The translations under genes were made by a program, and so were the position numbers. The notes beneath the pieces were generated by a model. The model saw nothing but the letters and a program-made list of their open reading frames with translations. It made no database searches and was not told the DNA's origin. 64,000 nucleotides of DNA from Streptomyces sp. P9-A2 (lineage in GTDB: Bacteria > Actinomycetota > Actinomycetes > Streptomycetales > Streptomycetaceae), in the NCBI RefSeq assembly GCF_036634175.1, contig NZ_JAZIFX010000001.1, forward strand, positions 248,001 to 312,000, written 5' to 3'. Below are positions 1 to 64,000 of this stretch, in pieces; the stretch's first letter is position 1; each line of letters begins with the position of its first letter.

Positions 1-579
1 CCAGACCAGACGCCCGGAGTCGTGATCCACCACGACGGTCAGGTACTTGTGGCGCTTCTTGTAGCTGATCTCGTCAATACCGATCCGTCGTAGCCCGGCG
101 AACAGGTCCACCGACTTCTCGACGTCCGCCCAGACCCGGGCGACGATGTTGCCTACCGTGCGCCACCCGGTCCGCATGAGCTGGGTGACGGACGTCTTGG
201 AACAGCAGGTCGCCAGCCAGGCCACCTGCGTGTCGAACGCCAGGGTATGTCCGGCGCCGTGTCTCGCCCAGGGAACCGAGGCGACCACTATGCCGTGCTC
301 GGGGCAGGAGACCCGGGGCGCGTCGGCCTCGAGGAATGCCTGGATGACGCCCAGGTCCAGGGCCCGCCAGCGTCGGCGTCCCTCACCGGCGTCGTACTTC
401 GCCGCCTTGCGCCGGCAGATCCCGCACCGCTGCCTGTGGCCCTTCGCCGGTCGGACATGCGCCACGATCACCAGCTCACCACCGACACCGCCCTCGGGGT
501 CGGCCTCCTCGGCCTCGACCTGCTCGATCAGCGTCTTTTCGACACCGAGCAACCGAACCCATATCCTCTTACTTTGCAC
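1..579 (-). CDS. ISL3-family transposase, N-terminal part (runs off the window)
   Basis: The frame reads from a GTG at 577-579 to the window edge (193 codons) without a stop. The N-terminal third has a zinc-finger-like arrangement (a C-x2-C pair, then a C-x2-H pair about 40 residues on) as in ISL3 transposases, and the last visible residues (DEISYKKRHKYLTVVVDHDSG) are the well-known block around the first catalytic Asp of this family. It would cut and paste its own element. The GTG is the first in-frame start inside the element; a TTG a few codons later is also possible. The C-terminal catalytic half lies outside the window, so activity cannot be judged. Confidence 0.88.
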   Translation of the reverse strand, partial: MQSKRIWVRLLGVEKTLIEQVEAEEADPEGGVGGELVIVAHVRPAKGHRQRCGICRRKAAKYDAGEGRRRWRALDLGVIQAFLEADAPRVSCPEHGIVVASVPWARHGAGHTLAFDTQVAWLATCCSKTSVTQLMRTGWRTVGNIVARVWADVEKSVDLFAGLRRIGIDEISYKKRHKYLTVVVDHDSGRLVW

Positions 580-654
580 GCCGTATCCAGGTTTATTCGT
601 TTCGTACCTTCAGCAGTCGAAACGTACCCCGGGTACGGCGTGTTCTGCGTATCA

Positions 655-691
655 GCCCTGGTCAACGACCCACGGATCCGACAGGAGAGCC
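655..691. repeat. Terminal inverted repeat of the ISL3-family element
   Basis: Read on the minus strand the sequence starts GGCTCTCCTGTCGGATC, the typical outer end of Streptomyces ISL3-type elements. The element therefore ends at about 691. The next eight bases (692-699, GAAAAAAG) are where an ISL3-type 8-bp target duplication would sit; the partner copy is outside the window. NRPS coding sequence begins immediately after, so this is the insertion point. Confidence 0.7.
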
Positions 692-3600
692 GAAAAAAGG
701 GCACGGAGCAGGGCGGGGCTGCCTGATCTGACGGCGTTGCGGTGGGTGCATGTCGGTGGGGAGGCGCTGCCCGTGGACCATGTGCGCCGCTGGTTCGACC
801 TGTTCGGGGACGGAGCGCGGATCGCCAACATGTACGGACCCACCGAGACGACCATCAACGCCACCTGCCAGATCCTCGACGCCCGTCCCGGCGACGAGGT
901 GCGGCAGGTGCCGATCGGGCGCCCCGTGGCCGGTACGGACCTGGAAGTGGTCCGCGCCGACGGAACCGTCTGCGCGCCGGGCGAACCGGGGGAGCTGCTC
1001 ATCTCCGGTGTCGGCCTGACCCCCGGCTACCTGGGCGAACCGGAGCTGACCGCACGGGCGTTCACCGTGCGGGCGGGCCGGCGCTGGTACCGCAGCGGGG
1101 ACCGGGTCCGCCGGTCGGCCGACGGCACCGTGGAGTTCCTCGGCCGGGTCGACGACCAGGTGAAGATCCGCGGGAACCGGGTGGAGCCGGGAGAGGTCGA
1201 GGCGGCGCTCCAGGAGTGTCCCGGGATCGCGCGGGCGGTGGTGGCGGCTCACGAGGGACAGCTGCTCGCCTTCGTCACCCTCCGGCCCTCGGCCGACCGG
1301 CCCGGCACCCGGGAGATACGCCGCCGTCTGGCCGGCGTTCTGCCGTCGTACATGCTCCCGGCCCGGATCACGTGCGTCGACGCGCTGCCCCTCACGGGCA
1401 CCGGCAAGGTCGACCGCCTGGCGCTGGTGGACCCGTCCTCCCGGCCCGGCCCGGCGGTGCCGGACAACGACGGGGCCTCCCCGCCGGTCACGGCGACCGA
1501 ACGACGCGTGGCGGCGATCTGGTCGGACCTGCTCCGGGTGGAACCGGTCCGCCGGGAGGACGACTTCTTCGACCTGGGCGGGGACTCGCTGCTCGTCCTG
1601 CGCGTGTTCGCCCGGCTCGCGGAACACGAAGTGCCGTTGCCCCGGCCGACGGTGATCTACCGTCATCGCACGCTCGCGGAACTGTCCGCGGCCATCGACG
1701 CCGTCGCGACCGAGCCGGAGCCGCGCTCCTCCACCACGGCCTCGGCCTCCGTCTCCGCGCCCCCGGCCGGACAGTCCCTCCCGGCCGGTGACGACCGGAC
1801 GTCCCCTTTCCCCGTCACACCCGGCCAGCGCGGGTTCCTGCTCGCGGAGGCTCTCACGCCGGGCGGCGGGGCCTGGCTGGCACGGATTCGGCTGTCCGGA
1901 CCGCTGGACCCCGAGGTGTTCCAGGCGGCGGTCGACCTGCTGGTGGAGCGGCACGGCATGCTCCGTACCGTCTTTCCCGCCGGGGCCCGTCCGCCCGTCC
2001 AGCAGGAACTGCCCCCGTCACTGCGTCTGCCGGTCGTCTTCGAGACGGTCTCGTCCCCCGCGGAGGTGGACGAACGGGCCACGGCCGAGGCTCAGCGGCG
2101 CCTGGAGACCTGGGCCTGGCCGCTGGTGCGCCTTCAGGTGCTCAGCCTCGCCGCACAGGAGCACACCTTGCTGGTGCACGCCCATCACGTCATCGGCGAC
2201 GGCTACAGCGCGGCGCTGCTCCTGCGGGAACTGACCGAGCTGTACGACCGGTTGGCGGGGGGCAGCGGCACCCCGCCCCACCTCGCGCCGCTGCGCAGCG
2301 ATTTCCGTGACCATGTCCGGTGGTCGGCGGAGACCGGTCACGGGACCGACGCCGCCGGGACGGCCGCGGCAGAACGCCGGGCGCGGGTGTGCGCCCCGTA
2401 CCGGTCGCCGGTGCTGCGCCCCGCGGCGGTGGCCGACGGCTCCGGTACGGCCGGCCGTGCCGGGGGCGCGACCGGCGATGTCCGGTTCGATTCCTCGGAG
2501 TTCACGCTCGGTGCCTCCCCGGCAGCGACATTGCGCGCGCTCGCGTCCCAGGCGCGAACCTCCCTGTACGCGCCCCTGCTGACCGCCTACCACCAGGAAC
2601 TCACGGCACTGACCGGACGGTCCGATCTGATCGTGGGACTGGCGGTGAGCGGCAGGGACAACGCACTGCCCGACGCGCACCGGATCTTCGGCCCGTTCGC
2701 CTCGGCCGTCCCTGTCAGACCCGCCCCCGCCGATCCGGCCGACGGCAGCGGCAGCGGCAACGGCAACGAGTGGGACTTCGCCTGCGCCCTGCGGCGCATG
2801 GCGGCCGAGGCCGAGGAGGCACGCGCCCACGAGGACGTGGTCCCACGGCGTGCCGACGGGCTGCCCCTGACCTCCCAGTTCTTCTTCACCTTCCTCGACT
2901 TCTCCGCGCTGGCGCCCGCGGACGACGACACCCAGCGGTTGTCGTGGGAGGCGGGGGACAGTACGTTCCTGCCGCCGTCGTCCACGACGGATGTGTTCAT
3001 GGCGGTGCGGCCCGACGGGGACGGGCTGCGGGTGACGGTCCGGGGCGCGAGCCCCGCGTTCGCACCCGGCGCACTCGACCGTTTCACCGGCTCACTGCGC
3101 CGACGTCTCGAACGGGCCGCGGTGAGTGACAGCGGCGTACCGAGCCGGCCGGGAACGGACCGTCCCGGAACGGACGGTCCCCTGGCGCACCGGCCCGCCG
3201 CCCACCGGTCCGGGACGAGGAGGTCCGGAACGCGGGGCCCCGGAACGCGGGACACGATGGACGCGGCCCTGATCGGCTACCTGCCCGCACCGGAGCATCT
3301 GGCGCGCCTGGCGGGTCTGCCCCCGTCGGCACTGCCCCGGGACGAGGTGCGCGCCATGCTGTTCCCCGACGGCGCCCCGCGCCTGGTGGAGACGGTGAGC
3401 ACGCCGCTGGGCCGGTCCGGCTTCCTCTCCGTCCCGCTGTTCGCCGACGAACTCGCGACGGACACCGGACTGGTGAGGCACACCGCCCGTGCGGTGTCGC
3501 TCGCCGCCGCCGGGGGGGCACGATGTGTGTCCCTGGCGGGGATGATTCCGTCGCTGACCGGCTACGGTTTCGACGTGCTGCGGTCCGGGCGCCATCCTGC

Positions 3601-4378
3601 GTCCGTGACGACGGGGCACGCGGCAACGGTCGTCTCCGTGGTGAAAACGGTGCACGCGGCGCTGGAGGCCACCGGCCGGGACCTCGCGGATCTCGACGTG
3701 GCGTTCGCCGGTCTGGGTTCGATCGGTTCCTCCTCACTGGAGTTGTTGCTGTCCCTGGCCGCCCGGCCTCCCCGGCGACTGCTCCTGTGCGATGTGCGGG
3801 GCAGCGGGCCGCGGCTGACCGTCCTGGGACGGCGGTTGCGGGAACGAGGGCTGATCGGGGCGGCCGGGTTCGAGGTCGTGGAGTCGGAGCGGGTGCTGCC
3901 GGACACGGTCCACGGTGCGGACCTTCTGGTGACGGCGGTGAGCGGTGCCGCCGCGGTGCTCGATGTCGGCCGGCTCCGGCCCGGGGCCGTCGTGGTCGAC
4001 GACTCCTTCCCGCACTGCTTCGACACCGGGCGGGCCCTCTCCCGCATGCGGGAGCAGAAGGACGTACTGGTGCTGGGCGGCGGGCTGCTGCACGTCGGCC
4101 GCACCGAGCGGGAGGTCGCCGGGGACCTGCCGGACTCGGCGGCGGCCGGCTATCTGGCCCAGCCCTGGCTCGAGGGCACCCTGGCCTCCTGCCGGTTCGA
4201 GTCCCTCCTCCACGCCGCAGGCCACGAACTGCCGCCGGTGCACGGCCTGGTGGACGCCGGGGTGGCCCTGGCCCACTGGGACGCGGTGGAACGGGCCGGG
4301 GTGTCGGCCGCCCCGCTGCACCTGCTCGGCCACACCGTGGACGCCGCTACGGCGGGCGGGGTGACGACGGGGAACTGA
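692..4378 (+). pseudogene. Nonribosomal peptide synthetase, 5'-truncated by ISL3 insertion: A(partial)-T-C plus acyl-ACP-reductase-like domain
   Basis: About 1,228 codons remain open. The frame enters an adenylation domain at the GGEALP region, then shows NMYGPTETT (A5), YRSGDRVR (A7), GRVDDQVKIRGNRVEPGE (A8) and GTGKVDR (A10). A carrier domain follows (DFFDLGGDSLL, Ser attachment site near nt 1590), then a condensation domain with HHVIGDG near nt 2186. After a Pro/Gly/Arg-rich linker (about nt 3120-3255) comes a 370-residue domain with a Rossmann loop GLGSIGSSS (about nt 3710) and Cys at 4190-4192. Its order of motifs matches cyanobacterial acyl-ACP reductase (AAR), including the position of the thioester-forming Cys. 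I infer reductive release of the tethered product as an aldehyde. The A1-A2 region is missing at the IS junction, so this copy has no start unless the other half lies beyond the element. The specificity pocket cannot be read reliably. Confidence 0.85.
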
Positions 4379-4401
4379 CCGCCGGCCGAGGCCACCCCGC
4401 C

Positions 4402-4448
4402 ACCGCTCCCGCCGCCCGCCCCGATTCGGGGCGGGCGGCGGGAGCGGT
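4402..4448. terminator. Bidirectional terminator hairpin between NRPS and terB-like gene
   Basis: Two perfect 23-base arms (4402-4424 and 4426-4448) flank one base, giving a very stable GC hairpin in the short gap between convergent stop codons. It can serve both genes. Confidence 0.8.
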
Positions 4449-4459
4449 CCGAGAGGGCC

Positions 4460-5038
4460 TCAGACTCCGAACTCCGTGGGCGAGATGCCCAGGGCCGCAC
4501 AGGCCTCGCGGATGGCCTGCTGCTCGGATGCCTCGAAGGTGCCGTCGGCACCGGCGACGACCATGCCGGTCTGGACGACCGCGCGTGCCTCGACCGGCTT
4601 CTTCGCCGCCTTGGCGATGTCCTGCAGCGCCCGCGCCTTGCCCGCCTCGAAGTTGGCCACGAGCTGGTCCACATGCTCGTTGAACCGCTTGCGGAGCTGG
4701 TCCGGCGGGAAGTTCTGCAGGACCTCGTTGGAGACGATGAGCTCTTCCACCCGCTGCCGCTCCGCCGGCTCGACGTACCCGTCGGCGGCCGCGACCAGCG
4801 CGCACATCGCCATGCTCGCGTCCCGGTAGGCGCCGCTCTTGAGTTCCGTCTTCGCAGAGGCCAGCTGCGACTTCAGCAGCCCCATCAGCTGGGCCTTGGA
4901 GCCGCCGGCGGACGAGCCGCGGGCACGGCCGCCGGACTGTCCCGGTCCGGGGTTGCCGTGCTGTCCTCCTCCCGACCTCGTGCCCTGGGACTGCTGGAGC
5001 GCCTTGGCCTGGTCCTTGACCCGGTCCCACATCGCCAC
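4460..5038 (-). CDS. TerB-family tellurite-resistance/stress protein
   Basis: About 192 residues. After a Gly/Ser/Gln-rich N-terminus (residues 10-45) there is an all-helical TerB domain: two alpha-helical halves each with an acidic metal-binding-like loop (AAADGYVEPAE and AGADGTFEASE). In actinomycetes TerB proteins accompany TerD-type stress proteins and are thought to work at the membrane in metal/oxidative stress; here no ter genes are adjacent. The start is uncertain: GTG at 5038 lies 8 bases from a GAGG on the minus strand and gives MAMWDRVKD, a start I recall from homologues; GTG 5047 and ATG 5032 are alternatives. Confidence 0.85.
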   Translation of the reverse strand: MAMWDRVKDQAKALQQSQGTRSGGGQHGNPGPGQSGGRARGSSAGGSKAQLMGLLKSQLASAKTELKSGAYRDASMAMCALVAAADGYVEPAERQRVEELIVSNEVLQNFPPDQLRKRFNEHVDQLVANFEAGKARALQDIAKAAKKPVEARAVVQTGMVVAGADGTFEASEQQAIREACAALGISPTEFGV

Positions 5039-5440
5039 TGGTGCCACCTCGGCTTCTGTTGCTGTCTTTCCGGGCCCGGTCGTCAGTCCCGGATGGTGCG
5101 GTCCGCCTGCTCAACGGACGCCGTCGCGGCCGTGTTCCCGAGAGCAAAAGAAAGGCAAAAAACTATCGTCGTGTCGTCATAGTGGCCGGTCAATCGGGTC
5201 GCGCGCGGTGGAGGCAACGGATCGGGGTGATCCCGGTCCCGTGGTGCGGCTCTTCCTGTCGACCCGCCCTACGATGCCGATGAACTGCCCTTCCGCGTCA
5301 CTGCCGTGGGGTGCGGAGGACGACGGGGTGACCGGCACGCAGCGACAGCGTTTCACTCGGACGGCTCAGCCGCCAGGCGATCGTGGTGAAGGGCTGCGGC
5401 CAGGGAAGCGGGGAGGCACGGCGTCGCGCCCCGGCCGGAG
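5039..5440. other. Intergenic region without a supported gene
   Basis: About 400 bases upstream of the terB-like gene and downstream of the minus-strand membrane-protein gene. It holds a less GC-rich patch (5145-5180, with A-runs) that may contain the terB-like promoter. Short open frames here have no recognisable protein, no good ribosome site and no codon-position signal. Confidence 0.4.
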
Positions 5441-5899
5441 TCAGGCTCCGGCGCTGTTCGGAGTCCCCGGTGCCACCGGGGCATCGCCGGTGGGACAGGC
5501 GGCGGCGCGCCGTTCGCACCGGAGCGCCGCACCGGTCGCCACCGCGCCGAGCCCCTCCCACACCGCGACGCCGATGAAGGCCTCGGGCGCCCGCCCGCCG
5601 ATCACGGCAACCGTGAACACCGTGCACGTCAGCAGCCTGAACGGCACGGTCCAGCGGAAGAAGGCCCGCCAGTCGGCGAGCGCCGCCAGGACGTAGTACA
5701 CGCCCATGTTGAGCGCCGCCATCGAGGACGCCGTCACGAAGGCCGGCGTGAGGTCGCCGGGACCCCGCACGTCCGGGGTCGCGAGGCCGAGCAGGAACAA
5801 CTGCGCGGCCGGCGCGATCAGCCCCACCGCGCCCAGAACCGCGGCGAGTGCTCCGAAGACGGCCATGGTCCAGCCCGAGACCGAGCGGGGAGTACGCAT
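5441..5899 (-). CDS. Small four-helix membrane protein of unknown function
   Basis: 152 residues from an ATG at 5899. Four hydrophobic stretches (about residues 10-30, 53-73, 78-105, 108-128) separated by short polar loops predict a small integral membrane protein; the C-terminal 20 residues are Ala/Pro-rich. It resembles small integral membrane proteins of the DoxX/DUF4345 sort in size and layout, but I cannot assign a family. It follows the glucanase gene in the same direction, behind a terminator hairpin, so it is probably transcribed separately. No strong Shine-Dalgarno precedes the start. Confidence 0.65.
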   Translation of the reverse strand: MRTPRSVSGWTMAVFGALAAVLGAVGLIAPAAQLFLLGLATPDVRGPGDLTPAFVTASSMAALNMGVYYVLAALADWRAFFRWTVPFRLLTCTVFTVAVIGGRAPEAFIGVAVWEGLGAVATGAALRCERRAAACPTGDAPVAPGTPNSAGA

Positions 5900-5917
5900 C
5901 CGGCCAGCTCGGCGGTC

Positions 5918-5949
5918 GGCGGGACCGCCACCGGGGTCGCGGTCCCGCC
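5918..5949 (-). terminator. Terminator hairpin after the GH16 glucanase gene
   Basis: Perfect 11-base arms GGCGGGACCGC (5918-5928) and GCGGTCCCGCC (5939-5949) with a 10-base loop, 16 bases past the glucanase stop codon. Confidence 0.7.
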
Positions 5950-5964
5950 CGAGCCGGGCGGGAA

Positions 5965-7317
5965 TCAGCCCACCGTCCACTTCTGGTTCGCGGCGCCCGT
6001 GCAGGTCCAGAGCTGGAGCCGGGTGGCGTTGGCCGCGTTGTTGCCGGTCACGTCGAGGCACTTGTCGGCCTGGGGGTTGACGATGTCGCGGGCCCCGGTG
6101 ACCGTCCACTTCTGGTTGGGTCCGCCGGTGCAGTCCCACAGTTGCACGGGCGTGCCGTCCGCGGTGCCGTTGCCGGTGGCGTCCAGGCACTTGCCGAGCG
6201 CGCGGAGCGTGCCGTCGGAGCCCACGGTCCATTGCTGGGCGGAGCTGCCGTTGCAGTCGTAGAGCTGGACGGGGGTCCCGTTGGCGGGGTTCGCCCCGGC
6301 GACGTCGACGCACTTTCCGGCCAGGCCCCTGACGGCGGCGCCCGGGGCCGAGTTCCCGGTGGTCACCGAGACGTGGTCCACGACGAGTTGCTGCGGGAGG
6401 ACGGTGGAGCCGTCGGGGTCTCCGGGCCAGTAGCCGCCCACCGCCAGGTTCAGGATGAGGAAGAACGGCTTGTTGAACACCCAGGATCGTCCGCCCAGGT
6501 CGGCGGGGGTGCGTGTCTGGTAGACGTTGCCGTCCACCGACCAGGTGATCGAGTTCGGCGCCCAGTCGACGGCGAAGGTGTGGAAGCCGTCCGCGAAGGC
6601 CTGCCCCCCGGGAAGGGTGTAGCCGGCACCGATACCGCCCGAACCGGAGTAGCCGGGGCCGTGGATGGTGCCGTGGACGGTGGAGGGCTCGAAGCCGACG
6701 TTCTCCATGATGTCGATCTCGCCCGACGCCGGCCAGTCGACCGGTGTGCCCAGCATCCAGAAGGCGGGCCACATGCCCTGACCGCGCGGGACCTTCATCC
6801 GTGCCTCGATGTGCCCGTACTGCGCGGTGAACTTCCCCGCGGTGTTCAGCCGGGCCGAGGTGTACTGGCAGGTGCCGTACCAGCACTGGTAGTTGGACGG
6901 GTTCTCCTTGCGAGCCGTGATCACCAGACGGCCCTGGCCGTCCAGGGCGGCGTTCTTGTTGCCGGACGTGTAGTACTGCCGTTCGTGGTTGTTGACGTTG
7001 TCACCGGTCTCGAGCTGCCACTTCGAGGAGTCGACCGCCGCCCCGGCGGGGCCGTCGAAGGTGTCCGAGAACGTCACGGCGGCGGCCGCGGCGCCGTCCG
7101 CGGGTGCGGCGGCGGCCGTGGTGGTGTCCGCGGGTGCGGCGGCGGCCGTGGTGGTGTCCGCGGGTGCGGCGGCGGCCGTGGTGGTGTCCGCGGGTGCGGC
7201 GGCGGCCGTGGTGGTGTCCGCGGGTTCCGCCCGGGCGGTCCCGACGGCGGCGGAGGCGACCAGAACCGCGGACAGAGCGGCGGTCAGACATCTGCGCAGC
7301 ATGCGTGGAGAGGACAT
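5965..7317 (-). CDS. Secreted GH16 endo-beta-1,3-glucanase with C-terminal CBM13 (ricin-B) module
   Basis: 450 residues. Signal peptide (MLRRCLTAALSAVLVASA, cleavage near ARA-EP), then a spacer of four tandem PADTTTAAAA decapeptides, then a GH16 catalytic domain with the EIDIME signature (nucleophile and acid/base Glu, nt about 6715) and Trp-rich substrate cleft. The C-terminal 125 residues are three CBM13 repeats with QQWTV/QKWTV motifs and paired Cys. The product should cleave laminarin-like beta-1,3(-1,4)-glucans outside the cell. GGGAGAG sits 3 bases before the ATG. A palindrome at 7482-7499 and a long inverted repeat at 7384-7433 lie upstream and may affect expression. Confidence 0.92.
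   Translation of the reverse strand: MSSPRMLRRCLTAALSAVLVASAAVGTARAEPADTTTAAAAPADTTTAAAAPADTTTAAAAPADTTTAAAAPADGAAAAAVTFSDTFDGPAGAAVDSSKWQLETGDNVNNHERQYYTSGNKNAALDGQGRLVITARKENPSNYQCWYGTCQYTSARLNTAGKFTAQYGHIEARMKVPRGQGMWPAFWMLGTPVDWPASGEIDIMENVGFEPSTVHGTIHGPGYSGSGGIGAGYTLPGGQAFADGFHTFAVDWAPNSITWSVDGNVYQTRTPADLGGRSWVFNKPFFLILNLAVGGYWPGDPDGSTVLPQQLVVDHVSVTTGNSAPGAAVRGLAGKCVDVAGANPANGTPVQLYDCNGSSAQQWTVGSDGTLRALGKCLDATGNGTADGTPVQLWDCTGGPNQKWTVTGARDIVNPQADKCLDVTGNNAANATRLQLWTCTGAANQKWTVG
7111..7226. repeat. 30-bp tandem repeat inside the glucanase linker
   Basis: Nearly four perfect copies of a 30-base unit with period exactly 30 (7111, 7141, 7171, 7201). In the minus-strand frame each unit encodes PADTTTAAAA, so copy-number change keeps the frame and only alters linker length. 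Confidence 0.95.
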
Positions 7318-7383
7318 GACTCTCCCTTCCGTACGGCGGCCCGCGTGGACGGGCGCGCCGACCGAGGTGTGGGGGTGGGGGTA

Positions 7384-7433
7384 ACGACCTCACCCGCGAT
7401 AGCGAGCGGGCTCCCCATCGCGGGTGAGGTCGT
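7384..7433. repeat. Long palindromic intergenic element, copy 1
   Basis: Perfect 17-base arms (7384-7400 and 7417-7433; arm ACGACCTCACCCGCGAT) around a 16-base loop AGCGAGCGGGCTCCCC. The same arms and the same loop core recur, in inverted orientation, at 47095-47171. It lies about 65 bases upstream of the glucanase start. Confidence 0.85.
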
Positions 7434-7481
7434 AAGCGCGTCGCCCCTTGATTCAAGACGTGAGTTAAGGGGGCGTCAACA

Positions 7482-7499
7482 CCCTGGTCCGGACCAGGG
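7482..7499. promoter_or_regulatory. 18-bp perfect palindrome, candidate GntR/DasR-type operator
   Basis: CCCTGGTCCGGACCAGGG is a perfect palindrome whose core TGGTC-N2-GACCA has the half-sites of DasR (dre) and related HutC-type GntR operators, but with CG in the centre instead of TA. It is 165 bases upstream of the glucanase and 157 bases upstream of the lipoprotein gene, which diverge from here. Regulation by an amino-sugar-responsive GntR factor is an inference. Confidence 0.4.
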
Positions 7500-8372
7500 A
7501 TCCACAGCCGTTCACTCGTCACCCGAGGAGGGCCTTCGCCGGCCTCTGTGAACATCAAGGACCCAATTCTCAGGCTGTGTTGCTATCCGAGGCGCTCATC
7601 ATGCGCCACACTGCCTACAGCAACGGAACCGACCGTTCGAAGCAGGGGGCGGGGCATGGCCGCGCACAGACCAGTCGTGGCCGCGGTGGCGGGGGTACTG
7701 CTGCTGGCCGCATGTACCGAGGGTGCGGGCGGGAATTCCTCCTCCCCGACCGCGTCCGGGAAACAGTCGGACGGAGACGGCGAAGCGACCGCGCGCCGGT
7801 CGCCGTCCCCCTCCCCCAGCCCATCGCCGTCGGACGAGGCGTACACCGTGACGGAGGGCAGGGCGCCCGGAACACGGAGCGCGGCGGCCGCCTTCATACG
7901 TGAACTCGCCGTGCGGCCGGACTTCTTCGGCCCCGGCTTCCGCAAACGCGTCCCGTACGAGAGTGATCCCGCCGAGTGGGCCGTGCTGGGCGAGGACTGC
8001 GTGTGGCGCCGCAAGCCACTGCCGGGCAGCGTACTGGCCAGCCTCACCCGGGCGTTCGTCCTGCCGGAGGCCAAGGGCAGGAAGGCCGTGTACGTGTCAC
8101 TGACCGTCACCGTGCACCAGAACGTCCTGGGCGGGCGCCGGGACATGGCCGTGTCCCTCGAGGAGGCCCTGCGCTGCCAGGAGCAGCGGCTGAACGCCAC
8201 GGAACGGGTGCGCGACCTGTACTCGCAGGCGAATCCGTTCGCCGAGGAACGCAACGCCATCGCCGACGACGACCTCATGGAGTCCGGGGTGTTCCTGGTC
8301 GACGGCGAGAAGGGGCTAGGTCGTGTCCGATGGGTCGTGTGACGCTCCCGCTGGGAACTCGTTCCGTGGGAC

Positions 8373-9257
8373 ATGGGGCGGGGAGATCTTTCGGATGAAG
8401 AGTGGGCTCGGCTGGAGCCGCACTTGCCGACGAATCGCGGGCGGGGTGGACGCTGGCAATGCCACCGTCGTGTGATCAATGGGATTCTGTTCCGGCAGCG
8501 GACCGGCCTCCCCTGGCGGGACCTGCCTCCCTGCTTCGGTAGCTGGAAGACGGTTCACGACCGTCATCGAAGGTGGTCGGCGGACGGCACGTGGGAGAGA
8601 ATCCTGCGGGCCGTCCAGGCCGACGCCGATGCCGAGGGCCGGATCGACTGGAGCATGGTCAGCGTCGATTCCACGACCTGCCGCGCTCATCAGCACGCGG
8701 CTGGCGCCTCCACTCGTGCCCCGAAGATCCCCGGTCGGCGCAGGAGCCCGGCGCGTCACCGCTCCGATGAGGGCCTGGGACGCTCGCGAGGTGGCCTCAC
8801 AAGCAAGATCCACCTCGCCGGGGAAGGTGGGTGCCGCCCGCTCGGGTTTGTCATCACGCCCGGCCAGTGGGGGGACGCACCGCAGATGATTCCCGTCTTG
8901 GAAGAGATCCGCGTGCCCCGGCAGGCTGGTGGACGACCGCGCACCCGGCCCGACCACGTCGGGGGAGACAAGGCGTACTCGTCACGCCGCAACCGGCGTC
9001 ACCTGCGCAGGCGCCAGATCAAGCACACGATCCCCGAGCCGAGAGACCAGCGGGCCAACCGCCGGCGCCGCGGCAGCCAAGGCGGCCGACCCACAGGGTT
9101 CGACAAGACGATCTACCGCCGCCGCAACGAAGTCGAGCGGACCATCAACCGGCTCAAGAACTTCCGAGCCATCGCCACGCGCTTCGACAAGCGGGCGTAC
9201 GTCTTCTACGGGACGGTCACCGTGGCCGCGATCCGCCTATGGCTCCGTCTGCAGTGA
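8373..9257 (+). CDS. IS5-family DDE transposase
   Basis: 294 residues in one uninterrupted frame. N-terminal DUF4096-type region (LSDEEWARLEPHLP, GILFRQRTGLPWRDLP), then the DDE domain: SVDSTTCRAHQ holds the first Asp, HVGGDKAYSSRRNR the second, and RRRNEVERTINRLKNFR the Glu with the YREK-like Arg/Lys. Many Streptomyces IS5/IS427-group elements split this protein over two frames joined by frameshifting; here a single frame covers both parts, so it should be expressed directly. All three catalytic residues are present, so the element may be active. Confidence 0.93.
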   Translation: MGRGDLSDEEWARLEPHLPTNRGRGGRWQCHRRVINGILFRQRTGLPWRDLPPCFGSWKTVHDRHRRWSADGTWERILRAVQADADAEGRIDWSMVSVDSTTCRAHQHAAGASTRAPKIPGRRRSPARHRSDEGLGRSRGGLTSKIHLAGEGGCRPLGFVITPGQWGDAPQMIPVLEEIRVPRQAGGRPRTRPDHVGGDKAYSSRRNRRHLRRRQIKHTIPEPRDQRANRRRRGSQGGRPTGFDKTIYRRRNEVERTINRLKNFRAIATRFDKRAYVFYGTVTVAAIRLWLRLQ

Positions 9258-9267
9258 AGCGCCCCGT

Positions 9268-9663
9268 TCAGAGGTCCGTGGCACCCGGGTAGTGGTGGCG
9301 AAGTTCGCTTAGTACGCGCTCGTCGACAGCCCTGACGTCCCACAAGGAGCTGTCGAATTCAGTCAGGACGAGCACCAGCTTGTCCTCGGCGAACCCACGT
9401 GCTTCGGCGTCGATCAACTGGAGGGAGGGGGTCGTCAACGACAACAGTGTCAACGTGTCCATGCCCGCGTCCGCGGACCTACTCTCCATCTCGACACAGC
9501 GAGGATCGACGATCTCGTCGAATTCGACACGCCACGTCAGGTCCAGGCCGAAGCTGCCGAGGCGAACCAATAGCTCAGCCAGGGTCACGTAGTGCTTTCC
9601 GTGCCAGGCAGGAAACGTGATCCCCTTCATCCCCGCCTCTGCTTCGGCTGTATCGCGCAACAT
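9268..9663 (-). CDS. IS passenger gene, hypothetical 131-residue protein
   Basis: Lies fully inside the IS boundaries, convergent with the transposase, stops 10 bases from it. Start ATG 9663 follows a G-rich ribosome site (AAGGGGGG, 4 bases away). The protein is acidic and soluble; it contains GITFPAWHGKHYVTLAELLVRLG and ends YPGATDL, with no membrane span, helix-turn-helix or Cys pattern I can name. The codon usage is less GC-biased at third positions than the flanking genes, which fits a travelling gene. It is not a transposase subunit; an accessory, regulatory or host-protective role is open. Confidence 0.7.
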   Translation of the reverse strand: MLRDTAEAEAGMKGITFPAWHGKHYVTLAELLVRLGSFGLDLTWRVEFDEIVDPRCVEMESRSADAGMDTLTLLSLTTPSLQLIDAEARGFAEDKLVLVLTEFDSSLWDVRAVDERVLSELRHHYPGATDL

Positions 9664-10007
9664 GCGACCCCCCTTCGTTCAGCGAACACTAGGCCACGTC
9701 CCTGATCAGCTCACACGACCCATCGGACAGCCCCTAGCCCCTTCCACTGGTACAAGCACCGACTGGGCCCGGTCACCGTGGCCGCGACCGCACGGGTCGG
9801 CGCCGGCCGTACCGAGGAGGAGCAGGACGCCGTTTCGTCCCAGGTGATCAAGGGGGTCGGTCTGGTGGCCGCCGAGGTCGCCCGGCGGGCCTCGACCGGT
9901 GGCGAGAAGAAGGACGGTTCCGGCGCGAAGGACGGGGCCGGTGACGCGACGGACGGGGCCGGTGCGACGTCGGGCACCCGCGACACCGGCGGTCCGGAGG
10001 GTGTGCG

Positions 10008-12131
10008 ATGAGTGAACCGCTGCAGCCCTCCGATCCTTCGCGCATCGCGGACTTCCGGCTGCTGCGGCGCCTGGGCGCGGGCGGCATGGGCGTGGTGTAC
10101 CTGGGGCGCACCGACTCCGGCCGGCTGGCCGCGGTCAAGGTGATCCAGGCCGAGGCCACCGCCGACGACGACTTCCGGACCCGGTTCGCGCGGGAGACGG
10201 AGCTGGCCCGCCGGGTGGAGAGCCCCTGGGTGGTACCGGTGCTCGGCGCGGACGCCGAGGCGGCCACACCGTGGCTGGCCACCGCGTTCGTTCCGGGACC
10301 GTCGCTCGCCGAGGCCGTAGCCGCTCACGGTCCCCTGCCCGCCCGGAGCGCACGGGCCCTGAGCGCGATGCTGGCTGCCGCGCTCGCCGACGTCCACGAC
10401 GCCGGGCTGGTCCACCGCGACGTCAAACCGGCGAACGTCCTGCTCGCCGTCGACGGGCCCCGGCTCATCGACTTCGGCATCGCGCGGGCCCTCGGAGCGA
10501 CCGCGCTCACCGCCGTTGGGACCGTGGTGGGCTCCCCCGGTTACCTGTCGCCCGAGCAGGCGCGCGGCCGTGACGTGGGTCCGGCGAGCGACGTCTTCTC
10601 GCTGGGGTGCGTCCTCGCCCACGCGGCCACCGGCCGGGCGGTGTTCGCAGGCGGCGGGGCGGCCGCGGTGCTGTACCGGACCGTGCACGAGGAACCGGAC
10701 CTGGACGGCGTACCCCCCGAGCTCGACCGGGTCGTACGGCAGTGCCTCGCGAAGGATCCGCGGGCGCGTCCCGGCGCACGCCGGCTGTCCGAGGTCTTCG
10801 GGGAGTTCGAGCCGGACGGATGGCTGCCGGAAGGACTGCCCGCGCTGGTCGCCGCCCAGGCCTCGCGCATCGTCGGTCTGCCCGTCCCCGAACCCACCGT
10901 CGTCGGCGGCCCCGGGCCCGGCGAACCGGCCGAACCGCCCTCCCCCTCCAGGCGGCGTCTGGTCACGGCCGGTGCGGCGCTGGGCGTCACGGCCACGGCG
11001 GCCGGGACCTGGTGGCTGTGGCCCCGCGACACCCCGGTCGGGCCCGAGGCCTCCGCCCGGCCCCGGTACGCCGTCGGCCTGATCGGTCACCGCACCGACA
11101 CCGTCTTCGCGGCGCACGCGCGCGGCGCGCGCCTCGCCGTCGACGCGCACAACCGGGACGCACGGCGGTCCTTCGACCTCGTCCTGCGCACCGCCGACGA
11201 CAGCGGAACCGCCGAGGGCTCGGCCCGCGCCGCCACCCGGCTGGCCGCCGAGCGGGACATGGCGGTGCTCATCGCCGCCGGGACGAACTCGACGGTGCCC
11301 GAGACCGTGCGGGCGTGCACCCGTGTCCGGATCACCCTGCTGATCACCCGGGCCGACACCCACCGGCTCAACAGTCTCAACACCACGACCTCGCTTCTGC
11401 TGCGCTCGACCGGCACCGTGGGTCCGGCCGCGGTCCTGCGGTACCTCAACCGGGTCGTGAAGCCCGCCAGGACGGTGATCGTGCACGATCTCACCGACGC
11501 CGAGGAGTCCGCCGAGACCGTGCGGATCGCCACCGTGTACGGGAAGGTCGACGGCGAGACCGCGCTGGAAGAGGTCGCGGCGGACGAGGAGTTCACCGGC
11601 GTCTCCCGGCGCATCGCCGAACGCCCCGAGGACGCGGTCCTGTTCGCCGGCCTGCGTCCCGGGCGCGCCGCCTCGCTGGCCCGCGCCCTGCGGTCCACCC
11701 GCCATCGCGGCGCGCGCGTCACCGGAGAACACGTCCTGGGTGGCCGGTTCCTCGCCGAGGCGGAGGGCTGGATGGTCAGCATGGCCCGGACCGACGCCGA
11801 CGCCGACCCTCTCACCAAGGCGTTCGCCGCCTCGTACCGCCGCCGTCACCGCCGCGCGCCCGCCCCCTGGGCGGCCGAGGCGTACGACGCCGTCCGGTAC
11901 GCCGCCCATGGGCTGGCCTCCTCCGACGGCGAGGGCCGTCCCGCTCTGCGGGCCGAACTGCTGCGCCGTCCCTGGCAGGGCATCACCCGCAGGATCGCCT
12001 TCGACCCCGACGGCCATTTCTTCGAGTCGAACGACGACGCCGGCGCGTTCCTCTACCGCGTCACCGGCGGAACCGCCCGCTTCGTCGCCCGCTGGGACGA
12101 CATCGGCGGGGAGACCGGCCGGGAGGCCTGA
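10008..12131 (+). CDS. Ser/Thr protein kinase fused to a periplasmic substrate-binding domain
   Basis: 707 residues. Kinase domain at residues 15-270: GAGGMGVVY glycine loop, AVKV Lys, HRDVKPANV catalytic loop, DFGIA, SPGYLSPEQ activation segment; all key residues are present. A Pro-rich juxtamembrane segment follows, then one membrane span (about residues 322-343, ending WWLWP). The outer 350 residues look like a type I periplasmic-binding/branched-chain amino acid receptor fold (YAVGLIGHRTDT, PWAAEAYDAVRYAAHG). Ligand binding outside is likely to control kinase activity inside. ATG 10008 overlaps the stop of the disrupted lipoprotein gene (ATGA), so translation was coupled to it. Confidence 0.9.
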   Translation: MSEPLQPSDPSRIADFRLLRRLGAGGMGVVYLGRTDSGRLAAVKVIQAEATADDDFRTRFARETELARRVESPWVVPVLGADAEAATPWLATAFVPGPSLAEAVAAHGPLPARSARALSAMLAAALADVHDAGLVHRDVKPANVLLAVDGPRLIDFGIARALGATALTAVGTVVGSPGYLSPEQARGRDVGPASDVFSLGCVLAHAATGRAVFAGGGAAAVLYRTVHEEPDLDGVPPELDRVVRQCLAKDPRARPGARRLSEVFGEFEPDGWLPEGLPALVAAQASRIVGLPVPEPTVVGGPGPGEPAEPPSPSRRRLVTAGAALGVTATAAGTWWLWPRDTPVGPEASARPRYAVGLIGHRTDTVFAAHARGARLAVDAHNRDARRSFDLVLRTADDSGTAEGSARAATRLAAERDMAVLIAAGTNSTVPETVRACTRVRITLLITRADTHRLNSLNTTTSLLLRSTGTVGPAAVLRYLNRVVKPARTVIVHDLTDAEESAETVRIATVYGKVDGETALEEVAADEEFTGVSRRIAERPEDAVLFAGLRPGRAASLARALRSTRHRGARVTGEHVLGGRFLAEAEGWMVSMARTDADADPLTKAFAASYRRRHRRAPAPWAAEAYDAVRYAAHGLASSDGEGRPALRAELLRRPWQGITRRIAFDPDGHFFESNDDAGAFLYRVTGGTARFVARWDDIGGETGREA

Positions 12132-12274
12132 CGGTCTCCGCCGCCGTCGGCCGCGCCCCGCGCTCGCTCTGCCGACCGCACCCACCGGCGCGTCGAACGG
12201 GTGCGCTACATTTTGCTCGCCCTCGCCCTCGACCGCGATCACTCGATCCCTCACGCTACGGAGCCGGCAATCCC

Positions 12275-12697
12275 ATGAGCGACATCGTCAACGGACTCGG
12301 CCGGGCCACCGCCTACGGCGCACTCGGCCTGCTCCTGCTGGTGCTCGGCATCGTCCTGGTCGACCTGCTGACGCCCGGAAAGCTCGGCCGGCAGATCTGG
12401 GAGGAGCGCAACCGCAACGCCGCCCTGGTGCTCAGTTCCGCGCTGCTCGGCATCGGCGGAATCGTGTTCACGTCCATCTGGACGACGTACGAGGACTTCG
12501 GCAAGGGACTGGTGTCGACCGCCGTGTTCGGGCTGCTGGGGCTGGTCATGATGGCCGTGGCGTTCCTGGTGGTGGACCTCATCACGCCGGGCCGTCTGGG
12601 CAGCACCCTGGTCGACCCGGAGCCGCACCCCGCGGTCTGGGTGACGGCGTCCTGCAACCTCGCGGTGTCCGCGGTCGTTTCGGCGTCCATCGCCTGA
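12275..12697 (+). CDS. DUF350-family inner membrane protein
   Basis: 140 residues with four predicted membrane helices arranged as an internal duplication: each half has a hydrophobic helix ending in VDLLTPGKLG or VDLITPGRLG. This repeat of the DLxTPG motif is the DUF350 signature. The function of the family is unknown; in actinobacteria it occurs with spermidine-synthase-like and DUF2617-type membrane genes, absent here. ATG 12275 gives the usual family length. There is no clear Shine-Dalgarno in the preceding 15 bases. Confidence 0.8.
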   Translation: MSDIVNGLGRATAYGALGLLLLVLGIVLVDLLTPGKLGRQIWEERNRNAALVLSSALLGIGGIVFTSIWTTYEDFGKGLVSTAVFGLLGLVMMAVAFLVVDLITPGRLGSTLVDPEPHPAVWVTASCNLAVSAVVSASIA

Positions 12698-12782
12698 CAC
12701 CGGGCACCTGCCGGCCTCCGCATGAGCCCTGAACCGGTGTCGACGACGGGAAACCCGCTCACCGGCAGAGCTTGACCGGCCG

Positions 12783-13337
12783 TCAGCCCGACACGATGTG
12801 GAGAAGGGCCGTGCCGTCCTCCCCCGGCGCCACCTGGACGACTACGGTGCCGGGCCGGGCGCCGGGTGGACCGTCGTCGCCGATGCCACCGCACAAGGTG
12901 CTGGAGCCGCCTGCGCGGAGCACGACGCGGCAGCTCTGGCCGCGGCCTTCGGCGCCGCCCGCGGACCGGCCGTTGCCGGACTCCACCTCGTACTCGATCC
13001 TGTCCGGGCCGACTTCGGACACGGACACGGTCGTGCTGCCGACCGGACCGTCGAACCGGACCGTCACCGGTCCGGACACCGCGATCTCACAGTTCCCGTC
13101 CGCACAGGCCGCCGGGTCACGGCCGTCCGCAGCCGACACCGACGGCTGCGCCGGGGCGGTGCCGCCGGCGGACCGGGACGCCGACGGGTACGCGTCGTGC
13201 GAGGTCGTTGTGCCCGGCTCCTCCGCGCCGCCGCAGCCGGCCAGCGCGACGACGGTGAGCAGGGCGAGCGCCTGACCCGTACCTGCCCGGCGCCTGCGCG
13301 CCGTTCCTTCCCGGTGCGCCGTCCTGGTGCCTCTCAT
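12783..13337 (-). CDS. Lipoprotein of unknown function
   Basis: 184 residues from ATG 13337, which follows GGGGAG by 5 bases on the minus strand. The signal segment after an Arg-rich start ends in VALAGC, a lipobox, so the protein should be anchored outside the membrane. A Ser/Thr-rich linker precedes a beta-rich domain of about 110 residues with two Cys pairs (CADGNC and C/C near the end), predicting disulphides. No enzyme motif is visible. It is convergent with the DUF350 gene. Confidence 0.7.
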   Translation of the reverse strand: MRGTRTAHREGTARRRRAGTGQALALLTVVALAGCGGAEEPGTTTSHDAYPSASRSAGGTAPAQPSVSAADGRDPAACADGNCEIAVSGPVTVRFDGPVGSTTVSVSEVGPDRIEYEVESGNGRSAGGAEGRGQSCRVVLRAGGSSTLCGGIGDDGPPGARPGTVVVQVAPGEDGTALLHIVSG

Positions 13338-13456
13338 AGTGCTCCCCGTGCGTCCCTGCCTGCGCGCACCGTGTGCCCGGCCTTCGGGGATCCCCCTTCC
13401 CCCGCGCCGCGTCTCCCACTCCACTCGCCGTACACGGAGTGCGCCCCGCGACCGGT

Positions 13457-13894
13457 TCAGGCGACGCGGGCGGTCCTGACCAGGCGGGGGCGCTCCCGCA
13501 CCGGGGGGATCGGCGCGGCCAGGGCCCGGGAGGGCGTACCGGACCGAGTGGAGGAGGCGCTGACCCGGTACGTCGTCCGGTTCGCGTCCACGACGGGGTT
13601 CCCGAGCTCGATCTTCCCCGCTTCGTGCAGCGCGTCGCAGTCGCCGGTGGGCAGGGCCGCGTAGCAGCCGCCCTGGCCCGTGGTGGAATCGAGCGGCCGC
13701 CAGTAGCTGTACCGGCGCCGGCCGTTCGCGTACACCGTGACGAAGGTGGGGGTGCGCGGGTCGGAGATGACACGCAGCACGTCGGCGCCGGCGGTGCCGA
13801 CCGGGACGCTCGACGGCGCGGGGGCCGCTCGGAGACCGGTGTTCATCCGCCCTGCGCGCGGACGGTCCTGTGTCTGGTTGACGGTGAACAGCAT
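13457..13894 (-). CDS. Hypothetical protein, 145 residues
   Basis: ATG 13894 has GGAAAGG 7 bases upstream on the minus strand. The protein has no signal peptide or membrane span. A central beta-rich stretch (VLRVISDPRTPTFVTVYANGRRRYSYWRPL) is followed by a Cys-containing GGCYAALPTGDCDALHEAG segment and an Arg/Pro-rich tail. No family recognised. A 290-base gap separates it from the divergent rhamnosidase gene. Confidence 0.6.
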   Translation of the reverse strand: MLFTVNQTQDRPRAGRMNTGLRAAPAPSSVPVGTAGADVLRVISDPRTPTFVTVYANGRRRYSYWRPLDSTTGQGGCYAALPTGDCDALHEAGKIELGNPVVDANRTTYRVSASSTRSGTPSRALAAPIPPVRERPRLVRTARVA

Positions 13895-14140
13895 CGCTGG
13901 GCCTTTCCGGAGCCGGGTCTCGAGACCGTGTACCCAGCGCGGCGCCGGTGTTGATCTCTTTCAGTGATCATTCTGCTCCTTGACACTGACATTAACCCGT
14001 CAGCCACGATCGGATCGTCGAATTTCCTGTTCATACTTGACTGTTCTTCATCCCTCGTGGCCGTACTCCACCTCTTCTGACGGCGTCACACCTCTTGTAG
14101 GGCCCCGCGCCGGGTCCATAGGATCGCCGAAGAACGGATG

Positions 14141-14152
14141 TGAATCGTTTCA
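14141..14152. promoter_or_regulatory. LacI-type operator upstream of the rhamnosidase gene
   Basis: TGAATCGTTTCA reads as a near-palindrome (TGAAnCGnTTCA) with the central CG typical of LacI-family operators. It is 34 bases before the ATG of the alpha-L-rhamnosidase, where a repressor would block transcription until sugar is present. No LacI gene is in the window. Confidence 0.55.
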
Positions 14153-14185
14153 ATCACCGGACACGGCGAACAGAGGACGCACATC

Positions 14186-17100
14186 ATGGCCGAGGGATGG
14201 AAGCGCAGGGTGTTCCTGCAGGGGACGGTGGCCGCGGGAGCGGGCCTGGGCGCGTTCGGCACCACCGCGCCGGCGACCGCCGCATCGGGGGCCGCCCCGC
14301 GCTCCGGTGGACTGCGCGTCGTGCGCACCACCGTGGAGTACGCCGAGACGCTCATCGGAACCGACGTGGAACGACCGCGCCTGTCGTGGGAGCTGGCGGC
14401 CCCGGGGCACAACGCGCACCAGAGCGCCTACCGGATCCAGGTGGTCCGCGACCGGGCCCGCTGGGACGGCCGGATGGTGTGGGACTCCGGCAGGGTCGCC
14501 TCGGACCGCAGCGTCGGGGTCCCCTACGACGGCCCCGCGCTGCGTCCCCGTACCCGCTACTTCTGGCGGGTACGGGTGTGGGACGCGAAGGGACGCGCGG
14601 CACGCTGGAGCGAACCGCGCTGGTGGGAGACAACGTTGTCGCCGGACGAGTGGCGAGCCCGTTGGATCGGGGCCGGCCCTCCGCCGCAGCCACCCTCGTT
14701 CGAGGGCGCCGACTGGATCTGGTCGCCGGGCGCCACCCCCTCCGACGCGCCCGAGGGCCCGCGGTGGTTCAGGGGCCGGCTGACGCTGCCCGCGGGGACG
14801 GAGGTGGAGCGGGCCACGGTGGTCGCCACCGCCGACGACGACTTCACCCTGTACCTCGGCGGTGAGGAGGTCCTGCACGCCCCGCAGCAGACGGACGGCT
14901 GGCGCACCGGGAGAACCGCGGACGTCACCGGACTCGTCCGCGCGGCGGCGACCGCCGCGCCGGACGCGGACGCCCGGGCCGGGGACGTCGTCCTGGCCGC
15001 GCTCGCCACCAACCGCGGCGGGGCCTCGGTCAACCCGGGCGGGCTGCTGGTCCGGCTGCTCGTCGACACGGCGGACGGACAGCGCCACGAACTGGCCACC
15101 GACGGCGGCTGGCGCACCTCCGGGACCGTGCGGCAGGGCTGGCAGCAGCCGGACTTCGACGACAGCGGCTGGACACCCGCGGTCGTCCTCGCGCCCTACG
15201 GCCAGGGGCCCTGGGGCACGGGGCCGACCGTGGTGGCGCCCGAATCGCCCGCACCGCTGCTCCGCCGTGCCTTCACCGTCCGCAAGAAGATCTCCCGGGC
15301 ACGGCTGTACATCAGCGGACTCGCCTACTACGAGGCGGAGATCAACGGCCACAAGGTCGGGCACCAGGTCCTCGACCCGGGGTTCACCGACTACGACCGG
15401 ACCGTCCTGTACGCCGTGCACGACGTGACCGGGCTGCTGGAACGCGGCGAGAACGCCCTGGGGGTCGCCCTCGGGCGCGGCTTCTTCGGCATGACGACCC
15501 CCAATGTCTGGAACTGGCACCGGCCGCCCTGGCACGGCGAGCCGCGACTTCTCGCACAGCTGGAGATGGACCACCCCGACGGCTCCCGCACGACCGTCGC
15601 CTCCGGCGACGACTGGCGGCTGGCCGAGGGCCCGACGCGATCCAACTCCCTCTACGCCGGTGAGACCTTCGACGCCCGGCTGGCCCCCGGCGGGTGGACC
15701 CGGCCGGGCTTCGACGACAGCGGATGGCGCGCCGCCCTGATCCAGGAGGCACCGGCCGGGCGGCTGCGCGCCCAGCCGCACGACCCGATCGAGATCGTCG
15801 ACACCGTGCGTCCCGCCGGGATCAGCGAACTGCGCCCCGGGGTGTACGTGGTCGACATGGGCCGCACCATGGCGGGCTGGACCCGGCTGACCGTGCGGGG
15901 CGCCGCCGCGGGCGACGTGGTGAGCCTGACGCACGGTGAGAAACTGAAGGAGGACGGCAGTGTGCACGCCGAGACGGGCCACGTCCCGGGCCGGTTCCAG
16001 ACGGACGAGTACATCTGCGCGGGCGACGACGAGGAGATCTGGGAGCCCTCGTTCTCCTACAAGGGCTTCCGCTATGTGCAGATCACCGGACTGCCCGCGC
16101 GTCCCTCGGCCGGCCAGGTGCTCGGACGGCTGGTGCACACGCCCGTCGAGGAGGTGAGTTCCTTCGCCTGCTCCGAGCCGTTCTACGAGTGGCTGGACGG
16201 AGCCATGCGCCGCACCGTGCTCAACAATCTGCACGGCATCCCGACCGACACGCCCATGTACGAGAAGAACGGCTGGACCGGCGACGCCCAGCTCGGGGCG
16301 CCCGTCATGGCCTACGCCTTCGGGGTGCACCGGTTCCTGTCCAAGTGGCTCGGCGACCTGGCGGACAGCCAGACCGGCGAGGGGCAGCTGCCGGTGATCG
16401 TGCCGAGCGGCGGCTGGGGCTACGGCGATCTGGGGCCCTCCCCCGAGTGGACCACCGTCTACCCGTTCGTGGTGCGCGAGATGTACCGCGTGTACGGCGA
16501 CGAACGGGCCGCTCGCGAGCACTGGGACACGCTGGTGCGCTATCTGGACTGGGAACTCTCCCGGCTGCGGAACGGTCTGGCGGTCACCGCGCTGGGCGAC
16601 TATCTGCCGCCCGGCTACGGCGGGAATCCACCCGAGGACACCCGGCTCACCGCGACCGCCTACCTGTACCGCGCCCTGCTGCACACCGCGGAAGTGGGCG
16701 GGACGCTGGGCGAGGGAGACACCGCGGACCGCTACCGCGAGGCCGCCGGGAAGCTGCGGGACGCCTTCAACGCCGCCTTCCTCGGACCCGAGGGGTACTA
16801 CCGCACGGCGAAGGACCCCGGATACCGGCAGACGTCCAACGCCGTGCCCCTGGCCTTCGGGATGGTGCCGGCCGGGGCCCGCGCCACCGTCGTCGACAGC
16901 CTGGTGCGGGACGTCGAGGAACGCGGCAACCACCTCAACACCGGGGCGCTCGGCACCAGCGTGCTGCTGCGCGTACTGTCCGCGCACGGCCGCCCGGACG
17001 TGGCCCACGCCGTCGCCACCCAGCGCACGTATCCGAGCTGGGGATACTGGCACGCGCAGGGCGCCGACACCATGTGGGAGATGTGGCCGGCCGACTCCCG

Positions 17101-17467
17101 CTCCCGCGACCACTACTTCCAGGGCACGGTCGCCCAGTGGCTCTACGAGAACGTGGCCGGCCTGCGGCCGGGCGACGCGGGCTACGCCACCTTCGTGGTG
17201 CGGCCCGACGCGCGTACGGGCGTGGACTGGGCGCGCACCACGATACGGACGGTGCGCGGGCCGGCGGAGGTGTCCTGGTCCCGGATCGACGGCCGGCTGC
17301 GGCTGGCGGTGCGGGTCCCCGTGGGGGCGACCGCCGATGTGCACGTACCGGCGGACGAAAGGTCCCAGGTCACGGTACCGGCGGGGGCCCGGTACCTCCG
17401 TACGGAGCCGGAGTTCGTGATCTTCCAGGTGCCGCACGGGAGTTGGGAGTTCACCGGCCGGGCGTAG
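14186..17467 (+). CDS. Tat-exported GH78 alpha-L-rhamnosidase
   Basis: 1,093 residues. The N-terminus KRRVFLQGTVAAGAGLGAFG is a twin-arginine signal. Then come an Ig-like N-terminal domain (RLSWELAAPG, YRIQV), a lectin-like accessory domain, a rhamnosidase beta-sandwich (RLYISGLAYYEAEINGHKVG), and the (alpha/alpha)6 catalytic domain with TDTPMYEKNGWTGDAQ (nt about 16245-16295), carrying the acidic residues used for catalysis in GH78, and the downstream ADTMWEMWP. A small C-terminal beta domain closes it. It removes terminal rhamnose from plant glycosides or polysaccharides outside the cell. A LacI-type operator is just upstream; no rhamnose catabolic genes are beside it. Confidence 0.93.
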   Translation: MAEGWKRRVFLQGTVAAGAGLGAFGTTAPATAASGAAPRSGGLRVVRTTVEYAETLIGTDVERPRLSWELAAPGHNAHQSAYRIQVVRDRARWDGRMVWDSGRVASDRSVGVPYDGPALRPRTRYFWRVRVWDAKGRAARWSEPRWWETTLSPDEWRARWIGAGPPPQPPSFEGADWIWSPGATPSDAPEGPRWFRGRLTLPAGTEVERATVVATADDDFTLYLGGEEVLHAPQQTDGWRTGRTADVTGLVRAAATAAPDADARAGDVVLAALATNRGGASVNPGGLLVRLLVDTADGQRHELATDGGWRTSGTVRQGWQQPDFDDSGWTPAVVLAPYGQGPWGTGPTVVAPESPAPLLRRAFTVRKKISRARLYISGLAYYEAEINGHKVGHQVLDPGFTDYDRTVLYAVHDVTGLLERGENALGVALGRGFFGMTTPNVWNWHRPPWHGEPRLLAQLEMDHPDGSRTTVASGDDWRLAEGPTRSNSLYAGETFDARLAPGGWTRPGFDDSGWRAALIQEAPAGRLRAQPHDPIEIVDTVRPAGISELRPGVYVVDMGRTMAGWTRLTVRGAAAGDVVSLTHGEKLKEDGSVHAETGHVPGRFQTDEYICAGDDEEIWEPSFSYKGFRYVQITGLPARPSAGQVLGRLVHTPVEEVSSFACSEPFYEWLDGAMRRTVLNNLHGIPTDTPMYEKNGWTGDAQLGAPVMAYAFGVHRFLSKWLGDLADSQTGEGQLPVIVPSGGWGYGDLGPSPEWTTVYPFVVREMYRVYGDERAAREHWDTLVRYLDWELSRLRNGLAVTALGDYLPPGYGGNPPEDTRLTATAYLYRALLHTAEVGGTLGEGDTADRYREAAGKLRDAFNAAFLGPEGYYRTAKDPGYRQTSNAVPLAFGMVPAGARATVVDSLVRDVEERGNHLNTGALGTSVLLRVLSAHGRPDVAHAVATQRTYPSWGYWHAQGADTMWEMWPADSRSRDHYFQGTVAQWLYENVAGLRPGDAGYATFVVRPDARTGVDWARTTIRTVRGPAEVSWSRIDGRLRLAVRVPVGATADVHVPADERSQVTVPAGARYLRTEPEFVIFQVPHGSWEFTGRA

Positions 17468-17534
17468 CCCGAGGGCGGCCGCGCCCCGCCGTACCACCCC
17501 GGGATCGTTCGGGGTGTCTTCCTCATCGAACCGT

Positions 17535-17574
17535 GCCGAACCGCGCCGAAGCTCACCGAACCGCACCGAAGCTC
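17535..17574. repeat. Two tandem 20-bp imperfect repeats
   Basis: The unit (G/A)CCGAACCGC(G/A)CCGAAGCTC occurs twice in a row between the rhamnosidase and the next gene, with further GAACC fragments on both sides. No function is evident. Confidence 0.6.
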
Positions 17575-17659
17575 GCTGAACCTCCTCGAACGGGAGGTGT
17601 TCATGCGGTCCGGCCTTCCGTGCCCTGCCGACTCGCGCTCGTTCCAACGGGGGAGCAGC

Positions 17660-18118
17660 ATGAGACACATGAGCCCGATGCGTTCTCGCATCCGTCGTGG
17701 CGCCGCCGCGGCGCTCACCGTCCTGATGGCCGCCGCTCTCGGTGCCGCCGGCGCCGGGGCGTCGGACGCGGAGCCCGGCGTGCCGCAGCAGCGGCGGATC
17801 GCGTCGTCCGTCCTCGGCGCCGACCACCGGATCACCCTGACCGCACTCCGCTCGGCCGGGGACGGAGACGCCGCGTCCGTGCTCCTGCGGGTGTACACGC
17901 GGTCCGACGGCGTCCGGAGGGAGTCGGACCGCGTGACCGTCGGCGACGTGGACGGCTGGTTCTGGTATCCGCTCACGGGTACGGGCGCCGTCTGCCGGTT
18001 CTCGACAGCGAGCACGGAGCCCGCACCCCTCACGGTCGGCCTGCTGGTCACTCCGTCCATCGGCTGCTCCGACCCGGTCCACTACGTGGTGAAGGAGGGC
18101 AGGGTGTACGCCGGCTGA
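17660..18118 (+). CDS. Small secreted protein of unknown function
   Basis: 152 residues from ATG 17660, preceded by GGGGGAG. An Arg-rich start and hydrophobic stretch (AAAALTVLMAAALGAAGAGA) form a signal peptide. The mature part of about 115 residues is beta-rich with Trp/Tyr (DGWFWYPL), and Cys at the ends of CRFSTAS and GCSDPVHY, likely one disulphide. No catalytic motif. An earlier in-frame ATG at 17597 would bury the signal and is less likely. Confidence 0.65.
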   Translation: MRHMSPMRSRIRRGAAAALTVLMAAALGAAGAGASDAEPGVPQQRRIASSVLGADHRITLTALRSAGDGDAASVLLRVYTRSDGVRRESDRVTVGDVDGWFWYPLTGTGAVCRFSTASTEPAPLTVGLLVTPSIGCSDPVHYVVKEGRVYAG

Positions 18119-18182
18119 GTTCCGGGGACGCCCTTTCCAGCCGCCCGTCACCGGCCTCGCCGGGGCGGGCGGTTCGCACGGG

Positions 18183-18202
18183 GCCCGTGGTGCACCACGG
18201 GC
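18183..18202. promoter_or_regulatory. 20-bp perfect palindrome upstream of the P450 gene
   Basis: GCCCGTGGTG followed directly by CACCACGGGC, with no spacer, 78 bases before the P450 start. The absence of a loop favours a dimeric-regulator site over a terminator, although it also lies 65 bases after the preceding stop codon. Confidence 0.45.
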
Positions 18203-18280
18203 GGTGTGTCCGGTTAGCCACCCCTCGTAGGAGGGAAGTGATCAACGCGCCGGACACCACTGTGAAGGGAGCACCCCCAC

Positions 18281-20672
<2,392 letters not shown>

Positions 20673-20855
20673 CGGCCCGACCGCCTCGCCGCCTCGCCGC
20701 CTCGACGCCTCGACGCCTGACGCGAGGTGCTGCTGCGGGGCCGGCGGCCCACGTCGCCGAACCCGTCGCGCCGGACGCGCCCGATGAGTCGGGTACGTCC
20801 GGCGCGTGGAACGGAGCACACGTTCCCGGGGCGAGGCGGAGGCCGCCGGGGCCGG

Positions 20856-21737
20856 TCAGCGGAGCACGCGGAGCGCTCCGGGGAGGACCCTGAGCGTCAC
20901 CGGGAGAACCGCCTCGACCTCGCCGTCCGCCCCGTAGGGGACGTCCCGGTCGGCGAGGATGCGGATCTCCTTGCCACGCAGGATCCGCACCTGGGGCCGG
21001 TGGACGTGGACACCGGTCCTGAGGTCGTTCATCAGGCTGAAGAACAGCCGCCGTGGGGCGTCCGCGATCATCACGATCTCCAGGACTCCGTCGTCGACGC
21101 GTGCGTCGGGGGCGATGACACGGCCCGATCCGTAGTAGCCGGAGTTGGCGGCGACCACGGTGTATCCGGTGTGGGTGTGTTCCTCGCCGTCCACCGTGAC
21201 CCGGTAGCGCGCCGCCCGCCAGCCGGTGACCGCGCGCAGGCCGCCGGCGTAGTAGGAGGCGGAGCCGCGCAGCAGCCGGGACCGGTTGGCGTGACGGTTG
21301 GCGAGCGCGTCCACGCCGGCGTAGACGCTGCCGAGGACGACGGCGCGGTCGTGGACGGCGGACTCGACCTCGATGGTGTCGACCGGCCGCGGTTCGTTGT
21401 GCAGCAGTATCCGGGCCAGGGCCGCGGGGTCGGCGGGCAGGCCCAGGGCACGGGCGAAGTCGTTGCCGCGGCCCGCCGGTACGAGACCGAGGATCGCGCC
21501 GGTTCCGCTGAGCGCGCCGCCGGTGGCTCCGGCGATGCCGTCTCCGCCGACCGCCAGCACCACCCGGCCCCGTCGGCCCGCCTCGCGGGCCAGTTCCCGC
21601 GCGTGGGCCAGGCTGCGGCTGTACTCCGTGTGCAGTTCGGCGCCGGCCTCCCGGAGCAGGCGCGCGAGGGCGAGCAGCGCGGCCGCTCCGGTGGATCCGC
21701 CCGCGGTGGGATTGACGACGGCGGTGAACTGTCGCAT
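20856..21737 (-). CDS. Diacylglycerol kinase-family lipid kinase
   Basis: 293 residues. Shows VNPTAGG near the start, nucleotide-binding GGDGIAG (about residue 65), and PAGRGNDFAR, the hallmarks of DagK/YegS-type soluble lipid kinases that transfer ATP phosphate to diacylglycerol or related lipids at the membrane face. GGAGG lies 6 bases before the ATG. It follows the alkyl-DHAP-synthase-like gene in the same direction with 150 bases between, which suggests a shared glycerolipid role. Confidence 0.9.
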   Translation of the reverse strand: MRQFTAVVNPTAGGSTGAAALLALARLLREAGAELHTEYSRSLAHARELAREAGRRGRVVLAVGGDGIAGATGGALSGTGAILGLVPAGRGNDFARALGLPADPAALARILLHNEPRPVDTIEVESAVHDRAVVLGSVYAGVDALANRHANRSRLLRGSASYYAGGLRAVTGWRAARYRVTVDGEEHTHTGYTVVAANSGYYGSGRVIAPDARVDDGVLEIVMIADAPRRLFFSLMNDLRTGVHVHRPQVRILRGKEIRILADRDVPYGADGEVEAVLPVTLRVLPGALRVLR

Positions 21738-21843
21738 CGGGTGCCTCCGGGCGGGCCGACGGGATGGGGAGGGGACGTGGTCTGGCGGGGCGGTCGGGCG
21801 GCTGGAGGACGGGCGGTCGTCCGATGGGACAGCAGCCGGCGGG

Positions 21844-21881
21844 CCGTATGCCGGTCCGTGATCCGTATGCCGGTCCGTGAT
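21844..21881. repeat. 19-bp tandem duplication
   Basis: CCGTATGCCGGTCCGTGAT occurs twice back to back between the lipid kinase and the flavoprotein gene, just downstream of the latter's stop codon. A third, degraded half-copy (GTCAGTCCGTG) follows. Confidence 0.8.
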
Positions 21882-21888
21882 CCGCGTG

Positions 21889-23520
21889 TCAGTCCGTGGG
21901 CAGGAGGACGCCGGGGCTGAGGATTCCGGCCGGGTCCAGGCGCTGCTTCACGGCGCGCAGGGCGTCGGTGCCCAGCGGGCCGATCTCGCGGACGTACCAG
22001 TCCCGGTGGTCGGTGCCGACGGCGTGGTGGTGGGTGATCGTGCCGCCGGCGGCGAGGATCGCCTCGTTGGCCGCGTGCTTGGCGCGCGTCCAGTGCGCCA
22101 CGGGGTCGCCGTCGCCCTGGGCCGAGACCACGGTGAAGTACAGCGAGGCGCCGTTCTCGTAGATGTGGGAGATGTGGCACATCACCAGGGGCGGGGTGCC
22201 GGCCCGGGTGAGTGTGCCGGTGAGGGCGTCGCGGACGGCGGTGTACAGCTCGGGCACACGGGACCAGAAGGTCGCGGTCTCCAGTGTCTCGGCCAGCGCC
22301 CCGGCGTCGAGGAGGGAGTCGCGCAGATACGGGGCCGAGAAGCGGCCGTGCGCCCAGTTCCGGCCGGTCTCCTCGCCCAGCGGGGTCCCGCCGCACGCGC
22401 GCAGGACGGCCGCGGCGCCCTGTCTGCGGTACGCGGTGTCCTCCTCCGTTCCCTCGTAGCCGGCGACGGCCGTGCATCCGGCGGGCTGCGCGGTGCCGGA
22501 GCCGATCGCCTCGGGCTGGGCGAGGCCGATCAGCGTCTCGGTCTCGTCGGACAGCCGCAGCACGGTGGGGCGCGGCCCGTCCTGGGCGAGGCGGCGCAGC
22601 GCGGCGGCCCCCTGCTCGAAGGAGTCGAAGCGCCAGCCCTCGTGGACACGGGTCCGGGGGACGGGCCGGATCCGTACGGTCACCGACGTGATGACGCCGA
22701 AGGCGCCCTCGGACCCCAGGACGAGCTGGCGCAGGTCGGGGCCGGCCGCCGAGCGCGGGGCCCGGCCGGTGTCGAGGGTGCCTTCGGGGGTGGCGAGGGT
22801 GAGGGCGAGCACCATTTCGTCGAAGCGGCCGTAGCCGGCGGACGCCTGGCCGCTGGAGCGGGTGGCGGCGAAGCCGCCGATGGTGGCCCACTCGTAGGAC
22901 TGGGGGAAGTGACCGAGGGTGAAGCCGTGTTCGGCTAGCAGCGCCTCGGCCTGCGGGGCGCGCAGGCCGGGTTGCAGGGTGGCGGTGCGGGAGACCGGGT
23001 CCAGGGCGAGCAGGCGGTCCATGCGCCGCAGGTCCAGGGCGACGAAGGGGCGCGGCCGGCCGGGGGTGAGTCCGCCGACGACGGAGGTGCCACCGCCGAA
23101 CGGCACCACGGCCAGGCCGTGTTCGGCGCAGGCGCGCAGGACGGCGAGCACCTGGTCGTGGCTCGCGGGGTACAGGACGGCCTCGGGGAGGCCGGTGACG
23201 TCGCCGTCCCGGATGCGCAGCAGGTCGGGGGTGGACTTGCCGCGGGTGTGCCGGATCCGGGTCTCCGGGTCGGTGCGCACGGGGTCCTCGCCGCCGTTCG
23301 CACCACCGCCCGTGCCCTCGTCCGAACCGTCCAGGGCGGCGGCCAGCGCACGGCGCGCCGCGGGCTCCAACCGGGGTTCGGGGACGGTCACTTCGCCGAG
23401 GGTGACCGGTGTGTTCGGGCGCGGCTTGACACCGAGCATGTCGCGCAGGAGTCCGATCACGGTGTCGGGCAGCGGCTTGGCCCTGGCCGGGTCGCCCCAG
23501 CCGCTCCACAGCATGTCCAT
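21889..23520 (-). CDS. FAD-binding oxidase of the alkyldihydroxyacetonephosphate synthase type
   Basis: 543 residues. PCMH-type FAD domain with VVPFGGGTSVVGGLTP, then a C-terminal cap with THHHAVGTDHRDWY, the His-rich signature of ADPS/AGPS enzymes, and the closing helix LDPAGILSPGVLLP. ADPS exchanges the acyl group of acyl-DHAP for a fatty alcohol to form ether lipids; bacterial members have also been annotated as glycolate- or lactate-type oxidases, so the substrate is not certain. ATG 23520 lies 9 bases after GAGG and gives MDMLWSGWGDP. It is divergent from a TetR gene and next to glpD and a lipid kinase. Confidence 0.85.
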   Translation of the reverse strand: MDMLWSGWGDPARAKPLPDTVIGLLRDMLGVKPRPNTPVTLGEVTVPEPRLEPAARRALAAALDGSDEGTGGGANGGEDPVRTDPETRIRHTRGKSTPDLLRIRDGDVTGLPEAVLYPASHDQVLAVLRACAEHGLAVVPFGGGTSVVGGLTPGRPRPFVALDLRRMDRLLALDPVSRTATLQPGLRAPQAEALLAEHGFTLGHFPQSYEWATIGGFAATRSSGQASAGYGRFDEMVLALTLATPEGTLDTGRAPRSAAGPDLRQLVLGSEGAFGVITSVTVRIRPVPRTRVHEGWRFDSFEQGAAALRRLAQDGPRPTVLRLSDETETLIGLAQPEAIGSGTAQPAGCTAVAGYEGTEEDTAYRRQGAAAVLRACGGTPLGEETGRNWAHGRFSAPYLRDSLLDAGALAETLETATFWSRVPELYTAVRDALTGTLTRAGTPPLVMCHISHIYENGASLYFTVVSAQGDGDPVAHWTRAKHAANEAILAAGGTITHHHAVGTDHRDWYVREIGPLGTDALRAVKQRLDPAGILSPGVLLPTD

Positions 23521-23549
23521 GACTGTCGTCCTCACCGGTCGAGGGGAAC

Positions 23550-23570
23550 GAGGCCGTCACCGACGGCCTC
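23550..23570. promoter_or_regulatory. Palindromic operator between flavoprotein and TetR genes
   Basis: GAGGCCGTC-ACC-GACGGCCTC is a perfect inverted repeat (9-base arms, 3-base centre) in the 72-base divergent promoter gap. The position and symmetry suit autoregulation by the neighbouring TetR protein. Confidence 0.55.
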
Positions 23571-23592
23571 ACGTGGCGTTACACTGTGACAC

Positions 23593-24192
23593 ATGACGCC
23601 TATTCGTCACAACCAAGCGGACAACGACGCCGTGCTCGACGCGGTGCGCGACTGTGTCCTGGCCGTCGGGGTCCGCCGCACCACGCTGACCGACGTGGCC
23701 CGCCGGGCCGGGGTCTCCCGTATGACGCTGTACCGGCGGTGGCCCGATGTGCGCACGCTGGTCGGCGATCTCATGACGCGGGAGTGGATCGGCGTGGCCA
23801 CGGGGGCCGTCCCGGAGTCCCGGCCGGGACTGGCCACCCGGGCGAGGATGGTCGACGGGCTGGTGGCGGGGGTGCGTGCGTTCGGTGAGCATCCGCTCTT
23901 CCGGAAGATCGTCGGCGTGGATCCCGAACTGCTGCTGCCCTACGTGCTGGACCGGCGTGGGGCGAGCCAGGAAGCCATGCTGGAGCTGCTGGCCGACGCC
24001 CTGCGCGAGGGGCACGCCGACGGCTCGGTGCGCGCCGGGCACCCCGAACGGCAGGCGCGGGCCGTCCTGCTGGTCGTCCAGTCCTTCACCCTGTCCCTGC
24101 GGACCATGACCGACGAGGACGATCCGGACCTCACCCACGAGGCCCTCCTCGCGGAACTGCGCGACATCCTGGAGAGGACCCTCGCCCCGTGA
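23593..24192 (+). CDS. TetR-family transcriptional regulator
   Basis: 199 residues. Helix-turn-helix at residues 25-62 (TTLTDVARRAGVSRMTLYRRWPDV) followed by an all-helical ligand domain. The stop overlaps the start of glpD (GTGA), so the two are one translationally coupled operon, and the divergent flavoprotein gene shares the promoter region with its palindrome. It probably represses all three and senses a lipid or glycerol metabolite. The ligand is unknown. Confidence 0.9.
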   Translation: MTPIRHNQADNDAVLDAVRDCVLAVGVRRTTLTDVARRAGVSRMTLYRRWPDVRTLVGDLMTREWIGVATGAVPESRPGLATRARMVDGLVAGVRAFGEHPLFRKIVGVDPELLLPYVLDRRGASQEAMLELLADALREGHADGSVRAGHPERQARAVLLVVQSFTLSLRTMTDEDDPDLTHEALLAELRDILERTLAP

Positions 24193-25781
24193 CCTCCCGC
24201 ACCGGACCGGCCGCCTCCGCCCCCTCCTCGTCGTCCCTGTCCGCCGGCCGCCGCACCCGTGACCTGACCGCGGCCGTGGGCGGCGACGTCGTCGACGTCC
24301 TCGTCGTCGGGCTCGGTGCCACCGGCGCCGGGGCCGCCCTGGACGCGGCGTCCCGCGGGCTGAGCGTGGTCGCCGTCGACGCCCACGACCTGGCCTTCGG
24401 CACCTCCCGTTTCAGCAGCAAGCTGGTCCACGGCGGGCTGCGCTATCTCGCCTCCGGACAGCTCGACGTCGCCCACGAGAGCGCGGTCGAGCGCGGGGTG
24501 CTGATGGAGCGCACCGCCCCCCATCTGGTGCGCGCGCAGCCGTTCGTCCTGCCCCTCACCCCCCTGGTCTCCCCCGGTCGGGCCGCCCTGGCGCGGGCCG
24601 GTTTCCGGGCCGGTGACGCCCTGCGGCTGGCGGCCCGTACCGCGCGTGCGACCCTGCCCGCGCCGCACCGGATCTCGGCGACGGAGACCCGCCATCTGGC
24701 TCCCGCCGTACGGGCCGACGGGCTGCGCGGCGGCCTGCTGTCCTGGGACGGCCGGCTCACCGACGACGCCCGGCTGGTGACCGCCCTCGCCCGCACCGCC
24801 GCCGCGCACGGGGCGCGGATCCTCACCCGGGTCCGGGCCCTGGACCTGACCGCCTCCGGTGCCCGGGTCCGCGACGAACTCACCGGCGAGGAGGGCGGGA
24901 TACGCGCCCGCGCGGTGATCAACGCGTCCGGCGTCTGGGCGGGGGGCCTCGTCGACGGCATCCGGATCCGCCCCTCGCGCGGAACGCACCTCGTGCTGCG
25001 CCCGGACAGCCTCGGCCCGCTTCCGGCCGGTCTGCACATCCCGGTACCCGGGGAGACCAACCGCTTCGTCCTCGTCCTGCCCCAGGACGACGGCCGGGTC
25101 TACGTCGGGCTCACCGACGAACCCGTGGACGGCCCCGTCCCCGATGTCGCCGAGGCACCCGAGACGGACATCGGCTTCCTCCTGGACGTCCTGTGCTCGG
25201 TCCTGGACGTCCCGCTGCACCGCGCCGACGTCGTGGGGGCCTTCGCGGGCCTGCGCCCCCTGCTGGACACCTCGGCGGAGGGATCCGGTACGGCGCCGAG
25301 GACCGCCGACGTCTCGAGGCGGCACGCGGTGCTGACCTCGTCCGAGGGCGTCGTCACCGTGGTCGGCGGCAAGCTCACCACATACCGGCGGATGGCCGAG
25401 GACGCCGTCGACACCGCCGTGCGCGTCCGCCGGCTGCCGGCCGGCCCGTCACGCACCGCGTCCCTGCCCCTGGTGGGCGCCGCGTCGCCGCGGTTCCTCG
25501 CCGCCCTGCCCGCACCCCGTCACCTCGTGCGGCACTACGGGACGGAGGCGCCCGCCGTGCACGCCCTCGGCGTGCGCGACGCCCGGCTGGGTGATCCCGT
25601 CCTGCCCGGCCATCCGGTGACCGGGGCCGAGCTGCTGTGGGCGGTGCGCCACGAGGGGGCGCTCGACGAGAGCGACCTGCTCGACCGCCGCACCCGGATC
25701 GGCCTCGTCCCCGCGGACCGCGCCGCCGCCCTGGACGCGGTACGGGCCCTGCTGGACGACGCCCTGCCCCGGCACAGCTGA
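24189..25781 (+). CDS. glpD: Aerobic glycerol-3-phosphate dehydrogenase
   Basis: 530 residues from GTG 24189. FAD-binding VVGLGATGAGAALDAASRG, then GTSRFSSKLVHGGLRYLASGQ, a block nearly invariant in GlpD enzymes, and the C-terminal GGKLTTYRRMAEDAVD. It oxidises sn-glycerol-3-phosphate to DHAP and passes electrons to quinone at the membrane face. No glpF or glpK is beside it, unlike the main glycerol operon of Streptomyces, so this is likely a second GlpD. DHAP is the backbone precursor for the ADPS-like enzyme encoded divergently. Confidence 0.92.
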   Translation: MTSRTGPAASAPSSSSLSAGRRTRDLTAAVGGDVVDVLVVGLGATGAGAALDAASRGLSVVAVDAHDLAFGTSRFSSKLVHGGLRYLASGQLDVAHESAVERGVLMERTAPHLVRAQPFVLPLTPLVSPGRAALARAGFRAGDALRLAARTARATLPAPHRISATETRHLAPAVRADGLRGGLLSWDGRLTDDARLVTALARTAAAHGARILTRVRALDLTASGARVRDELTGEEGGIRARAVINASGVWAGGLVDGIRIRPSRGTHLVLRPDSLGPLPAGLHIPVPGETNRFVLVLPQDDGRVYVGLTDEPVDGPVPDVAEAPETDIGFLLDVLCSVLDVPLHRADVVGAFAGLRPLLDTSAEGSGTAPRTADVSRRHAVLTSSEGVVTVVGGKLTTYRRMAEDAVDTAVRVRRLPAGPSRTASLPLVGAASPRFLAALPAPRHLVRHYGTEAPAVHALGVRDARLGDPVLPGHPVTGAELLWAVRHEGALDESDLLDRRTRIGLVPADRAAALDAVRALLDDALPRHS

Positions 25782-25835
25782 CCCCGCCCGGCCGAAACGG
25801 TCCGGTCGCGACAACTCGGTCGCGACGAGCCGGCG

Positions 25836-25866
25836 CGGACCGGCGCGGCCGGCCCGCGCCGGTCCG
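25836..25866. terminator. Convergent terminator between glpD and the M19-family gene
   Basis: Perfect 13-base arms CGGACCGGCGCGG (25836-25848) and CCGCGCCGGTCCG (25854-25866) with a 5-base loop, directly against the minus-strand stop codon at 25867. Confidence 0.8.
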
Positions 25867-27930
25867 TCACCTGCCGTGCACACCGACCTCGTGCAGGGAG
25901 TAGCCCCACTCCGTCCCCCGGTCCAGGAACACGACGCGGACGTGGCGGGCCTGCTGCGGGGTGAAGCGGACCGTGTCGAGGCCGCCGTCGCCGGCCGTGA
26001 CGGACCCGACAGCCCGCCAGACGGCGCCGTCGGCGGACAGCTCGACGCGGTACGACCTCCCGTACGCGCGCTCCCAGTCGAGGGTGACGCGCCCGACCTC
26101 GCGCATGGCGCCGAGGTCGATGCGCAGCCACTGGTCGTCGCTCCAGTCGCTGGCCCAGCGGGTGCCCCGGTCACCGTCCACCGCACGGCCGGGCGCGTAG
26201 CTCGTGAACGGGTTCCATTCGGCCGAACTCGCCGTCGCCGAAGCGCCCTCGGCGAGATTGGCCGCGGGCCGGTGCCGCTCGGAGGCGCCCCAGGTGCCGA
26301 GGTAGGTCTCGGCACCCCGGAAGAGGTCGTCCACCACGTCCTGGCCGCCGACGCGCCGGATGTCCTCGATCCAGTCGGGGACCAGGCCGTGGTGCGCGGC
26401 TCCGTCGGTGTTGAGGTCCCAGGTGCGCTCGCCGGTGGTCTGCCGGTCGATGACGGATCCGCCGTCCGCGCTGCGGAAAGGATATGTGACGGCGTCGGGC
26501 GCGTCCGCGCCGCGCGGGGCGGGCCAGCCGCCGACGCCGTTCATGTCGGTGCCGTAGCCGTAGCCCGCGCCGTACTCGTCCCGCACCGCCTCGGTGCGCC
26601 TCGCCTCCTCGACGAAGTGTTCCGAGCCGTGCATGTACTGGGCGACGAAGCCGCCGAGACCGTAGACCCGCTCGGTCCAGTCGATGTCCATCCAGCTGTG
26701 CGAGGAGATGACGCCGGGGTAGGACTCGGCCTCGAGGATGTCGAGCGCCCTGCCCGTGGCCTTGACGCTCATGTGGTCGATCTCGAGCATCATGTTGCGC
26801 TTCATCATGCCGCGCACCGCGTACTCGCCGAGGCCGGTGAGCCCCCGCACATTGCACTGGGCGCCCTCGTCGTAGGCGGGGACGTCGACGTCCTGGGGCA
26901 GTTCCGCCTCGGCTCCGGGCGCGGCGGCCAGGCCGATGGGGTTGTCGTGCTGGGGCCCTGTGCACTGTTCCGTCCGCCAGAAGGTGCCGGTCGACAGGAA
27001 CTGGCCGACGTTGATGGCGGTGCCGAGCGCTCCCTCGTCGAAGCGGACTCCGCACAGGGCGTTGTCGAACTTGTGGCACAGGAACATGCTGCGTACGCCG
27101 AGGTCGTACAGTTCGTCCAGCCCGGCGTCGATGTCGGCCCTGTCACACTGGGCGACGTCCAGGACCTGCTTGCAGCCGAAGGGTTCGGAGGTCTCGACGC
27201 CCAGGACGACCGCCAGCTTGCCCTGTTCGACGACCTGCCGGGCCTGCGTGCTGTCGGTGACGATACGGAACCAGCCCTTGCCCGTGCCGCCGTACATCCG
27301 GTCGATGTAGGCCTGCATGTCGTACGTCAGCTTCGCCTGCAGCCGGATCGACGTCATCTCGTCGCAGCCGCGGTCCTTGAAGAAGTACACGGAGCAGATC
27401 ACGCCGTTGGTCACGAGGTCGTTCACCAGGACCCGCTGCCCGCCGCGCCAGGCCCGTTCGACCCAGGCGTAGTAGTTCTGCTGGTGGGTCAGGGAGTCGT
27501 GGGCGGGCCAGTCCACGAAGGTGGGCCAGCCGTGCGGATCGTGCCTGCCGTCACCACCGTTGGTGATGAAGTCGAAAATCGCGAGTGAGCCGTCGGGGTA
27601 GTGCTCGGGGCAGTCCTTGAGCGCGTCGGCGATCCCCTTCTCGGAGAAGGGCCTGCCGCAGATGAGCCGACCGCCGAAGGCCTCGTTGGACATGAGGTGG
27701 TTGTGCGCGTCGACGAATCCGCGGACCTCGCCGCGCGCGTCGGTACCCGTGAAGGGTTCGCCGGTGACGCCGATGCCGGAGTCCGGAGCCGGCCGTGCGG
27801 TCGGTTCCCACCAGTTGCCGTCGGCCGCCGAACTGGGCGTCGGACCGAGGGACATGGCGAGCACGAACAGGAGCAGGGAGACGAGGGCGACATGACGGCG
27901 TCCGCCGTACCTGCGTCGAGCGATGGTCAC
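25867..27930 (-). CDS. Secreted membrane-dipeptidase-like (M19/amidohydrolase fold) protein with F5/8-type C domain
   Basis: 687 residues from GTG 27930, which follows GGAGGG by 9 bases. Signal peptide at residues 12-36. The catalytic part starts GFVDAHNHLMSNEAFGG (HxH-type metal site) and continues with LEIDHMS and VISSHSWMD, metal-ligand motifs of the renal-dipeptidase/amidohydrolase fold. The last 140 residues are a discoidin (F5/8C, CBM32-like) beta-sandwich that would bind sugars or surfaces. Substrate unclear: peptide, amide or lactone. It is one of several secreted hydrolases in this part of the window. Confidence 0.8.
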   Translation of the reverse strand: MTIARRRYGGRRHVALVSLLLFVLAMSLGPTPSSAADGNWWEPTARPAPDSGIGVTGEPFTGTDARGEVRGFVDAHNHLMSNEAFGGRLICGRPFSEKGIADALKDCPEHYPDGSLAIFDFITNGGDGRHDPHGWPTFVDWPAHDSLTHQQNYYAWVERAWRGGQRVLVNDLVTNGVICSVYFFKDRGCDEMTSIRLQAKLTYDMQAYIDRMYGGTGKGWFRIVTDSTQARQVVEQGKLAVVLGVETSEPFGCKQVLDVAQCDRADIDAGLDELYDLGVRSMFLCHKFDNALCGVRFDEGALGTAINVGQFLSTGTFWRTEQCTGPQHDNPIGLAAAPGAEAELPQDVDVPAYDEGAQCNVRGLTGLGEYAVRGMMKRNMMLEIDHMSVKATGRALDILEAESYPGVISSHSWMDIDWTERVYGLGGFVAQYMHGSEHFVEEARRTEAVRDEYGAGYGYGTDMNGVGGWPAPRGADAPDAVTYPFRSADGGSVIDRQTTGERTWDLNTDGAAHHGLVPDWIEDIRRVGGQDVVDDLFRGAETYLGTWGASERHRPAANLAEGASATASSAEWNPFTSYAPGRAVDGDRGTRWASDWSDDQWLRIDLGAMREVGRVTLDWERAYGRSYRVELSADGAVWRAVGSVTAGDGGLDTVRFTPQQARHVRVVFLDRGTEWGYSLHEVGVHGR

Positions 27931-28303
27931 GGCCCACGTCCCTCCGTCGACGGAACAGCACGGTCGGCTCTTCGGGCGGTCGGGCCGGTGTCCGGCCCCG
28001 ACCGCCCGATTGTCATGACCTGAGCAACCTATGGGCCGAGGATGACTACTGACGCGTAAGGAGTCAAGAGTCCGGAACGACCTGCCGCGCGGTGCCCAGG
28101 AGGGGCCGGGGTCCGTCGTGAAGGCCCCTGGCACGACCGCACGGCTCTCGGTCTCTTCGCAGGTGTCCCCAGCCGGCGGCTGTGCGGCCGCGCCGACCTG
28201 GCGGGAACGGGCTGCCCGTTCCGGCCGCAGGGCCGTGCGGTGCGAGTCCGTGCGGTGCGAGTCCGGTGGGAACGGGATCGAATTCCGCGGCGCCCCGGTC
28301 CGA
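27931..28303. other. Intergenic region, no supported gene
   Basis: About 370 bases between the M19-type gene and the terminator of the GH97 gene, both on the minus strand. It should contain the promoter of the M19-type gene near 28010-28070, where the GC content falls. A run of near repeats (CGTGCGGTGCGAGTC, 28236-28264) is visible. Confidence 0.4.
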
Positions 28304-28343
28304 ACACGCCGTGCCCGCCGCCGGGAGGACGGGCACGGCGTGT
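28304..28343 (-). terminator. Terminator of the GH97 gene
   Basis: Perfect 14-base arms ACACGCCGTGCCCG (28304-28317) and CGGGCACGGCGTGT (28330-28343), 12-base loop, 30 bases past the GH97 stop codon. Confidence 0.8.
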
Positions 28344-28372
28344 ACCGTCGGTCGCCGATGTGCGGCGAACGC

Positions 28373-31123
<2,751 letters not shown>

Positions 31124-31216
31124 CAAAACCTCCGAGAGGTCTGACATCGTTGTCAACCATGGCTCCGTGGGATCCCTTCCCCTCCGGGGGTCGTTCAACC
31201 GTCGGGCGGGCGCCGC

Positions 31217-31567
31217 CTACCGCTCCGGCCGGGGCTCGTAACGCAGCGAGATGGAGCGCAGGACGTCCGCGGAGGACACGTCGGTGCGGCCGGCGTCGTG
31301 CACTTCGGCAAGCTGCACGAAGGCGAAGGTGAGGGCGGAGGTGATGTGCACGATGGCGGGTCCCAGCTTCTCGGTGACGATCTCCGCCACTTCGCGGGGA
31401 CTCGCGTCGGCCGGCAACTGGATGTGCGGCAGCATCTCTTCGAGGAGCGCGGAGACCGCTCCGCTCCTGGTCACCTCGGCGTCCGGGTTCTCCCGGAGTT
31501 GCCGCCGCATCTCGAGGGCCTCGGTGAGGATACCGACGCCCCGCTGCATGATCTCGCGCTGCTCCAT
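31217..31567 (-). CDS. Hypothetical helical protein, 116 residues
   Basis: Mostly alpha-helical, Glu/Arg-rich, no signal or membrane span. Contains EALEMRRQLRENPDAEVTRSGAVSALLEEMLPHIQLP and a conserved-looking TSALTFAFVQLAEVHDAGR. Codon third positions are strongly GC, supporting a real gene. It lies upstream of the GH97 gene in the same direction with 93 bases between. No family recognised. Start ATG 31567; a GTG two codons earlier is possible. Confidence 0.6.
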   Translation of the reverse strand: MEQREIMQRGVGILTEALEMRRQLRENPDAEVTRSGAVSALLEEMLPHIQLPADASPREVAEIVTEKLGPAIVHITSALTFAFVQLAEVHDAGRTDVSSADVLRSISLRYEPRPER

Positions 31568-31573
31568 GGGCAC

Positions 31574-32030
31574 AGCCTAGACGGGTTCGACGGTGGCCGA
31601 GGTGACTCGCGGGCATGCCATGACTTGGCCGGCAAACGGCAGTAGAACCTGTTTCCTCCACTCCATGCCGAGGACCATCACAGGGGCGCCAGCACACAGA
31701 ACGGGCAGAGCTCCAACGATATTTCGCACCACCGCCTCATTGCTGGAACAGGTTTCATTGCGGGTGCTGCAGTGCTGTAGTGCTGCCGTCGCACAGCGCC
31801 TCCGTGCGGGCCGTACCGCCTGCCTTATGGCCTTGGCCGTCCGGCGTTCCCGACGTCGCGGCTCCTGCGCAGGGGCCGCGGATGCGGCCGCTCGCCGCGT
31901 CCTGCGCCTCTTCGACCGCGAGTACGACACCGGGAGCCGGGCGGACGGGTCCGGGACCGCGCCCTGAGCGTCGGTCCGAGCACCCGCCCGCCCCGCTGCG
32001 AAGCCCCGGCACCGGACACGGGTGTCCCGT
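31574..32030. other. Lower-GC gap with repeats and no convincing gene
   Basis: About 455 bases. The part 31620-31790 is distinctly less GC-rich than all surroundings. It holds AACCTGTTTCC (31648-31658) matched by GGAACAGGTTT (31745-31755) as an inverted pair, and three tandem 8-base units TGCTGCAG/TGCTGTAG/TGCTGCCG (31765-31788). Short frames exist on both strands but have no recognisable product. It looks like the remnant of an acquired segment or a complex promoter. Confidence 0.5.
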
Positions 32031-32978
32031 TCACCTGCTCAGTGACCCGGCGTCCCCCATGACGATCACCGGATGCTGCTCGGGGTCGAGGGCCAGCAGG
32101 AGTTGCCTCATGTGCCGTTCCTCAAGGCTCACACAGCCCTGGGTGGGCCCGTCGTGGTCCACGTGCAGCCAGATGCCACCGCCCCGGTCGGCGCCGAGCG
32201 GGCGGGTCCGGTCGAGCGGGGAGGTGCCCGGAATGCGGTTGTAGTCGATCGCCACGACATAGTCGAAGGACCCGTCGAGCGGCTCCCCCAGGAAGCCCGT
32301 GCCGCTGATGGAGAACCCGGGCGACTCGTCGTACGGCAGCAGGGTGCCCGGGTCCGGCAGCAGACCTCCCGCGTCGCTGAGGGTGAACACACCGATGGGC
32401 GAGCGGAGATCGCCCGCCAGGTGGTCGTCTGTCCAACCCTTGAGGGCGTTGCGTGCGGGCCAGGCCGTGCCCGTCTCCCAGCCCGATGCGGTACGTCGGT
32501 ACAGCACGGCCTCGGAGCGGTTCGCGTCCCGGCTCTTGCCGGTGACGACGACGGCCTGGCGGGCGTTCCCGGGGATCAGGGCCAGCGTGCGGGGGCCGAG
32601 GCCGCCGAGCGGGGCGGGGGCGCCGGGGTGTGCTCCGGCGTCGGTCCGGCCCTGTGCGGTGCTCGCCACGCCAGGTGCTCCGCTCCCCGGCACTCCGTTT
32701 CCTGCCACTCCGCTCCCCGGCACTCCGGCTGCCGGTGGGGCGACGGCCGGTGGGGCGGCCATGGAGGTGACCGCCGCGGAGGCGGCAGCCGTGGGGGGTG
32801 ACTGCCCCGCCGTGCTGCCGGCGGTCGCCGCGCAACCGGTGAGGAGCGCCGCCGCCAGGAGGGCGAGGACCGGCGTCGGCAGCCGTCCGCGGCCCCGGGC
32901 GGAGGCGGCGGGCCGCCGGTCGCCCGGGGCCGGAGCTCGGGGACGCCCGCGGTGCGGACCTTCGATCGATGAAGCCAT
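32031..32978 (-). CDS. L,D-transpeptidase-like (YkuD) lipoprotein
   Basis: 315 residues from ATG 32978. Signal peptide with lipobox LLTGC, then a long Ala/Pro/Gly linker with GVPGSGVAGNGVPGSGAPG repeats. The catalytic domain has RSPIGVFTLSDAGGL and the active site LHVDHDGPTQGCVSLEE, with His and Cys of the YkuD motif HxxxxxxxxGCxS-like, plus the closing VIVMGD. Such enzymes make 3-3 crosslinks or attach proteins to peptidoglycan. Cys and His are both present, so it should be active at the cell surface. Confidence 0.85.
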   Translation of the reverse strand: MASSIEGPHRGRPRAPAPGDRRPAASARGRGRLPTPVLALLAAALLTGCAATAGSTAGQSPPTAAASAAVTSMAAPPAVAPPAAGVPGSGVAGNGVPGSGAPGVASTAQGRTDAGAHPGAPAPLGGLGPRTLALIPGNARQAVVVTGKSRDANRSEAVLYRRTASGWETGTAWPARNALKGWTDDHLAGDLRSPIGVFTLSDAGGLLPDPGTLLPYDESPGFSISGTGFLGEPLDGSFDYVVAIDYNRIPGTSPLDRTRPLGADRGGGIWLHVDHDGPTQGCVSLEERHMRQLLLALDPEQHPVIVMGDAGSLSR

Positions 32979-33097
32979 GGGGTCAGCCTGACTTCGGCTC
33001 AGCCGAAACACCGCGCTCCCCGCGCGAGTCCGGGCAACGTCCCCCATCTGCCCGACGGGGCACCGGTCTCCGGTGGCCCCGGCGGGGCGGCGGACCG

Positions 33098-33439
33098 TCA
33101 TTCCCCGACGAGGAAAGCGAGAACGACGGCGCCCGCACCACTCGCCATGCCCACGACCGCGGCGGCCACGCACCGCACCCGGAGCCGGTGATAGCGCTGG
33201 GTGTACATGTCGCGGAGCTCGGCCGCCCGGTCGCAGATCCGGACCAGCGTCACACGGGAGGCCTCGATGCGGTCGGCGGTGTACACGCGTTCCACGTCCT
33301 CGCGCTGCGCGGTCGTCAGCCACGGCAGCTGCTCGGTGAACCGCTCGGCCCGACGCCGGGCGTCCTCGACTTCGGCAGCCCACAGCAGGTATCCCTCGAA
33401 CTGGTCGAGGCCGCGGGCGCTGTCCTGGCTCGGATTCAC
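33098..33439 (-). CDS. Small membrane protein upstream-coupled to ctaD paralogue
   Basis: 113 residues from GTG 33439, which has GGAGG 5 bases before it. A charged helical part (EDARRRAERFTEQLPWLTTAQREDVERVYTADR) precedes a single C-terminal membrane helix (VAAAVVGMASGAGAVVLAFLVG), so it is tail-anchored. It starts 36 bases after the ctaD stop and is probably cotranscribed. I recall the same small gene next to second-copy ctaD in other Streptomyces. A role in assembling or regulating this oxidase is an inference. Confidence 0.75.
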   Translation of the reverse strand: MNPSQDSARGLDQFEGYLLWAAEVEDARRRAERFTEQLPWLTTAQREDVERVYTADRIEASRVTLVRICDRAAELRDMYTQRYHRLRVRCVAAAVVGMASGAGAVVLAFLVGE

Positions 33440-33474
33440 ATATTCCTCCACGCTGGGCTGCGGGATCACTCCTG

Positions 33475-35199
33475 TCAGGCCTGGTCCCCGGGAGCCTGGA
33501 TCACGGAGCGCTCGGGGCGGTTCTCCTCCCGGTCGTACGCCGCGACCGCCGGGTGGTGCAGGTCGAAGGCCGGGGACTCCGAGCGGACCCGCGGCAGGGT
33601 GAGGAAGTTGTGGCGCGGCGGCGGGCAGGAAGTGGCCCATTCGAGCGAACGGCCGTACCCCCACGGGTCGTCGACCTCGATCTTCTTGCCGTACTTGGCC
33701 GTCTTCCAGATGTTGTAGAGGAACGGCAGGATCGAGATGCCGAGCAGGAACGACGCGATGCTCGAGAAGGTGTTCAGCCCGGTGAAGCCGTCGGCGGCCA
33801 GGTAGTCCACATACCGGCGGGGCATGCCCTCGGCGCCCAGCCAGTGCTGGACCAGGAACGTGCCGTGGAAACCGGCGAACAGCGTCCAGAAGGTGATCTT
33901 CCCGAGCCGCTCGTCGAGCATCTTGCCGGTGAACTTCGGCCACCAGAAGTGGAATCCGGCGAACATCGCGAAGACGACGGTGCCGAACACCACGTAGTGG
34001 AAGTGCGCCACCACGAAGTACGAGTCCGTGACCTGGAAGTCCAGCGGCGGCGAGGCCAGGATGACGCCCGTCAGACCACCGAAGAGGAAGGTCACCAGGA
34101 AGCCCGCCGACCAGAGCATCGGTGTCTCGAAGCTCAGCGACCCCTTCCACATGGTGCCCAGCCAGTTGAAGAACTTCACCCCGGTCGGGATCGCGATCAG
34201 GAAGGTCATGAAGGAGAAGAACGGCAGCAGCACAGCCCCGGTGGCGAACATGTGGTGCGCCCACACCGTCACCGACAGACCCGCGATCGCGATGGTCGCA
34301 CCGATCAGACCCAGATACCCGAAGATCGGCTTGCGGGAGAAGACCGGGATGATCTCGGAGACGATGCCGAAGAACGGCAGCGCGATGATGTACACCTCGG
34401 GGTGGCCGAAGAACCAGAACAGGTGCTGCCAGAGCAGCGCCCCGCCGTTGGCCGAGTCGAAGATGTGCCCGCCGAACTTGCGGTCGTACTCGAGGGCCAG
34501 CAGCGCGGCGGCCAGTATCGGGAAGGCGAGCAGGACCAGCACAGCGGTCAGCAGCACGTTCCAGGTGAAGATCGGCATGCGGAACATCGTCATGCCGGGA
34601 GCGCGCATGCAGATGATCGTGGTGATGAAGTTGACCGAGCCGAGAATGGTGCCGAACCCCTGGAAGGCCAGGCCCATGATCCACAGATCAGCGCCGAGCC
34701 CGGGCGTGCGGACCGAGTCCGTCAGCGGGCTGTAGGCGGTCCAGCCGAAGCTGGCCGGGCCGTCCGGGGTGAGGAAACCGCTGAGCGCGATCAGCGAGCC
34801 GAACAGGAACAGCCAGTAGGCGAACATGTTCAGCCGCGGGAAGGCGACGTCGGGCGCGCCGATCTGGAGCGGCATGATCCAGTTCGCGAAACCGATGAAC
34901 AGCGGGGTCGCGAACATCAGCAGCATGACCGTGCCGTGCATGGTGAACGCCTGGTTGTACTGCTCGTTCGACACGATCTGCAGGCCCGGCCGGGCCAGCT
35001 CGGCGCGGATGACCAGCGCGAGGATGCCGCCGAAGATGAAGAACACGAACGATGTCGTGAGATACAGCGTGCCGATGGTCTTGTGATCGGTCGTGGTCAG
35101 CCATGAGACGACGACTTTGCCGGGACGCCTGCGCCGAACCGGCAGTTCGTCCTCGTAGGAGTCCGACTCGACCGAGTCCGACGCGCTGTGAACCGCCAC
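33475..35199 (-). CDS. ctaD: Cytochrome c oxidase subunit I, solitary paralogue
   Basis: 574 residues with the twelve-helix pattern of heme-copper oxidases. Heme a His in FTMHGTVM, CuB site [10 protein letters not shown] with the cross-linked His-Tyr, the HH pair in WAHHMFATG, and HFHYVVFG for heme a/a3. All metal ligands are present. It reduces oxygen to water in the cytoplasmic membrane. The subunit II, III and qcr genes that accompany the main ctaD are absent, so it must borrow partners. Streptomyces genomes often have such a second ctaD. Confidence 0.93.
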
Positions 35200-35380
35200 T
35201 GTTCCGCTCTCTTTCTATGGGGCCGGTATCTCTACCCTCGGGAAGGATGTCGCATATGCGCCCGCTCGTGTGAGACCCGGGCCCGACCCGGCGTGTCACC
35301 GCACGCATCCGTACGCTCGCACATTGTGACGTACGGAGTGGGGGTGTCGCGCCCGGCGACGAGGCCGTCCGGACGCATCG

Positions 35381-35409
35381 GGGCCCGTACCCGGGTGGGG
35401 TACGGGCCC
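35381..35409 (-). terminator. Terminator of the GH87 gene
   Basis: Perfect 12-base arms GGGCCCGTACCC (35381-35392) and GGGTACGGGCCC (35398-35409) with a 5-base loop, 39 bases beyond the minus-strand stop at 35448. Confidence 0.8.
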
Positions 35410-35447
35410 TTCGCCCGGCGCGGTGCGCAGGGTGTGGTGCGGTGGGG

Positions 35448-38400
35448 CTACCGGTTGATCACGAACTGCGAACCGGGTTCGATCAGCACATCACCCTCGG
35501 CCGAACCGGTGATGGTGACGTCCGTCAGAGTGGCGCTGCCCCGGGCACCGCCCATGGCGAGGATGCCGGACCCGTTGTTGGACCTGTCGATCGTGACGTT
35601 GCTGATCCGGACGTCCGGCATGGCACCGCCGCCCGCCTTGAACTGGATGCCGTCGTACGTCGAGTCATGGATGTCGGTGTCGCGGATCACCACTCCCGGG
35701 ATGTCCGGCCCCTGTGCGAACAGGGTGATGGCACCGAACTCCTGGTCCTCGTTCCAGAAGGCTCCGCCGGTACGGTGCAGTTCGTTGTTGGCGATGAGGG
35801 TCCGTCCGGAGAAGGGCAGCGGATCGTGGTCGGTCGCCAGCATGATGCCCGGGTAGTTCATCGTGTCGTGGATCAGGTTGTTCTCGATGGTGTTGCCGTG
35901 GCCGCCGTAGACCGCGATGCCGTTGGCGCGCCAGGGCAGTTGGACGGTGTTGTTGCGGAAGTGGTTGTCGTGGCCGATGTCGACGGACGGGTCCTTGACG
36001 TACTTGCTCGCCCAGACGGCCAGCGCGTCGTCGCCGGTGTTGCGCAGCGATGAGTTCTCCACGAGTGAGTTGCGGGTGCCGTTGGCGAAGTTGACGCCGT
36101 CCGCGTAGGTGTTGCGGATCCTCATCCCGGTGAACTCCAGCCCGTCGGCGGGGCCCCACAGCTCGGGGATGTTGCTGTGGTCGCGGCCCACCCAGGCGCC
36201 CACGTTGGCGTGCTCGATCCACACGTTGCTGATCTTCGTGTTCTTGCCGAACCGGCCGTTCAGACCCACCCCGCCCTCGGCTCCGCCGTCGCCGCCGCGG
36301 ATGGCGCCCGAGCCGAGGATGGCGATGTCCGAGATCCGGGTGTTGTCGTCAATGTCGAAGCCGAAGTTTCCCTCGTGCGGGTGGTTGATGCCGCCCGACT
36401 GGTGCGGCGGGGTGAGGGTGTGGAACTGGGAGTGCCACATACCGGCGCCCCGGACGGTGACGTCGCGGATGCCGACCTGGTTGTGCTGCCCGCGGTCGAG
36501 CGGGTCGTCGGTGAGGATCTTCTGCTCCTGCCGCCACTGGCCCGGCGGGATCCACACACAGTCGATCTGCCCGTTCTGGTCGGCGGTCACGGCCCGCTGA
36601 AGGGCGTCCGTGTCGTCGATCCCGTCGCCCGGGATCGCGCCGTACTCGGTGATGGAGACGCAGCCCGCGGGCCGGTCGGTGGGCGGTGCGACCTGCTCCA
36701 GGTCGATCAGGTCGACGATGTGGAACGCGGCGGTGTCGTCGTTGTCGCGCTGGAGCCGGAAGGTGGTGCCCTTCGGGAAGCTCCGGCCGAGCAGGGCATG
36801 GGACTCGTCGAACAGCCTGCGGGCGTCGGCCTGCGGCGTGTTGGTGAGCCCTTCGGGCTGGTCGGTGTTGCCGTACAGCCAGCTGTGCTTGGAGCTGAGG
36901 CCGATCTTCCGCACGAACTCGCCGTCCGCGTACAGGCTCAGGGTGGCCTCGGTGCCGCCGCCGCCCGGGGCGTCCGGGATCGAGTTGCGTACGACGATCG
37001 AGTTGGCCGGTCCCGAGGAGGTGAACTGCACGTACTGGCCGGTGGAGTCGAGACGGACGGACTTGCGGCCGGAGGACTCGGTGGCGAAGTTGGTGTGGCC
37101 GAACGTCCGCTTGGGGTCGGTTGTCAGGAGCGTTCCCTGGTAGGCGCCGTCCTCCGCCTCGTACTCGGTGTACGGCACGGCGGCGCCGCGGCCGACGACG
37201 AGGGAGCGGGTGAGGATGTTGTTGTTCTCGTTGGTCTCGGCGACTCGGCCGGTGGCGTCCGCGGTCGCGGTGAGGATGCTCGACCCGCCGGTGGCGGTCC
37301 AGGTGCCGTCGACGGTGACCGGGACACTCGCGCCCGCGGCAACCGCCCCGGTCGTGCCGTCGAGGGTACGGTCGCCCACCTCCAGCCGGGTGACGGAGCC
37401 GGCGGGCACGGCCGAGGTGCCCCGGTTGTGCACGGTGACCGTGAAGGAGACTGCGGCGCCGATGGCGGGGCTCGCCGGATCGCTCGCGATCGCGCGGACC
37501 TCCAGGTCGGGTCCGGGGCTCTGGGCCACGGTCAGTCTGTCCGTGGCGGTGCGGCTGTTGTTGGTGTCGTCCAGCTCGAAAACGGTGTCCGTGGGGTCGA
37601 CCACGGCGGACACCGTGTAGGCGCCCCGGGCCCGCTTGCCCACGTCCACGGAGACGGTCGTGGAGGCGCCGGCGGCGAGCGCGCCGACCGGGGCACTGCC
37701 GGCGACGGTGCCCTCGAGGTTGACGTCCAGCCTTGAGACGGGGGACGCGGCGGTGCCGGTGTTGCGTACGGTCGCGCGGACGGTGACGGCGTCGGACTCT
37801 GTGGGGGAAGCGGGCGTCCAGGTGAGGTCGGTGACGATGAGATCGGGGTGGGGAGCGGCGGTGCCCATGACTTCCAGCTCGGCGATCTGGGCGCCGTATC
37901 CGGCGGAGTTGTGGGTGAATCTCAGCTGTACGTCGGCATGGCGGCCGGTGACCGGGATGGTGACCGTGTTGCCGCCCGAGGCGGGGTTGAACGTGTAGTC
38001 GGCGCGGGTCTTGATCGAGGTGAAGCCGCTCGCCGCCTGCTCGCGTCCGAGCACTTCGATGCTCTGTGTGCGGGTCTCCCAGACCGTGGCGGGGTTGAGC
38101 TTCACGACGACGCCGGAGAGATCGGCGTTCGCGCCCAACTGGACCGTGAGCGTGGCGGGATGGCCCGATGACTCCCAGTAGGTGTCCGTCCGGCCGTCGT
38201 TGGCGTTCCTCGCCACGAACTGGTGCGCGGTGGAGGAGGCCTGGACGGGCTTGTTCAGCGCCAGGTTGGTTCCATCGGCCGGGGGCTGCTCGGGGTCGGT
38301 GCCGGCGTCACTGTCGTAGACCTCGATCTCGGACAACTGGGCTGCGTTCCAGCCGGTGTTGGCGGTCACCCGTACACGGATGTGGCGCAGGTCGCGAGAG

Positions 38401-38831
38401 GCGAAATCCACGGTGACCGTGTTGCCGTCGTCGGGGTCGAAACCGCGGGCGGCGGAGGCGGACAGGGTGGTGAAGGAGGTGCCGTCGGTGCTGCCCTCGA
38501 CGGTGAGGGTCTGGGTACGGGTCTCCCAGCCGGTGGGCAGTTTCAGCACCACCTGGTCGGCCTCGACGGTGCCGCCGAGGTCGACGCGTACCGGCTGCGG
38601 GAAGGACCCCGCGGGGCCCTCCCAGTAGGTCTGCTGGCTGCCGTCGGTCACGTTGGTGACGGGATGGCCGAGGTGGGAGCCACCGGCCGTGACGCTTTTG
38701 CCGAGCGCCAGGTTGGGCCCGCGGACGGCCGGTTGCGCGGCGATGGCCGGTGCGGGGTGGAGACCGACGGCGACCAGGCCGGCCAGGAGCAGGCCGGTGA
38801 TCGTCCGGGGGCCGAATCGCTTCCGTCTCAT
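35448..38831 (-). CDS. Secreted GH87 alpha-1,3-glucanase (mutanase/mycodextranase type), multi-domain
   Basis: 1,127 residues; GAGG lies 5 bases before ATG 38831. Signal peptide (GLLLAGLVAVGLHPAPAIAA), two discoidin/CBM32-like domains (residues about 35-180 and 190-330), two CARDB domains (about 335-560), a CBM35/CBM6-like module starting YTEYEAEDGAYQG, then the catalytic right-handed beta-helix from CVSITEYGAIPGDGIDDT. The last contains WIPPGQWRQEQ, NHPHEGNFGFDIDDNTRISD, NTGDDALAVWASKY and MLATDHDPLPFSG, matching my memory of bacterial GH87 enzymes; the Asp pairs in FDIDD and GDDA are likely catalytic. It would attack alpha-1,3-glucan of fungal walls or dental-type mutan. Confidence 0.85.
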   Translation of the reverse strand: MRRKRFGPRTITGLLLAGLVAVGLHPAPAIAAQPAVRGPNLALGKSVTAGGSHLGHPVTNVTDGSQQTYWEGPAGSFPQPVRVDLGGTVEADQVVLKLPTGWETRTQTLTVEGSTDGTSFTTLSASAARGFDPDDGNTVTVDFASRDLRHIRVRVTANTGWNAAQLSEIEVYDSDAGTDPEQPPADGTNLALNKPVQASSTAHQFVARNANDGRTDTYWESSGHPATLTVQLGANADLSGVVVKLNPATVWETRTQSIEVLGREQAASGFTSIKTRADYTFNPASGGNTVTIPVTGRHADVQLRFTHNSAGYGAQIAELEVMGTAAPHPDLIVTDLTWTPASPTESDAVTVRATVRNTGTAASPVSRLDVNLEGTVAGSAPVGALAAGASTTVSVDVGKRARGAYTVSAVVDPTDTVFELDDTNNSRTATDRLTVAQSPGPDLEVRAIASDPASPAIGAAVSFTVTVHNRGTSAVPAGSVTRLEVGDRTLDGTTGAVAAGASVPVTVDGTWTATGGSSILTATADATGRVAETNENNNILTRSLVVGRGAAVPYTEYEAEDGAYQGTLLTTDPKRTFGHTNFATESSGRKSVRLDSTGQYVQFTSSGPANSIVVRNSIPDAPGGGGTEATLSLYADGEFVRKIGLSSKHSWLYGNTDQPEGLTNTPQADARRLFDESHALLGRSFPKGTTFRLQRDNDDTAAFHIVDLIDLEQVAPPTDRPAGCVSITEYGAIPGDGIDDTDALQRAVTADQNGQIDCVWIPPGQWRQEQKILTDDPLDRGQHNQVGIRDVTVRGAGMWHSQFHTLTPPHQSGGINHPHEGNFGFDIDDNTRISDIAILGSGAIRGGDGGAEGGVGLNGRFGKNTKISNVWIEHANVGAWVGRDHSNIPELWGPADGLEFTGMRIRNTYADGVNFANGTRNSLVENSSLRNTGDDALAVWASKYVKDPSVDIGHDNHFRNNTVQLPWRANGIAVYGGHGNTIENNLIHDTMNYPGIMLATDHDPLPFSGRTLIANNELHRTGGAFWNEDQEFGAITLFAQGPDIPGVVIRDTDIHDSTYDGIQFKAGGGAMPDVRISNVTIDRSNNGSGILAMGGARGSATLTDVTITGSAEGDVLIEPGSQFVINR

Positions 38832-39023
38832 GAAGTCCTCGTTCCACGGCGGGTGCTGGGGCGTGGTCGGGCGGGTGCGGGACGTACGGCGGAGCAGGGC
38901 GTGCGTAGAGCGGCACGTGCACAGGAGCAGAACGGAGCCGGCCGGGCGCGGACGGGCGGCGGGGCAGGCGGGCATCCGGGTAGCCAAGGGCACCTGCTAC
39001 GGAATGCCGATCATTCGTAAATC

Positions 39024-39054
39024 TTTTGCGGCTACTCATTCATTTTTTGCGGCT
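39024..39054 (-). promoter_or_regulatory. Paired direct repeats in the GH87 promoter region
   Basis: TTTTGCGGCT occurs at 39024-39033 and 39045-39054, start-to-start distance 21 bases (two helical turns), within an unusually AT-rich patch about 200 bases upstream of the GH87 start. The rest of the 38832-39210 gap shows no gene. The arrangement suits cooperative binding of an activator or repressor. Confidence 0.5.
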
Positions 39055-39210
39055 CCTGGAGTGAGAGTTTCGGCTTTCCGCCTCACTTGTCAATGGCATG
39101 GACACAGCGACCCTCGACGGGCCGGGGTCCGGACACGCCGGAGGCGCCGCCCTTCCGGACGGCGCCCCTGCCCTGCACCGGTTCGACACGGACCCGAAGC
39201 CCGCCCTCGG

Positions 39211-41112
39211 TCACTGATCCGTGTGGCGGACCTCCACCGGGTCGAACGTGATCCGGGTGCGGGCTCCGCACCCGGCCCACACGACCTCGACCGTGCTCCC
39301 CCCGTCCACCCGGATCTCCTGGACCGCGTCCGTCAGGGGCCGCGGGTCGGGTTCGGCGGTCAGACTCGCCAGGCTGACGTGCACGGACGTGCCGTGGGAA
39401 CGGCCGCTGAGCCGGGGCACCCGGGCCCAGCGGGTGAAGGCCGTGCCCTGGGGGGCGCGGACCGGGTCCGCGGCGGGGGCGTCCCAGCCGTGCAGGCCGT
39501 GCAGGGACGAGACCAGCGGTTCGTCGGGGCCGGTGGCCCAGCCGGTGTGCGTGACTAGGGAGTCCGCCGGTGCTCCCACCACCCGGTGCACCCGCAGTTC
39601 GTGACGGCCGTGGGCCACCGTGACGCTCTCCACCCGCAGGCCCGGCACCATCGGCGGGCCACCGGCGAACACCGGCCGGTGCCAGGAGGCCGCCCAGCCC
39701 CACCCGTCGCCGTGTCCGGCGCCCAGTGGGTGGACGCGGCGGCGGACGCTGGGCCGTCCGTCGATCACCACGGACAGGTGGTTGTCGGCGACGTTCCCGG
39801 TCGCGGTCGGGCCGGTGCGGGTCGAGTAGGCCTGGCGCCCGTAGTGCGGGTCGTCCTCGGCGGCCGACTCCGCCTGGTGGGGGCTCACATGGTGGCTGCC
39901 GTGGTTGTGCAGACGGACGACTCCGTCGGCCCGGGTCGCCTGGAGGAGCAGTCCGGGCGTGGGCAGGGCGAGCACCCGGTCGGCCTCCTCCACCGGCGCG
40001 GGCTCCTCCCGGTCCGTCCACAGGGCGTGGCCGGCGGGGGCGAGCAGGGCGACGAAGGCCTTCGACGCCCAGTAGGGGGACGCGGGGCCCGAGTAGGCCT
40101 GCAGTACGGCGTCGTGCGGGCCGTGCCAGCCCAGGCTCAGCAGTCCGTCGTCGGTCAGTGCGCCCCGGTCGAGGAAGTAACGCAGGCTGCCGTCGGCGAT
40201 GCGGCGCGAGGCCCCGGGGGTCAGCGGGCTGTGACCGGTCACCGCGCCCAGCGCGACGGCCGACGCGGCGGCGAAGCGGTAGGTGAGGGACCGCCCGTAG
40301 TGCATTGGCGCCCCGTCCGCGCCGAACATCAGGGCGAAGCCCTCCAGATGGGCGCGCAGCCGGGCGCCGTAGTGGTCCAGTGCGTCGGCGTCGCCGCAGA
40401 GGTGGGCGTCGAGGACCGGGTAGAGGTGCAGGGCCCAGCCGTTGTAGTGGTCGAAGGCAGGCATCTCCCCGTCGGCGTACCAGCCGTCGCCCCGGTACCA
40501 GTTCTCGAGATGTTCCACCGCGCGCTGCCGGGCCGCGGCCGTCTCGTGGTCGCCACGGCCGACGGACTCGAGGAACCCGGCGACGGTGTAGGGGAAGAGG
40601 TACCAGTTGTTCGGCGCGGGGGTGTGCCGCAGCGCGCCCCGCAGCCATTCCTCGGCGCGGTCCTGCACACCCGGATCGAGGTTCTTCCACAGCCAGGGGG
40701 CGGTCAGGCGCAGGCCGAGGGCGATCGACGCGGACTCGACCATGGGCTGGCCCTGCACCGTGAAGTCCAGGATCAGCGGCCAGGACTCGGTGTCGTCGCG
40801 GCCCGGGGTACGGGTGCCGGCGGCGAGTCCGCTCGCGTAGCGCTCCAGCAGGTGGTGCGGGTCGTCCCCGTCCGCGCCGGCCACCCGGAAGGCGGCGGCG
40901 AGGAACGTCCTCGCGTACCCCTCGAGGCCGTCGGAGCGCACGCCCGAGCGGGAGGGGCGTCCCGGCAGGTCCAGCAGGGCGTGGCCGGGGGTGCTCCACC
41001 GCCAGGCCGCGGTGAGGAGCCCGTCCGCGGCGGCCTCCCAGTGGGCGCGGGTGTAGCCGGTGTGCGGGCTCAGGTCGCGGTTCTCCGGAGGCAGTTCGAA
41101 GGGGACGCTCAT
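39211..41112 (-). CDS. DUF2264-family protein, probable polysaccharide-lyase/hydrolase-like enzyme
   Basis: 633 residues, no signal peptide. N-terminal (alpha/alpha) barrel region with YARTFLAAAFRVAG, ESASIALGLRLTAPWLW, NNWYLFPYTVAGFLE and HYNGWALHLYPVLDA, typical of DUF2264; the C-terminal 240 residues are beta-rich (GYSTRTGP-like segment, DNHLSVVIDG). The family is thought to act on sugars or uronates, without firm biochemistry. Start ATG 41112 overlaps the stop of the upstream dehydrogenase gene (ATGA), so both are one operon, pointing to catabolism of a sugar acid. Confidence 0.85.
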   Translation of the reverse strand: MSVPFELPPENRDLSPHTGYTRAHWEAAADGLLTAAWRWSTPGHALLDLPGRPSRSGVRSDGLEGYARTFLAAAFRVAGADGDDPHHLLERYASGLAAGTRTPGRDDTESWPLILDFTVQGQPMVESASIALGLRLTAPWLWKNLDPGVQDRAEEWLRGALRHTPAPNNWYLFPYTVAGFLESVGRGDHETAAARQRAVEHLENWYRGDGWYADGEMPAFDHYNGWALHLYPVLDAHLCGDADALDHYGARLRAHLEGFALMFGADGAPMHYGRSLTYRFAAASAVALGAVTGHSPLTPGASRRIADGSLRYFLDRGALTDDGLLSLGWHGPHDAVLQAYSGPASPYWASKAFVALLAPAGHALWTDREEPAPVEEADRVLALPTPGLLLQATRADGVVRLHNHGSHHVSPHQAESAAEDDPHYGRQAYSTRTGPTATGNVADNHLSVVIDGRPSVRRRVHPLGAGHGDGWGWAASWHRPVFAGGPPMVPGLRVESVTVAHGRHELRVHRVVGAPADSLVTHTGWATGPDEPLVSSLHGLHGWDAPAADPVRAPQGTAFTRWARVPRLSGRSHGTSVHVSLASLTAEPDPRPLTDAVQEIRVDGGSTVEVVWAGCGARTRITFDPVEVRHTDQ

Positions 41113-42140
41113 GCGAGGAAGGCCAGCCTTTCGCGTCGTACGGGGTGGAGGAAGCCGTCGCCGGCGGCCCAGCTCGCGATCTCGGCGAGCGCGAGATCGG
41201 CCAGGCGGCGCAGTTCGTTGCCCTGGGACCCGGCGAGGTGGGGAGTGAGCAGGACGTTCTCGCAATTCCACAACGGGTGGTCGGGCGGCAGGACTTCGGG
41301 TTCGGTGACGTCGAGCACGGCACGGATGCGGCCGGCCAGCGCCGCGTCGGTGAGCGCGTCCTGGTCGACGACGGCGCCGCGGGCCGTGTTGACGAGTACG
41401 GCGTCGGGCCGCATGGAGTCGATCAGCTCGCGGCCGACCAGGCCACGGGTCTCGGGCAGCAGCGGGGTGTGCACGCTGACCGTGTCGGAGTGCCGGAACA
41501 GCTCCGCCAACTCCACTCTGCGCACACCTAGCTCGGCCGCTTCTTTGTCGTCGACGTACGGGTCGTGGAGCAGGACGTCGATGTCGTGCGGGCGCAGCAG
41601 GTCGATGACGCGGCGGCCGATGAGGGAGGCGGACAGGATGCCCACGGTGCGGCGGTGGTTGCCGGTGGAGCGGTCGGGGCGCAGCCAGTCGGGCCGGGCG
41701 CGGGCGCCGCGGTAGTCGCGCGCGCTCTCCAGGACCCGTTTTCCGGTGAGAAGGATCATGGCGAGGGTGTACTCGGCGACCGGCACGGCGTTGGCCGCGG
41801 CGGCGGAGGAGACCTCGATGCCGCGTTCCCAGCAGGCGTCGGTGACATGGCCGCGTACGCTGCCCGCCGCGTGCACGACGGCGCGCAGGCGGGGCGCGGC
41901 CCGCAGGACCTCGGCGTCCAGGGGCGGGCAGCCCCAGCCGGTGACCAGCAGGTCGACGTCGGCGAGCACGGCGCGCGCCCGGGGTGTGGTGAAGTCGTCC
42001 AGCACCGGGAGGGGTACTGGATCGCACAGCGTGGCGAGGGCCGCGTGCGCCTCGGCGTCGAGGACGGCCGAGGCGACGTCGGGGTGCATGGCCAGTGCGG
42101 CACGGGGGCGGAAGGCGGAGCCGGGCGGGTGCTCGGTCAT
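41109..42140 (-). CDS. D-2-hydroxyacid dehydrogenase (NAD-dependent)
   Basis: 343 residues. NAD loop VGILSASLIGRRVIDLL, then catalytic Arg in NTARGAVVD, Glu in LDVTEPE and His in TPHLAGSQGN, the full triad of the D-isomer-specific 2-hydroxyacid dehydrogenase family (glyoxylate/phosphoglycerate dehydrogenase type). Cytosolic; interconverts a 2-ketoacid and D-2-hydroxyacid. Its product is coupled to the DUF2264 gene, suggesting the substrate derives from that enzyme. ATG 42140 is 13 bases after AAGGAG, a long spacing; the frame is open further upstream but with non-coding composition. Confidence 0.9.
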   Translation of the reverse strand: MTEHPPGSAFRPRAALAMHPDVASAVLDAEAHAALATLCDPVPLPVLDDFTTPRARAVLADVDLLVTGWGCPPLDAEVLRAAPRLRAVVHAAGSVRGHVTDACWERGIEVSSAAAANAVPVAEYTLAMILLTGKRVLESARDYRGARARPDWLRPDRSTGNHRRTVGILSASLIGRRVIDLLRPHDIDVLLHDPYVDDKEAAELGVRRVELAELFRHSDTVSVHTPLLPETRGLVGRELIDSMRPDAVLVNTARGAVVDQDALTDAALAGRIRAVLDVTEPEVLPPDHPLWNCENVLLTPHLAGSQGNELRRLADLALAEIASWAAGDGFLHPVRRERLAFLA

Positions 42141-42354
42141 GGCTGGGGCGGAACTCCTTCCATGAGCGGGTCGCTTCACGGCGCCGGCGGTCGGACCGCT
42201 GCGCCGGAAGCGCTGGAGCAGGGCGAAGGCGAGAACAAGGGACACGACCTTCAGGAGCGTGCCCATGATGACCCCGAGGCAGTACTCGGGGGTGACGGAG
42301 GCCGGGCTGTTCCCTGTGCAGAGGCCGGGACCGAGGGGATACAGGTCCTGGTCA

Positions 42355-42552
42355 ATGTTCCTGGACGGGACGGAGAAGGTTCGGCCGCGCGCCTCGCCCG
42401 GCGACCACATCTTCGTACCCCCGTTCGTGCCGCACCGCGAGGAGAACCCCGACCCCTCCGAGGAGGCCGTGGTCGTCAGCGCCCGCAGCACCCAGGAGGC
42501 GATCGTGGTCAGCCTGCCGAAGCTGTACGCCCTTCCGGCCGAGGACGCCTGA
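42355..42552 (+). pseudogene. C-terminal remnant of a cupin-domain protein
   Basis: The frame ending at 42552 encodes SPGDHIFVPPFVPHREENP followed by EEAVVVSARSTQEAIVV, the second half of a cupin barrel with its C-terminal helix. The N-terminal half with the first metal motif is missing; upstream sequence in this frame is not cupin-like. The gap 42141-42354 on either strand gives no recognisable gene. It is probably a decayed gene left after a rearrangement between the dehydrogenase operon and the glycosyltransferase pair. Confidence 0.6.
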
Positions 42553-42668
42553 CCCGGACGCCGCAAGCAGACGAGGGGCAGGAAAGCGGTTCCGTTCGGG
42601 CCGCTCCCCCCCTGCCCCTGCCCGTGTACTTGCCGATCGTCACCCTGCCGGGACGGGCGGCGGCCGGT

Positions 42669-43490
42669 TCACTGTACGGCGGTCACCTCGACGGCGAGGT
42701 CGTTGTCGACGGTGTAGTACGGGCGCACGGCGGCTTCGCCGACGGTGAGTGCCGGGTAGACGCATACCTTCTTACGGTCGGCCACGTCGTCGAGGAGCCT
42801 GCTGATCCGGACCGGCGGGGCACCGGCGGCGGGCCGGAGGAGGAAGGCGTCCCAGACCTGGTCGCCGGGCGCCCCACCGACCAGTTCCCCGAAGGGCGCG
42901 GTGAAGGAGAAGGCGCTGCCGTCGGTCCGCAGCGGGAAGGAGCGCGTGGTGCCCTTGTCGCTGCGCAGCCGGAGCAACGCGGTGGCGTCGTCGGACAGTT
43001 CGGCGCCGTGCAGGCGTGCGTGGACCGTCATCGCACCGTCCGCGAGGTCGAGGCGGCCGGCCTCGGCGTGGGCGGGGCGCAGCCAGGCCCGCACCGCCAG
43101 GAACCCGTCCTTCGTGGCGTAGGAGACCCGGACGGCCACCGGGGACGGCCGCTCCCGCAGGCTTCCGTCGACGAGGGCGCGCAGGTCCCGCAGCCCCGGG
43201 CGCAGCCGTTCCCGCACGGCGTCCGGTTCCCTCATCAGGTACGCGTCCCAGCGGCCCTCGGCGAGGGCCGGCAGCGGTTCGAGCACCGCGCGGAGGTCGC
43301 CGTCGGCGCCGTGGGGTTCGAGGTCGAGGAGGCGCGTCGGCTGCTGCGGCGCGTTCTTCTTCGGTCTCGGCACCAGGGCAAGCCGGGGGCGCCCGGCCGC
43401 GCGGAGCGCGATGCGGAAGGTGGTCCGGCCGTCGGCGTCGACCGTGCAGTGGGCGCGCGGTGCGCCCGTGTCGTCCTGGGCGGTGCTCAT
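42669..43490 (-). CDS. Protein coupled to a glycosyltransferase, function unknown
   Basis: 273 residues, beta-rich, with repeats of a domain pattern (TTFRIALRAAG, PVAVRVSYATKDGFLAVRAWLRP, DDATALLRLRSDKG), no signal or membrane span. Proteins like this follow GT4 genes in many Streptomyces and are often labelled transferase without evidence. ATG 43490 overlaps the glycosyltransferase stop (ATGA), so the two are translated together and probably act on the same surface glycan. Confidence 0.7.
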   Translation of the reverse strand: MSTAQDDTGAPRAHCTVDADGRTTFRIALRAAGRPRLALVPRPKKNAPQQPTRLLDLEPHGADGDLRAVLEPLPALAEGRWDAYLMREPDAVRERLRPGLRDLRALVDGSLRERPSPVAVRVSYATKDGFLAVRAWLRPAHAEAGRLDLADGAMTVHARLHGAELSDDATALLRLRSDKGTTRSFPLRTDGSAFSFTAPFGELVGGAPGDQVWDAFLLRPAAGAPPVRISRLLDDVADRKKVCVYPALTVGEAAVRPYYTVDNDLAVEVTAVQ

Positions 43491-44752
43491 CGGCGTCCCT
43501 TCCGTAGGGTGCGCAGCGCCTCGGAGGCGGCGGTGAGGGCGAGGTCGGCGGCGGCGTGGCCCTGGCTGGACAGGGCCAGGTGGGCCCGGCCGCCGTCCGG
43601 TCCGGGGCGCCGGCCGGTGCTTCTGGCCGCCACGGCCTCTCCGGCGAGGCGTTCGGCCTGTGCCACAACGGGTCCGGGGGCGTACCGGCGGGCGTTGTCG
43701 AGAGCGGCCCTGCCCATGCGGCGGCGCCGTTCGTCGTCGCGGACGAGGTCCAGCAGGGCTTCGCCGAGGGCGTCGGCGTCATCGACGGGCACCAGCCGGC
43801 CGTCGACGCCGTCCTTGATGATCTCGCCGGGCCCGTAGGGGCAGTCGGTGCTCACGACGGGCAGTCCGCAGCGCATCGCCTCGACGATGGTCATGCCGAA
43901 CGGCTCGAAGTTGGACGCGGCCACGCCGATGGAGCCCTTGACCCACTCGGCCTCCATCGGAGTCGTCGCGCCCATGAGGAAGACGTTGTTCCACAGGCCG
44001 AGCGACTCGATCAGGCTGCGCAGCGCGGCCTGTTCCTCGCCTTTGCCGTAAATGCGCAGCTGCCAGTCCGGATGGGCGGCCGCGACCCGGGCGAACGCCC
44101 TGATGATCAGGTCGTAGCGCTTGACCCGGACCAGCCGGCCCGCCGCGACCACCACCTTGGCGGTGCCGTCCGCGGCGGGCAGCACGGGGTCGGGGACGCT
44201 GTTCGGGAGGGCCTCCACACGCACCCCGGGCAGCCTCATCTTGCGCCGGTAGGAGTCGGCGTCCGCCTCCGTGACGGTGGTGAGCACGTCGAGGCGGCGG
44301 TAGGCGCGGCGCAGCGTGGTACGCAGCCGGGGCGGGTGGTTGTTCAGGGTGAGGTGCTCCTGGCCGACGCGTACGACGTGCTCGGGGGCCTGGAGCGCGA
44401 GGTGCACGTTGAGTCCCGGCCGGGTCCCGATGACCACGTCGGCGTCGATGGACTCCAGGCATTCGGCGATCCGCTGATCCGTCAACTCGCTGTACTGGTG
44501 GTAGCGGTACTCGGCCGACGGGAACACTTTGGCCGGTCTTCCGTGCCGGGGATCGTCCTTCTCCCCCCTCAGATCCACCAGGGGCCGCAGCCGCACGTCG
44601 GGGTGCGGGGTGAGGTTGGGCCGCTCCCTGTGCCGCAGCACGGAGACGATCTCCACGTCGTGCCGCTCAGCCAGCGCGGCGGCGAGGTTGAACGTGGTGG
44701 TGATCGTGCCTCCGATGCCATAGGCGTTGTGGATCAGGAAAGAGATCTTCAT
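43487..44752 (-). CDS. Family 4 glycosyltransferase
   Basis: 421 residues, GT-B fold. N-terminal MKISFLIHNAYGIGGTITTTFNLA (acceptor-side loop), donor-side VVAAGRLVRVKRYDLIIRAF and EPFGMTIVEAMRCGLPVVS with the Glu pair that binds the nucleotide-sugar. Layout and the RHGRP-type inserts resemble enzymes that elongate wall-linked polyols or exopolysaccharide. It acts in the cytosol with a retaining mechanism. It begins an operon with the coupled protein downstream. The sugar and acceptor are unknown. Confidence 0.88.
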   Translation of the reverse strand: MKISFLIHNAYGIGGTITTTFNLAAALAERHDVEIVSVLRHRERPNLTPHPDVRLRPLVDLRGEKDDPRHGRPAKVFPSAEYRYHQYSELTDQRIAECLESIDADVVIGTRPGLNVHLALQAPEHVVRVGQEHLTLNNHPPRLRTTLRRAYRRLDVLTTVTEADADSYRRKMRLPGVRVEALPNSVPDPVLPAADGTAKVVVAAGRLVRVKRYDLIIRAFARVAAAHPDWQLRIYGKGEEQAALRSLIESLGLWNNVFLMGATTPMEAEWVKGSIGVAASNFEPFGMTIVEAMRCGLPVVSTDCPYGPGEIIKDGVDGRLVPVDDADALGEALLDLVRDDERRRRMGRAALDNARRYAPGPVVAQAERLAGEAVAARSTGRRPGPDGGRAHLALSSQGHAAADLALTAASEALRTLRKGRR

Positions 44753-44850
44753 GGCGGACTAGACCGCTCAAAGCGTTCAAAAGTTGTCTGCTGTTATCAC
44801 TTTGTTGGCTCGAGTTACGCCTTCCGGATGAAAGTTCCGCCTGGTCACCA

Positions 44851-45282
44851 CTACTGGGTCCGGTCGGCCGAAGGCGCCGTCGTGCCCGACGACTTGATCT
44901 GCATGCCCGGGCGGCGGCGGTGCACGGTCAGGTAGGTCAGCCCTTGCCCGTCGGCGGCGAGAGCGCGTGTGGAACCGTGCGGAAGCCAGGTCAGGGTGCC
45001 CGCACGCAGGGGCCGCGTCCCGTCGGGCGCGGTCAGCGAACCCTCACCGGCCAGAACCAGGAGGAGTACGTCGAGGTCGGGCTCGCGGTGGGTGTCGACC
45101 TGTCGGCCGGGCGGAATGCGTACGACGTTGGCGTCGAGTTGCCGGCCGGACTCCGCGAGCCGCCACAGAGCGCCGGCCGGCGCGTCCTCGAGCGCTGCCA
45201 GCGCGGCCGTGTCGCACAGCATCCGGGGCAGTGGGTCATCGCCGCCGTGCTCGGTGGTGGCGTCGCCGTCGTCTGCCGTCAT
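44851..45282 (-). CDS. Cupin-domain protein
   Basis: 143 residues. One cupin barrel at residues 50-120 with DTHREPDLDVLLLVLAGEG (first motif, His/Glu) and RAGTLTWLPHGSTRALAA (second motif, His). Small single-cupin proteins of this type sense or bind small molecules or metals. An unusual 9-base repeat and an AT-rich inverted repeat sit just upstream, suggesting tight control. AGGACGG lies about 9 bases before the ATG. Confidence 0.8.
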   Translation of the reverse strand: MTADDGDATTEHGGDDPLPRMLCDTAALAALEDAPAGALWRLAESGRQLDANVVRIPPGRQVDTHREPDLDVLLLVLAGEGSLTAPDGTRPLRAGTLTWLPHGSTRALAADGQGLTYLTVHRRRPGMQIKSSGTTAPSADRTQ

Positions 45283-45293
45283 CGGGTGTCACC

Positions 45294-45329
45294 GTCCTGT
45301 GCGTCCTGTGCGTCCTGTGCGTCCTGTGC
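45294..45329. repeat. Four tandem copies of a 9-bp unit
   Basis: GTCCTGTGC repeated four times without interruption, 12 bases upstream of the cupin start codon, so inside its 5' leader. Copy-number changes would alter the spacing between promoter and start. Confidence 0.9.
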
Positions 45330-45340
45330 GCAGGATCTCT

Positions 45341-45367
45341 CAAATAGGAAGTTAGCATGCATATTTG
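45341..45367. promoter_or_regulatory. AT-rich inverted repeat, candidate operator/promoter of the cupin gene
   Basis: CAAATA (45341-45346) and TATTTG (45362-45367) form an inverted pair around 15 bases containing GCATGC. This AT-rich island in GC-rich DNA, just upstream of the cupin gene, resembles MarR-type binding sites and overlaps where a -10 element would be expected. Confidence 0.45.
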
Positions 45368-45411
45368 AAGCCCGGCCGCTCGCTCCGGTGTGCTGCGGCG
45401 CACCCACACTC

Positions 45412-46401
45412 TCAGCGGGCGGGCAGTGCCGCGAGCCAGTCCGTGAGGATCGTGTTGGTCTCCTCGGGCCGTTCCTGCTGGATCCAGTGGCCGCAGCCGT
45501 CGAGGATGCGGGAGGACCACAGTCCGGGGAGCGTGCCGGGGAAGGCCTTGATGGCGTCGCCCATCCAGGCCGTGGACGCGTCCAGACCACCGCCGATGAA
45601 CAGGGACGGCTGGGTGAGGGGTGCGCCGGTGTGGCCGGCGAGGTCCTCCCAGTCGCGGTCCATGTTCCGGTAGCGGGCCAGGGCTCCACTCATGCCGGTG
45701 CGTTCGAACTCCGCGGCGTAGACGTCGAGGTCGGCCTCACCGAGCCAGGCGGGCCGCCGGCCGGTGGGGAACCGGTCGCGCAGGGTACCGCCCGGGTTCA
45801 CGAAGTACGGGCCCGGGGCGTCCGGAGCGGGCATGGTGTCGGCGGACAGCGCCGCGTAGAAGCCGGCCAGCCAGCCGCGTACGTCCGGTTCGATCTCGGC
45901 CTCGGCACGGCCGGGCTCCTGGAAGCGGGAGACGTAGAACTCCTCGTCGTCGCCCATCGAGGCGAAGACGGTGCTCGGCCTCGGGCCGCCGGGCGGGGTG
46001 TAGGGCACGCCGAGCATGCCCACCGCGCGGAAGTCGTCCGGCCTGAGCAGGGCGGAGCCGGCGGCGATCGTCGATCCCCAGTCATGTCCGACGATCACGG
46101 CGGACCGTTCCCCCAGGGCGTGCACGACCGCGACGTTGTCCGCCACCAGCTCCGTCATGCGGTAGGCGTCCGTGGCCGTGGGCCGGGAGGAACGGCCGTA
46201 GCCACGGACGTCGACGGCCACCGCGCGGTGACCGGCCGCCGCCAGGGCTGGCAGTTGGTGGCGCCAGGAGTACCAGAACTCGGGGAATCCGTGCACGAGC
46301 AGGACCAGCGGGCCGGTGCCCTGCTCCACCAGATGGATGCGGCCCGCGGGCGAGGGGACCAGCCGGTGGGCGACGTCGCGCCGGGGCTGCTGCGATGACA
46401 T
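45412..46401 (-). CDS. Epoxide hydrolase (alpha/beta hydrolase)
   Basis: 329 residues. HGFPEFWYSWRHQLP oxyanion region, nucleophile Asp in VGHDWGSTIA, and His in GCGHWIQQERPEE are the epoxide hydrolase pattern; a cap domain with Tyr residues (EEFYVSRFQEP, GPYFVNPGG) would activate the epoxide. It adds water to epoxides to give diols, in the cytosol. AGGAG is 6 bases before the ATG. A broken MarR gene lies directly upstream in the same direction and may once have controlled it. Confidence 0.92.
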   Translation of the reverse strand: MSSQQPRRDVAHRLVPSPAGRIHLVEQGTGPLVLLVHGFPEFWYSWRHQLPALAAAGHRAVAVDVRGYGRSSRPTATDAYRMTELVADNVAVVHALGERSAVIVGHDWGSTIAAGSALLRPDDFRAVGMLGVPYTPPGGPRPSTVFASMGDDEEFYVSRFQEPGRAEAEIEPDVRGWLAGFYAALSADTMPAPDAPGPYFVNPGGTLRDRFPTGRRPAWLGEADLDVYAAEFERTGMSGALARYRNMDRDWEDLAGHTGAPLTQPSLFIGGGLDASTAWMGDAIKAFPGTLPGLWSSRILDGCGHWIQQERPEETNTILTDWLAALPAR

Positions 46402-46528
46402 ACGTGCTCCTGTGGCTCGTGCTCCGTCCCGCGCCGGGACCGGGCCGGGACCGTGCTTCGAGCATGGAGGCAGGACCGGGTGAGGGGGAGCCTTGTTGCC
46501 GCTTCGGCAAACCGACGCTTGGGCCGGG

Positions 46529-46960
46529 TCACTTCCACGAGGTGCCTACGCCCTCGACAGGCAGGACGTGCGGGCCGTGCGCCGGACCCCGGGTGTACGG
46601 GACCGGCGGCTCGCCGCCTGCCGCCTTGAACGCGGTGAGTGCTTCGACGAGCGCCACGCGTTCCTCGGGGGTGAGTCGTTCGACGAGGGCGGCGATCCCG
46701 GCACGGCGCCGCGCGGTGACGTCCTCGACGGTCCGCCGGCCCTCGCCGGCCAACTGCGGCGGTGTCTCGCGGCGGTTGGCCCCATGGGTGTGCCGTACGG
46801 CGAGTCCGGCCGCGATCAGCCGGTCCACCACGCGCATCGCGGTGGGCGGGTGACGCGGAGCGGTTCGACGAGGGCGACCGGCTTGGTGTCACCGACCGCC
46901 ACCAGGGGCAGCAGGCCCACCCCCCGGTCCGACCAGGACGTCCGTCATCGCGACCACTGC
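46529..46960 (-). pseudogene. Decayed MarR-family regulator
   Basis: The last 102 residues (AMRVVDRLIAAGLAVRHTHG, then LVERLTPEERVALVEALTAF) match the recognition helix, wing and dimerisation helix of MarR proteins. Upstream, LLPLVAVGDTKPVALVEPLRVT lies in a different frame and joins at a one-base deletion near 46845; further upstream coding potential is scattered over frames. A functional protein is therefore unlikely. It precedes the epoxide hydrolase gene. Confidence 0.55.
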
Positions 46961-47094
46961 CCTCACCACGAACGGCATCCAGAACAGCGCCGTCCGGCTC
47001 GATGACGGTTCCTCGTCGGTCATGACCTGCTCCAGCGGTGTCGAGGCGCTGGAGAGCCGTCCGATTCCTCCGCGGAAGCCCCTCCCCCACCGTT

Positions 47095-47171
47095 ACGACC
47101 TCACCCGCGACAACGCCGGAGGCGAAGCCGCAGGGCGTCGGGAGCCCACTCGCTGTCGCGGGTGAGGTCGT
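47095..47171. repeat. Long palindromic intergenic element, copy 2
   Basis: Perfect 18-base arms (47095-47112 and 47154-47171; arm ACGACCTCACCCGCGACA) around a 41-base loop. Read on the minus strand, the part next to the arm is AGCGAGTGGGCTCCC, differing by one base from the loop of the copy at 7384-7433; a further 26 bases with an inner GC hairpin are present only here. Both are extragenic. Confidence 0.85.
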
Positions 47172-47370
47172 TAGACTGTGCAGTGGTCGTGGGCGCGTTC
47201 CGGCCCCCACCTCGGACCTCTGCGCAATCGAGTCCCCGGTCCGGGCGACGGCATCCGGGGCGCCGGGCCCCTGGCCCGACGTTTTCGTGCTGTGGGATGA
47301 TCCTGCCCAGGATCCTGGTGCGAGTGAGCTGAGGTGTGTTCGACGGGCTCCTCACCGGAGAGGAACAGAC

Positions 47371-47892
47371 GTGACCGCGCAGCGACCTGACGGCGAGACG
47401 CCGGAGGACGAGGACAGGACGCCGTCGGTGCCGGACGAGGTCTGGCGGCGGTTCCTCACGGACAACGAACACGCCATTCGCGCCACCGCCCCCGTCGAAC
47501 CCTCGGCCCTGCAGCGGGCGTCGGGGTGGCAGCCGCGGCCGACCGTCAGGGCCGCACGCGACCGGACGGAGCGTCAGGCCACCGATGCCACGGGCGCCGT
47601 CGGTGATCTGTGGCATCCCGACGACCCGTGGGAGGGCCCGTCGTGGCGGAACCTGGACGGGCGGGCCAGGGCGCGCCGGGTCTGCCGGGTCGTCGGCACG
47701 GCCGCCGCGATCGCACTGGTCCTGGGTGCCTGGTCCCAGCTGTCCACCGGTGCGGGCCGCTCGGACCAGGGGCCCGGCGACACGGTGCTGCAGCAGTCGG
47801 AGGACGTTCCCGCGGAGCTGCCCACGGCGACGTCCGTCCCGTCCGGCTTCGTCTCCCCCTCCCCGACCGCCTCGGCGGTGCGGGCGGGCTGA
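47371..47892 (+). CDS. Membrane protein of unknown function
   Basis: 173 residues from GTG 47371 preceded by AGAGGAA. A charged N-terminal cytosolic part of about 105 residues (PSVPDEVWRRFLTDNEHAIRATAPVEPSALQR) leads to one membrane helix (VVGTAAAIALVLGAWSQL) and a Ser/Pro/Thr-rich outer tail. This type II topology with an acidic inner part occurs in many Streptomyces proteins of unknown role. Confidence 0.7.
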   Translation: MTAQRPDGETPEDEDRTPSVPDEVWRRFLTDNEHAIRATAPVEPSALQRASGWQPRPTVRAARDRTERQATDATGAVGDLWHPDDPWEGPSWRNLDGRARARRVCRVVGTAAAIALVLGAWSQLSTGAGRSDQGPGDTVLQQSEDVPAELPTATSVPSGFVSPSPTASAVRAG

Positions 47893-48001
47893 CGCTCCGC
47901 CGGCCTCGCACGCCGAGCGGCGGTACGCGGCCCGGCTGCGGCACTCGGCCGACGGCGGACCCCCGCCGGGGACGAGCGGCAGCCGGGCGGTACGGAGCCG
48001 G

Positions 48002-49642
48002 TCAGCCGCCCAGCGCCGACAGCACCACCGCCCTGGCCTCCTCCTGCACGCGGCGGAGGTGGCCGGGGCCCTGGAAGGACTCGGCGTAGATCTTGTACAC
48101 GTCCTCGGTGCCCGAAGGGCGGGCCGCGAACCAGGCGTTGGCCGTGGTCACCTTGATGCCGCCGATGGACGCGCCGTTGCCGGGGGCCTCGGTGAGCACC
48201 GCGGTGACCGCATCCCCGGCGAGGGTGTCGGCGGTGACCTGTGCGGGAGAGAGCTTCGCCAGGCGGGCCTTCTCCTCCCGGGTCGCCGGGGCGTCGATCC
48301 GCTCGTAGGCGGGCTCGCCGAAGCGTGCGGTGAGCGCGGCGTAGTGCTCGGAAGGCGTCTTCCCGGTGACAGCGGTGATCTCGGAAGCGAGCAGCGCGAG
48401 AAGGATGCCGTCCTTGTCGGTGGTCCACACCGAGCCGTCGCGGCGCAGGAAGGAGGCGCCGGCGGACTCCTCACCGCCGAAGCCGAGGGTGCCGCCCGCC
48501 AGGCCGTCGACGAACCACTTGAAGCCGACGGGCACCTCGACCAGTTCGCGCTTCAGGTCGGCGGCGACCCGGTCGATCATCGCGGAGGACACCAGCGTCT
48601 TGCCGACACCGGCCCCGGCGGGCCACTGCTCGCGGTGCGCGTAGAGGTACTGGATGGCCGTGGCGAGGTAGTGGTTCGGGTTCATCAGGCCGGCGTCGGG
48701 GGTGACGATGCCGTGCCGGTCGGCGTCCGCGTCGTTGCCGGTGGCGATGTCGAAGCGGTCGCGCTGCCCGATGAGGGACGCCATGGCGTGCGGCGACGAG
48801 CAGTCCATACGGATTTTTCCGTCCCAGTCCAGGGTCATGAACCGCCAGGTGGGATCGACGAGGGGGTTGACCACCGTGAGGTCGATGCCGTGCTGTTCGG
48901 CGATCCGGCCCCAGTAGGCGACGGACGCCCCGCCCAGCGGGTCGGCCCCGATACGGACACCCGCCGTCCGGATCGCCTCCAGGTCCAGCACGCTCGGCAG
49001 GTCGGCGACGTAGGTGCCGAGGAAGTCGTAGCGGCCGGTGCCGGGGGCGGTGAGGGCGCGGGCGTAGGGGACGCGCCGGATGTCCTTGAGGCCGCCCTGG
49101 ATGATGTCGTTGGCCCGGTCCTGGATCCAGCCGGTCGCCTTCGAGTCCGCGGGGCCGCCGCTGGGCGGGTTGTACTTGAAGCCGCCGTCGGCGGGCGGAT
49201 TGTGGGACGGGGTGACGACGACGCCGTCCGCGAGGCCGGTGGTGCGGCCTCGGTTGTGGGTGAGGATCGCGTGCGAGACCGCGGGGGTCGGCGTGTAGCC
49301 GTCGGCGCTGTCGATGAGCACCGTGACTCCGTTGGCCGCGAACACCTCCAGTGCGGTGACCCGCGCGGGCTCGGACAGCGCGTGGGTGTCGGCGCCCAGG
49401 AAGAGCGGGCCGTCGGTGCCCCGGTCGGCGCGGTACTCGCAGATGGCCTGGCTGGTCGCGGCGATGTGGTCCTCGTTGAAGGCGCCCGCCAGGGACGAGC
49501 CGCGGTGCCCGGACGTCCCGAACGCGACACGTTGTTCCGCGTCCTGGGGGTCCGGGTGCACCGCGTAGTACGCCGTGACCAGCCGAGCGACGTCGACGAG
49601 GTCCTCGGGGCGGGCCGGGCCGCCCGCTCGCTCGTGCTGCAT
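48002..49642 (-). CDS. pgm: Alpha-D-glucose phosphomutase
   Basis: 546 residues, the normal length for actinobacterial Pgm. [11 protein letters not shown] near the start, phosphoserine loop [17 protein letters not shown], metal loop [11 protein letters not shown], sugar-binding [11 protein letters not shown] and phosphate-binding [16 protein letters not shown]. It converts glucose-1-phosphate to glucose-6-phosphate, linking glycogen and UDP-glucose synthesis to glycolysis. AAGGAG is 7 bases before ATG 49642. Confidence 0.96.
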
Positions 49643-49746
49643 GTGCCCACTCCTTGGCAGGGATTGATTCTGCGCTTGCGGACACATCCTTCCTCTTCGA
49701 GGCCGCACCGCGCGAGTGGAGCCGCCCGTCCCCGCACCGTCCCGGG

Positions 49747-50175
49747 TCAGATGCGTCCGCCGGTCATCCGGGTGAGAGGGCCCTGGGTGTGGCGTTCCGC
49801 ACGGCGGCCCACCGCGTAGGACGCGGCGCTCAGCACGGTCAAGCCGGCGCCGACACCGGCGGCGACGAGCTTGCGGTGGGTGAGGACCGTCCAGGCGGTC
49901 ACAGCGGTGGCGGCGACCTGGCCCGAGGTCGCGACGACCGCCCGGCGGCCCGCCTCGACGCCCTTGGCCGCGCTCTGCACGGCACCGTTCGCCGCACCGG
50001 CCGCACGCTCGGCACCCGACTTGGCCGCCGACGCGGCGTCAGCCGCCTTGCCGGCGACGCCGCCGGCCGCCTGCTCGGCGGGAGCGGTCGCCTTCTCCGT
50101 GGCGTTGCGGGCCTTGGAGGCGGCGGCCCGGGTGGAAGTGGTCTTCTGATTCGCGCTCTTGTTCTGTTCACTCAT
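49747..50175 (-). CDS. Ala/Lys-rich helical protein with C-terminal membrane helix
   Basis: 142 residues. The first 80 residues are almost only Ala, Lys, Ser, Thr, Gly and Glu in a heparin-binding-haemagglutinin or histone-tail-like low-complexity helix; then [37 protein letters not shown] forms one or two membrane spans, and the end is basic. No enzyme motif. Start ATG 50175 is weakly supported; ribosome site not obvious. Confidence 0.65.
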
Positions 50176-50225
50176 GGACACCGACTTGCCGCTGAGTCCG
50201 GAGACAAACCCACCCGGTCGCGCGA

Positions 50226-51152
50226 TCAGTGCCACACGGGCGCCGCGGGGACGCGTTCCAGGACACCGCCCGCGAACACGTCGTACAGCGGCAGCGTCTC
50301 CAGGTGGACATAGCCGATGTGGCAGTCGCAGCTGCCGAGGGGGCAGACTCTCGGCCCCAGGGCCGCCCGGTAGCTGCCGTCGTAGAGGTTGCCCAGCTCG
50401 TCGGGGACGAAGTGGCAGCGGCGGACCGTGCCCTCGCCGTCGACGGAGATCACGGACTCTCCGGTGCGGCAGGGCGCGCCCGCACTGGTGTGGGGACGGC
50501 GGCTGTAGGGGAAGAGCGGGTCCAGCCCGGTCCACACCTCGGCCTCCGCATCGTCGTAGGTGTGGCCCTCGGCCGCGTTGACCCACAGGTACACCTGGCC
50601 CGGCAGTCCGGCACGCAGCCGCCGGGCCGCTTCCAGATGCTCGGGCAGGCCGACGATGCCGACGCTGAACCGGACACCGAGACGGGCCAGTTCCTGGCAC
50701 TTGGCCGAAAAGCGGTCGTACGGGGTCTGCCCCGGATGGTAGGTGCACCACAGGGCGAGGGTGTCGAGGTCGGCGTCGGCGAGCCAGTCGGTGCGGCAGC
50801 TGAGGTTGGTCTGGATGGCGACCCGCCGGATGTGCGGCCGATGGGAGAGTTCCGTCAGGGCACGCCGGTACCAGGAGCGGACCAGCCCCTCGCCCCAGGG
50901 GGTGAAGAGGAGGGAGAGGCGGTCGCCGCTCTGCGCGGTGGCCCAGCGGGTGAACCGCTCCAGGGCGGCGCGGTCGGCGCGCAGTTGCTCCCGGCTGTCA
51001 CGGCGCTTGGCGAAGGGGCAGTACGGGCAGTCGTAGTCGCACGAGGCGAGTGGGCCCCGGTAGAGCACGGTCAGGTCCATGGGGCTGGTCGGGGGGCCGG
51101 GCACGGGGCCGGGCATGAGGCCGGGCATGGGGCCGGGCATGGGGCGGTTCAC
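50226..51152 (-). CDS. Radical SAM protein, STM4011 family
   Basis: 308 residues. The [4Fe-4S] motif CDYDCPYC (C-x3-C-x2-C) lies near residue 42 and is followed by PFAKRRDSREQL. A C-terminal Cys set (CRTGE, RRCHFVPDE, RVCPLGSCDCHIGY) resembles a SPASM/twitch-type auxiliary cluster, typical of enzymes acting on peptides or proteins. It should generate a 5'-deoxyadenosyl radical on an unknown substrate. It is the last gene of the STM4015-STM4011 operon, 10 bases after STM4012. From GTG 51152 the protein starts with a repeated MPGP segment made by a 12-base DNA repeat; family members I recall begin at MDLTVLYRGPL (ATG 51080). Confidence 0.9.
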   Translation of the reverse strand: MNRPMPGPMPGLMPGPVPGPPTSPMDLTVLYRGPLASCDYDCPYCPFAKRRDSREQLRADRAALERFTRWATAQSGDRLSLLFTPWGEGLVRSWYRRALTELSHRPHIRRVAIQTNLSCRTDWLADADLDTLALWCTYHPGQTPYDRFSAKCQELARLGVRFSVGIVGLPEHLEAARRLRAGLPGQVYLWVNAAEGHTYDDAEAEVWTGLDPLFPYSRRPHTSAGAPCRTGESVISVDGEGTVRRCHFVPDELGNLYDGSYRAALGPRVCPLGSCDCHIGYVHLETLPLYDVFAGGVLERVPAAPVWH

Positions 51153-51162
51153 GGGGCGGGTC

Positions 51163-52554
51163 TCACTTCCGCTCGTAGGCGGCCATGGCGGCCCGGACGG
51201 CCGGGGAGAACAGCTCCGGACCGATGGCGTCGGAGTGGGCGAGCCCTTCCCGGGTCAGCCGCAGCAGCGGGGTGTGCGGGCCGTCGTCTGCCAGCAGGCC
51301 GCGCCCGGTGAACCGGGACAGTTCGGTGCCGAAGTCGTCCTGGGGCGTGCTGCCGAACCGGGCCCGGTAGTCGGCGGTGTCGAGTCCGTCCGCCTGGAGC
51401 AGTGACTGGATGAGGTGACGGCGGCGGGCCTCTCCGGTGTCGATGCGGCGGCCGTACTCGGCGTGGGCGAAGTCGGCGGACGGGCGGGAGACGTAGTCGT
51501 CGATGATGCCGCGGATCTCGTGCATGCCGACGGCGTAGTCGAAGGAGTAGTGCAGGCCGGCGGTGTACGAGCGGGCGCCACAGCCGAGGCCGATCATGCC
51601 GTCGGTCTGACAGGCGTAGTCGTCGGCGCCCTGCGGCGGGGCGTCGGCCCGGCGGAACATGCGCATGGACCGCTGGGTGTAGCCGCGGGCGAGGAGGTGG
51701 TCGCGGCCCAGCCGGTACAGGCGCAGCCGCTGCTCGTCCCAGGCCGGGTCGGTGTCCGGTCCACGGCGGCCGAGGCCGGTCAGGGGGCGTATGTAGAGCG
51801 GGTAGAGGTAGAGCTCCTCGGGGTGCCAGGCCAGGGCCGCGTCCAGGGAGCGCAGCCAGGACCGCTCGGTCTGGCCGTCGATGCCGTAGATCAGGTCGAT
51901 GTTGAGGACGGGGATCCGGGCGTCGCGGACGCGGCCGAGGGCCGCCTCGACGTCGGCGCGGCGCTGCGGCCGGACGGCGGCGCGGGCCTCGGTGTCGTCG
52001 AAGCTCTGGACGCCGAGGCTGAGGCGGGTGGTGCCGCGCGCGGCGAGGACCTCCAGCCGGTCGGCGGTGACCGTGGCGGGCGAGGCCTCCACGGACAGGG
52101 GGACGGCGCGCAGGTCGGCGCCCATGCGGTGTTCGGCGATGTCGCACAGCCGCTCGAGTTCGGCGGCGGTGAGGAAGGTCGGGGTGCCGCCGCCGAAGGC
52201 CGCCGTGGCGAACCGTACGCCGTCCTGCTCTCCCAGGGCCTCCCGCACGGCGCCCGCCTGCCGGTCCAGGGCGTCCAGGTAGGCGCCGGTGAGGCCGTCC
52301 GGGGCGCCGATGCGGGTGAAGAGGTTGCAGAAGCCGCAGCGGACCTCGCAGAACGGGATGTGGAGATAGAGGGAGAGGGCGTCCTTGGGTTCGGCGGCCC
52401 ACAGGTCGCGCAGGAGCGGGCGGTCGGGGAGCTGCCGGTAGGCGGTCTTGTGCGGGTAGGCGTAGACGTAGCTCTGGTAAGGGCTCGCCGGGTGCGTTCC
52501 GGCGGTGCTGGTGCTGGTGCTGGTGCTGGTGCTGGTGCTGGTGACGATGGTCAT
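51163..52554 (-). CDS. Radical SAM protein, STM4012 family (HemN-like fold)
   Basis: 463 residues. LYLHIPFCEVRCGFCNLFTR carries the C-x3-C-x2-C cluster motif; GGTPTFLTAAE and LGVQSFDDTEARAA are HemN/HemW-like SAM-binding blocks. It resembles coproporphyrinogen dehydrogenase-type enzymes but belongs with STM4011-STM4015, so heme synthesis is unlikely. ATG 52554 overlaps the STM4013 stop (ATGA). The N-terminus has a (Ser-Thr)n tract encoded by a hexanucleotide repeat, absent from homologues as I recall. Confidence 0.9.
   Translation of the reverse strand: MTIVTSTSTSTSTSTSTAGTHPASPYQSYVYAYPHKTAYRQLPDRPLLRDLWAAEPKDALSLYLHIPFCEVRCGFCNLFTRIGAPDGLTGAYLDALDRQAGAVREALGEQDGVRFATAAFGGGTPTFLTAAELERLCDIAEHRMGADLRAVPLSVEASPATVTADRLEVLAARGTTRLSLGVQSFDDTEARAAVRPQRRADVEAALGRVRDARIPVLNIDLIYGIDGQTERSWLRSLDAALAWHPEELYLYPLYIRPLTGLGRRGPDTDPAWDEQRLRLYRLGRDHLLARGYTQRSMRMFRRADAPPQGADDYACQTDGMIGLGCGARSYTAGLHYSFDYAVGMHEIRGIIDDYVSRPSADFAHAEYGRRIDTGEARRRHLIQSLLQADGLDTADYRARFGSTPQDDFGTELSRFTGRGLLADDGPHTPLLRLTREGLAHSDAIGPELFSPAVRAAMAAYERK
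52503..52541. repeat. Hexanucleotide repeat at the start of the STM4012-family gene
   Basis: GCTGGT repeats six to seven times on the plus strand; on the coding strand it gives (Ser-Thr)n right after the first five codons. Slippage keeps the frame. Confidence 0.9.
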
Positions 52555-53504
52555 CGGGCGGCCTCGGCGGGGGTGTGGTCCAGGAGGAAGTGGGCGTAGG
52601 GCACGGTCCACACGGACGGGTGACCGATGCGGTGGCCGGTGTAGCCGTCGTCGCCGTACGCGGTGCCGTGGTCGGAGCAGACGACGGCGAAGCAGCGGCG
52701 CCTGCTGCTCGCGGCGGCGAAGAGGCGGCCGATGTGCCGGTCGACGTACTCCAGGGCGGCGGCGTGCGTCGTGCGGCTGTCGCCGTCGGCCGGGGTGGCG
52801 CCGGGCAGGTGGAACCAGTTGGGCTGGTGCAGGGCGGCCACGTTGACGAAGAGGAACAGGCGCTGTTCCTCGGGCAGTTCCCGTACGACGTCCTCCGCGC
52901 GGGTCACCTGGGCCTCAAAGGAGGTGGGCGAGGCGACCCCGAACTCCGGTTCCCAGTGGGACTCCTGGAACATGCCGGGAAGTACCGAGCCCAAAGGGCC
53001 CTGCCGGTTGAAGAAGCCGACTCCGCCGATGCACACCGTGCGGTAGCCCTCCTTCGCCAGGCCCGACACCAGGTCCGGGGTGTCGTACACGAAGGTGCCG
53101 TCGGCCGTGGTCTCGCTGCCGGCGAAACGGGCCGCGAACAGGCGGGGGTGCGGGCCGGGGGTGGCGGGCGTCGGCAGGAAGCCGGCGAAGATCGCCTGGT
53201 GCGAGGCGTAGGTGAAGCTGCCCGGGGCGTGCCGCTCCTCCCAGTGGCCGCCGGGCAGCAGGCGGGCCAGGTTCGGGGTGCGGCCGGCGGCTGTGAGTTC
53301 GGCGGCGACGTCGTGGCGGAGGGTGTCGAGCGTGACGAGCAGGATGTCGTGGCTGCCGACGATCTCGTTCATGTCGGGCTTGCTCGTGTCGGGCCCGTAC
53401 CGGTCCGGTTGCCGGGGTGCCGGGGACGCGGTGGGTGTGCCGGGGCCGGCGGCCTGCGGGTCGGGCGATACGAGCGCGGGGGGTGTCGGGTCAGGCGCTG
53501 GCAT
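52551..53504 (-). CDS. Alkaline-phosphatase-superfamily hydrolase, STM4013/SEN3800 family
   Basis: 317 residues. LLVTLDTLRHDVA (metal and nucleophile region of the sulfatase/phosphatase fold), GSFTYASHQAIFAGFLP, VNVAALHQPNW and VCSDHGTAYGDDGYTGHRIGHP (Asp-His metal ligands) give the fold. It would cleave a phosphate, sulfate or phosphonate ester or transfer such a group. ATG 53504 overlaps STM4014 by 14 bases; a later start at MNEIVGSHD would match shorter homologues. No signal peptide, so it acts in the cytosol, unlike most sulfatases. Confidence 0.88.
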   Translation of the reverse strand: MPAPDPTPPALVSPDPQAAGPGTPTASPAPRQPDRYGPDTSKPDMNEIVGSHDILLVTLDTLRHDVAAELTAAGRTPNLARLLPGGHWEERHAPGSFTYASHQAIFAGFLPTPATPGPHPRLFAARFAGSETTADGTFVYDTPDLVSGLAKEGYRTVCIGGVGFFNRQGPLGSVLPGMFQESHWEPEFGVASPTSFEAQVTRAEDVVRELPEEQRLFLFVNVAALHQPNWFHLPGATPADGDSRTTHAAALEYVDRHIGRLFAAASSRRRCFAVVCSDHGTAYGDDGYTGHRIGHPSVWTVPYAHFLLDHTPAEAAR

Positions 53505-54747
53505 GGGTGGTTCCTGTCCTGTGCGGGTCGTGCGCGTGCTGCTGGGGGTGGTGCGGGTGCCGGTGGCTCGGCTGCTGTGGGCCGCCTTCGGTGCCGGTGC
53601 CGGTGCGGTGCAGGACGGCGGTGATCTGGGCCGCGTAGGTGTCGAGGCCCTCCGCTCCGCTGCCGGGGAGGCCCGTGAGGCGGGGCAGCAGGTCACCGAA
53701 GGCGTTGACCTCGCCTACCGCGAACCGGCGCCATCCGACGGCCGGGAGCAGGTCGACGCCCACGCAGAGGGTGCGCGGGAAGCAGGCCGCCGCCCGTTCG
53801 CACACGGCGAGGACGTCGGACCACCTGCCGCCCCCCGCCTGTACGGCGTCCCGGACCGCGTCCAGGTCGCCGCGGCTTCCGCCGAGGTGGAGGTTGGTCA
53901 GCGGCGAGGTGCTGGTGCGCACCACGGCGTGGGTCGCTCGGCCGTCCACCACCACGATCCGCAGATCGGCGGCACGGCCCCCCAGCGAGGCCTTGGGAAG
54001 CCAGCGTTCGAGGTGCAGGCCGTCGGGTGCCAGCGTGTCGACGATCGCGGCGATGTCCCGCTCCCGTTCGTAACGGCGCAACTTGAGGGAGTTGAACAGG
54101 GCTCCGTCCGGAGCCAGTTCGACGGAGGTGGTGGCCCGGATACGGCCGGCGGCCGACGACTCGACGGCCAGTACACCGGAGGCCGAGGAGCCGTGTGCGA
54201 GCTTGACGAAGAGCCTCGGCATCCGGTGCTCGCGCATGACCGCGCGGACGTCGCCCCAGCCCCGGACAGGAATCGCTTCGGCACCCGAAGTGGGCGATCG
54301 GGGCACGGGGACGTCCGCAGCCGCGAGGGTCGCGTGGCAGCGCCTCTTGTCGAACAGGACGGCCAGGTCGTCGGCGTCGTCGAGCCGGACACCGCCCCGC
54401 AGTTCCCGGACCGTCCGGGTGAACCGCGCGTACCAGCGTGCCGAGCCCTCGACCCTCGTGGGGTCCCCGGTGTCCCGCAGCAGCCGGTCGACCTCCGGGT
54501 TCTCGCCGGGCGAGTCGAGCCGGACGATCTCGCCGGGCGCGAAGTCGGCTCCACCCGCACGCAGGACCTCGGCCCAGGGCACGATGCGCGGTGCGGGCAG
54601 CCCGGCCGCGCGTACGCCATCGGCGAAGAGGGCGACCCTGCGGTTCTCGGGGTTGCCCACGACGGCGAAGCACACGGGCGGGCCGGCCGTCGGGGCGGTC
54701 GGTCCGGTCCGGTCGGGCACCGGGACTGGCGGCTGGACCTGCATCAC
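53491..54747 (-). CDS. ATP-grasp-like protein, STM4014 family
   Basis: 418 residues from GTG 54747. Central RLFVKLAHGSSASGVLAVE looks like the ATP-grasp Lys and glycine-rich loop, DLRIVVVDGRATHAVVRTS the core strand, and VGVDLLPAVGWRRFAVGEVNAFGD the Mg-binding E-x-N region (RimK/glutathione-synthetase type). Such enzymes form amide or ester bonds from a carboxyl-phosphate. The last 35 residues are His/Pro-rich (HRHPHHPQQHAHDPH), possibly metal-binding. The Shine-Dalgarno GGGGAG for this gene is formed by the last codons of STM4015, 7 bases upstream. Confidence 0.85.
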   Translation of the reverse strand: MMQVQPPVPVPDRTGPTAPTAGPPVCFAVVGNPENRRVALFADGVRAAGLPAPRIVPWAEVLRAGGADFAPGEIVRLDSPGENPEVDRLLRDTGDPTRVEGSARWYARFTRTVRELRGGVRLDDADDLAVLFDKRRCHATLAAADVPVPRSPTSGAEAIPVRGWGDVRAVMREHRMPRLFVKLAHGSSASGVLAVESSAAGRIRATTSVELAPDGALFNSLKLRRYERERDIAAIVDTLAPDGLHLERWLPKASLGGRAADLRIVVVDGRATHAVVRTSTSPLTNLHLGGSRGDLDAVRDAVQAGGGRWSDVLAVCERAAACFPRTLCVGVDLLPAVGWRRFAVGEVNAFGDLLPRLTGLPGSGAEGLDTYAAQITAVLHRTGTGTEGGPQQPSHRHPHHPQQHAHDPHRTGTTHASA

Positions 54748-54754
54748 GCGGTCG

Positions 54755-55720
54755 TCACTCCCCGACGGACACGTAGCGGTTGACGGTGCCGTCCTCCTCG
54801 TCCTCGTCCTCCTCGGCGCCGTCCGGGTTCAGGTCGATCTCGACGCCCGCGGCGACGAGGGTCTCGGTCAGGCGCTGCCGGATGGGTTCGCTGAGGTAGT
54901 TGTGGTGCAGGTCGAGCTTCTTCAGGTGGGTCAGCGGCTGACCGCCGAGGAGAGCGACGGCGCCCTCGTCGCTGAGGGTTCCCATGGACAGGTCGAGCAC
55001 GTCGAGGCGGGCGACCACCGGGGCAGAGGCCACGGCGGCGGCGACCTCGTCCTGGATCTCGCTGTTGCGCAGGGCGAGGTGACGCAGGCGCGGGAAGCGG
55101 TCACCGGACAGGATCGGTTCCAGGTCTGCGGCTTCACTGTCGGCGCCGTACCACGAGGTGCCGAGCCACAGGTCGAGGTGCTCCAGCGCGGGCAGTTCGC
55201 TGGCCCCGACGCCCCGGACGACGTCCACCGGGAGCCCGCCGGACTCCATGGCCAGCGAGCGCAGCGCGTCATGACGCAGGGCGGGGAACTTCAGCCCGTT
55301 ACTGCCCCGCACCCCGAACTCCTCCAGGGCGGGGAAGCCGGCCAGCAGGGGGGAGACGTCGGTATGGGTGATCCAGGAGATCTCGCACTCCTCGGACATG
55401 ATGTCCCCGAGGAACAGCGCCCGCAGCGCGGGCAGGCGGTCGCGCGCTGCCAGCAGCGCCTCCATGACCTTGGACGGGGCCGAGTCGTACGCGCCTTCCC
55501 AGGGGCCGATGATCAGGGCCCGCACCCTTGTCGTGTCGACCGTGGCGCAGAACCGGGCGAAGGCCTCCTCCCACGTCTCGTCGGCGTCGTACGCGTCGCT
55601 GGCGGCGATCCGCCAGGCCACGGTGTCGGGCCGGGGCAGATCCGCTGCCGTGTCGGACGGTCCGGGGGAGTGGAAGGCGCGCAGGCCGTACAGCTCCTCG
55701 ATGTGGTCGACGTAGGACAT
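54755..55720 (-). CDS. Leucine-rich-repeat protein, STM4015 family
   Basis: 321 residues, first gene of the operon; GGAG lies 9 bases before the ATG. After an N-terminal domain (VAWRIAASDAYDADETWEEAFARF) come leucine-rich repeats: LPALRALFLGD, FPALEEFGVRGSN, LPALEHLDLWLG, FPRLRHLALRNSEI, VARLDVLDLSMG, LTHLKKLDLHHN. The very C-terminus is a detached acidic stretch (EEDEDEEDG) followed by NRYVSVGE. Repeat proteins of this kind bind other proteins, so it may be the scaffold or the substrate for the two radical SAM enzymes and the ligase. Cytosolic. Confidence 0.9.
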   Translation of the reverse strand: MSYVDHIEELYGLRAFHSPGPSDTAADLPRPDTVAWRIAASDAYDADETWEEAFARFCATVDTTRVRALIIGPWEGAYDSAPSKVMEALLAARDRLPALRALFLGDIMSEECEISWITHTDVSPLLAGFPALEEFGVRGSNGLKFPALRHDALRSLAMESGGLPVDVVRGVGASELPALEHLDLWLGTSWYGADSEAADLEPILSGDRFPRLRHLALRNSEIQDEVAAAVASAPVVARLDVLDLSMGTLSDEGAVALLGGQPLTHLKKLDLHHNYLSEPIRQRLTETLVAAGVEIDLNPDGAEEDEDEEDGTVNRYVSVGE

Positions 55721-55831
55721 GCGGGCGGCTCCTGACATGGGGTGATCGAGCGGAGGACATGGAGGTCCGGCACCACCTCGGAGCCCGGGATGCGAGCCGT
55801 CCGACGGTGCGTGCAGCAGTTCTACCAACAG

Positions 55832-55880
55832 CCACTGACACCCCCCGATGGCGGGCCCGGCCGGGGGCTGTTGTCAGTGG
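55832..55880. promoter_or_regulatory. Nested inverted repeat in the divergent promoter gap
   Basis: CCACTGACA (55832-55840) pairs with TGTCAGTGG (55872-55880); inside, CCCCC (from 55841) can pair with GGGGG (55863-55867). It lies between the STM4015 operon and the 108-residue gene, which diverge, so it could control both sides. Confidence 0.55.
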
Positions 55881-55941
55881 CGGCTCGTACGGTCCTCGCA
55901 TGGACTCCGGAGCACCGTGCGCCGGAGTGGAGGGGAGATCC

Positions 55942-56268
55942 ATGTACCGGCAGGGAGACGTGCTGATCGTGCCCGTCGCGCAGGAGGCGGTGCCCGCGCA
56001 CGTCCCGGACGCGCCCAAGGAACCTCGGGACGTCCGGGGCCGGCTGGTGCTGGCCCTGGGAGAGGTCACCGGGCACGCGCACGCGGTCGTCGGAAAGGGC
56101 GAACTGGTGAGCGAGCCGGGCCCCTTCGGTCCGCTACTGCTGCATCTGCCCGAGGGCGGCCGGGTGGTGCACGAGGAGCACGCGACGATCCCGCTGCCCA
56201 AGGGGTGGTACCGCGTGATCCGGCAGCGCGAGTACATCCCCGGTTCCGTACGGATCGTCGCCGACTGA
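55942..56268 (+). CDS. Small conserved protein paired with DUF6745
   Basis: 108 residues from ATG 55942 preceded by GGGGAG. Beta-rich: MYRQGDVLIVPV, a GEVTGHAHAVVG turn, then LLHLPEGGRVVHEEHATIPLPKGWYRVIRQREY. The two histidine-containing turns (GHAHA, EEHA) and short length suggest a small barrel or ligand-binding fold. I recall such MYRQGDV proteins directly before DUF6745 proteins in actinobacteria. Divergent from STM4015. Function unknown. Confidence 0.8.
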   Translation: MYRQGDVLIVPVAQEAVPAHVPDAPKEPRDVRGRLVLALGEVTGHAHAVVGKGELVSEPGPFGPLLLHLPEGGRVVHEEHATIPLPKGWYRVIRQREYIPGSVRIVAD

Positions 56269-56389
56269 GCAGAGCGGGCGAAAAGCACCACGACGGGCAC
56301 CAGTGCGTAAGGAACACGAAGTGCACCCAGAGCACGAGCAGCACGAAGAGCACGGACCGAACGAGCGGCGCGGACAGGGGACGTTGGCA

Positions 56390-57484
56390 ATGACGACGGC
56401 GACGGCGACGGAGCGGGCGAACGGGACGGCGGCCGGTACCGGCGCGCTCGTGTCGGGGGCGGGCGGGGACGGCGCACCGGACCCGGGGCGCTGGCGTGCG
56501 TGGGCCGCGAGCGCGCAGCCCGCCGACCGGGACGCGGCCGAGGAGGGCATCCGGCTGGCGTACCGGCGGGCCGGGCTGCCGGAGCCGGAGCGGGTGGTGT
56601 GGGCCGGCTCACCGCGCGAGGGCGTGACGCTGGTGCGGCAGGGCACGGACTTCGGGGCGAGCGTGCGCGAGGCGGTGCGCACGGCACCCTGGGCTGCCGA
56701 ACGCGCGCGTCTGCACGATCGGTTGGGTGCGGCGGGCTGGGCGCGGCACTGGTCGGCGACCGGCGGCGCGCTCTGGGGCTCCACGCAGGCGCTGGTGGAC
56801 CGGATCCGCGCCGGTGTGCTCGACGAGCTCGCCGCCGACGACGACGCGGCCGCCCGTACCGGCATACAGCTGATCCTGCTGGACGCGTTGCTCGGGCAGC
56901 ACGACGCGCCGTGGCTGGCCGCGCTGGAGGCCGACGGGCCGTCCCCGCTCGACGGGCCGGCCCAGGTGTGCCGCAGCGCCGGCTGGTGGTGGCCCTTCGA
57001 GAAGGTGGCGGTGGTGTGCGAGCGCCCGGTCGCCCTGCACCGTGACGAGGCGGGCCGGCTGGACCACGGGGACGGCCCGGCGCTGGAGTTCCCCGACGGG
57101 TTCGCCCTGTGCGCCTGGCGCGGCATGCCGGTGGAGCGCGCCTTCCTGGAGGAACTGCGCACTCTCACGCCGGAACGGATCCGCGCCGAGGAGAACGCCG
57201 AGCTGCGCCGGGTGATGCTGGAGTACTACGGCTACGACCGCTACCTGGCCGATTCCGGGGCGCAGCCCGTGCACCGGGACGAGACGGGCATCCTCTGGCG
57301 GGTCGAACTCGACGGCGACGAGGCGGTCGTGATGGTGGAGGTCGTCAACTCCACGCCAGAGCCCGACGGCACCCACCGCACGTACTGGCTGCGGGTGCCG
57401 CCGACGACGCGGACCGCCCGGGAGGGGGTGGCCTGGACGTTCGGGCTGGAGCCCGGGGTGTACGAGCCGTTGCGGCAGACGTGA
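56390..57484 (+). CDS. DUF6745-domain protein
   Basis: 364 residues from ATG 56390. Ala-rich N-terminus, then GRWRAWAASAQPADRDAAEEGIRLAYRRAGLPEPERVVWAGSP, a hallmark N-part, and a C-part with WWWPFEKVAVVCERP and LEFPDGFALCAWRGMPV typical of DUF6745. No catalytic motif I can name; no membrane span. It follows the 108-residue gene by 121 bases in the same direction. An upstream in-frame GTG (56303) would add a His/Glu-rich extension (HEVHPEHEQHEEHG). Confidence 0.82.
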   Translation: MTTATATERANGTAAGTGALVSGAGGDGAPDPGRWRAWAASAQPADRDAAEEGIRLAYRRAGLPEPERVVWAGSPREGVTLVRQGTDFGASVREAVRTAPWAAERARLHDRLGAAGWARHWSATGGALWGSTQALVDRIRAGVLDELAADDDAAARTGIQLILLDALLGQHDAPWLAALEADGPSPLDGPAQVCRSAGWWWPFEKVAVVCERPVALHRDEAGRLDHGDGPALEFPDGFALCAWRGMPVERAFLEELRTLTPERIRAEENAELRRVMLEYYGYDRYLADSGAQPVHRDETGILWRVELDGDEAVVMVEVVNSTPEPDGTHRTYWLRVPPTTRTAREGVAWTFGLEPGVYEPLRQT

Positions 57485-57630
57485 GGCGGCCGTCCCGCCG
57501 GTCGCAGGGCTGAGTTCGCCCGCAGGGGGTAAGCGGAGGACGTACCGGCAAGGACGATATGCGGTGACCGACGAGTGAGCACCGGGCCGACCGGGCCACC
57601 GGCACGCGGTCCCGTGGAAAGGAGCCCCTC

Positions 57631-57780
57631 ATGGCCGGAATCGTGGAGCGCATCAAGCGGTTCGCCGGCAGCCCTCAGGGACGGCGCGCGACGGAACAGG
57701 TGCGACGTGCCGCGGCCGACCCCCGGCGCCGGGCGCAGGCCCAGCGGATGCTGGGCAGGCTCCGCGGTGGCCGCCGCTGA
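57631..57780 (+). CDS. 49-residue Arg-rich protein
   Basis: MAGIVERIKRFAGSPQGRR followed by AAADPRRRAQAQRMLGRLRGGRR. A strong ribosome site AAGGAG is 7 bases before the ATG. The protein is basic and helical, with an amphipathic first helix. Small proteins of this type are widespread in Streptomyces; role unknown. The ribosome site and third-position GC make it a likely real gene. Confidence 0.65.
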   Translation: MAGIVERIKRFAGSPQGRRATEQVRRAAADPRRRAQAQRMLGRLRGGRR

Positions 57781-57857
57781 CCGTTTCCGCCGCCCGCCGA
57801 AGCGGTCCGGGGTCCGTGAAGCCCCGGGCCGCACAGTTGTGACCAGGAAGGAGCCTC

Positions 57858-58379
57858 ATGGATGAGCCGTCGGTCCGCGCTGTGGGCTGGGCGCGTTCCC
57901 TGCCGATGGGTGGAGGGGTGAAGGCCGCCCGGGACTGGGCCCGGGAGCACCTCGACGCCCTGGGATGGACCACCACGGCGCCCGAGACGGCGGACGCCGT
58001 ACTGCTGACCGTGTCGGAGCTGGTCACCAACGCGCACAAGCACGCCCACAGCAACGCCCAGTTGACCCTGTCCCGCGACGACAACTGTCTGCACATCTCC
58101 GTCCACGACACGTCGGCCGAGCTGCCGGCCCGCCGCAGCCCGGGGACCGAGGGGACCGGCGGACGCGGTATGCTCCTCGTGGACGCACTGGCCGACGAGT
58201 GGGAGAGCCGCCCCTGTCCCCACGGCAAGTCGGTCACCGCCTGCTTCCGCGGGCCGCGGGCCGCGGGCCGAGAAGGCGCCGGGGGCAAGAGCGGAGCACT
58301 GACCGGGCCACTGTCCGCGGGGCGGCCGCGCCGGAATACGATCGGTCGATCCCGATCTCCGAGGAGTCCTGTCCGGTGA
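57858..58379 (+). CDS. Anti-sigma-factor-type ATP-binding protein (HATPase_c, RsbW-like)
   Basis: 173 residues; AAGGAG lies 7 bases upstream. GHKL ATPase marks: N-box SELVTNAHKHAH, VHDTSAELP, and GGRGMLLVDALADEW. Single-domain GHKL proteins in Streptomyces act as serine kinases on anti-anti-sigma factors or bind sigma factors. The last 45 residues are Arg/Gly/Ser-rich and not part of the fold. The stop overlaps the start of cbiZ (GTGA). Confidence 0.88.
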   Translation: MDEPSVRAVGWARSLPMGGGVKAARDWAREHLDALGWTTTAPETADAVLLTVSELVTNAHKHAHSNAQLTLSRDDNCLHISVHDTSAELPARRSPGTEGTGGRGMLLVDALADEWESRPCPHGKSVTACFRGPRAAGREGAGGKSGALTGPLSAGRPRRNTIGRSRSPRSPVR

Positions 58380-59083
58380 CCGCCGTCCTCCCCCCGCCCC
58401 GCGCCTCCGCCGGGCTGCTGCGCCCGCGCCGTCTGACCCGCATCGAGGACGGTGGACGCCTGCACGCCCTGCTGTGGACTCCCGGGCCGGGCATGCGGAT
58501 GATCAGCAGCGCGGTACTGGGCGGCGGCATCGGCGAACGGTGCTGGGTCCTCAACGCCCAGGTCTCCCACGGGTACGGGCGCACCGACCCGGACCGGCAC
58601 CTCGCCGAACTCGCCGCGGACGCGGGCGCGCGCGGCCCGGGGGTCGGTCTGATGACGGCCGCCGACGTCTCGGCGTATGCCCACGCGCACGACAACGGCG
58701 CGGAGGCGATCGTCACCTCGGGCATCGACGTACGCGGCTGGGCGGCGGTCCCCGAGGCCCAGGAGGCGGCCTCGGGAGGCGGTGCGCGGGTGCCTGGCAC
58801 GATCAACATCGTGGTGGCGCTGCCGGTGCCGCTCACCGACGCTGCTCTGGTCAACGCGGTGGCCACCGCGACGGAGGCGAAGACGCAGGCCCTGCTGGAG
58901 GCCGGTCACGACTGTTCCGGCACCCCCACCGACGCGGTGTGCGTCGCTGCCCGCGCCCCCTCCTCCGGCGAGACGCCGCACGCCTTCGCCGGGCCACGCT
59001 CCCCCTGGGGAGCACGGCTGGCACGCGTCGTCCACCGCGCGGTGCACGACGCGACCCCCTCACCGTCACCGTCCTCGCTCTGA
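58376..59083 (+). CDS. cbiZ: Adenosylcobinamide amidohydrolase
   Basis: 235 residues from GTG 58376; GAGGAG is 9 bases upstream. Contains ERCWVLNAQVSHGYGRTDPDRHL, GVGLMTAADV, PGTINIVVALPVPLTDAALVNAVATATEAKTQAL and CSGTPTDAVCVAA, the conserved blocks of CbiZ. It removes the aminopropanol arm from adenosylcobinamide so that adenosylcobyric acid can re-enter cobalamin synthesis. No other cobalamin or B12-transport gene is near. Its coupling to a sigma-regulatory ATPase gene is unusual. Confidence 0.88.
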   Translation: MTAVLPPPRASAGLLRPRRLTRIEDGGRLHALLWTPGPGMRMISSAVLGGGIGERCWVLNAQVSHGYGRTDPDRHLAELAADAGARGPGVGLMTAADVSAYAHAHDNGAEAIVTSGIDVRGWAAVPEAQEAASGGGARVPGTINIVVALPVPLTDAALVNAVATATEAKTQALLEAGHDCSGTPTDAVCVAARAPSSGETPHAFAGPRSPWGARLARVVHRAVHDATPSPSPSSL

Positions 59084-59159
59084 GCGGTGGCGCCCCGGCG
59101 ACCCGGGCCGTGTCCTATCGCCCGGCCGGCCGGGCGGCAGGACTCCGGACGCCGGAACG

Positions 59160-59684
59160 TCAAGGCGCGTCTCCGAGTCGGGTGCGGGTGCCGTTGTGGC
59201 CGGGTTCCGGCGCGACGACCTGGCCGAGCGGGCGGCGGCGTTCCCACTCGGCGGCCTCGGTCTCGCAGAGCTCCGTCAGCCTGGCGAGCATGGCACGGTG
59301 GCGGACCTGGAGCAGTGCCTCCACTACCAGATTGTGCAGCCGGCCGCCGACGCCCCGCAGGGGGTGTTCGTCCACGATCACCAGGCATTCCTCCCCCCAG
59401 GGCCGCAGCTCGATGGCGATCCGCGCCGTGCCGAAAGCGCCCGCCCAGGCCTCGAGTTCCAGTGTCTTCCCCCACTCGCAGCGCCGGACGACCGTCTCGT
59501 CGGACAGGCGAACGGGCCCCAGCCGCACCTCGTACCGGATCGCCGCTCCGAGCCGGGGCCACTGCCCGCGCACCGGCTTCGACGACGAGGTCCCCACCAC
59601 CCAGTCCGCATAACGGCTGCCGTCCGCGAGGACGTCCCAGACCGTCTGCGGGCTCGTTCTGATCAGATGCTGCCGAACCGCCAC
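59160..59684 (-). CDS. SRPBCC (START/Bet v1-like) family protein
   Basis: 174 residues from GTG 59684, with GGAGG 5 bases before it. AVRQHLIRTSPQTVWDVLADGSRYADWVVG is the standard N-terminal strand-helix of polyketide-cyclase/SRPBCC proteins, continuing with a seven-strand sheet and a long C-terminal helix (LHNLVVEALLQVRHRAMLARLTELCE). These bind hydrophobic ligands; no catalytic residues are identifiable. It is 77 bases downstream of the MpaB-type gene in the same direction. Confidence 0.85.
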   Translation of the reverse strand: MAVRQHLIRTSPQTVWDVLADGSRYADWVVGTSSSKPVRGQWPRLGAAIRYEVRLGPVRLSDETVVRRCEWGKTLELEAWAGAFGTARIAIELRPWGEECLVIVDEHPLRGVGGRLHNLVVEALLQVRHRAMLARLTELCETEAAEWERRRPLGQVVAPEPGHNGTRTRLGDAP

Positions 59685-59761
59685 TACGACCTCCCGTGTC
59701 CGGAACCGTACGAGCGCACCAGCCGGCACCGGGTGCCCGTCCGCGGACGGGCCGACACCTG

Positions 59762-60682
59762 TCAGCCCTTGGCTTCCCACCCGGGTACGGGCGGGCGCGG
59801 GCGCTGTCCGCGTCGTGCGGGCTCGCCCGGCGCCAGGGCCCAGCGGATGCCGGCGGTGACGGCGATGCCGAGCGGGAGGACCACCACGCCCTCGGCGGGC
59901 GGCACCCTGGGCAGCCGCAGCGCGCGCGAGGCCCAGAGGGGCAGCAGCGACACCGCGCCGGCGGCGAGGGCACCGTACGGCGGCCGGGCGAGCACCGGCA
60001 CGGGCGGGTGGAGCAGCAGGAAGCGCGCCACGCTGCGCGCCTCGGGCGTGGAGCGCAGTTCGCCCCGGTAGGCGGCGAGACGGTCGGTGAGCTCGGCACG
60101 GTTCGTCGGCGGGTCGGGCACACCGAGCGCGATGGCGATGCGCGCCATGTCCTCGACGTACGCGTCACAGCCGGCGGCATCCAGTGGCCGGGCGCCGAAG
60201 CGCTGGTGGGCGCGGAGGAAGCAGTCGACCTCCGCGATGTGCACCCAGCACAGCAGACGGGGGTCGGCGGCGTGGTACTCCTGACCGTCGGGGGTGGTGC
60301 CGTGCACCGTCGCGTGCACGGCCCGCACCCGGTCGACCGCCCGCTGGGCGCTGTCGGCCGGGCCGTAGGTGGTCATGGCGAGGAAGGTGCTGGTCCGCTG
60401 GAGGCGCCCCCAGGGATCGCCACGGAACCCCGAGTGCCCCGCGACAGCGGCCATGGCCAGCGGATGGAGTGACTGGAGCAGCAGCGCCGACAGCCCGCCG
60501 ATGAACATCGAGGCGTCCCCGTGCACCTGCCGGACGGGTCGCTCGGGGCCGAACCAGCGCGGGCCGGGCGCGCTGTGGATACGGGCACGGTTGTCGGGAC
60601 CGTCCGGTCCCGCCACCCGGGAGAAGATCGCGTCGCCGATCCGGTCGCGCAACAACCGGCCGTTGTCCGAGAGGAGTCCCAT
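59762..60682 (-). CDS. Oxygenase MpaB family protein (DUF2236)
   Basis: 306 residues from ATG 60682 with AAGGAGG 11 bases upstream. Conserved histidine-rich helices: SLHPLAMAAVAGHSGFRGDPWGRLQRTSTF, LCWVHIAEVDCFLRAHQRFG and the C-terminal LPL repeats. The pattern matches the DUF2236/MpaB/latex-clearing-protein (Lcp) heme family, in which an Arg/Thr/His network binds heme b for oxidative cleavage. No signal peptide, so this is not a secreted rubber oxygenase. Substrate unknown. Confidence 0.88.
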   Translation of the reverse strand: MGLLSDNGRLLRDRIGDAIFSRVAGPDGPDNRARIHSAPGPRWFGPERPVRQVHGDASMFIGGLSALLLQSLHPLAMAAVAGHSGFRGDPWGRLQRTSTFLAMTTYGPADSAQRAVDRVRAVHATVHGTTPDGQEYHAADPRLLCWVHIAEVDCFLRAHQRFGARPLDAAGCDAYVEDMARIAIALGVPDPPTNRAELTDRLAAYRGELRSTPEARSVARFLLLHPPVPVLARPPYGALAAGAVSLLPLWASRALRLPRVPPAEGVVVLPLGIAVTAGIRWALAPGEPARRGQRPRPPVPGWEAKG

Positions 60683-60820
60683 GGCTCGTACCGCCTCCTT
60701 GCGTCCGCGACGACCGGCCGGCACCCCGCCGCCGTGCCTGCTCCTACGCCTGTCCGCTCCCCGTCCAGTACCCGCGATCCGCCGGATCACGGCACTCGCT
60801 TCGGACCCTCGCGGCACGCC

Positions 60821-61087
60821 TCACGGAACGTCTCCCCTCCAGTCGAACACTCTCACGTCCCCGGCACGGGGCACGTACACGGCGCGGCCGCCCGTGCCGT
60901 AGCGGCCTATCTCGGTGGGCAGTCCGACGCCGTCCCGCAGTTCCGTCCCGGAACGGTCGGTGATGTCCAGCAGCAGACCGTCCAGCGGCCCGCCGGCCAG
61001 TTCCACGTACGACCGCCCGTCACGCGGTCCCGGATCGTCGTGGTCCGCCCCGTAGACCCGGCCGCGCATGAACTCCAGCTCGTCCAT
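60821..61087 (-). CDS. Hypothetical 88-residue protein
   Basis: Small acidic protein with YVELAGGPLDGLLLDITDRSG and a C-terminal VYVPRAGDVRVFDWRGD. The GGPLDG segment and overall size recall small conserved Streptomyces proteins of unknown role. No signal or membrane span. The ribosome site is weak. It precedes the MpaB-type gene on the same strand. Confidence 0.6.
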   Translation of the reverse strand: MDELEFMRGRVYGADHDDPGPRDGRSYVELAGGPLDGLLLDITDRSGTELRDGVGLPTEIGRYGTGGRAVYVPRAGDVRVFDWRGDVP

Positions 61088-61190
61088 ACCGGCAGGGTGG
61101 CATCCACCACTGACAATCGCCGCCCCGTACCGGAACGGAGCCGGGGTTCTGGCCTGTCCCGCGTCCGCTCCGGCCGGGTGGTGCGGGAGG

Positions 61191-61799
61191 TCAACGGGCG
61201 CCCGTCCAGCTGTGGGCGACGTCGATGACGAGGCGGTCCTGGAGCTGGAGCACCCGGAACGGCAGCCGGGCGCGCAGCCCGAGCCCGAGCTGGGTGTCGC
61301 CCTCGAAGCTGGCGGCGAACCGGGTGTCCCTGAAGGTGCGGTATCCGGCCGGGTTCACGCCCGGCAGCGGCTGTCCGGCGCGGGCGGGATAGGTGGGCTC
61401 ACCGGTCTCGGGGGCATAGGAGGGTGCGGCCACCCGTACTTCGAGGACGGCGTCGCCGGCGACGGGGAGGTGCGTGCCGGAGCCGTCCTGGTACAGCCGG
61501 TCGACGTACCGGACCGTGTACCCCACCGCTCCGGCGCTGCCGCCGCCGCCCGCGCCCGGCAGATCGACGACCATCCGGTCGTAGCAGTCGTGGCGGCCGG
61601 TCCTGACGTCGCGGACCGGTGTGGTCGTGGCGGTGTCGGCCGTATCGCTCTTGGCCAGGCTGCCCCAGCCGGTGGGGCATGCCGTGGACGGGGCCGGCGC
61701 CGCCGGAGCGGCGGACGGGGCGGCGACGGCTGGAGCCACCGCCGTACTCAGCGCGGCGCCTACGAGCGCCAGGGTCACGTAGACAGTTCTGGTTTGCAT
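61191..61799 (-). CDS. Secreted protein with AMIN-like beta domain
   Basis: 202 residues from ATG 61799. Signal peptide (YVTLALVGAALSTAVAPAVAA), then a beta-rich domain with HDCYDRMVVDLPG, YRTFRDTRFAASFEGDTQLGLGLRARLPFRVLQLQDRLVIDVAHSW. The last block matches AMIN-type domains that bind peptidoglycan or other glycans. Two Cys (ACPTG, HDCYD) may form a disulphide. Divergent from the SpoIIE phosphatase gene. Confidence 0.8.
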   Translation of the reverse strand: MQTRTVYVTLALVGAALSTAVAPAVAAPSAAPAAPAPSTACPTGWGSLAKSDTADTATTTPVRDVRTGRHDCYDRMVVDLPGAGGGGSAGAVGYTVRYVDRLYQDGSGTHLPVAGDAVLEVRVAAPSYAPETGEPTYPARAGQPLPGVNPAGYRTFRDTRFAASFEGDTQLGLGLRARLPFRVLQLQDRLVIDVAHSWTGAR

Positions 61800-62045
61800 G
61801 ATTTTCTGCCCCCAGGGTTGTATCCAGCTGATATCGGGTGGGACGAGCGGGTTCACCCAAAGGTTGCGTTCTTCCGGGCAGATCCCGTTTCACGCCCGGA
61901 GCACGTCCACAGCATGTCCGGTTCATACCCGGGGCGCCTCCGGGCCGGGCACGGGACCGTCCGCCGTCGCGCCGGAGCGCCGGGCATGGCACATCCTGGT
62001 GGGGAGCGAACGATGTCCTGTGCGTCCGCACCGGGAGGACGCGAG

Positions 62046-64000
62046 ATGGAAGAGGCAGCCGCCGTACCGGCCGGAGAACGGCCGGGAGACCGGCACGGCC
62101 CCGGCCCGGACGCGGGCGGGGCCGAGGACGCGGGGCGGATCGAGGATGTACTCGCACAGCCCTTGGTGGCGGCGGTCGAGGCCTTCGGAGGGTACGGCGG
62201 CCTGGTGTACCTGAGGTCGCGCGACCGGCGTTCGCTGGTGCTGTGCCTGGTGGCCGGGATGCCGCGATCGCTGCTGAGGCCCTGGTGGCGGGTGCCGATG
62301 GGCGGCGCGCTGCCGATGGCCGAGGCGTACCGCTCGGGCGGGCGGCTGTGGCTGCCGGACGAGCGGGCGACGATGCTGCGCTTCCCTCAGCTCACCGCCG
62401 CGCTGCCGTACTCGTTCGCCTCCGCCTACCAGCCGGTGAGGGTGGACGGGGAGATCGTCGGAGTCCTGGTCGTACTGCGGTCGGCGACCCGGGACCCGAT
62501 GGGCGCGGCCGCGGTGGCGCGCGTGCTGCACGACGCGGGGCGGAGCATGGAGGAGCGCCTCACCGGGTTTGTGGGGGCATGTCGTACGGGCGGGCTCGGC
62601 GGGCCGGCTCCTGGTGGGGGCGCTCGTCGACGCGGCGGGCGGGGTCACCGCGGCGGAGGCCGCCGAGCGGCTGCCCGACGGCCTGCTCTCGCTCGACCAG
62701 GACGGCCGGGTCACCTATGCCAATCACCGCTGTGCGGAGCTGCTGGGCTGCGAGCGGGACGCGTTGCCCGGCCACTACCCCTGGCAGGTGATCACCTGGC
62801 TGCACGATCCGGACTACGAGGACCGCTACCGCGCGGCGATGCTGTCGCAGGAGCCGGTGTCCTATCCGATACGGGATCCGAACGGCGCCTGGCTGGGCCT
62901 CGTGCTCTACCCCGGTGTGCACGGTCTGACCCTCCGTGTCTTCCGCACCGGCCCGCCCGCCGGAGTCGCGGCCGGACCGGAGTCCGAAGCCGCAGCGGCC
63001 CCCGGCGGCGGCACTGCGGGGTCCGCCCAGCCCGGCGCGGACACCGTCGTGCCGCCGCCGGAGGAGGTCGCCGCGCCCCGCGGGGGGGGGGGCTGTACCA
63101 CGTCGTGCAGATGGCCAGTGTGCTCACCGAGGCCGTCACCGTCAGGGACGTGTGCCGCGCGGTCTCCGAACAGTTGCTGCCCGCGTTCGGGGCCCGCGAG
63201 CTGGCTCTGTACACGGTCCGCGACAAGCGAATGTACCTGCTGTGGGAGTCCGGCTACCCGAAGGGCTTCCTCGACACGTTCGAGGGCGTCCCCCTCGACA
63301 CGGAACTGCCCGGCGTGCACGCCCTGACCACGAGGTTCCCGCTGTTCTTCGAGTCGCCGGAGGAGCTGAGCGGTGCGTATCCGGGGATCTCCCTGGACCG
63401 GATGAGAGCCTGGTCGTTCCTTCCTCTGGTCGCGTCCGGCCGTCCGGTCGGCTCCTGCATCCTCGGCTGGGAGACCCTCCACCGGTTCACTCCCGACGAG
63501 CGTTCCGCGCTGATCGCGCTGAGCGGACTGGTCGCCCAGGCACTGGAGCGGGCCCGGTTGTACGACGCGGAGTCCGCCGTCGCGCGCGGCCTGCAGGAGG
63601 GGCTGCTGCCCCACCGGCTGCCCGCGATCGAGGGACTGGTCAGTACCGGCCGCTATCTGCCGGGGACCCAGGGCATGGCCATCGGCGGTGACTGGTACGA
63701 CGTGATCAGGACCGAGCGCGGGGTGGCGCTGGTGATCGGGGATGTGGAGGGGCACAGCGTCAAAGCCGCGGCCGTCATGGGACAGCTGCGCAGCGCCGTG
63801 CACGCCTTCGCCGCCAGCGGGCACCCACCGCAGGAAGTCGTCACGCACACCAACCGGCTGCTGGCCGATCTGGAGACGGATGCCTTCGCCACCTGCTGCT
63901 ACATCGAACTCGATCCGGACACCGGCCACGCTTTCGCGGTCCGGGCCGGCCATCCCCCGCCGCTGCTGCGCCACCCCGACGGCTGTACCGAGGCCCTGGC
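62046..64000 (+). CDS. SpoIIE-type PP2C phosphatase with GAF domains; PAS segment out of frame (runs off the window)
   Basis: ATG 62046 follows GGGAGG by 7 bases. One frame stays open to the window end. Residues 1-175 form a GAF-like domain (LVYLRSRDRRSLVLCLVAG, YSFASAYQPVRVDGEIVGVLVV). From about 62580 to 63092 that frame gives only Arg/Gly-rich noise, while the +1 frame encodes a PAS domain (LPDGLLSLDQDGRVTYANHR). After the G-run at 63082-63092 the original frame again codes sensibly: a second GAF domain (RELALYTVRDKRMYLLWESG) and the phosphatase domain (GGDWYDV, GDVEGHSVKAAAVMGQLR). It would dephosphorylate anti-anti-sigma factors. Either two homopolymer errors or real frameshifts are involved. 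Confidence 0.85.
   Translation, partial: MEEAAAVPAGERPGDRHGPGPDAGGAEDAGRIEDVLAQPLVAAVEAFGGYGGLVYLRSRDRRSLVLCLVAGMPRSLLRPWWRVPMGGALPMAEAYRSGGRLWLPDERATMLRFPQLTAALPYSFASAYQPVRVDGEIVGVLVVLRSATRDPMGAAAVARVLHDAGRSMEERLTGFVGACRTGGLGGPAPGGGARRRGGRGHRGGGRRAAARRPALARPGRPGHLCQSPLCGAAGLRAGRVARPLPLAGDHLAARSGLRGPLPRGDAVAGAGVLSDTGSERRLAGPRALPRCARSDPPCLPHRPARRSRGRTGVRSRSGPRRRHCGVRPARRGHRRAAAGGGRRAPRGGGLYHVVQMASVLTEAVTVRDVCRAVSEQLLPAFGARELALYTVRDKRMYLLWESGYPKGFLDTFEGVPLDTELPGVHALTTRFPLFFESPEELSGAYPGISLDRMRAWSFLPLVASGRPVGSCILGWETLHRFTPDERSALIALSGLVAQALERARLYDAESAVARGLQEGLLPHRLPAIEGLVSTGRYLPGTQGMAIGGDWYDVIRTERGVALVIGDVEGHSVKAAAVMGQLRSAVHAFAASGHPPQEVVTHTNRLLADLETDAFATCCYIELDPDTGHAFAVRAGHPPPLLRHPDGCTEAL
63082..63092. 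repeat. Run of 11 G at a frame junction
   Basis: Eleven consecutive G mark the point where the PAS-encoding frame must return to the main frame of the phosphatase gene. Twelve or nine G would make the PAS frame continuous with the second GAF domain. Such a run is prone to slippage both in cells and in sequencing. Confidence 0.85.

What the first reader, a model, noticed from the sequence alone, without database searches (positions are those of the whole stretch)
50226..55720. Complete STM4011-STM4015 operon: an uncharacterised two-radical-SAM maturation system
Five genes lie head to tail with 4- to 14-base overlaps or gaps of 10 bases or less: LRR protein, ATP-grasp-like protein, phosphatase/sulfatase-fold hydrolase, HemN-like radical SAM, and radical SAM with extra Cys. 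The gene set is known only as named protein families; I know of no described product. The enzyme combination (radical chemistry, carboxylate ligation, ester hydrolysis or transfer) with a repeat-protein partner and no transporter or toxin suggests post-translational modification of an intracellular protein, or synthesis of a small cofactor on a scaffold.
Basis: partly seen in the sequence, partly recalled or inferred. Interest (0 to 1): 0.85.

Follow-up and report, generated by a model that had tools for sequence, protein, structure and literature searches.

The report
Protein tail built by radical enzymes
A bacterial gene cluster of unknown function appears to attach and rework something on the very last amino acid of a repeat protein; the chemistry itself has not been shown.

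Summary
The operon is real: all five proteins pass NCBI's curated cut-offs for STM4011-STM4015. In 148 genomes of the class, the same 15 hold all five families over cut-off and 133 hold none. New observation: 141 of 141 full-length STM4015 copies in the fetched loci end in glutamate, at the tip of a conserved tail (window: RYVSVGE-stop) that is predicted disordered. By PDB profile and by fold, the ATP-grasp STM4014 is closest to LysX, ArgX and RimK, ligases that act on a protein's C-terminus. STM4011 has Twitch/SPASM-like cysteines. Six genomes hold STM4015 without the ligase; two of the six copies lost the terminal Glu, against 0 of 27 in operon genomes fetched alongside. Best reading: STM4015 is a folded carrier or substrate whose C-terminal Glu is extended by STM4014 and reworked by two radical SAM enzymes. 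No chemistry has been shown. My searches found no paper on function.

The parts
50226..51080 (-). STM4011: radical SAM protein with Twitch/SPASM-like auxiliary cysteines (ORF open to GTG 51152)
   Evidence: NCBIfam NF038073 411 bits; CX3CX2C C14/C18/C21 plus C204, C222, C246, C251, C253 invariant in 27 of 27; profile matches SkfB Twitch region E 7.6e-4
51163..52554 (-). STM4012: HemN-like radical SAM protein
   Evidence: NCBIfam NF006067 645 bits; nearest solved: HemN 1olt E 3.7e-27, methyltransferase NocN 9p2u E 1.3e-16
52551..53504 (-). STM4013: alkaline-phosphatase-superfamily hydrolase or transferase (start 53504 or 53372)
   Evidence: NF038075 429 bits; profile best matches nucleotide pyrophosphatase/phosphodiesterase 7mw8 E 1e-7 and 2gsn E 2.9e-7; D60, T98, D278-H279, H291, H295 invariant in 31 of 31
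53491..54747 (-). STM4014: ATP-grasp ligase, fold closest to LysX/ArgX/RimK
54755..55720 (-). STM4015: acidic LRR protein, proposed carrier or substrate
   Evidence: NF038076 405 bits; solved relative 2ra8; model mean pLDDT 87.4, mostly about 90 or more over the LRR domain
54758..54820 (-). Codons of the flexible C-terminal tail of STM4015 (residues 301-321) ending in invariant Glu, ...NRYVSVGE-stop
   Evidence: terminal Glu in 141 of 141 locus copies and 240 of 240 listed database relatives; pLDDT about 35-49
55942..56268 (+). 'GDV' protein, 108 aa, no Pfam or NCBIfam family found; conserved His/Glu residues, invariant C-terminal Asp
   Evidence: beside the operon in 64 of 75 spanning loci, also in Deinococcus and Methylobacterium; invariant residues in 28 of 28; no family; phage family phrog_27831
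56390..57484 (+). DUF6745 protein (PF20530; ORF open from 56303)
   Evidence: Pfam 395 bits; 63 of 75 spanning loci

Best explanation
STM4015 is a folded, very acidic LRR protein with a flexible C-terminal tail whose last residue, a glutamate, is the chemical handle. STM4014 (LysX/ArgX/RimK-like ATP-grasp) activates a carboxylate of that Glu and joins it to the amine of an unknown small molecule or amino acid. STM4011 (Twitch/SPASM-like radical SAM) and STM4012 (HemN-like radical SAM) then rework the attached group or the tail residues beside it, and STM4013 (nucleotide-pyrophosphatase-like, Thr98 as likely nucleophile) adds or removes a phosphate or nucleotide. Because none of the seven proteins is a recognisable peptidase (GDV and DUF6745 being of unknown function), I favour a group that stays on the LRR protein over a released metabolite. 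Shown: the genes, their co-occurrence, the invariant tail and its predicted disorder, the closest folds. Inferred: that the tail is the substrate, the ligation, the order of steps. Unknown: the amine donor, the final structure, the roles of GDV and DUF6745.
Confidence: 0.55

Rival explanations
1. The tail is a docking signal (leader-like), and the radical SAM enzymes and the ligase act elsewhere on the LRR protein or on a separate small molecule; the LRR protein is a scaffold.
For: The tail is predicted disordered; SkfB, the nearest solved relative of STM4011, recognises its peptide through a separate recognition element (PMC6231123, passages). Many LRR residues are invariant too.
Against: In all 141 full-length copies the Glu is exactly the last residue, which a docking motif does not need; the ligase's closest folds act on a protein's C-terminus.
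Confidence: 0.25
2. Graspetide-like side-chain cross-link: STM4014 joins the tail Glu to a Ser, Thr or Lys of the same protein.
For: PsnB, a graspetide ligase, ranks fourth in Foldseek.
Against: 63 of 141 tails have no Lys, Ser, Thr or Cys in the last seven residues; no such position is conserved. A Tyr six from the end, present in 113 of 141, is not excluded as acceptor.
Confidence: 0.08
3. STM4015 carries a transient intermediate as LysW does, and the product is released as a free small molecule or cofactor.
For: Same logic as the LysW pathway and pearlins (passages); GDV has an invariant His/Glu set that could be a metal-dependent hydrolase site (inference).
Against: None of the seven proteins is a recognisable peptidase, and no further neighbour is widely conserved; GDV and DUF6745 were not found in 11 of 75 named loci and 6 of 13 plasmid-collection records; several paralogous carriers per genome are not needed for one product (inference).
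Confidence: 0.25
4. The two radical SAM proteins are ordinary haem or sulfatase-maturation enzymes and the cluster is a chance neighbourhood.
For: STM4012 is HemN-like; a radical SAM beside a sulfatase-fold protein recalls anaerobic sulfatase maturation (recalled).
Against: Below HemN and HemW cut-offs; the STM4013 nucleophile position is Thr (F-T-Y-A-x-H), not the Cys/Ser-x-Pro/Ala-x-Arg motif (motif recalled); over cut-off the set is all or none in 148 genomes.
Confidence: 0.03

Closest known systems
LysW/LysX and ArgW/ArgX amino-group carrier protein systems
   Same: Negatively charged carrier with a C-terminal Glu on a tail, partnered with an ATP-grasp ligase of the closest fold found (PMC10433800 and PMC9303977 passages)
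   Different: Carrier is an LRR protein, not a small zinc protein; tail is mostly [YF]-x-x-[VLI]-x-E rather than EDWGE; partners are two radical SAM proteins and a phosphatase-fold enzyme rather than kinase, reductase, aminotransferase and peptidase (those functions recalled)
RimK and ribosomal protein S6 (RpsF)
   Same: ATP-grasp ligase extending the C-terminus of a folded protein (abstracts of PMC7343187 and PMC7907349 in the listing)
   Different: Substrate is a ribosomal protein; no radical SAM partners known to me (recalled)
Pearlin (PEARL) pathways
   Same: Amino acid added to the C-terminus of a ribosomally made carrier and then reworked, in one case by a radical SAM enzyme (PMC9303977 passages)
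   Different: Carrier is a peptide of which only the C-terminal sequence is needed; ligation uses aminoacyl-tRNA; a protease releases the product (same passages)
SkfB and other SPASM/Twitch peptide-modifying radical SAM enzymes
   Same: C-terminal cysteine pattern ending CX4CXC aligns with STM4011 (PMC6231123 passages)
   Different: STM4011 (284 aa against 412) starts at its radical SAM domain, so has no room for the N-terminal recognition domain of SkfB, and matches only over the C-terminal part, E 7.6e-4
2ra8, LRR protein Q64V53 of Bacteroides fragilis (structural genomics)
   Same: Solved relative of STM4015, E 2e-72; the match runs to a tail ending YPMITE
   Different: Its first 85 residues lie outside the match; eight residues follow the tail in the chain, which I take for a tag (not seen)

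Membership tests
STM4011-STM4015 system (NCBIfam NF038073, NF006067, NF038075, NF038074, NF038076) | Each protein above the curated cut-off | tested here: met
   five of five
STM4011-STM4015 system (NCBIfam NF038073, NF006067, NF038075, NF038074, NF038076) | Genes occur together | tested here: met
   15 of 148 with all five, 133 with none over cut-off; 75 of 75 spanning loci; but STM4015 without STM4011 and STM4014 in 6 of 103
LysW amino-group carrier protein | C-terminal Glu at the end of a tail | tested here: met
   position and invariance only; acceptor role not shown
LysW amino-group carrier protein | Small zinc-binding domain with EDWGE tail | tested here: not met
   LRR fold and different tail; hence not filed as a member of the LysW family
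LysW amino-group carrier protein | Isopeptide bond between Glu gamma-carboxylate and an amine | not testable with these tools
   needs mass spectrometry
LysX/ArgX/RimK ligases | ATP-grasp fold closest to this group | tested here: met
   the margin over D-cycloserine synthetase is under 1 Z for the lowest rows of the group
LysX/ArgX/RimK ligases | Membership of Pfam RimK (PF08443) | tested here: not met
   window protein has no Pfam hit at E 1 or better; 21 of 61 relatives hit, best E 5.7e-5, and other ATP-grasp models hit more members
SPASM/Twitch radical SAM | CX3CX2C plus auxiliary cysteines C-x12-G-x4-C and CX4CXC | tested here: met
   invariant in 27 of 27; the general C-x9-15-G-x4-C form is recalled
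SPASM/Twitch radical SAM | Pfam SPASM PF13186 above cut-off | tested here: inconclusive
   16 of 27 members hit at E 1 or better, best 0.0018; not the window protein; the one member whose bits I saw had 18.3 against 21.5
HemN/HemW | Above curated cut-off | tested here: not met
   126 of 325 and 135 of 205 bits
Sulfatase requiring formylglycine | C/S-x-P/A-x-R nucleophile motif (recalled) | tested here: not met
   invariant Thr98 in F-T-Y-A-x-H
Graspetide | Conserved Ser/Thr/Lys acceptor in the core | tested here: not met
   63 of 141 tails have no Lys, Ser, Thr or Cys in the last seven residues
Anti-phage defence system | Match to PADLOC models | tested here: inconclusive
   two weak matches only: E 3.6e-6 for STM4012 over 121 residues and 0.003 for STM4015

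The most novel reading that the evidence does not exclude
A new protein-bound prosthetic group: two radical SAM enzymes build it on an amine that a LysX-like ligase hangs on the C-terminal Glu of LRR proteins, so that the LRR surface of each paralogue delivers the group to a different partner. It would be a carrier-protein logic with an LRR body, with all five genes seen here in four phyla (Actinomycetota, Deinococcota, Pseudomonadota, Bacillota) and an incomplete locus in Bacteroidota.
Probability: 0.33. Interest if true: 0.9.

Novelty: new variant of a known kind. Interest (0 to 1): 0.75.

Why it matters
The families are named only by locus numbers, and my searches found no proposed reaction. 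Naming the last residue of one protein as the likely site of chemistry turns a vague cluster into one mass-spectrometry experiment. If right, it adds a new class of carrier or modified protein, seen here in soil actinomycetes, Deinococcus, Paenibacillus, Methylobacterium and Salmonella, with radical enzymes whose product is unknown.

Tried and rejected
Rejected: haem synthesis (STM4012 under HemN and HemW cut-offs); sulfatase maturation of STM4013 by STM4011 (Thr nucleophile); intramolecular graspetide link to Lys, Ser, Thr or Cys; anti-phage defence (only two weak PADLOC matches). Extra conserved neighbours: a comparison starting from 16 loci found, apart from the seven genes and frames overlapping them, no neighbour shared by more than 26 other loci.

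Led nowhere: PDB searches for GDV; promoter and terminator scan of 55650-56420 found none; the Salmonella operon has no megablast match in the collection of 5,426 E. coli genomes (needs roughly 85% identity); paper searches for LRR with radical SAM and ATP-grasp terms; main texts of two ATP-grasp papers hold none of the terms leucine-rich, LRR, sulfatase, alkaline phosphatase, HemN. I have no model of GDV, DUF6745, STM4011, STM4012 or STM4013, nor of any complex.

Slips and dropped rows: the STM4013 query was taken in the wrong frame, so its hits there are unreliable; searches use the right frame. The 'ordered' test (71 of 75 loci, 11 of 13 plasmid records) compares stop-to-stop ORF starts and is crude. 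The 80 named loci are the best 80 of 582 confirmed stretches, nearly all Streptomyces. In one search, 8 of 149 STM4015 rows were left out: four cut by locus ends, three fragments (each ending in Glu) and one wrong-frame ORF. The 27 operon-genome copies were not drawn at random: I fetched mainly low-scoring copies, copies whose match stopped short, and genomes with many copies; I leave out one duplicate fetch (L162 and L173 hold the same copy), one short fragment that ends in Glu (L178) and one wrong-frame ORF (L183). One of the genomes behind the 27 (G158) has STM4011 in pieces. STM4013 was not searched genome-wide in the six orphan genomes; none lies in their fetched stretches.
Full report
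What is there. The window lies in an 8.39 Mb genome, a Streptomyces or close relative (inferred from the best protein and genome hits). Five minus-strand genes at 50226-55720 match STM4015, 4014, 4013, 4012 and 4011 in order of transcription, all above curated cut-offs. Pfam sees radical SAM in 4011 (below its cut-off) and 4012, a sulfatase/phosphodiesterase fold in 4013, LRRs in 4015 (borderline), and nothing in 4014.

The set travels together. In 148 genomes of the class, STM4011, 4012, 4013, 4014 and 4015 are over cut-off in the same 15 genomes and in none of the other 133 (weaker ATP-grasp matches of the STM4014 model ring in 62). In 200 genomes of the family, STM4011 and STM4014 are found in the same 97 (STM4011 in pieces below cut-off in one, in two pieces in another), STM4015 in those plus six; STM4012 and STM4013 were not searched in that sample as a whole. 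Of the 80 best named loci found with STM4011 (of 582), 75 reach far enough upstream and all 75 hold the five; of 13 plasmid-collection records 12 do. The exception, Bacteroides finegoldii, lacks 4012 and keeps only a short piece of 4013. One genome has a second STM4013 elsewhere.

Two more genes. Divergent from the operon lie a 108-aa protein (GDV) and a DUF6745 protein. Both were found beside the operon in 63 of 75 spanning loci, GDV alone in one more, and both in 7 of 13 plasmid-collection records, among them Deinococcus and Methylobacterium; in Methylobacterium all seven genes face one way. In the class sample 7 of 15 operon genomes have the high-scoring DUF6745 type (over 300 bits) and 0 of 133 others do, while four of those others have distant ones. 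The Paenibacillus, Salmonella, Bacteroides and Embleya records lack the pair, and a Deinococcus ficus plasmid has the pair beside a VWA protein without STM4011. They are accessories, not core. In Deinococcus and Methylobacterium the N-terminal part of the DUF6745 proteins reads like LRRs (by eye).

The tail. Aligning 40 STM4015 copies showed an invariant last residue. Of 141 full-length locus copies 141 end in Glu, and so do 240 of 240 listed database relatives, the top 120 of each of two searches. Six from the end stands Tyr or Phe in 138 of 141, three from the end Val, Leu or Ile in 134 of 141: RYVSVGE in the window, RYPSLTE in Paenibacillus, YYPMITE in Bacteroides, RYCSVAE in Calothrix; Salmonella (MNAMYTE) departs at both positions. 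An acidic linker precedes it (median 35% Asp and Glu). The model of STM4015 (28 sequences) is confident over most of the LRR domain and falls to pLDDT 35-49 in the tail. STM4011, 4012, 4013 and 4014 show no conserved last residue; GDV does, ending in Asp in 16 of 16.

A natural experiment. Six genomes hold STM4015 without STM4011 and STM4014 and without STM4012. Their tails: one is gone, one ends in Asp with the aromatic changed to Cys, two keep Glu but carry rare residues (RHVAVEE: His six from the end in 1 of 141 and Glu before the last in 0 of 141; RYTAVDE: Asp before the last in 1 of 141), two look normal. The terminal Glu is lost in 2 of 6, against 0 of 27 in operon genomes fetched in the same call (p 0.028) or 0 of 168 with the earlier 141 (p 0.001), uncorrected for kinship. 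This fits relaxed selection on the tail once the enzymes are gone; it is small.

The other enzymes. STM4011 has the radical SAM triad plus five invariant cysteines; the C-terminal part of its profile matches the Twitch domain of SkfB (E 7.6e-4), whose auxiliary cluster is bound by the CXC pair and one more Cys (PMC6231123 passages); 16 of 27 members, not including the window protein, hit Pfam SPASM weakly. STM4012 is closest among solved proteins to HemN and to the methyltransferase NocN. STM4013 resembles nucleotide pyrophosphatases/phosphodiesterases, with Thr where sulfatases carry the formylglycine precursor. A HAD hydrolase gene overlaps STM4011 in Salmonella, and a HAD domain is fused to STM4011 in Bacteroides, a hint of a phosphorylated intermediate.

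Reading. The simplest account is ligation at the C-terminal Glu of STM4015 followed by radical chemistry. It explains the fixed terminal position, the fold of the ligase, the acidity of STM4015, and many STM4015 copies with one STM4014 (eight in G174). That 63 of 141 tails hold no Lys, Ser, Thr or Cys in the last seven residues argues against an internal cross-link to those residues. Whether the group stays or is released is open. It works like a LysW/LysX pair but is not filed as a LysW family member, because the carrier fold and tail motif differ.

Known or new. Searches for the locus names, family names and DUF6745 returned two papers, each naming one of the genes once in a table (listing and passages); searches combining LRR, radical SAM and ATP-grasp terms listed nothing on this set. 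The library holds open-licence papers only, so prior description elsewhere cannot be excluded.

Noticed in passing
G000:C1:3570637-3571485 (L053 8638-9597), outside the window: Second STM4015 copy in the same genome, far from the operon, with the intact tail RYVAVSE.
   Followed up: partly
L140 9834-10568; L141 8965-10527: HAD hydrolase gene overlapping STM4011 by 16 bases in Salmonella; a HAD domain fused to STM4011 in Bacteroides finegoldii. The two HAD parts are only weakly alike (E 0.01).
   Followed up: partly
L146 7989-11222; L143 171-2189: GDV and DUF6745 next to a VWA-domain protein in Deinococcus ficus; a VWA protein also lies beside the operon in D. taeanensis.
   Followed up: no
window 55942-57484: GDV and DUF6745 both match phage protein families of unknown function (phrog_27831 E 1.2e-12, phrog_31813 E 1.2e-7).
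   Followed up: no
window 57965-59083: Reading frame with a CbiZ (adenosylcobinamide amidohydrolase) domain beyond DUF6745; such a gene also lies beyond DUF6745 in Streptomyces fungicidicus.
   Followed up: no
G073:C52:2609-3379 (L055): A second STM4013-like gene over the family cut-off, on another contig than the operon.
   Followed up: no
G158:C1:819750-820394; G242:C1:2874490-2875315: STM4011 is matched in overlapping pieces, real breakage or sequence error; STM4014 and STM4015 are present there.
   Followed up: no
L140, L161: Two Salmonella records listed as plasmids carry glnA, glnL, glnG and typA around the operon and look like chromosomal stretches (inference).
   Followed up: no
L145 2014-3288: Calothrix plasmid STM4015 relative with the tail RYCSVAE; STM4011 was not found on that plasmid, and the chromosome was not available.
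   Followed up: no
L141 6513-7586; PDB 2ra8: Bacteroides STM4015 carries an N-terminal WGR domain; the solved relative 2ra8 leaves its first 85 residues outside the family match.
   Followed up: partly
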